Position numbers and translations under genes: made by a program
Virus record (IMG/VR): IMGVR_UViG_3300042565_000064
Location: 1-23,771 of that record
Strand: one strand, 5' to 3'
Length of the DNA stretch: 23,771 nt
Source: a virus
The notes under the pieces: generated by a model
The model's database searches: none
What the model saw: only the letters and a program-made list of their open reading frames with translations
Told to the model about the DNA's origin: nothing
In this document: in pieces, positions 1-23,771 of the stretch
How the letters are laid out: the number at the start of each line of letters is the position of its first letter
Numbering within the stretch: position 1 is the stretch's first letter

Positions 1-261
1 TCTTTTCTGCACACGATAGTTCTCCGCTTCAATCTCAGCCTCACGCAACCATCCGCTCAAATCAATACGACCATCACGGCGTGGTGCCTTTGCTTCAATG
101 ACATAGCCATCGGTGTTAGCAGGAAGGTAGACATCACCGATGTCATTGCGCCCAGCACGAGGCAAACGCTGTGCGTTTAAACCCTGCTCCATAAGCCAGT
201 CTGCTAGTTCTATTTCAAATGCAGCGCCTCTGCGCTTGTTACTCGCTTGCTGTGTTGGCAT
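1..261 (-). CDS. Holliday-junction-resolvase-like PD-(D/E)XK nuclease (3' end cut by window)
   Basis: Probable structure-specific endonuclease that would cut branched recombination or replication intermediates. I translated 87 codons from an ATG at 261; the frame is still open at the window edge, so the C-terminus is missing. Seen: an N-terminal R-G-x-x-x-E pattern (Arg11-Gly12 to Glu16), then Arg-x-Gly-Arg-Asn-Asp-Ile-Gly-Asp (35-43) and Val-Ile-Glu-Ala-Lys (54-58). This is the D...ExK spacing of Hjc-type resolvases and related PD-(D/E)XK enzymes. The start is supported by AAAGGA about 9 nt upstream. It overlaps the glycosyltransferase gene by 23 nt. With the upstream Cas4-like nuclease and RecA-like ATPase it forms a recombination set. 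Alternatives are a VRR-NUC or other phage endonuclease. The fold is fairly sure, the exact substrate is not. Confidence 0.75.
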   Translation of the reverse strand, partial: MPTQQASNKRRGAAFEIELADWLMEQGLNAQRLPRAGRNDIGDVYLPANTDGYVIEAKAPRRDGRIDLSGWLREAEIEAENYRVQKR

Positions 262-967
262 CTTGCTTTTTCCTTTCTGCACTTTCAATGGCTGCCCAGT
301 AAAGGTTGTAGTAGTTATCATCAAAGGCAAAGCGCTTCATGTGCTTGACCAATGCAGATGTGTTAGCAACTACTGGCACACCAGCAGCCTTAACCTTGCG
401 GAAGAAGGCAATGTCCTCACCAATAAACTGTTCACCACTTGCATTGTTCTCAGCAAACACAAAGTCAGTCTCACCAAACTTATCATGCAGTGCCTTGATA
501 ACAGACTTATGCATTAAAACTAAACCTAAACCAGCGCTATCAACCTTAATAACTTGATTGCGTGGTAGTGGGTGATGATGTTTAATCTCGTACTCATTTC
601 CACCTTCATCAAAGATAGCAGGCATAGGCATCATCAGTGAGTTCTCCATCTGCTTAGAGATAAAGTACACACCGCTTACGATAGGTCGAGCAATCTTGTC
701 AGCGGTATCCCATAGAATCTTGACAACCTCTTTGGTAAGTACGATGTCGGAGTCCACCCACAACGCCCAGTCAGTACCAATCTTGCCCCACATTTCAAAT
801 GCAGCCTGTCGTTGGCGAGCAATCTGATTACCCTGTACACGGATAGCGTTATGGAATGGCACCTCACCAGTGATGATGCTGTATACCAAGCCCTCTGTGA
901 ACTTGCCGTCAGTGTTCCCGTTGTCACACCAAATAACTGATAATGTTTCTTTGTTACTATGCGCCAT
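239..967 (-). CDS. GT-A-type glycosyltransferase
   Basis: Probable nucleotide-sugar-dependent glycosyltransferase. The 242-residue protein has the DxD metal-binding motif Asp72-Ser-Asp74 in a WVDSDIVL strand. A later Gly-Glu-Asp (183-185) precedes an aliphatic helix and strand, and His209 is a candidate third metal ligand; this is the usual order in GT-A (GT2-like and ANP1/Mnn9-like) folds. No membrane segment is visible, so it should be cytosolic. A GAGGAAG ribosome site lies upstream of the ATG, and the spacer between them is a GTTTAAAC palindrome. It overlaps the upstream gene by 11 nt. It sits among DNA-metabolism genes, not next to tail genes, so the acceptor could be modified DNA bases as well as virion protein or host glycan; this is inference. 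Class is fairly sure, acceptor unknown. Confidence 0.75.
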   Translation of the reverse strand: MAHSNKETLSVIWCDNGNTDGKFTEGLVYSIITGEVPFHNAIRVQGNQIARQRQAAFEMWGKIGTDWALWVDSDIVLTKEVVKILWDTADKIARPIVSGVYFISKQMENSLMMPMPAIFDEGGNEYEIKHHHPLPRNQVIKVDSAGLGLVLMHKSVIKALHDKFGETDFVFAENNASGEQFIGEDIAFFRKVKAAGVPVVANTSALVKHMKRFAFDDNYYNLYWAAIESAERKKQDANTASE

Positions 968-1376
968 GTTTAAACACTTCCTCTGATTTGTCGAGTACTT
1001 CCATTGCGTTCTCTGCTAGGTCTTTCCATGACTCACTCATGAGTCGGAGTTGGGTTGCGATTTCTTCTCTGCACTCTGGTCCGTGGTCCTCAGTAAGATG
1101 TTCAGCCAACTGCCCAACATAATCAGCGAACTGTAAAGATTCAAACCAGACTTGTGATGGGTCGTAGATTTTTTGTGTTGCCTCATCAATGCGTTCAATA
1201 AACTCTGGTAGTCCATCAAGTATTGCTTGTTTCATCTCCGCTGGAATTTGTTTCGCTGACATCACTGCCTGTTCCATCATCTCTGGTGTAACTGATAGTG
1301 CCTTCATCAAGGAGTCTTTTGAATTCCTCATCTGTGAGGTCTTTGAATCTTCCGCTTTCTTCTTCCTGCCAAACAT
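957..1376 (-). CDS. Hypothetical helical acidic protein
   Basis: Not recognised. The 139 residues begin with a basic patch (RKKK, 4-7). The rest is mostly helix-forming and acidic, with Met-rich segments near 24-50 and a Glu-rich C-terminal helix. There is no signal peptide, membrane helix or cysteine cluster. The start at 1376 has a GGAGAG ribosome site five nt upstream. The first 53 or so codons lie inside the preceding gene in another frame (161-nt overlap), while the 3' end overlaps the glycosyltransferase start by 11 nt. A later start at Met17 or Met24 would shorten the overlap but lacks an equally good ribosome site. Its place between the ATPase and the glycosyltransferase suggests an early accessory function, nothing firmer. 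Confidence 0.6.
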   Translation of the reverse strand: MFGRKKKAEDSKTSQMRNSKDSLMKALSVTPEMMEQAVMSAKQIPAEMKQAILDGLPEFIERIDEATQKIYDPSQVWFESLQFADYVGQLAEHLTEDHGPECREEIATQLRLMSESWKDLAENAMEVLDKSEEVFKHGA

Positions 1377-1542
1377 ACGCTCTCCATCCCACTGTCCATG
1401 AAAACTGTTTCGGTATAAACATCAACTGCGATTTAATGTCTGTAATCAATGGCTTAGTTGGGACGACTACATCCTCTGCGTTTAAACTACCCTGCAGTTC
1501 TCCCGCATTTTCCACCACTTTGATTTCCCATTTAGGTGTCAT
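1216..1542 (-). CDS. Hypothetical protein overlapping its downstream neighbour
   Basis: Not recognised. The 108-residue protein starts at an ATG with an excellent ribosome site (AAGGAG, about 5 nt spacing), just after the ATPase stop. The middle (about 40-60) carries Phe/Trp-rich segments such as FSWTVGWRAYVW. The C-terminal half is acidic, with a DLTDEEFKRLLDEGTI helix (68-83) and a Ser/Thr/Asp tail. The last third overlaps the 139-residue gene by 161 nt in a different frame. Because both genes have good ribosome sites, I keep both. The alternative is that the annotated stop follows a sequence change and the two were once one gene. The codon for Asn21 lies in a GTTTAAAC palindrome. Confidence 0.6.
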   Translation of the reverse strand: MTPKWEIKVVENAGELQGSLNAEDVVVPTKPLITDIKSQLMFIPKQFSWTVGWRAYVWQEEESGRFKDLTDEEFKRLLDEGTISYTRDDGTGSDVSETNSSGDETSNT

Positions 1543-1551
1543 AACTTCTCC

Positions 1552-2331
1552 TTATGCCTGTAATAAATCTGCCAGTTGCATACTGGCTGGGTTGTATGCA
1601 AGCCACACTGGACTTGCGCCTGTCGAATCGGCTGGACCATAACGATTCTTTACCGCACACACACCCATCGAAGCGATTTGGTTATACACAGTAAGGATTA
1701 ACGAAGGGGTCTGAGCAATCTTTCCATGCAGGGAACTGCTTGGTGGGCAAGGATTACCCGTAACTCCCTGACTTGTATGATGGCAAACAACAACAGCAGC
1801 ACCAGTTTCTCTAGCCCACCACTTGAGTTCACGCATAAGTGTGCGTAGTCCGCCCCACTCATCTTGTCCATCAAGGGTTACATCAACTGCGTTGTCAAGC
1901 ACAATGAGTTCAACATCTTGACCAAGGCGCTCTCGTGATGCGAGGACTGCATCCTCTACATCCTTAAGCGTAGGTGCCGAGTCAAACTCCCACATGATGT
2001 GGTCAGCAGGCTTGAGCATTTGTGCTGCCCACTCTCTGTCTGCTTCCATCAATGGTTCTACTTCTTGTTGTGGTCTGCCTGTAATCATCGCAAGCAAACG
2101 CAAACTCATAGTATGTGAGTGTGTATCTGCTGAGATGTACAGGGTTGGAACTTGAGCATGGACTGCAAGCGACAAGGCAAAGGTAGATTTACCTGAGCCT
2201 GGAGGACCTGCAACCATACTCACTTCCCCCCGTCTAAACGCTATCTGCTGCTCAGCAAGTGAGCGCCACACCGTAGGTAATGTGGCACCCCCTTGTGAGG
2301 CAGTCTTGATAGCACGGGATAAACGGCGCAT
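1552..2331 (-). CDS. RecA/DnaB-like P-loop ATPase
   Basis: Probable recombinase or helicase-loader-type ATPase acting on phage DNA. The 259-residue protein has a Walker A GPPGSGKST at 42-50. A strand-plus-aspartate Walker B (ELIVLDNAVD) ends near Asp146-Asp150, and VVVCHHTSQ (180-188) fits the position of the RecA/DnaB sensor strand. This single-domain layout matches AAA_25/Sak4-like and RepA-like phage ATPases; there is no DnaB N-terminal domain or primase region. The start follows the previous stop by three nt (TAA, CAC, ATG) with no clear ribosome site, suggesting translational coupling. Upstream neighbours are a zinc-ribbon protein and a Cas4-like nuclease, so a single-strand annealing or recombination role is plausible. 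A replicative-helicase role is the main alternative. Confidence 0.8.
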   Translation of the reverse strand: MRRLSRAIKTASQGGATLPTVWRSLAEQQIAFRRGEVSMVAGPPGSGKSTFALSLAVHAQVPTLYISADTHSHTMSLRLLAMITGRPQQEVEPLMEADREWAAQMLKPADHIMWEFDSAPTLKDVEDAVLASRERLGQDVELIVLDNAVDVTLDGQDEWGGLRTLMRELKWWARETGAAVVVCHHTSQGVTGNPCPPSSSLHGKIAQTPSLILTVYNQIASMGVCAVKNRYGPADSTGASPVWLAYNPASMQLADLLQA

Positions 2332-2334
2332 GTG

Positions 2335-2781
2335 TTATGCGTTTACTCGGTTATTACAAGCCTGACCCTGAGGTAGTGGGCATGTATAGAAAGCGCGATA
2401 AGGTTTTCCTGTTGACTTGGAGATGCCAGCCTTAACTAAACGCATCGGCGCTCCACCACATGCTCCACCTGTGCAAGACGGTGCTGCAGTAGTTGGTGCT
2501 GGTGCATAACCCTGTGTAGCAGGCTGTGCATACTGTGCTGGCTGTGCATGTGCAGGCATTGGTGCTGCACCTTGATTGATTACCTCTGCTCCAGGAAATA
2601 CAGTCTTAACTGTAGCCATGGATTCAGTGGTTGTCTCGAGGTCAATCAATGTAGCAAGGCGCTGAGTCAAGCCATCAATCAGCAGGTCAAGTTCAGCAAC
2701 ATCGCTGGCGCGAAGGTTGATGAGCATGCCATCCTTCTTTGTCTTGAAGTTGATTTGAATTGCTGCGTTTTCGTTACTCAT
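2335..2781 (-). CDS. Zinc-ribbon protein with Pro/Ala/Gln linker (possible ssDNA-binding accessory)
   Basis: Unassigned protein with clear architecture. Residues 1-65 are a compact alpha/beta region. Residues 71-101 are a flexible Ala/Pro/Gln-rich linker. Residues 103-142 are a four-cysteine module (Cys103, Cys108, Cys134, Cys142) containing SKSTGKPYRAFYTCP. That C-terminal pattern resembles GRF-type and topoisomerase zinc ribbons, which bind single-stranded DNA; the similarity is by eye. Its start overlaps the nuclease stop by 8 nt (ATGAGTAA), and it lies three nt before the ATPase gene. A role in presenting ssDNA to the ATPase or nuclease is inference. Protein length 148. Confidence 0.65.
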   Translation of the reverse strand: MSNENAAIQINFKTKKDGMLINLRASDVAELDLLIDGLTQRLATLIDLETTTESMATVKTVFPGAEVINQGAAPMPAHAQPAQYAQPATQGYAPAPTTAAPSCTGGACGGAPMRLVKAGISKSTGKPYRAFYTCPLPQGQACNNRVNA

Positions 2782-3613
2782 TTGTTTCTCCTAGTTCGGG
2801 GTACATGTGTGAATCTTCACCTTTAACTGCATAGCATGCCTTGTTGACTGAACATGTACCACACATAAATCCTGGCTGTGGGATAAAGATGTTGTTGTCA
2901 ACGGCAATCTTGAATCCACTTACCCATTGTGCAAGGCGTGGTTCTGTGTAGTGCGATAGGTCAACTGGAGGTGTTAACTCACCAGTGCGAGCCATGAAGT
3001 ACGCCCCCAAGGTAGGACGGATTCCCAGCAACTTCTCAGTCATGATGGCATAGGTGCCTAACTGAGTAAAGGCTACTGGTGGTTTACTGGATGTCTTGAT
3101 GTCCACCACGACAAGTTCGCCTGTTGGCGCAACCATAAGGCGGTCAAGAAATCCTTTCATGTTTACTCCACCAACCTCCACATTGAGTTCGGTTTCGATA
3201 GCAGGCGCTCCGTCTGGCAGGTGGTACATCTGGTACCCACTGTCCTGTCGGAACTGAACCCAGAAGTCAAGCATCTTCGGTCCATTATCTAACCACCAAG
3301 AAGTATCTTCTTTATTTGGATACGCCTTGGTTGCTCTACCACCAGCACGGAACTCCATGCCATTGTCAGCCAACTTGTAGTTCTCATCCCAGCGTTGTTT
3401 AAACACAGCAGTGGTATCGAACGGGCTACCGAGTGGTAGGGCATCGTAGATTTCTGTACCTTCATGCAAGGACTTGCCACCTACTAGCCAGTAGGATGGG
3501 TTCTCAGCGACTTTCTGAATACGGGATAGATAATACGACCAGCCACAGTTAAGCCATGTTGACATGGCACTGTGGGAGATGTAGTTCTTCCCAGTCTTTT
3601 CTTCTAGTGTCAT
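2774..3613 (-). CDS. Cas4/RecB-family PD-(D/E)XK exonuclease with Fe-S cysteine pattern
   Basis: Probable 5'-end-processing DNA exonuclease. Using the ATG at 3613, chosen because AAGGAG lies 5 nt upstream, the protein has 279 residues; an in-frame ATG at 3628 contains the ribosome site and is less likely. Catalytic pattern: His50 in LHEGTE, Asp157 in FLDRL, and Asp171-x-Lys173 in VVVDIKTSSKP. One cysteine near the N-terminus (Cys23) and three near the C-terminus (Cys251, Cys254, Cys260) match the split 4Fe-4S ligand set of Cas4, AddB and similar nucleases. It is the first gene of the leftward recombination operon, directly behind the divergent regulatory gap. No CRISPR array or cas1/cas2 is nearby, so this is a phage recombination nuclease, not an adaptation protein. 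Confidence 0.82.
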   Translation of the reverse strand: MTLEEKTGKNYISHSAMSTWLNCGWSYYLSRIQKVAENPSYWLVGGKSLHEGTEIYDALPLGSPFDTTAVFKQRWDENYKLADNGMEFRAGGRATKAYPNKEDTSWWLDNGPKMLDFWVQFRQDSGYQMYHLPDGAPAIETELNVEVGGVNMKGFLDRLMVAPTGELVVVDIKTSSKPPVAFTQLGTYAIMTEKLLGIRPTLGAYFMARTGELTPPVDLSHYTEPRLAQWVSGFKIAVDNNIFIPQPGFMCGTCSVNKACYAVKGEDSHMYPELGETNE

Positions 3614-3774
3614 TTTTCTCCTTTGCAATAGAGGAGTTTACTACACAATGTCTCATCTATTCTGCGACACGCCGATGAATTACATCCGTGTAATTTTTTA
3701 AAAAGTTGATTACACTCCTGTTCGTGATGAACTGGTTAAGTCTATCTAGGCTCAAGCGGAAGCAGAAGTCTAGC
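3614..3774. promoter_or_regulatory. Divergent intergenic region with a perfect dyad and a third half-site
   Basis: About 160 bp between the leftward nuclease gene and the rightward zinc-ribbon genes. Positions 3678-3695 form AATTACA-TCCG-TGTAATT, a perfect 7-bp inverted repeat, followed by T's. A further ATTACA copy starts at 3710, 31 bp (three helical turns) from the first. This looks like an operator for a dimeric regulator controlling both directions. The hairpin plus T run could instead act as a weak rightward terminator. The area is AT-rich, but I cannot point to convincing -35/-10 boxes on either strand. Confidence 0.45.
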
Positions 3775-3957
3775 ATGCTGGCTAACTATCGTGGTATTCC
3801 CACGCATGTTTGTCCTTGTGGTTCACGACTTTTTAAAGTCGGCTGCATGTTTGAGGAAAATGAAATTTCGCTTTGGTTCACCGATGCAGAGTGTGCATTG
3901 TGTGGCGCACAAGTAACAGTACCTACTCCTGCGGATGGTGAAGATGCCACAGTATGA
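3775..3957 (+). CDS. Small zinc-ribbon protein (CPCGS type)
   Basis: One of only two plus-strand genes. From the ATG at 3775 the protein has 60 residues with Cys13-Pro-Cys15 and Cys40-x-x-Cys43, spaced as a zinc ribbon (Cys24 is extra). The upstream in-frame starts (ATG 3727, TTG 3706) add a basic stretch and have no ribosome site. The chosen ATG has only a weak GCGGAAG about 10 nt upstream, so the start is not settled. The reading frame overlaps the next gene by 14 nt, so the two are co-expressed. Small zinc ribbons of this kind recur in aquatic phages without a known function; nucleic-acid or protein binding is the usual guess. Confidence 0.65.
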   Translation: MLANYRGIPTHVCPCGSRLFKVGCMFEENEISLWFTDAECALCGAQVTVPTPADGEDATV

Positions 3958-4120
3958 CTTCCAATGTAACGCCTGCAATGTAGTGCAGGAACTGCATCTA
4001 TCAGTTAAAGAGTCAAGCAATGTACCAACATGTAGCCTGTGTGAGGGTGACATGAGGCGCGTATTTACACCACCTGCGGTACACTTTAGAGGTCCAGGGT
4101 TCTACAAGACTGGCGGTTAA
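3944..4120 (+). CDS. FmdB-family zinc-ribbon protein
   Basis: 58-residue protein with the FmdB-family plan. It begins MPQYDFQCNAC (usual form MPxYEYxCxxC), has Cys8-x-x-Cys11 and Cys30-x-x-Cys33 as zinc ligands, and ends in the hallmark Pro-Pro-Ala-Val ... Phe-x-Gly-x-Gly-Phe-Tyr (43-54). Bacterial FmdB proteins are called putative regulators; the molecular role is not established. An in-frame ATG nine nt earlier (3935) exists, but the family start Met-Pro and the GGTGA upstream favour 3944. It is expressed with the preceding zinc-ribbon gene and ends about 40 nt before a bidirectional terminator. A transcription- or translation-modulating role in the infected cell is inference. Confidence 0.8.
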   Translation: MPQYDFQCNACNVVQELHLSVKESSNVPTCSLCEGDMRRVFTPPAVHFRGPGFYKTGG

Positions 4121-4160
4121 GTTTCTTGGCTATTGGGGAAGTGGTCAAGGAAAAGCAAAA

Positions 4161-4201
4161 AAGCCCCCGCTCTTAGATTTCTCTAAGGCGGGGGTTCTTT
4201 T
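4161..4201. terminator. Bidirectional intrinsic terminator between convergent genes
   Basis: CCCCCGC (4164-4170) pairs with GCGGGGG (4188-4194), and CTTAG (4172-4176) with CTAAG (4183-4187). This gives a 12-bp stem with one bulged T and a six-base loop. An A-rich run lies on the left and TTCTTTT on the right, so it can stop transcription from both directions. It sits exactly between the rightward FmdB gene and the leftward lysis genes' 3' end. A GTTTAAAC palindrome follows at 4202. Confidence 0.92.
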
Positions 4202-4211
4202 GTTTAAACGA

Positions 4212-4397
4212 TTACTTTGAGCCGCGACCAAACTCTGTTGCTGATGGGTCAAGCCACTTAAGTAGTGGACCTGCAAAGCCTGCAAGGGCTGCAGCACCCA
4301 ATGTCTTAAGGTCCGTCTCGCCAGCAAGGTAAAGTGCTACCGCAGCAGATGCCGCAGCACGGAACCATGTCAGTCCGAGTTGCTTAAATTGTTCCAT
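4212..4397 (-). CDS. Small holin-like membrane protein
   Basis: 61 residues from the ATG at 4397, chosen because GAGGAGG lies a few nt upstream; the frame extends 16 codons further but without support. Residues 9-26 (WFRAAASAAVALYL region) and 31-47 (LKTLGAAALAGFAGPLL) can form two short membrane helices, followed by a short polar tail (SATEFGRGSK). This matches the size and layout of r1t-like and other class II phage holins. It directly follows the endolysin gene (14-nt gap) and is the last gene before the terminator. It could be the holin or an antiholin paired with the 89-residue membrane protein two genes upstream. Confidence 0.65.
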   Translation of the reverse strand: MEQFKQLGLTWFRAAASAAVALYLAGETDLKTLGAAALAGFAGPLLKWLDPSATEFGRGSK

Positions 4398-4411
4398 TGT
4401 TTCCTCCTCGT

Positions 4412-4912
4412 TTATTTTGCACCGTGCAATTTGCAACAGGTACAAACCTCTGTCTTGTATGCCTTCTTAGCAGGCACAGGTGTTACCTTTGAGATAACTT
4501 GATTAACAATCTTAGGTTGATTCATCCACCAAAACCACGGAGAAGTATCGGTAGCCATAGCGGACTCAATAGAAATATGTAGATGCTTGTTATGAGGATT
4601 ACTCCCAGTGTACCGTCTGTTTCCCAACTTGGACTTTTCTCTGGACCAGATTTTTCCTTTGAAGATAAGGTACTTGACACGCTTATCCTCTTTAAGTTTC
4701 TCAAAAATTTCTTCACAATCAATACCGTTCTTAGGGTCGTGCGTTAAGTCAACAGCAAGACCAGTGTTATGGTCGCTGACTGGACTCTGCTTGAGATGAG
4801 CGTTCGATGGCAGAAGCCCATCGCTGGCTTTCATACGCAATGGTGCTATCGCTGTGGCTTGGCGCAGGACTGCAATCGCGGCAGGTGTGGCTTTCTTGGC
4901 AACAGGTTTCAT
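4412..4912 (-). CDS. M15-family peptidase endolysin
   Basis: Probable lysin that cuts peptidoglycan cross-links or stem peptides. The 166-residue protein carries the M15/VanY zinc signature: SDHNTGLAVDLTHD at 46-59 supplies His48 and Asp55, and HNKHLHISI (107-115) supplies the later histidine, likely His112. No signal peptide is present, so it would need a holin to cross the membrane. The family's usual catalytic domain occupies nearly the full length. The last ten residues hold an odd cluster (Cys157, Cys159, Cys160). Its ATG overlaps the upstream stop as ATGA, giving tight coupling to the membrane-protein gene. Substrate bond (D-Ala-D-Ala or L-Ala-D-Glu type) cannot be told from sequence alone. 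Confidence 0.88.
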   Translation of the reverse strand: MKPVAKKATPAAIAVLRQATAIAPLRMKASDGLLPSNAHLKQSPVSDHNTGLAVDLTHDPKNGIDCEEIFEKLKEDKRVKYLIFKGKIWSREKSKLGNRRYTGSNPHNKHLHISIESAMATDTSPWFWWMNQPKIVNQVISKVTPVPAKKAYKTEVCTCCKLHGAK

Positions 4913-5178
4913 TTAGATTCATCTTCCTTCTTCTTACTCTTGAGTCCATTAGCAGATACGATTCCTGCTAGTGTGCCAGTAAGGAACACAGTCAGCGTAG
5001 ATACAAGTTCAATGAAGGCTGCATCATTAGGTGCTTGCTTCATTGGTTGTGTTACAAATACCAATGCCCATAGCAGGGCAAAAACTGAGCCAGCAAATAC
5101 CAACGCTAATATGATGCCAATAATGACAATCAATCTAGCGTGTAGTTCTTCTGGGGTATATCTTTCAGGGCGTTTCAT
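4909..5178 (-). CDS. Two-helix membrane protein, holin candidate
   Basis: 89 residues from the ATG at 5178, with AGAGG seven nt upstream; a TTG one codon earlier is possible. A polar N-terminus (KRPERYTPEELHAR) precedes a long hydrophobic helix at about 16-42 (IVIIGIILALVFAGSVF onward). A second helix lies at about 57-78 (STLTVFLTGTLAGIV), followed by a Lys/Asp/Glu-rich tail. This layout and the location immediately before the endolysin fit a holin with two membrane segments. Its start overlaps the lipoprotein gene's 3' end by 14 nt. With the 61-residue membrane protein downstream, it gives two holin-like genes flanking the lysin; which one sets lysis timing is unknown. Confidence 0.7.
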   Translation of the reverse strand: MKRPERYTPEELHARLIVIIGIILALVFAGSVFALLWALVFVTQPMKQAPNDAAFIELVSTLTVFLTGTLAGIVSANGLKSKKKEDESK

Positions 5179-5353
5179 CAAATACCTCTGGTAATAAATC
5201 GGAGGAACAGGTGCCAGTTACTTCACACTGAGGTGGGTTGCACTCAGGCTTTTCCCAATTCTCAAACTCTTGACATGGGTATCTAACCCATCCTTGATAA
5301 CCGCAACCACTAAGAGTTATTGCGAGTAAGAAGGATGCGATAAATTTCTTCAA
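5165..5353 (-). CDS. Small Cys-rich lipoprotein, outer-spanin candidate
   Basis: 62 residues with a clear lipoprotein signal: Lys-Lys at 2-3, a hydrophobic stretch 4-14 and lipobox Leu-Ser-Gly-Cys ending at Cys17. The mature part is about 46 residues, rich in Cys and Pro (Cys27, Cys38, Cys43, Cys49). The start codon appears to be TTG, with only a weak AGG just upstream. The first 44 nt lie inside the preceding membrane/coiled-coil gene in another frame, as in Rz/Rz1-type nested pairs. Similar small lipoproteins occur in marine phages next to lysis genes. The outer-spanin role is inference; a lipoprotein with an exclusion or adhesion role is the alternative. Confidence 0.65.
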   Translation of the reverse strand: MKKFIASFLLAITLSGCGYQGWVRYPCQEFENWEKPECNPPQCEVTGTCSSDLLPEVFDETP

Positions 5354-5513
5354 CCTGTCGTTCCAATCTGTTTACTGAATCCTTGAGACTTGTACCAGAG
5401 TTAGGCTTAAGTTCATACAGATAATGTTTTACTAGCCAGCGAACTGCTGTAGCAAAAGCAGCAACAAGGGTACAAACGGATACGGCTAAACCTAGCCACT
5501 GAGCAGGAGTCAT
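5310..5513 (-). CDS. Membrane-anchored coiled-coil protein, inner-spanin or holin candidate
   Basis: 67 residues. One N-terminal membrane helix at about 5-27 (WLGLAVSVCTLVAAFATAV) is followed by a short basic/aromatic turn. A C-terminal amphipathic helix (about 43-63, LKDSVNRLERQVEEIYRIL) has heptad-like hydrophobic spacing. Small phage proteins with this plan are annotated variously as holin, XhlA-like or i-spanin. The gene follows the 654-residue tail gene and its 3' end contains the start of the lipoprotein gene. It opens the lysis cassette. Topology is predicted by eye only. Confidence 0.6.
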   Translation of the reverse strand: MTPAQWLGLAVSVCTLVAAFATAVRWLVKHYLYELKPNSGTSLKDSVNRLERQVEEIYRILLTRNNS

Positions 5514-5529
5514 TTACTTTCCTTATGTA

Positions 5530-7494
5530 TTAGACGACAGTACGAGCAACTACTTGTATTACTCCACCATAACCAGAGAAGTTTCCGTTAGGTGGTGTTG
5601 TGCGGGTAAATGTAACCTGCTCAACTACTGCTTCGATAGGTTCTCCACCAGCAGTGAAGTCTTGAATGATGAGCGTTTCGCCCAATGCTTCCATCTGTTC
5701 TAGTGCCTGCAAGCGAGCAAGTGCATAGCCTTGATAACCAATGATTTGTTTGTTGCGGTCAGTCTCTTGGTCAAAGCAGAACAATGGAATCTGTAGTACT
5801 CGAGCACGAGTAGGTGTAGGCAAAGCCTTGACTGAGTATCCGTAGATAACAGCACCCTTAGTTGGGTCTGTATTGTTTCTGTTTAAACGGAACTTAAACT
5901 GTCCTTCTGCAGAAACAGTTGAGAATACAGGCGCTAAGTCATAGTCGTAGATTTCAGTTGTTCCCTCTGGGATTGTCTGAAACGCTATGTCTGTGCCATT
6001 AAGAACACGGAACATATCTATGTCACCCTGCAATACATCTTCAAGGCGAATCTTAATACGCTTCCATGCTTTGTTTTCAAAGGTATCAAAGCGGATAATG
6101 CCTGTTGTTATCTCACCAGACTCAAGAAAATTAGTCTGAGACTCAACCCATAGACCAGAGTTCTCAACAGTAAATGCTTTGTGTCCATTAGCAAATGTAG
6201 CAATAGACCAGACAGCACCAGTTACACCTGTTGCATAAACATCTTTAGCGTATGCATACTTGCCGTTTGTTAGTGGTGCACCAAGGTTAATGCGGAGAAG
6301 TCCTGAGTAGCCATCAATTTCTGCCTTGATGCCAGCATAAATAAACTCGTTGTTTGCAGTAAATGCATAGATGTCAGAGTTAGATTCATACACAAGGGGA
6401 CCATAAGATAAGTTTCCATTACTATCTGCAATAGCAATACGCACGCCTCGGCTTGTACCGATGGCAATGAAAGTGCCAAGGTAACCATACATCGCTGTAA
6501 GTTTTTCACCTCGCGGTAACACAAGTACAGTTGTCATGGTGGTTAATGCACCAGTGCTATCTACTCCAATTTTAAAGGCTAAGCCTTCATCGCCAGAGAA
6601 TCCACCAACATAGATTGCTGCACTGCCTTCTGTAACAGCCATAAATCTAAAGCCAATAGGCAAGGTTGTACTACCGTTAACAGCGGTGAGAGTGCTGATG
6701 TTAATGCTTGAACCAAGGTTACGGTTAAGTTCATACACAAATGTATTTTTATTGACATCGGTAAAGGCAAGAATGAAGCGCTGCTTTACATAACTAATAA
6801 ATGCTGTGGCTGCATTATTTGAGTTAATTGCATAGTCTTGATGCAGGGCAGGTGATGTCTGGTCAAATGAATAACGCCATACCTTAGTAGGCGTGACCAT
6901 CATCAAGTCGTTACCACCCATTGCTGCATACAAAATTTCTTCTGTAATAGAACTGTTGTTAATAACTGTTGTTGATGAGCCAGCAGTAGTGGTAATGGTT
7001 ACGCGGGCTGTAACTGCTGCTGAGCCAGTGACTTTAACAAGGTACTCAGTGCCACTGATGATGGTAGAGAATACGCCAGAGCGGGCAGTAGAAGCCTGTG
7101 TAAGGCTTGTAGAATGAAGCAGGCTTAACTGTCCTGGAGTCCATGGGTCTACGCCTACTGAGTCAGAGAACTGAAACTTAACTTCATCAGGTGTGCCAAC
7201 GATAGGCTCCTGGTATGTGATGCCTCCACCTAGATGGAAGGATGACTGTGAACGAATCCAGTAGCCTGAGCCTGAGAGCGACTGCTCACCTGGGTCACGG
7301 GCATTGTCAAAACGCTGAGTTCTAAACTCTGCAGTCTGACGGCGGTACGGTGTTGCATCTGTGATGCCATAGATAAACGGCATGCCACCAATAGCAACAT
7401 CAAACTTGTATGTGGTTGGGTCATAGTAAGCCGAGGTTCGACCAGACAGGTCAATTATCACGCGCTCGGATATATCAGGTGGTCTACTTGCCAC
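5530..7494 (-). CDS. Tail/baseplate structural protein
   Basis: 654 residues, mostly short beta strands with Gly/Asn/Thr turns. The N-terminal quarter (SSFHLGGGITYQEP near 85-98, DPWTPGQLSLL near 115-125) resembles a tail or baseplate protein family that I recognise from aquatic phage genomes without a fixed name. The middle (about 190-450) has repeated strand-turn patterns that could be a beta-propeller. The C-terminal 120 residues include a Cys-Phe-Asp-Gln-Glu region and a helical QALEQMEALGE segment. The start is GTG at 7494, chosen for AAGGAG six to seven nt upstream. It lies between the fibre block and the lysis cassette, the usual place for the last tail gene. A hydrolytic (depolymerase) activity is not visible. 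CGT-TTA-AAC for Arg-Leu-Asn here makes one of the GTTTAAAC sites. Confidence 0.65.
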   Translation of the reverse strand: MASRPPDISERVIIDLSGRTSAYYDPTTYKFDVAIGGMPFIYGITDATPYRRQTAEFRTQRFDNARDPGEQSLSGSGYWIRSQSSFHLGGGITYQEPIVGTPDEVKFQFSDSVGVDPWTPGQLSLLHSTSLTQASTARSGVFSTIISGTEYLVKVTGSAAVTARVTITTTAGSSTTVINNSSITEEILYAAMGGNDLMMVTPTKVWRYSFDQTSPALHQDYAINSNNAATAFISYVKQRFILAFTDVNKNTFVYELNRNLGSSINISTLTAVNGSTTLPIGFRFMAVTEGSAAIYVGGFSGDEGLAFKIGVDSTGALTTMTTVLVLPRGEKLTAMYGYLGTFIAIGTSRGVRIAIADSNGNLSYGPLVYESNSDIYAFTANNEFIYAGIKAEIDGYSGLLRINLGAPLTNGKYAYAKDVYATGVTGAVWSIATFANGHKAFTVENSGLWVESQTNFLESGEITTGIIRFDTFENKAWKRIKIRLEDVLQGDIDMFRVLNGTDIAFQTIPEGTTEIYDYDLAPVFSTVSAEGQFKFRLNRNNTDPTKGAVIYGYSVKALPTPTRARVLQIPLFCFDQETDRNKQIIGYQGYALARLQALEQMEALGETLIIQDFTAGGEPIEAVVEQVTFTRTTPPNGNFSGYGGVIQVVARTVV

Positions 7495-7515
7495 TATGTC
7501 TCCTTAGTTTAGGCA

Positions 7516-7545
7516 TAAAAAATAGAGCAGTTTAAACGCATGCTC
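7516..7545 (-). terminator. Possible leftward terminator with GTTTAAAC in its loop
   Basis: On the minus strand GAGCA and TGCTC pair (5 bp; 7525-7529 with 7541-7545) around an 11-base loop holding the palindrome GTTTAAAC (7530-7537). TATTTTTT follows at once. The U run is good but the stem is short, so it may only attenuate transcription between the fibre block and the tail gene. It lies in the 62-bp gap between those genes. Confidence 0.4.
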
Positions 7546-7556
7546 AGGCGTAGATA

Positions 7557-7793
7557 TTAACCTAGTTTTGCAATCGCTTTAATAGTATCCATATCAAGAC
7601 CAAGTTCAGCAAGTTTTGCTTCTACTGCTGCCTTGGCAGCATCTGCTTCTGCTTGTGCTGCTTCTTCTAAAGCCTTTGCTTGCAAAGTTTTAGCCTTTTC
7701 AATTTCTGCATTTTGCAGTTCTTCGCTAGTTAATTCTCTAACGGTTGTTTCATTAGTTTCCATATTGTATTCAACAACAGTATTATTACTCAT
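7557..7793 (-). CDS. Small coiled-coil protein of the fibre block
   Basis: 78 residues. A Thr/Asn-rich start (MSNNTVVEYNMETNET) precedes a long Ala/Glu/Lys helix at about 22-64 with coiled-coil character, ending in a short LGLDMDTIKAIAKLG segment. It follows the receptor-binding candidate with a TAATG stop-start overlap, so the two are translationally coupled. Small helical proteins encoded just after fibres often act as fibre-assembly chaperones or fibre stalk pieces; this is position-based inference. I do not recognise a family. Confidence 0.6.
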   Translation of the reverse strand: MSNNTVVEYNMETNETTVRELTSEELQNAEIEKAKTLQAKALEEAAQAEADAAKAAVEAKLAELGLDMDTIKAIAKLG

Positions 7794-8677
7794 TAGTTTG
7801 CTCCAAATAAATAAAAGGTTCCCGAAATTGACTGCACATTGTTTGGGTCATAAACTCTAATAGATGTTATCGGTCCATTTCCAACACGGAAACCGTCAAC
7901 ATTCCAATAGGCTGTTGTTGATGAGCCTCTCATGTAAGCCTTTACATTGAACCATCCAGGAGCAGCCAGACTTCCATTACCTACAGTAAATTCAACTTGA
8001 TGTGGACCAGAACCATTAAGCGCTGGCCAGGGGCTGATGCGACCAACAAGATTTGCTTCGTATGGATTCCACACACTGCTGGTGTTTAAAGAATAACCAT
8101 ATTGACTCATTCCAACGCCTGCAGTACCATTAAGTTCTATAACCATTGGCCATCCAGCGTTGTTTGTGGAAAAACTTCCATACAATTTATATGTTCTATA
8201 ACCACTTAAACCGCTAAAGGTGACACCAGAAGGATTTGAACCAGTAAGTGCGCTAATATATGTCCAAGCCCATGGTGATGGTGCATTAGTTGCTACTGAT
8301 GTGTTAATCTGTGCAAGAGTAGGAACTGCTGCAGCAATCTGGGTAGTTGTAGGACCAGTTGCGCCCCAGCCAGCAGAGTTACCAGCAGATGTAATTGCTG
8401 CAACAGTTACTCCAGCAGATGCTGCGTTAGTTGTTACCGCAGAGGTAATCTGAGCAAGAGTAGGAACGGCTGCAGCAATTTGAGTTGTTGTAGGACCAGT
8501 TGCACCCCAACCAGCAGCATTGCCTGCGCTTGTAATGCTAGCATTAGTAAGACCAGCAGAGGCGGCGTTGGTTGTAATAGAAGAAGTGATAGCAGCAATA
8601 GTAGGAACTGCTGCTGCTACCGCTGTAGCAATGTCTGTGTTTTGAGGACCAACTCCAGGGATTCTATCAATAGCCAT
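7793..8677 (-). CDS. Fibre/receptor-binding candidate with 47-residue tandem repeats
   Basis: 294 residues. After a short start (MAIDRIPGVGPQNTD), two full and one partial copies of a 47-residue repeat run from 21 to 134, each with VPT...ITS..TTNAASAG...AITSAGN.AGWGATGPTT. The remaining 160 residues (135-294) form a Trp/Tyr/Gly-rich beta domain (WAWTYISALTGSNP to GTFYLFGAN), like the C-terminal knob domains of fibre tips. A repeat stalk followed by a globular tip suggests a short trimeric fibre that contacts the host surface. TAATG overlaps link it to the genes on both sides. The binding target cannot be inferred. Confidence 0.65.
   Translation of the reverse strand: MAIDRIPGVGPQNTDIATAVAAAVPTIAAITSSITTNAASAGLTNASITSAGNAAGWGATGPTTTQIAAAVPTLAQITSAVTTNAASAGVTVAAITSAGNSAGWGATGPTTTQIAAAVPTLAQINTSVATNAPSPWAWTYISALTGSNPSGVTFSGLSGYRTYKLYGSFSTNNAGWPMVIELNGTAGVGMSQYGYSLNTSSVWNPYEANLVGRISPWPALNGSGPHQVEFTVGNGSLAAPGWFNVKAYMRGSSTTAYWNVDGFRVGNGPITSIRVYDPNNVQSISGTFYLFGAN
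8276..8617 (-). repeat. 141-bp in-frame tandem repeat (2.4 copies)
   Basis: Encodes residues 21-134 of the 294-residue fibre. Val-Pro-Thr recurs at residues 24, 71 and 118, giving a 47-codon period. The third copy breaks off after about 20 residues, where the globular domain begins. Copies differ at many third positions, so this is not a very recent duplication. Confidence 0.85.
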
Positions 8678-8979
8678 TAGGAAATCTCCACTCCGCTAAT
8701 GTGAAAGTTAACGCTTGTTGCTGATGCTAAACCCGTAATTGTTTGGGTTGCTGCAAGTACTTGCTTAAGGTCAATAGCAGTAATACTATTTGCAGCAACA
8801 GATACTGCTGATGCGATAGCAACTCCATTGAGTGCAAGAGTGAATGTGCCTGCTGTACCAGCAGTATTAGTAATAACAATATTACTGATTACTGTTGTTG
8901 TTGCAGATGGCACTGTGTAAAGAGTAGCCGATGATGTTGCAAAGGCTGCTCTTGCTAGTGCTTTAGTTGTTGTTGGCAT
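8677..8979 (-). CDS. Small beta-sandwich virion protein
   Basis: 100 residues, rich in Ala, Thr, Ser and Val, with alternating strands and no charged clusters. LYTVPSATTTVISNIVITN (20-38) and FTLALNGVAIASAV (46-59) read like an Ig-like sandwich. Small proteins of this type are common in actinobacteriophage and marine phage structural regions, where they may decorate the capsid or collar fibres. It lies between two fibre genes and shares a TAATG junction with the downstream one, so a fibre-tip or fibre-collar role is as likely as decoration. Start supported by AAGGGA upstream. Confidence 0.6.
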   Translation of the reverse strand: MPTTTKALARAAFATSSATLYTVPSATTTVISNIVITNTAGTAGTFTLALNGVAIASAVSVAANSITAIDLKQVLAATQTITGLASATSVNFHISGVEIS

Positions 8980-8994
8980 TTGTTGTTCCCTTTC

Positions 8995-11463
8995 TTAGAA
9001 CGCACCCATGATGGTCATGAGTTCCAAATCTAATTCGTATCCGTCAGCATCAAGTGTTGTGAACTGGTCTGAACGGAGTTTTGTAAATCCAACCAATGTT
9101 GTATTAGTCGAACCTGAGGCAATGGATGTTGAACCAAGGGTAGGTGCTGAGTATCCAGCGACAGTACCCCATGATGGTGTAGTTCCATCTGTTGTCAAGT
9201 ACTTACCTGAGTTACCAGTCTGGGCTGGAAGTCCTGCATAGTATTCACTGAATGTAATTGCAGTAGTTCCGATAACAATAGGGGCTACTGTTGTTGAGTT
9301 AATAAATGACTTATCATGATTTACTGTACCGCTAGAGCAGAATAACTCATCGCCATTTTTCATTTCACCTGATGGATTATTATCTGCATCAGTTGCTCGA
9401 GTAAGGACCCAGTTAGTTGAACCACTACCAACAGTAGTAAGTGTGTAGATACCGTTTTCTAATTGTGTTGTTTGGTCCTTTACAAGGACACGAGCGTTGG
9501 CAGCAGGGCTTACTCCATCTATACTAAATGCCGCTTGTGCGCCAGAATTAGTAAGAGTTGCACCTACACCTGAACTTCCGTTGCTATAGGTAGCAGTTAG
9601 ATTTGCTGTAGTCGCTGCAACAACTGACTCATGATAGTTAATCTGTGTAACTACTGCATCAACATACTGCTTAGTAGCAAGACCAAGGTTTGTAGTTGGG
9701 TCTGCACTAGCCAATCCACCGCTAAGAGTTAAGCCTGTGATTGTCGTATATGTAGTACCTGAGTCAATGGTTGTGCTGCCAAGGGTAGGTGCTGAGTAAG
9801 TAGTGGTTGTTGCAATCTGAACCCAGGCACTACCTGACCATACATACATATTGTTAAGCGTAGAGTTCCAATAGATAGCACCAACAAGAAGTGTGTTGCC
9901 ATCGTTATCTACTGATGGGGGCGATGACTTGCTGCCAAGGTAGCGGTCATCGAAGTTGTCATAGGTTGTTGCAGCACTTGATGCCGAAGTTGCAGCAGAA
10001 GATGCTGACAATGTTGCAGATGATGCGCTAGTCAAAGCAGAAAGCGCTTCAACGGATGCTGAGTTAGCCGATGTAGCAGCAGATGCAGCGCTTGTAGCAG
10101 CAGCAGTCTGGCTGGTAAGCGCACTTGATGCGCTAGTAGCAGCAGATGTTGCAGAAGTTGCTGCTGCGGTTTGACTTGTTAAAGCGCTAGAGGCTGATGT
10201 TGCTGCAGAAGTAGCAGATGTAGCCGCAGCAGTCGCGCTCGCCGCAGCATTTGTTGCACTCGTTGCAGCAGCACTTGCTGAGTTAGCAGATGCTGTCGCT
10301 GAGTTAGCAGCACTCGTAGCACTTGTTGCTGCAGCAGATGCGCTGTTAGCAGAATCAGTTGCGTACCCAGCAATAGTTGCTACAGAAGCAGCAGCAGTTG
10401 TGGCGCTTGCTGCAGCACTGGTTGCGCTTGTAGCAGCAGCGGTTGCACTAGCAGCAGCGCTTGTAGCGCTAGTTGCTGCAGCCGTTGCACTATTAGATGC
10501 GCTTGTAGCAGAAGTGGCAGCGGCTGTAGCAGAGGCAGCAGCAGAAGTTGCTGAGGTAGCCGCTGCAGTTGCTGATGTAGCCGAAGCACTTGCAGAAGAA
10601 GCAGATGCTGTTGCGCTATTTGCTGCGCTTGTTGCTGATGTTGCAGCAGCAGTTGCACTTGCTGCAGCAGAAGCAGCACTTGTGGCTGCAGCAGTTGCTG
10701 AACCAAGAATTGCATCTACATAATCTTTAGGTGTAGCAGAAGATGAAACCATGCCAGCAGATGAAAGACCAGTAAGTGTTACACCAGTCATATCAATAGT
10801 CTTATTAGTAAGAGTCTGAACTGCTGTATGAAGAACAACTATGCCATTTGTGTTAGGCAAAGTAATTATATTGTCTTGCGTTGGCTCTGCTACTGTAAGA
10901 GTAGTCTCATGAGCATCGGCAGTTGCACCTTCAAAGACAATACTTGCATCTACACCAGCACCAGAGATGCTTGGGTTAGTAATAGTAGGAGATGTAAGAG
11001 TCTTGCGAGTTAGTGTTTGCTCTTTAAGAGTACCAACAACTACGCCATCACCAGTCTGAATACCGTGCACATGTGTTTGGTTAGCAAGGTCAAGGATTGT
11101 TTGGTCAATGTCATAACCGCGTGCAGCAATATGTGTCTCTGACTCACGGAAGTCACGACCTGATACACCGTGGCGAACAACTGCTCCTGCGGAGTGTGCT
11201 ACGCCTTGGGTATTGTCAGAGCCACGAGTTACGCTAAGGGTTGTTCCACTACCTGCGGTAACGGTTACTACTTCTTCCTTAGATGTATCTGGGTCAACAA
11301 TAAGTGTGTAAGGGTATGATGATGGAAAGCCAGAGACAGATGCAACAATGAACGCGGTGTTTGCTGCGCCTTGTGCCTGTGCTGGAATGGAACCTGATAA
11401 CGCTGTTTCTACTGCAATCGAGGAGTAGTACCGCGCTGGGGAGCCTGGGTCGCCTGCTGCCAT
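8995..11463 (-). CDS. Long tail fibre with Ala/Ser/Thr repeat stalk
   Basis: 822 residues in clear parts. Residues 1-110 form a phage virion attachment module, including VDPDTSKEEVVTV and VTRGSDNTQGVAHSAGA. Residues 150-250 hold fibre motifs (TLTSPTITNPSISGAG, LPNTNGIVVLHTAVQTLTNKTI). Residues 255-499 are almost wholly Ala, Ser and Thr, with 14- and 21-residue periods such as SATAAATSATSAAA, probably a long trimeric helical stalk. Residues 500-550 carry the fibre module YDNFDDRYLGSKSSPP...GAIYWN...MYVWSGSAW. The last 270 residues are beta-rich. Ala/Ser/Thr stalks are known in T7-like and marine phage fibres. It likely makes first contact with the host. No enzymatic motif is visible, and the region shows no sign of breakage. 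Confidence 0.82.
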   Translation of the reverse strand: MAAGDPGSPARYYSSIAVETALSGSIPAQAQGAANTAFIVASVSGFPSSYPYTLIVDPDTSKEEVVTVTAGSGTTLSVTRGSDNTQGVAHSAGAVVRHGVSGRDFRESETHIAARGYDIDQTILDLANQTHVHGIQTGDGVVVGTLKEQTLTRKTLTSPTITNPSISGAGVDASIVFEGATADAHETTLTVAEPTQDNIITLPNTNGIVVLHTAVQTLTNKTIDMTGVTLTGLSSAGMVSSSATPKDYVDAILGSATAAATSAASAAASATAAATSATSAANSATASASSASASATSATAAATSATSAAASATAAATSATSASNSATAAATSATSAAASATAAATSATSAAASATTAAASVATIAGYATDSANSASAAATSATSAANSATASANSASAAATSATNAAASATAAATSATSAATSASSALTSQTAAATSATSAATSASSALTSQTAAATSAASAATSANSASVEALSALTSASSATLSASSAATSASSAATTYDNFDDRYLGSKSSPPSVDNDGNTLLVGAIYWNSTLNNMYVWSGSAWVQIATTTTYSAPTLGSTTIDSGTTYTTITGLTLSGGLASADPTTNLGLATKQYVDAVVTQINYHESVVAATTANLTATYSNGSSGVGATLTNSGAQAAFSIDGVSPAANARVLVKDQTTQLENGIYTLTTVGSGSTNWVLTRATDADNNPSGEMKNGDELFCSSGTVNHDKSFINSTTVAPIVIGTTAITFSEYYAGLPAQTGNSGKYLTTDGTTPSWGTVAGYSAPTLGSTSIASGSTNTTLVGFTKLRSDQFTTLDADGYELDLELMTIMGAF
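9967..10701 (-). repeat. Degenerate coding repeat (Ala/Ser/Thr stalk)
   Basis: About 735 bp encoding residues 255-499 of the long fibre. The common unit is 14 residues (42 bp). A 21-residue unit (residues 420-440 and 441-461) is nearly identical in protein but differs in codons: AGC/AGT, ACC/ACA, CTT/TTA, CAG/CAA at one Leu-Thr-Ser-Gln. The repeat creates a long open plus-strand frame that is only a shadow. Confidence 0.9.
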
Positions 11464-11471
11464 TTTTTAAC

Positions 11472-12368
11472 CTATCTCTGGTAGTGGGAACGGATTGGGT
11501 GTTGACGGCGTTGGTTGTCCGCAACTTCGTTTAAACGCTGCTGGTAAATGCTGTACAAGTATCTGGAAGCGTTCTGTCCAGAACCTGTTGGTCGCACACC
11601 ATCAAGGATGTCTGCAGATGCAGATTGTGGACCAAGGCGTGAAGGGTCCAAGAATGAAACCATACGGAAGGCTGCGCCATAGATGACTACATCTTCTGAG
11701 TATGAAGGCAAACCTGTTGTTGTGGCATATACATCAGTGCCATTGACAAGAAGCGTTGGGCGCTTGGAGTAGAACACATGCACTGTCTGTCCAGGCACAA
11801 TGCCTGCATAAACGCTAATGCTACGAGCAGATGTAAATGCATCTGTATCTGCTGAGCGGTCTAGGTTGTAGGCACGAACTGGCATCCACTCTTTTGTTGG
11901 TCCTACTGTTGAGTAGGTAACGCTGAGTGCGTTCTGAAAATCTGCAGGCAACTGGTATGTAGTACGGGCTGCAATAAACTTAAAGTCTGTACTAGCAGTA
12001 GCAAATACCATTGGGTACATAGCATCAATAGTGTTGTTGATAGCCTTCTTAATTTCATTGCGTGGGAACAATGGCGATGCTGTTATCTTTGCGTTCTGAG
12101 CGTGAGTTGCTGGCGTAGTGCCACGCTGTCCACGACCCCATGGTGCAAGGGTAAGAGTGTTGGCTACATTGTCTGTATTATTAACGAATACAATTTCATC
12201 GTCAATCTGTACATAACCACGACCAATACCTGTCGCATCGTACACAGATAGCGTTGTAGTTGTACTAGTAGCACTGGTTGTAAGCCAAGTACTTGGCTCA
12301 GTGTTTTCTGTGTAGCCATGCAGCACCGCTTCAACGCGGTCTGCTAGTTCATTAAATGTTGAACTCAT
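11472..12368 (-). CDS. Head-tail/neck or tail-attachment structural protein
   Basis: 298 residues. Residues 25-105 are beta-rich and include an RG..GT...H...A pattern (APWGRGQRGTTPATHAQNAKI), like a module in the N-terminus of the long fibre. Residues 104-120 (RNEIKKAINNTIDAMYP) are helical. The rest alternates strands and helices, ending basic (QRRQHPIRSHYQR). Proteins of this size between the small head genes and the fibres in podovirus-like genomes often form the neck or tail tube; this is inference. The start overlaps the upstream stop as ATGA, and AAGGAG sits inside the end of that gene, so coupling is strong. Confidence 0.6.
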   Translation of the reverse strand: MSSTFNELADRVEAVLHGYTENTEPSTWLTTSATSTTTTLSVYDATGIGRGYVQIDDEIVFVNNTDNVANTLTLAPWGRGQRGTTPATHAQNAKITASPLFPRNEIKKAINNTIDAMYPMVFATASTDFKFIAARTTYQLPADFQNALSVTYSTVGPTKEWMPVRAYNLDRSADTDAFTSARSISVYAGIVPGQTVHVFYSKRPTLLVNGTDVYATTTGLPSYSEDVVIYGAAFRMVSFLDPSRLGPQSASADILDGVRPTGSGQNASRYLYSIYQQRLNEVADNQRRQHPIRSHYQR

Positions 12369-12640
12369 AGGTCAATGCTCCTTAAGGCTACGACTCCTGA
12401 TAATCCAGTGGTTCCTGCTAACTCATTACAGATGGCGTTGTAGTCCTTATAGTCATCTGGCTGGCGAGTTGAATCAGCCTTGTAATTAAGAGCAGCAATA
12501 AGACCTAGACCAGATGTACCAGCCCATGCGTTAGCAGCACCTTGTTCTACTTTGTATGCTGTCATTACTGGATATGTGCCACCGTTTGCAAGACGATTGA
12601 GTTCGTCTGCTAATGAACTTCCTGCTGCTCCTGTTGCCAT
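12365..12640 (-). CDS. Small conserved phage protein of the head-tail region
   Basis: 91 residues, neutral, with no membrane helix. The first half holds SSLADELNRLANGGTYP (8-24) and AANAWAGTSGLGLIAALN (35-52); the second has DDYKDYNAICNELAGTTGLSG. The Asn-x-x-Ala-Gly-x-x-Gly-Leu pattern recurs in small phage proteins from structural regions, but I cannot name a function. Linked to its neighbours by TAATG upstream and ATGA downstream, so it belongs to the same translational unit as the neck candidate. Confidence 0.55.
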   Translation of the reverse strand: MATGAAGSSLADELNRLANGGTYPVMTAYKVEQGAANAWAGTSGLGLIAALNYKADSTRQPDDYKDYNAICNELAGTTGLSGVVALRSIDL

Positions 12641-12798
12641 TACTTAGCCTTTCGCTTTGCTGCTGCGTTATCTACAAGGTTTGGATACGGACGACCAGCC
12701 TTCTTTGCTGATGCCTTAGCCTTTGCCTTCTGAGATGCAGTTAAAGGTTTTGATTTCTTGTTAGGATTCTTTGTATCCCAAAATGCTTTCTTCTTCAC
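12640..12798 (-). CDS. Very basic 52-residue protein
   Basis: A short gene starting GTG, overlapping the previous stop (GTGA) and ending in TAATG with the next gene. AAGG lies about eight nt upstream. The translation has 15 Lys and 2 Arg in 52 residues, with FWDTKNPNKKSKPL near the start, then AKAKASAKKAGRPYPNL (24-41) and a KRKAK end. The Lys-Ala alternation recalls histone H1-like tails. Gapless fit between two real genes, and coding throughout, support it. A packaged DNA-binding or condensation role is inference; a disordered virion protein is the alternative. Confidence 0.65.
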   Translation of the reverse strand: MKKKAFWDTKNPNKKSKPLTASQKAKAKASAKKAGRPYPNLVDNAAAKRKAK

Positions 12799-13061
12799 CA
12801 CTTCACCTTGTCTGCCCAGTACGCTGCAGACATCTTGCCTTTGGCAATGTTCTTAGCGTGACGGGCTTTGAATGATGCTTGACGGGCTGTTGGCTTTCTA
12901 TCGCCAGTTACACCCTGCTGACCAAATCGAATGGTCTTAACTTGGCTGCCTTCTTTAGCAACCACAACATGTGACTTAGTTGGGTGAGAAGGAGTGCGCT
13001 TTGGCTTGTTGAAGCCAGACACTCCTGCTCGTGCCAACCGTGAATCTTTCTTACTTGGCAC
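12795..13061 (-). CDS. Basic conserved phage protein (SKKDSRL...VKW)
   Basis: 88 residues from the GTG at 13061. The frame extends 11 codons upstream, but those codons lie within the previous gene and the family, as I recall it, begins near Ser-Lys-Lys-Asp. Seen: SKKDSRLARAGVSGFNKPKRTP (3-24), HPTKSHVVVAKEG (26-38), KTIRFGQQG (42-50) and ASFKARHAKNI...MSAAYWADKVKW. It holds 14 Lys and 7 Arg. This resembles an uncharacterised family common in marine and actinobacterial phages (possibly DUF6321; unchecked). No function is known. It sits in a run of basic small genes downstream of the capsid gene. Confidence 0.7.
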   Translation of the reverse strand: MPSKKDSRLARAGVSGFNKPKRTPSHPTKSHVVVAKEGSQVKTIRFGQQGVTGDRKPTARQASFKARHAKNIAKGKMSAAYWADKVKW

Positions 13062-13233
13062 GCTTCTTAGCCTTGCCAGCCTGAGACAATGCAATAGCGA
13101 TTGCCTGCTTGCGGTTCTTGACTACTGGTGCCTTCTTTGAACCCTTTGGGTCTTTGCCTGCGTTAAGGGTTCCGCGTTTAAACTCACCCATTACCTTGGC
13201 AACCTTATCTTTCTTAGGAGTACTTTTCTTCAT
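13051..13233 (-). CDS. DUF6496-type small basic protein
   Basis: 60 residues from the ATG at 13233, with AAAGG about nine nt upstream. The core KVMGEFKRGTLNAG (13-26) followed by VKNRKQAIAIALSQAGK (38-54) matches the DUF6496 pattern found in many phages. 20 of 60 residues are Lys or Arg. An upstream in-frame Met (13242) is possible, but it lies within the end of the previous gene. The start overlaps the preceding gene by 20 nt, and the next gene starts 11 nt before its stop. Function unknown. Glu17-Phe18-Lys19 is encoded GAG-TTT-AAA and carries one of the GTTTAAAC sites. Confidence 0.75.
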   Translation of the reverse strand: MKKSTPKKDKVAKVMGEFKRGTLNAGKDPKGSKKAPVVKNRKQAIAIALSQAGKAKKRAK

Positions 13234-13393
13234 TCTTGTCATCCTTTTCTGCCATAGGTCCTTCTTCGCCAATGCGAACAATCTTGATGTTGTTATACAA
13301 GGCAATGTTCGCCTCTGCTGGAGCAGCGTTTAGTGCGCGACCACCTACACCGTAGGGGTTTACTGAGCCGTAGCATCCACATTTAATGCACAT
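13214..13393 (-). CDS. 59-residue MCIKCGC-type protein
   Basis: A short gene starting two nt after the previous stop, with GAGGAC TAATT before the ATG. The translation begins MCIKCGCYGSVNPYG (Cys2, Cys5, Cys7), runs through ANIALYNNIKIVRIG (29-43) and ends acidic/basic (GPMAEKDDKNEEKYS). A Cys-x-x-Cys-x-Cys start recurs in small proteins of marine phages and may bind zinc. Its last 20 nt overlap the next gene. With three cysteines only, a fourth ligand from a partner would be needed for a full zinc site. Function unknown. Confidence 0.65.
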   Translation of the reverse strand: MCIKCGCYGSVNPYGVGGRALNAAPAEANIALYNNIKIVRIGEEGPMAEKDDKNEEKYS

Positions 13394-13395
13394 AA

Positions 13396-13653
13396 TTAGT
13401 CCTCATCTTCATCTTCGTAGGGGTCGAACAGTGGTATATCGGTTGGGTTAATTGGCTTAGGAAGAATCCAATCAGGGTATGAATCTCTATCCATGATAAG
13501 TGTCATGCAGATTGACTCAGGGAAGCCTGCCTTCTTAAGCGCCTTCCAGTATTCATTTAGTGCTATGCAGTACTGCTCTAAAGGTGAGTAGTTATCATCA
13601 ATAACCTGAACCTTTTGCACCTTGTTACTTGCTGGTTTCTTTCTAGCAGCCAT
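13396..13653 (-). CDS. Hypothetical head-region protein
   Basis: 85 residues with a basic start (MAARKKPASNK), a helical centre (LEQYCIALNEYWKALKKAGFPESICMTLIMD, about 25-55) and a Pro-rich, acidic tail (PLFDPYEDEDED). The centre looks like a conserved short phage domain (YCIxxxEYWKALxxAGFxxxxA), unnamed to me. Excellent ribosome site (GGAGGAG close to the ATG). It is two nt from the next gene. Acidic C-termini are frequent in head-completion or assembly factors, but that is only a hint. Confidence 0.6.
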   Translation of the reverse strand: MAARKKPASNKVQKVQVIDDNYSPLEQYCIALNEYWKALKKAGFPESICMTLIMDRDSYPDWILPKPINPTDIPLFDPYEDEDED

Positions 13654-13661
13654 GGCTCCTC

Positions 13662-13931
13662 CTATTTGAATGTTCCCGTGTTACCGTCAAAGGCTTTACC
13701 AACCTTGTCGGAAATTCTTACCGCTTCTTGAACCTTTGCCATAGTTGTTCCTGCTGGTTGAATACCTTGTGCACGAGCATCCTTATAGGCTTTTAGTTCT
13801 GCATCCCACTTACTTGTAGACATTGCTACCTTAGAGTTGGCATCGCCTACTCCCATTTCAAGTGTTGTAACCTTGCATCCAAAGCAACCTTCAACATATA
13901 CAGGGTGCGTTTGTCTTTGATGTAAATTCAT
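13662..13931 (-). CDS. Small conserved phage protein with CxxC
   Basis: 89 residues. YVEGCFGCKVTTL (12-24) contains Cys16-x-x-Cys19, and KWDAELKAYKDARAQGIQPAGT (42-63) is a helix plus Gly-Ile-Gln-Pro-Ala-Gly-Thr loop. I recall the same pairing in small actinobacteriophage and freshwater phage proteins of unknown function. It starts with a TAATG overlap with the previous gene. A single CxxC is not a full zinc site, so dimerisation or a partner would be needed to bind metal. Confidence 0.6.
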   Translation of the reverse strand: MNLHQRQTHPVYVEGCFGCKVTTLEMGVGDANSKVAMSTSKWDAELKAYKDARAQGIQPAGTTMAKVQEAVRISDKVGKAFDGNTGTFK

Positions 13932-14191
13932 TAGATAGCCTCTATGTAAGCGCCGTATCCCTGTGCTGTTAGGGCATCAGCGGTTGCCTGGTCAATAACA
14001 GTGACAGTTCCACCCATATACAGTTCTTGTGCAGATAGGGTTTCTGTCTGACTTGGGTATCGGTAAGAGGAGTAGATACCATTGTGTCTCATCACAGTGA
14101 CACCTCGTGTGATGGTATAACGCTCAAACAATACTCCCTCACCCATTGGAGTTTCCTCAACGGTTGGTGTTGTGAATTTATACTGAGTCAT
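13931..14191 (-). CDS. Hypothetical protein directly after the capsid gene
   Basis: 86 residues, beta-rich: LFERYTITRGVTVMRHNGIYSSYRYPS (22-48), then GGTVTVIDQATADALTAQGYGAYIEAI. No motif or membrane segment. Start supported by AAGGA upstream. It lies 58 nt after the capsid stop with a hairpin in between, so its expression may be set lower than that of the capsid. Small genes here commonly encode head-completion or connector parts, which is a positional guess only. Confidence 0.55.
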   Translation of the reverse strand: MTQYKFTTPTVEETPMGEGVLFERYTITRGVTVMRHNGIYSSYRYPSQTETLSAQELYMGGTVTVIDQATADALTAQGYGAYIEAI

Positions 14192-14214
14192 TGTTTGTCC
14201 TTACTAATAAGTGA

Positions 14215-14240
14215 AGGGGCAGGGCTTTCGCCCCACCCCT
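14215..14240 (-). terminator. GAAA-loop hairpin downstream of the capsid gene
   Basis: On the minus strand AGGGGTGGGGC, loop GAAA, then GCCCTGCCCCT gives an 11-bp stem. Two inner pairs are G-U wobbles, while the plus-strand copy has A-C mismatches there. So the structure is made for leftward RNA. It begins ten nt after the capsid stop. The following bases (TCACTTATTAG) are only modestly U-rich, so it may be a partial terminator or an mRNA-end stabiliser. Confidence 0.65.
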
Positions 14241-14249
14241 CCCGCACGA

Positions 14250-15422
14250 TTAAAGTGCAGCGATTGATGAGCCTGATTCAATGCGATATAGCGCAGCCTC
14301 ACGGTAGCGGGCGAAACCAAGTACGCCGTACCATCCGATTGGGCGGAAACGCATCAAGCGGTCAGTCACATTACCAATAACAACGCCTGGCTCTTGAGCC
14401 ACAGCCTCCGCCAATGCCTGCTTACCGCAGAGAATTGTGTCGAATACTTCTGTTACTGGTGTAACGGTTACAACAGTTGATACTGTAACTGCAGCAGTGT
14501 TTGCTGTGTCAACAGTAAATGTTGTTGTTGAACCTGATGTTGTGATAGCAGTAATCTTGGCACCAGAAGCGATACCTGTTCCTGCAATCTTGTCGCCAAC
14601 TTCTGCACGAGAAGCAATGACGGCTGTTGAAGCAACACCAAATGTAAAGCCTGCTGATGTACCAGCGACTGTTACTGCAGTTGTTGCTAGAGCGGTCTGG
14701 TCAGCGCCAGCCTTCTCAGAGAACATGCGTGGGTTTTCTACATAGAAAGCACCTTCGTATGTACCGATTGTGCCAGCCCATAGGTTGCCCTGTGACTGCT
14801 CTGTGTGAGTGTGGATGTCACGCCATCCAACATTGCCTGTCTCAGCACGAAGGTCGTGTGAAACTTCTGGGTGAATACCTGCCCAGTATAGGCTTCCCTG
14901 ACGAGGAACAGCCTTGTTTGTACGCAACTTAGCAACTGCCTTACGAAGGTTAGCAGATGTGATTGTCATACCTGCTGTGATTGTTGCTGTTGATGTTGCT
15001 GTACCTGAGTAGATAACATTCTGTCCCTGACGAAGTGGTGTCTGGGCAATGACATCCAAAGAGTCTGCCATGTTGTATGCGATGATGTCAGCGATTGCTG
15101 GGTCAACATCTGAAAGTGAGAACAACTCTAACTTGCGAGTTGTAAGTGATGAGTTTCCTTGCTCATTTAGAGTTACAGAAACTGTGTTGACATCTGGTAG
15201 TGCTACTGCATCTACATCTGATGTCTCTGATAGAGCAGATGTTGCTGGTGCTAAGTCATTGTAAAGTGAGAATACAACGCTTGAACCTGGCATCGCCTGC
15301 TGCACTGGGCGCTTGTCAGCCACTGCACGAATCATTGGCTGGGCACGAAGTGCGAATTCTACATAACGGTCATACGCTGTTTTGACGAGTCCCGCCATCG
15401 AGGTAGTGTCGTTATATGCCAT
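14250..15422 (-). CDS. Major capsid protein (N4-gp56-like, HK97 fold)
   Basis: 390 residues. The start (MAYNDTTSMAGLVKTAYDRYVEFALRAQP region) and centre (LYWAGIHPEVSHDLRAETGN, 178-197) match the N4-gp56-type major capsid family. The end has DRLMRFRPIGWYGVLGF and a short polar tail. Residues about 240-323 are an Ala/Thr/Val-rich beta stretch (including SRAEVGDKIAGTGIASGAKI and a Thr-Thr-Phe-Thr-Val segment) that interrupts the core fold and is probably a surface insertion. The gene follows the scaffold and has the best ribosome site in the window (AGGAGG, seven nt before the ATG), as expected for the most abundant virion protein. A hairpin follows its stop. Confidence 0.88.
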   Translation of the reverse strand: MAYNDTTSMAGLVKTAYDRYVEFALRAQPMIRAVADKRPVQQAMPGSSVVFSLYNDLAPATSALSETSDVDAVALPDVNTVSVTLNEQGNSSLTTRKLELFSLSDVDPAIADIIAYNMADSLDVIAQTPLRQGQNVIYSGTATSTATITAGMTITSANLRKAVAKLRTNKAVPRQGSLYWAGIHPEVSHDLRAETGNVGWRDIHTHTEQSQGNLWAGTIGTYEGAFYVENPRMFSEKAGADQTALATTAVTVAGTSAGFTFGVASTAVIASRAEVGDKIAGTGIASGAKITAITTSGSTTTFTVDTANTAAVTVSTVVTVTPVTEVFDTILCGKQALAEAVAQEPGVVIGNVTDRLMRFRPIGWYGVLGFARYREAALYRIESGSSIAAL

Positions 15423-15458
15423 GTGTTCACCTCCTGGTGATTGGTTGATGTTTGTTTA

Positions 15459-15917
15459 TTAGTTAAGTCCAAGGAGTGCATCTAGGTCCTCTTTACTCTT
15501 TACACCTGCTACCTTGGCGAACATGTCCTCATCAATACTTGGCATTGAGCCAGTTGATACGACATTGTTCATACGGTGTTGTGCTGAGAGGTCTGGACCC
15601 TTTTGTGTTGGCGCTTCATTTGTTTGAGCGGGCTGTACACCAAAGACATCTCCGTATTCATCTACCCATGCAGCAATAGCCTCCTCAGAGGTATCTACAT
15701 CTTGTGGTATGAATACTGCAATCTTTGGGTTTAATCCCTTTGCCTGTAATACATCCTTGACAGTGCGTTGACGGGTCTGTGTTTTAAGACCACTCAACTC
15801 CTGTTCTAGTTCTTTTGCACGCTTTTCAAGCGCACGATTTACCTTACGGAGTTGAGACACCACATCTGTTGATGTGTCAATGTCATCTTCGTCATCGAAC
15901 TGGTAATTTGTAGGCAT
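15459..15917 (-). CDS. Scaffold protein
   Basis: 152 residues from the ATG at 15917, chosen for the GGGAG ribosome site about 8-10 nt upstream; the frame continues 14 codons upstream to 15959. An acidic N-terminus (DDEDDIDTSTD) precedes a coiled coil at about 22-46 (VVSQLRKVNRALEKRAKELEQELSGL). A Pro/Gln/Thr-rich linker then leads to a short C-terminal acidic helix (EDMFAKVAGVKSKEDLDALLGLN). Acidic start, coiled coil and a location directly before the capsid gene are the usual signs of a phage scaffold. There is no protease motif in it, so it may be recycled or cleaved by an enzyme outside the window. Confidence 0.78.
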   Translation of the reverse strand: MPTNYQFDDEDDIDTSTDVVSQLRKVNRALEKRAKELEQELSGLKTQTRQRTVKDVLQAKGLNPKIAVFIPQDVDTSEEAIAAWVDEYGDVFGVQPAQTNEAPTQKGPDLSAQHRMNNVVSTGSMPSIDEDMFAKVAGVKSKEDLDALLGLN

Positions 15918-16005
15918 CAGCCTATCTCCCTTGTTAGTAGTTGTATTCGCAATCCACAATGAAGTTCGGGGAAACTAAATTGGCTATTGCTCCTAGACTT
16001 GTACG

Positions 16006-16034
16006 CCCCCGTGGGCTAGTCGGTCACGGTGGGG
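16006..16034. other. Hairpin in the gap before the scaffold gene
   Basis: In the 123-bp gap upstream of the scaffold start, CCC+CCGTG pairs with CACGG+GGG (16006-16013 with 16025-16033) around an 11-base loop, with one bulge. Read on the plus strand it is followed by ATTCTTTTAT, so it resembles a terminator for rightward (antisense) transcription. Read leftward there is no U run, so it could only pause or stabilise. No convincing promoter is visible in the rest of the gap. Confidence 0.4.
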
Positions 16035-16040
16035 ATTCTT

Positions 16041-17738
16041 TTATATTGTTGTTGGTGTTGAACGAAGTGATGAGCCAGTAATTCCTGAACCACCACCAAA
16101 GCGAGCGCCTTCACGCTGTGCTCTTTGTTGTGATGCAAGGATTGCTTCTGGGCTTCCTTCGATAACAGCCTGTAACGCTTCATTCTCATTGTAAACTTCG
16201 CCTTCAATTCCTGTAAGGCGTGATTGAGTTTTGCGTAATTGTGCTGCTTGACCAAGTGCTGTCTGCATTTGTTGTGCTGATAGTTTAGAGTAGGCTTCTG
16301 TTCCGACAATCTGTTCTGCCTGAGCAGCAGTCATACCTTCTAACTTCAAGCCCTTTTCACGACCAAAGCCAATAAATTGTGCAGACTTTGCTTGCTTCTG
16401 GAGAATCGCTAATGCTCTATCTGGGTCAAGAACATAGGCTGTAATGCCGCCTTCTCCAATATTGTAAAGTTCTTGTAGTTGCAACTTGACACCTGGAGAC
16501 ATGGAGCGAGACAAATCCTGACCTACTTGCAAGCGGTCTTGGTATTCTTTTGGAGAAACTAGATTTCCAATAAGTTTTCCAAAGTCATCAGGCGTATCAT
16601 AAAATCCTACAGGGATTTCAAAGAAACGAGCAGTTGCTTCAAACGCTTTTTCATTTTTAATGTACTCATCTTCGGTAATAGTTTTACCTTTAGCGCGTAA
16701 TGCTTTCATACCTGGAAAACGCAACTGATATTCTGGTTGTTCATAAAGTTCAAGAAGCACTGCTTCCTCAGAAGCATCTTCCATAATTCTCTTATTGATA
16801 AAGCCAGCAAGACTTCCTAAGCCAACTGCATCAAACATTGCCTTGAGGCGGTCAGATGCTTTTGTCTTTGTAGCAAATGCTGCAGCAGCAGCCTGTGCTT
16901 TTTGTTCAGCAACTAAAGCATTAGTTTGTGCAGTAGCAGCAGCAACTGCTTTAGCAACGGCTGCATCTACATCTGCCTGAGTAAGACCTCTTGTACCTGT
17001 GCCCCCTGTACCACCAGTACCACCAGTACCACCAGTACCACCTGTGCCACCTGTGCCACCTGTGCCACCTGTTCCGCTAGGTCTATTAAAATTAGGAGTA
17101 CCAGTATTTGTATTACCAGTATTGTCATTGTTTCCGCCAGCACCATCTGGAACCCTGCCGTCAGTACCAATTAAATCAATAGCATCAGTGCCATCAACTT
17201 CCCAACCAATAATCACTCCATCATTATTTCGCTTGGGTCTTGGTTGGATTACCAGAGTATTTGCATCTGAAACTTTACCAGTTTCTTCAACCCGTGTAGG
17301 TCCACCTACTTGGCGACCACCATAAACCTCAAGGTTTTTTTCATTGCGTGGAACTCTAGTTAATCTCCAGTTACCAGTCTCATACCCACCGACCCAACTG
17401 TAATACATGATGTATTCGTTATCACCCTTTGTCTGAGCATCAGGGCGTTGGGTTGGGTCCTTCAATGGGTCAGCAGCAGCGGCTTCTTCTCTGCGAAGTC
17501 TTATTTCTTCTTCACGCTGAGCAGTTATGTACTCACGCTTTTCTGTGGTACTCATAGCATTTTTTACTTCGGCTGGCAAATCAGCATAAGGAACTGCTGC
17601 TAGTTCTCTTGCAGCAGCAATAGAAGCAGCCTTCACTTCGGCATCTGTTATTTTAGATGTATCGGTTTGAGTACCAAATATACGCCGAGTTGGTTGGTCG
17701 CCATCAAGTTGCATTATGTCTGGATTAAATCTAGCCAT
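16041..17738 (-). CDS. Large virion-associated protein with (Gly-Gly-Thr)n hinge
   Basis: 565 residues. The N-terminal part is charged and helical (TEKREYITAQREEEIRLRREEAAAAD, 65-90). A beta-rich middle follows (YYSWVGGYETGNWRLTRVPRNE, 112-133). Residues 222-249 are a run of Gly-Thr-Gly repeats, then an Ala-rich helix (251-295). The C-terminal half is helical (AMFDAVGLGSLAGFINKRIMED onward) and ends in a Gly/Ser/Thr tail. It belongs to a set of four consecutive large genes before the scaffold. In podovirus-like genomes these are usually inner-core or ejection proteins, which is inference here. TAATG links it to the preceding gene. The family is unknown to me; there is no enzymatic motif. A portal protein is an alternative, but I cannot see a portal fold. 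Confidence 0.55.
   Translation of the reverse strand: MARFNPDIMQLDGDQPTRRIFGTQTDTSKITDAEVKAASIAAARELAAVPYADLPAEVKNAMSTTEKREYITAQREEEIRLRREEAAAADPLKDPTQRPDAQTKGDNEYIMYYSWVGGYETGNWRLTRVPRNEKNLEVYGGRQVGGPTRVEETGKVSDANTLVIQPRPKRNNDGVIIGWEVDGTDAIDLIGTDGRVPDGAGGNNDNTGNTNTGTPNFNRPSGTGGTGGTGGTGGTGGTGGTGGTGGTGTRGLTQADVDAAVAKAVAAATAQTNALVAEQKAQAAAAAFATKTKASDRLKAMFDAVGLGSLAGFINKRIMEDASEEAVLLELYEQPEYQLRFPGMKALRAKGKTITEDEYIKNEKAFEATARFFEIPVGFYDTPDDFGKLIGNLVSPKEYQDRLQVGQDLSRSMSPGVKLQLQELYNIGEGGITAYVLDPDRALAILQKQAKSAQFIGFGREKGLKLEGMTAAQAEQIVGTEAYSKLSAQQMQTALGQAAQLRKTQSRLTGIEGEVYNENEALQAVIEGSPEAILASQQRAQREGARFGGGSGITGSSLRSTPTTI
16992..17075 (-). repeat. 9-bp in-frame tandem repeat (Gly-Gly-Thr)n
   Basis: About nine copies of GGTGGNACN-type units in coding sense. 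Plus-strand copies fall into two subtypes, CCACCAGTA and CCACCTGTG, each in consecutive runs of about four. This suggests local duplication of each subtype. It encodes a flexible linker between two parts of the 565-residue virion protein and is likely to vary in copy number between relatives. Confidence 0.92.
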
Positions 17739-18760
17739 TAGATAGCCGCCATTCCAAATTTAGTAAGGATTCCAGTGCCCCACTTATCGTAAGTTTTTGT
17801 AGCATTTTCTGTGAACTGCCAACGCTCATCTGCCTTGATAAGTTTCTCAGCATCCCATGCTGGGCGAGCAACTACCTTGCCAGTTTTCTCATCAACCATA
17901 GTAAAGATTTTTCCGTCTTTCCATAGTGGGTCATTCCAGTCAAGGTCATCCTCGTTTAGTTCGAGAAGGTCAGCCCACTTCTTACGCTGTGATGCAGTTA
18001 CATCCCAAAGGGTACGACCTACTGCAAAGTCATCGGCAAACATTGGATAAAGCAAAGCCTGCTTATCACGAATCTCTTTTTTAATCTGGTCTGGTGTCGT
18101 ACGAGAGCGCAGCCCACCTTCGGTTACTTGACCAATAAGACGGCGCTGGTAATCTTTTCTAGTTGTATCGCTTAGGGTAAAGCCCATAAGTTGTCCATAC
18201 TCAGCCAAGTCTTGTACTGACTTCTCGTAAGCACCGCCACTGATTTTATTAACAATGTCAGCATTGCCGATGATTGTATTCTCAATGTAGTCCTCATCCC
18301 AGCCATTAAGGAATGATGTCTCTGCTAAACCTTCTAGGTAGTCAGCAACAGTTGGGTCATTAACATCTAAACCAATGGCTGTAGCAAGACCAGAAATAGT
18401 AATCTTGTACTGACCAACCTTTTGGTTGTAGTACTTCTCACCAAACTTATAGCGTGCAGCAATATTTGCAGCAACAGTTGGTCCATTGTCTAGGTACCAA
18501 GAACTGCTGGTAATCATATCTACAATGGCATCAACGGTTCTATTGAAACTACCGTCTGGGTTGCGAATTGAATCGTAGATATTCTTAAGTTCAGGAACAT
18601 TCTTAAGTAAGTTGACAATCCAAGTTGTCATTGATGGAGTTGATAGATTGCCTTCTTCTCCAGCCAACGGGTCAGCCTCTAAGCCAAGCAGTATTCTTTC
18701 TTCTGCTGTTAAAGTCTGTCCTCTCTGGAGTTTAGCCAGTGCTGTTTTTGCATCTGCCAT
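17738..18760 (-). CDS. Virion-associated helical protein (inner-core candidate)
   Basis: 340 residues, mostly helical with no membrane segment. A short TAEERILLGLEADPLAGEEGN region (18-38) is followed by a long helical body. Seen without a recognised family: MITSSSWYLDNGPTVAANIAARYKFGEKYYNQ (about 82-113) and a C-terminal Trp-rich segment (WDVTASQRKKWADLLELNEDDLDWNDPLW). TAATG overlaps on both sides place it in a tight translational unit with the 389- and 565-residue proteins, pointing to a shared complex with fixed stoichiometry. An internal or ejected protein is the likely role, by position. No peptidase or lysozyme motif is visible. Confidence 0.55.
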   Translation of the reverse strand: MADAKTALAKLQRGQTLTAEERILLGLEADPLAGEEGNLSTPSMTTWIVNLLKNVPELKNIYDSIRNPDGSFNRTVDAIVDMITSSSWYLDNGPTVAANIAARYKFGEKYYNQKVGQYKITISGLATAIGLDVNDPTVADYLEGLAETSFLNGWDEDYIENTIIGNADIVNKISGGAYEKSVQDLAEYGQLMGFTLSDTTRKDYQRRLIGQVTEGGLRSRTTPDQIKKEIRDKQALLYPMFADDFAVGRTLWDVTASQRKKWADLLELNEDDLDWNDPLWKDGKIFTMVDEKTGKVVARPAWDAEKLIKADERWQFTENATKTYDKWGTGILTKFGMAAI

Positions 18761-19929
18761 TATGGTCTAACCCCCAATGCCTTCTCAAGTGCTGAACCAA
18801 ACACATTTGCTGTTTGGAATTCTGCGTATAGTGGGTCCTTCTTAGCAAGTTCTAATGCGGCAGCAGCAGTCTCTGCTTCACCGAAACCTGGTGTAGTCAC
18901 AGGTGTCATCTTGCCCTTAATCTTCTTGTACTCAGTCTTTGTAGGTGTTGCCATTTGACGAGCCTTGATACGCTCTGCAAATGCAGCAGCCTGCTCATCG
19001 CCTACGATAAGACCTGCCTCTTGTTCTCTAGCAGCCTTGTACATAGCCTTAACATTTTCTTCTTTAAGGAGGTTGACTTGGTACTTGGTTGAATAATCTT
19101 CTCCACCGCCACCACCCCATAGTCCGCGCTGGATGTCAAGTAGTTGGTCAGGAGTCAATTTCTTACCCTGACGATTCATCTCCTGTGAGTATTCTCCCCA
19201 GGCTTCCCATTGTTTCTTAAGTTCAGGTAATCCTGCACTTGCACTAACTACACCAGCAGATACAAGTTTTGCTTTCCAAGCAGCCAAAGCCTTTGGGTCT
19301 GAAATAGGAAACTGATTCTTCCACTCTGTTAATGGAACAGATGTTTTATTTGGATTAGGAACAAATTGTGAACCTACATATTGACCACCAGAACTTACAG
19401 ACTTTCCAGTGTAAACACCGTTATCTTCACCTAAATCAACAGTACCACTATTCAAAAGTGAACCAATAGTAAATTTTGGATTTTTCATGATTTGCTGAAA
19501 AACAGGACTTTGCACTACGCCCTCAATATTAACTCCTTGAGATTGAGCCGTTGCTAACGACAGCATCATATTTACCTGAGCCGTTGCATCTGGAGTTGCA
19601 TCTTCTTGTGCAGTTGAGTCTCCACCGCCAAAGAATCCTTGTTGAACACCTAAACCAGCAGCGCCAACTCCACCAACGCGAAGCGCTGTTTTACCTTTAG
19701 CAACTTTTCCACTTGGTTGGCGTGCAACAAGAGTTCCCGCAAGACCACCAACAGCCTTGAGTCCTTTGCCTATTTTTGTTGCAGCAGCCTTGCTTAATAA
19801 ACCACCAAGCGTAATGCTTTCAAGTATCTCTGGGTTATCCGCAATTTGTTTTGCGGTAGCACGAAGTCTGCTCTCTGAAAAACTAGGATTTTCTTTTTTA
19901 AGTATCTGATATATTACTTTTTCGTCCAT
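18760..19929 (-). CDS. Virion-associated protein with Gly/Ala-rich membrane-like segment
   Basis: 389 residues. The first 40 residues are charged and helical (NPSFSESRLRATAKQIADNPEIL). Residues about 41-105 are rich in Gly, Ala, Leu and Lys (GGLLSKAAATKIGKGLKAVGG, then GGVGAAGLGVQQGFFGGG). They could be membrane-active, like the pore segments of small ejection proteins such as T7 gp14. The middle contains GKSVSSGGQYVGSQFVPNPNKTS, and the C-terminal half is helical. The ATG lies five nt before the large gene's stop boundary, with TAGGAC as ribosome site. Its place between the giant polyvalent protein and two core-like proteins suggests an ejected protein; this is inference. Confidence 0.55.
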   Translation of the reverse strand: MDEKVIYQILKKENPSFSESRLRATAKQIADNPEILESITLGGLLSKAAATKIGKGLKAVGGLAGTLVARQPSGKVAKGKTALRVGGVGAAGLGVQQGFFGGGDSTAQEDATPDATAQVNMMLSLATAQSQGVNIEGVVQSPVFQQIMKNPKFTIGSLLNSGTVDLGEDNGVYTGKSVSSGGQYVGSQFVPNPNKTSVPLTEWKNQFPISDPKALAAWKAKLVSAGVVSASAGLPELKKQWEAWGEYSQEMNRQGKKLTPDQLLDIQRGLWGGGGGEDYSTKYQVNLLKEENVKAMYKAAREQEAGLIVGDEQAAAFAERIKARQMATPTKTEYKKIKGKMTPVTTPGFGEAETAAAALELAKKDPLYAEFQTANVFGSALEKALGVRP

Positions 19930-19933
19930 AGTC

Positions 19934-22900
19934 CTATCCCAAAGTCACAGGGTCATTTTGCAAGAAACGGTTATAGAAATCTTCAAACTCACCAGAGCCT
20001 TGAAGTAGTTGAGCGATTGTCTTATTCCACAAACCATCAAGGTCTGCATTGTCTTTTGCCGCAAGAGTTGATGCCATTCCGTATGCTTTACGGCTTGCCA
20101 ACTCTCGTGCAATTTGTGTGCGTACATTTAGATAAACAGCCATAGCCTGAACTACTTGGCGCTGACCATTTTCTTTCATCCATGTAGGGTCGCTTAACAT
20201 TGTACGCATTGAGTCCATACGATAGACCCACTTACCTCGGTCTACACTAAAGTAATCCACAGCCCAATCTTTATTACGACTAGTCAGGTCAGCAACCATC
20301 ATCTGCTTAATAGCCTGCAACTCCTCAGCACCTGATTCACTATAAGATTCGTAGCCTTGTGCAAACAGTTGTGAGTTAAGAAGGTTCATGTTCTTGCGGA
20401 ACTCAATCCAACCCATCTTCACATTAGCATCCTTCTTCAAGTCTGCTGGGTTACGGCGAGTACGATAGTTCTCTGTAGAACCAGGAACAGGGGCATTGCC
20501 ATACTGCCATGCATAAACTGCTTCTGAGAAGTCATACTTGCCATCAGGGTCATTGACTAAGAAGCCAATCATTTCAGGTGTAGTCTGACCAATCTTGCCA
20601 ATCAAGCCACCGTACTTCTGGATGTTCTTAAATGCAGCCTGTGATGCAACAGCACCAGTTGGGTTATATGAGGCGCTAACTAAAGCAGGACCCATTTCAG
20701 GGTACATCTCAAGGAATAAAGCCTCTGCATCTGCACCATAAACTTGTTGCAAACGGCGGAACTGTTGAGTATAGAAACTCAAAGTTGAGTCATACTGTGC
20801 AGCAAATGGCATTACCAAGTTAGAAAGAATCCTAACTCTATACAGGCTATCTGCCAAGTTTTTAATCTCACCTAGTTCAGGTAGCGTATTGCGCTCGCCA
20901 AGGTTAAAACGAATTAACTCATAGCGGTAAACAGTGTTGAATGTACGGCTCCATGCTTCATCTTGACCCTGCAAAGAAATAAGTTTCTGTGCTGCAGGTG
21001 GAAACAGTTGGCTTACCATTCTTTGAATAACATCTTTGCTGGAGCCTTGTGGACCAAATGGAAGAACTGGTAGCACGCTTGATGTGACTATATCTTCTAG
21101 GTCTGGCTTCATCAAAACTAATTCATTAACTGGGATAGTTACGATAGGACCAAATCCCGCAAGTGCTTCACCTTGGAACAAGAGGTCAAGGCTTCGGATT
21201 GGAATAGACATCTGTGTTCCAGATGAACGCATTGCCTCTGCCATTCCCTTGCCCCACCCTGGAATAAGGCTGATTGTTTTAATCGCACCTTCTGGCATAG
21301 GTAGGACAATCTTATTGTCATAACTAAACTCAGTAGTTGGGTTACCATCTTGGTCAACCACATTTGGCTGGTTACGCAGAGAAGAAATAACCTGTCCTGC
21401 ACGGGCGACAACTGCTGGATTTTCCTTAGTAAGTCCATACCAACGGCGGATAGTGTTTTCCCATGCGTTAAAGAACGGCATAATGAAACGCATTTTTTCG
21501 CCTGCGTATGACTTGCGAATAATGGTAAAGAGTGTGCTATTAACTTCTTTGCGTGTAGCCTCAATGACCTGTCCGCGTAGATTGTTAATCTCATCTACAG
21601 TAAGTTCAGCAGCATCGCCTTCGTTTAAACGCTTTGTAGCAAGAGCAATATCTAAACGGTTCTTGTATTCAGCGCGGTAAATCTGACGGGCTAATGGGTG
21701 ACGAGCCACTGTTGTTTCAGGCAATGAGCCAAGGAAGTGGAACGCACGCTCTACAACCTTACTCATACCCTCACGCCAGTTAGCCGCTTCTGGGCTTGTA
21801 GGCACGATACGACCAATAATGTCTGGCATATCTGGGTTATCAGTAAAGTGAGTACGCAACCATTGCTCGGTTGCTTCGCCATTACGGAAGGCTTCTTGCA
21901 CTTCACCATCTGGAAGGTAGCGGTTATAGGCGCTGTATAAGTCACCAACAAAATCTTCTGCATCCATAGATACATTTAAACGCTCTGACATTACCTTGAT
22001 ACCAGGAACATCAATGTTAAACCTACGAGCATAAGTAGCATTTTCTGGTTTACGCAACCAAGCAACAGCCTGCTCTGGCTTCATTCCATTAAGGAACATT
22101 TCAATTACTGGGTCAATGCGACCATCAGGTGAGCGGAAGAAAGTATTAAGTTGGTTTGCATAACCTGTGTAGTACTCAGGCATCTTAGGTGTAAGACGAG
22201 CCTCGGTAAAGTTTGTGTGCTCAGCACTAAATAATTGTGCTGGGTGGTCTACAAAATTGCGATAAGACTGTGCGTTATCTGTTTGAGATAAAAGAATTGC
22301 TCCACCTTCACCACGGAAAGCATCATCAATCTCAATAACTGTTCCATCATAAAGAGTTTCAAAACGGCGACCTGTACCCTGAATAGCACGAGGTGCTGCT
22401 ATCCGTGCTTCTTCTACAAGGCGTGCATCTAGTCTAGTTAATAGACCATTCATGTCACGCTTTGCTGCAGCCTGCCCATCAGCAAACTCACGAACAAGAT
22501 TTACAAGCCCGTCTGTTGGATACTTTCCTGTGCTGAGGATGGCTTCGAGTTCGCTAATGCGTTTTCCAAAGCCCTCTGTGCCAATAACTCTGCGAACGCC
22601 TTGCGTTCCTCTTGCGACATTTCCGATACTGGCTTGGGTGCCTTGACCCAATGCAAATTCTGCGCTGGCATTTTTATCTCCTGTGCCCTTAGTGTCAATC
22701 ATAGCGTTGTCCCAGTCGCCTCTTTTAATTGCGGCTAGGTCAGCAACATTAACTTGGTTTCTTTCAAGTCCTAGTCTAGCAGCCTTTGCTTTGTCTACAA
22801 TAACATTTGTAGGGTCAGCCCAAATATGTGGCACGCCATCAATATCTTCTACCCAAGTGCCAAAGTGGTCTGCTGTTCCAAACTTCTCAAGGTTCTTTTC

Positions 22901-23771
22901 AAAGTGTGCAGCCACGGAATCAATCCATGCCTGTGGATTATTACGAGCATCTTCTAAAGAAAATGTATGTGTAGCACCACGAACTGCAACAGAGTAACCT
23001 TGTGTAGGTACATCTCCAGTAAATGAAACTGTTGCTCCACCATTTGCAATGGTATCTTCAATAAGTTTAGCAACACGAGATTCTTCTGATAGCAACTGTT
23101 GCTGCTTCTTAATTGCATCTAAGCGCTGCTCAGCAAGTCGAACAGATGGTTGCTGTCCAAAGGCTTCAACCATGTCAGGGTCAACAAGTGCTGTTGCACC
23201 ACCGTTAGCCTTGGTGTCAGGCAAGATTAACTTGCCAACACCATTAGCACGCATCCAGCCAAGGATTGCATCCTCTTTGCCTTCCCATGCTGCACGAGTT
23301 TTCCAGCCAGCAGTTTCGCCAACACCAAGAATCTTTTGCAGTTCTGGATAATCCTTGAGTCCTAGTTGAGTACGATTGCCATTAAACAAACGCACATCAA
23401 CAGGAAGTCCGTACACCTTGTTGCCAAGGGTTGCTCCCTGATTACCAGGCTTACGAATACGGAATGTGCCTTCAACAAGCATCTTCTGTGAAACATTATA
23501 TGGGTTGATAGCACGCCATTCACCACTTTGAGGGTTAAGAAGTTCTACCTGATTACCATTGTCAGTGCTATTGATAAAACCTTCGCGCATATCTGCTGCG
23601 ATGGTTTGCATAGAAAGTGACGGCTTTTTTGCTTTACCTTCTTTAACAAGTTCACCTTCACGAGTACGAAGGTTCTTTGGCATTGTGTATGCGCGACCAG
23701 TTTTGCGCTTGTAAATTTCAGAGGCTGAAATCTGTGGCATAGCAGCATCGGCATAACGATTAGCAATATCT
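19934..23771 (-). CDS. Giant internal virion / polyvalent protein (5' end cut by window)
   Basis: At least 1,278 codons. The frame is still open at the right edge, and ten codons precede the first in-window ATG (23740), which has no ribosome site, so the true start lies outside. The N-terminal part has WRAINPYNVSQKMLVEG and a segment ending AILGWMRANGVGKLILPDT...ALVDPDMVEAF, which recalls the end of ADP-ribosyltransferase-like modules of phage polyvalent proteins. I cannot show catalytic residues. The C-terminal 500 residues include FIMPFFNAWENTIRRWYGLT and a long hydrophobic/helical region similar to large polyvalent-associated (LPD38-like) domains. Such proteins are packaged and ejected with the DNA. 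It heads the four-gene core block. No RNA-polymerase or lysozyme motif was seen. Confidence 0.7.
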   Translation of the reverse strand, partial: DIANRYADAAMPQISASEIYKRKTGRAYTMPKNLRTREGELVKEGKAKKPSLSMQTIAADMREGFINSTDNGNQVELLNPQSGEWRAINPYNVSQKMLVEGTFRIRKPGNQGATLGNKVYGLPVDVRLFNGNRTQLGLKDYPELQKILGVGETAGWKTRAAWEGKEDAILGWMRANGVGKLILPDTKANGGATALVDPDMVEAFGQQPSVRLAEQRLDAIKKQQQLLSEESRVAKLIEDTIANGGATVSFTGDVPTQGYSVAVRGATHTFSLEDARNNPQAWIDSVAAHFEKNLEKFGTADHFGTWVEDIDGVPHIWADPTNVIVDKAKAARLGLERNQVNVADLAAIKRGDWDNAMIDTKGTGDKNASAEFALGQGTQASIGNVARGTQGVRRVIGTEGFGKRISELEAILSTGKYPTDGLVNLVREFADGQAAAKRDMNGLLTRLDARLVEEARIAAPRAIQGTGRRFETLYDGTVIEIDDAFRGEGGAILLSQTDNAQSYRNFVDHPAQLFSAEHTNFTEARLTPKMPEYYTGYANQLNTFFRSPDGRIDPVIEMFLNGMKPEQAVAWLRKPENATYARRFNIDVPGIKVMSERLNVSMDAEDFVGDLYSAYNRYLPDGEVQEAFRNGEATEQWLRTHFTDNPDMPDIIGRIVPTSPEAANWREGMSKVVERAFHFLGSLPETTVARHPLARQIYRAEYKNRLDIALATKRLNEGDAAELTVDEINNLRGQVIEATRKEVNSTLFTIIRKSYAGEKMRFIMPFFNAWENTIRRWYGLTKENPAVVARAGQVISSLRNQPNVVDQDGNPTTEFSYDNKIVLPMPEGAIKTISLIPGWGKGMAEAMRSSGTQMSIPIRSLDLLFQGEALAGFGPIVTIPVNELVLMKPDLEDIVTSSVLPVLPFGPQGSSKDVIQRMVSQLFPPAAQKLISLQGQDEAWSRTFNTVYRYELIRFNLGERNTLPELGEIKNLADSLYRVRILSNLVMPFAAQYDSTLSFYTQQFRRLQQVYGADAEALFLEMYPEMGPALVSASYNPTGAVASQAAFKNIQKYGGLIGKIGQTTPEMIGFLVNDPDGKYDFSEAVYAWQYGNAPVPGSTENYRTRRNPADLKKDANVKMGWIEFRKNMNLLNSQLFAQGYESYSESGAEELQAIKQMMVADLTSRNKDWAVDYFSVDRGKWVYRMDSMRTMLSDPTWMKENGQRQVVQAMAVYLNVRTQIARELASRKAYGMASTLAAKDNADLDGLWNKTIAQLLQGSGEFEDFYNRFLQNDPVTLG

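Follow-up and report, generated by a model that had tools for sequence, protein, structure and literature searches.

The analysed DNA, a virus record of 23,771 bases with a G+C content of 45.6% (hereafter the window), carries on its minus strand two genes, here designated A and B, which share 161 nt in different reading frames. Judging from the sequence data, A and B are very probably separate coding genes of a phage, placed in a replication-linked cluster, which have extended into each other, are each initiated independently and divide between them the constraint on the shared DNA.

Organization of the A/B locus

Gene A (1216-1542, minus strand; 108 aa) begins with an ATG at 1540-1542 and ends with a stop codon at 1216-1218, while the start codon of gene B (957-1376, minus strand; 139 aa, mostly helical) is the ATG at 1374-1376. 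The order of genes along this strand is helicase, A, B, glycosyltransferase-like: a DnaB-like helicase gene (1552-2331; phrog_243, E 8.3e-75) adjoins A, and a glycosyltransferase-like gene (239-967; phrog_34859, E 3.2e-118) follows B. The overlap spans positions 1216-1376. Relative to A, B is read in the +1 frame: the third codon position of A coincides with the second of B, and the third of B with the first of A. Two parts can be distinguished: (i) part 1 (1293-1376; 84 nt), in which the conserved C-terminal part of A lies over the basic leader of B (B codons 1-28), and (ii) part 2 (1216-1292; 77 nt), in which the acidic tail of A lies over the start of the folded core of B (B codons 29-47).

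Each gene is preceded in the window by a Shine-Dalgarno-like site, AAGGAG (1548-1553) for A and GGAGAG (1380-1385) for B, the latter placed within the A codons for GWR. Both sites and the overlap had been pointed out in an earlier sequence-only reading of this DNA, whose coordinates proved exact. Its remark that most overlaps in this genome are of 1-25 nt was nearly right: among 28 candidate genes, whose starts were not all vetted, the other overlaps measure 1-23 nt, with the exception of one of 44 nt (5310-5353).

Conservation of the overlap in related viruses

Similarity to A or B was used to collect relatives from viral contigs in eight scans, which yielded heavily redundant loci. The larger scans confirmed between 90 and 217 relatives each and contributed the 80 best of them, and unusual relatives may thus be missed. 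Both genes were present in 373 of 378 loci (numbered from L042 upwards); A alone was never observed, and in all five loci with B alone the end of the contig cuts just before or within the start region of B. Among these 378 loci from best-80 scans there was no relative lacking the overlap or having only A or only B intact. After the removal of duplicates, the overlap was found in 152 of 152 distinct sequences, always in one phase and with a length of 143-179 nt: 143 (11 sequences), 149 (8), 152 (1), 155 (4), 158 (35), 161 (87), 170 (1) and 179 nt (5). In no case was one frame broken and the other kept, the observation that had been set beforehand as the one to refute the overlap. Counts that involve the start of B are based on 151 sequences, since in one locus (L391) this start lies just outside; 148 of the 151 are unique over positions -100 to +300, and 133 over the overlap alone.

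Protein identity among the aligned relatives ranges from 38 to 92% for A and from 40 to 97% for B. The third frame contains a mean of 5.2 stop codons per overlap and is never free of them in the 151 relatives. As for the neighbours, of 151 relatives 149 have the helicase upstream of A (the other two have no room for it) and 146 have the glycosyltransferase after B (four have no match there and one has no room).

Several loci display variants of this layout. In L213 and L215 a resolvase match directly follows B, with no glycosyltransferase match at that place, and the A-B overlap is kept. The gap between B and the glycosyltransferase match is about 0.95 kb in L110 and L261, with something else lying between the two genes. 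In L040 (428-829; the contig is shared with L107) the helical core of B is short of 7 residues, and A, B and the overlap are still open. The glycosyltransferase ORF of L036 (5380-5862) has only 160 aa, seemingly due to an in-frame internal loss.

The start of B lies within conserved codons of A

The DNA that encodes the A motif GWRAYVWQ (1366-1389, minus strand) also carries the Shine-Dalgarno site and start codon of B. The start codon is ATG in 80 and TTG in 71 of the 151 sequences, and all of them contain a Shine-Dalgarno-like motif in front of it (GGAG in 69, GGAGG in 64, GGAA in 18). The A codon bearing the B start has T as its third base in 151 of 151 sequences, though it encodes Tyr, Leu, Ile or Val, and the A codon that follows is GTT in 152 of 152; outside the overlap GTT accounts for about a third of the Val codons (483 of 1,474). 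Of 104 sequences, 89 have Arg in GWR, always written AGA or AGG, and the others have Lys (AAA or AAG); since Arg is most often encoded by these two codons in the rest of A as well, this bias taken alone is mild evidence. At the protein level, G52, W53, V57 and W58 of the A motif are invariant in 61 aligned A proteins, and so is the N-terminal MFG in 62 aligned B proteins (TTG being read as M by the tool). The ribosome site of A is clear in the window; in some of the listed relatives, the 15 nt preceding the A start selected by the script contain no clear motif. We infer that A would be initiated at its own ribosome site and B independently of it, at the Shine-Dalgarno sequence and the ATG or TTG embedded in the A codons for GWRAYVW.

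It had also been proposed that the overlap might be a remnant of a fusion or reflect a programmed frameshift, and that a slippery sequence should be looked for. With B in the +1 frame relative to A, the shared stretch is long enough for a +1 frameshift or slippage that would yield an A-B fusion, but the region around the A stop codon does not behave as such a signal. Across 151 sequences the stop itself varies (TGA in 107, TAA in 25, TAG in 19), as do the preceding codon and the next base, and no frameshift signal was recognized in this context. Moreover, B retains its own start and Shine-Dalgarno-like site, and there is no strong RNA structure around the B start in the representatives tested (mean z +0.35). 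We consider the frameshift highly improbable, and the fusion remnant is not supported. A search of Rfam gave no match at the gathering score.

Division of selective constraint along the overlap

For the analysis of selection, 51 disjoint pairs of sequences were compared, and each substitution was assigned to a class according to what it does in the two frames; the pattern had already been the same in a run on 38 pairs. Upstream of the B start, where only A is coding, wA was 0.21 and the B frame, as a non-coding control, gave 0.75 (0.58-0.98). Downstream, where only B is coding, wB was 0.21 and the non-coding control in the A frame gave 1.14 (0.94-1.35). In part 1 (B codons 2-28) wA was 0.25 (0.19-0.32) and wB 0.50 (0.40-0.63), the latter interval just touching that of the B-frame control. 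In part 2 (B codons 29-47) wB was 0.32 (0.25-0.39) and wA reached 1.59 (1.27-2.06), i.e. no purifying selection on the A amino acids was detected there in comparison with the A-frame control. These values indicate that A leads in part 1 and B in part 2. Purifying selection acts in both frames in part 1, and it is weak for the B leader.

The suppression of synonymous changes in both frames, suggested earlier as a check of the overlap, was observed in part. The synonymous rate of A drops around the B start and in part 1, although A synonymous changes are little suppressed over B codons 11-20 (dSN 0.259 vs. 0.28-0.30 upstream). The synonymous rate of B is not lowered over the A tail in part 2 (dNS 0.285 vs. 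0.276 downstream).

The boundaries of order in AlphaFold models, built from 61 (A) and 62 (B) sequences and of modest confidence (pTM 0.49 each), agree with this split. The A model is ordered to about residue 89, residues 90-108 having pLDDT values below 50. In the B model, residues 1-4 and 6-24 have pLDDT below 50, and longer, better-supported helices run from residue 31 to 136. The codon for B residue 31 lies at A residue 86; the predicted folded parts therefore meet, and the disordered end of each protein is placed over the fold of the other. Part 1 would thus be held mainly by the folded C-terminal part of A, with the basic, flexible leader of B riding along, and part 2 by the helical core of B, with the flexible tail of A riding along. 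The overlap seems to be tolerated because the folded part of each gene sits over the floppy end of the other. The deep conservation and the many natural variants make this idea of sharing, disorder over fold, testable in detail.

Openness and charge of the A tail and the B leader

In a redraw test, one protein was kept fixed and its codons were redrawn in 36 lineages of less than 80% identity, defined on a gapped alignment; the 38 representatives used in some of the comparisons come from ungapped clustering, which splits sequences differing only by an indel. With the B protein fixed, the A tail was open in a mean of 27% of the draws, and with the A protein fixed the B leader was open in 18%; the observed frames were open in 36 of 36 lineages in both cases, which is more than chance would give. 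The products of the lineage probabilities (log10 -22.2 and -30.1) assume independence and carry little weight, as the lineages are not independent.

The openness of the leader bears on the possibility that B truly starts further downstream (e.g. at Met33 or Met34), with little double coding and with the B frame of part 1 open by chance. The weak constraint on the leader and its predicted disorder would suit such a start, and so would A0A1B0XTZ6, a B relative with a predicted structure, which has 107 aa vs. 132-146 aa in the aligned relatives. It would leave unexplained, however, why the leader is open in every lineage, given the 18% expected from the A protein, why the start within A and its Shine-Dalgarno-like site are kept in 151 of 151 sequences, and why the N-terminal MFG is invariant; moreover, a Shine-Dalgarno-like 4-mer precedes an in-frame start within codons 26-40 in only 8 of 38 representatives. 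A downstream start is therefore improbable.

The A tail is acidic. Its mean net charge was -3.8, as against +1.35 in the open draws; set against the open draws, it was below expectation (p<0.05) in 29 of 36 lineages, and set against all draws, in 19 of 36. Five pseudo-A control stretches, located further along B in the same false frame, gave 1, 0, 0, 0 and 0 of 36. The frequency of G at the wobble positions of B over the A tail was 50%, vs. 14-25% downstream (38 representatives). The positive charge of the B leader (5.9) is close to that given by the A codons themselves (5.3).

The tail is very probably selected to stay open and acidic, with no particular sequence being favoured, and this biases the synonymous codons of B. 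It is tempting, although rather doubtful, to regard it as a function-bearing but sequence-free segment selected for charge alone through the wobble positions of B, possibly making an electrostatic contact with the basic leader of B, which would be made together with A, or with the adjacent helicase machinery. Two observations count against a contact of tail and leader: the basicity of the leader is about that expected from the A codons, and no covariation of tail and leader charge was found across the 38 representatives (rho -0.08, p 0.62). Selection for charge without sequence would make the A tail a useful case of a kind missed by ordinary dN/dS and synonymous-suppression tests.

Relatives of A and B and the origin of the overlap

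Searches of Pfam and PHROGs with A and B gave only weak, scattered matches. One candidate for A, phrog_583, was matched by 10 of 61 members (best E 0.0013), by none of 10 chosen members, possibly different ones, searched singly (E up to 1) and by none of four records, and was rejected. None of the 38 PDB chains aligned in the structure search with A reached a Z score of 2 or more. The matches of B, helical chains with a best Z of 7.3, were likewise not accepted, such scores being described by the tool as common for helical bundles. Good viral matches in a structure library were limited to a single evident relative per protein, A0A1B0XU03 for A and A0A1B0XTZ6 for B. No relative was found in two scans of genome contigs, and no match to A or B in a collection of phages (E up to 1).

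This scarcity of matches would be in line with one whole gene having been born de novo inside or over the other, instead of two neighbours being extended. Overprinting, raised by the sequence-only reading, is partly right, in that the terminal parts of the genes do overlap, but neither gene looks new as a whole. Each includes a conserved region lying entirely beyond the overlap, A residues 1-55 and B residues 54-139, and both regions are under purifying selection (0.31 and 0.20, respectively). A de novo origin of either whole gene is improbable, and the view that both frames are real genes with ribosome sites of their own is upheld. We infer that the likeliest origin would be from adjacent genes, the start of B having shifted upstream into A and the stop of A downstream into B.

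The position of A and B next to helicase and nuclease genes suggests that they have a part in a replication module. Among named phages, the closest relatives of the flanking genes that were found belong to E7 and F5 (OX376640 and OX376641), with 49% identity for the helicase and 53-54% for the glycosyltransferase. These are described as phages of the freshwater 'Ca. Planktophila' (PMC10202952), and for this reason the host may tentatively be sought among freshwater actinobacteria. Unlike the window, E7 and F5 gave no match to A or B (E up to 1); in E7, by our reading, a 65-aa ORF and a resolvase-like ORF come after the helicase, and the glycosyltransferase is located elsewhere.

Comparison with known overlaps

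Overlaps of the +1 type in viral reference genomes have a reported median length of 14 nt (IQR 8-26; PMC8903798), and 84% of all viral overlaps are given as shorter than 50 nt (PMC7017920). The 161 nt shared by A and B are far above this median, which upholds the original impression of an unusually long overlap. Among known systems, A/B comes closest to the terminal +1 overlaps of viruses and prokaryotes; start or stop displacement is the route of origin described for prokaryotic same-strand overlaps (PMC3887535; PMC2268670). The overlaps catalogued in PMC7017920 as shared were those shared at 95% similarity, the largest there being of 185 and 112 nt, whereas the A/B overlap is kept down to about 40% protein identity. 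The kind of overlap is thus already known, and it is the length and conservation that are unusual for the +1 phase in phages.

The segregated overlap of HIV-1 Rev/Env, in which one frame is described as structured and the other as disordered (PMC9119678; for disorder also PMC8227390), resembles the A/B case in that selection on each nucleotide comes mainly from one gene and the conflict is eased by disorder in the other. In contrast to this type, the division in A/B is reciprocal along one overlap, with A leading in the first half and B in the second, and the A tail keeps its charge bias without keeping its sequence. A/B is a long terminal overlap with a reciprocal division of constraint; selection of a tail for charge only is less usual.

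A literature search (titles, beginnings of abstracts and some passages) revealed no paper on the A/B gene pair. Prodigal is described as allowing a same-strand overlap of at most 60 bp (PMC2848648), so A and B would not both be called at full length: one would be shortened or lost, and such pairs would be under-annotated. The 107 aa of A0A1B0XTZ6 may well fit such a shortened annotated start.

Other features of the window

The second-longest overlap among the listed genes (44 nt, 5310-5353) is located in the region 5165-5513, where a small lipoprotein-like ORF, with an LSGC motif that we take to be a lipobox, overlaps a small ORF whose N-terminal stretch is hydrophobic. A long Ala/Ser/Thr-rich repeat protein is encoded at 8995-11463, and the ORFs listed in other frames over this gene (e.g. 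10380-10715) appear to be by-products of the repeats.
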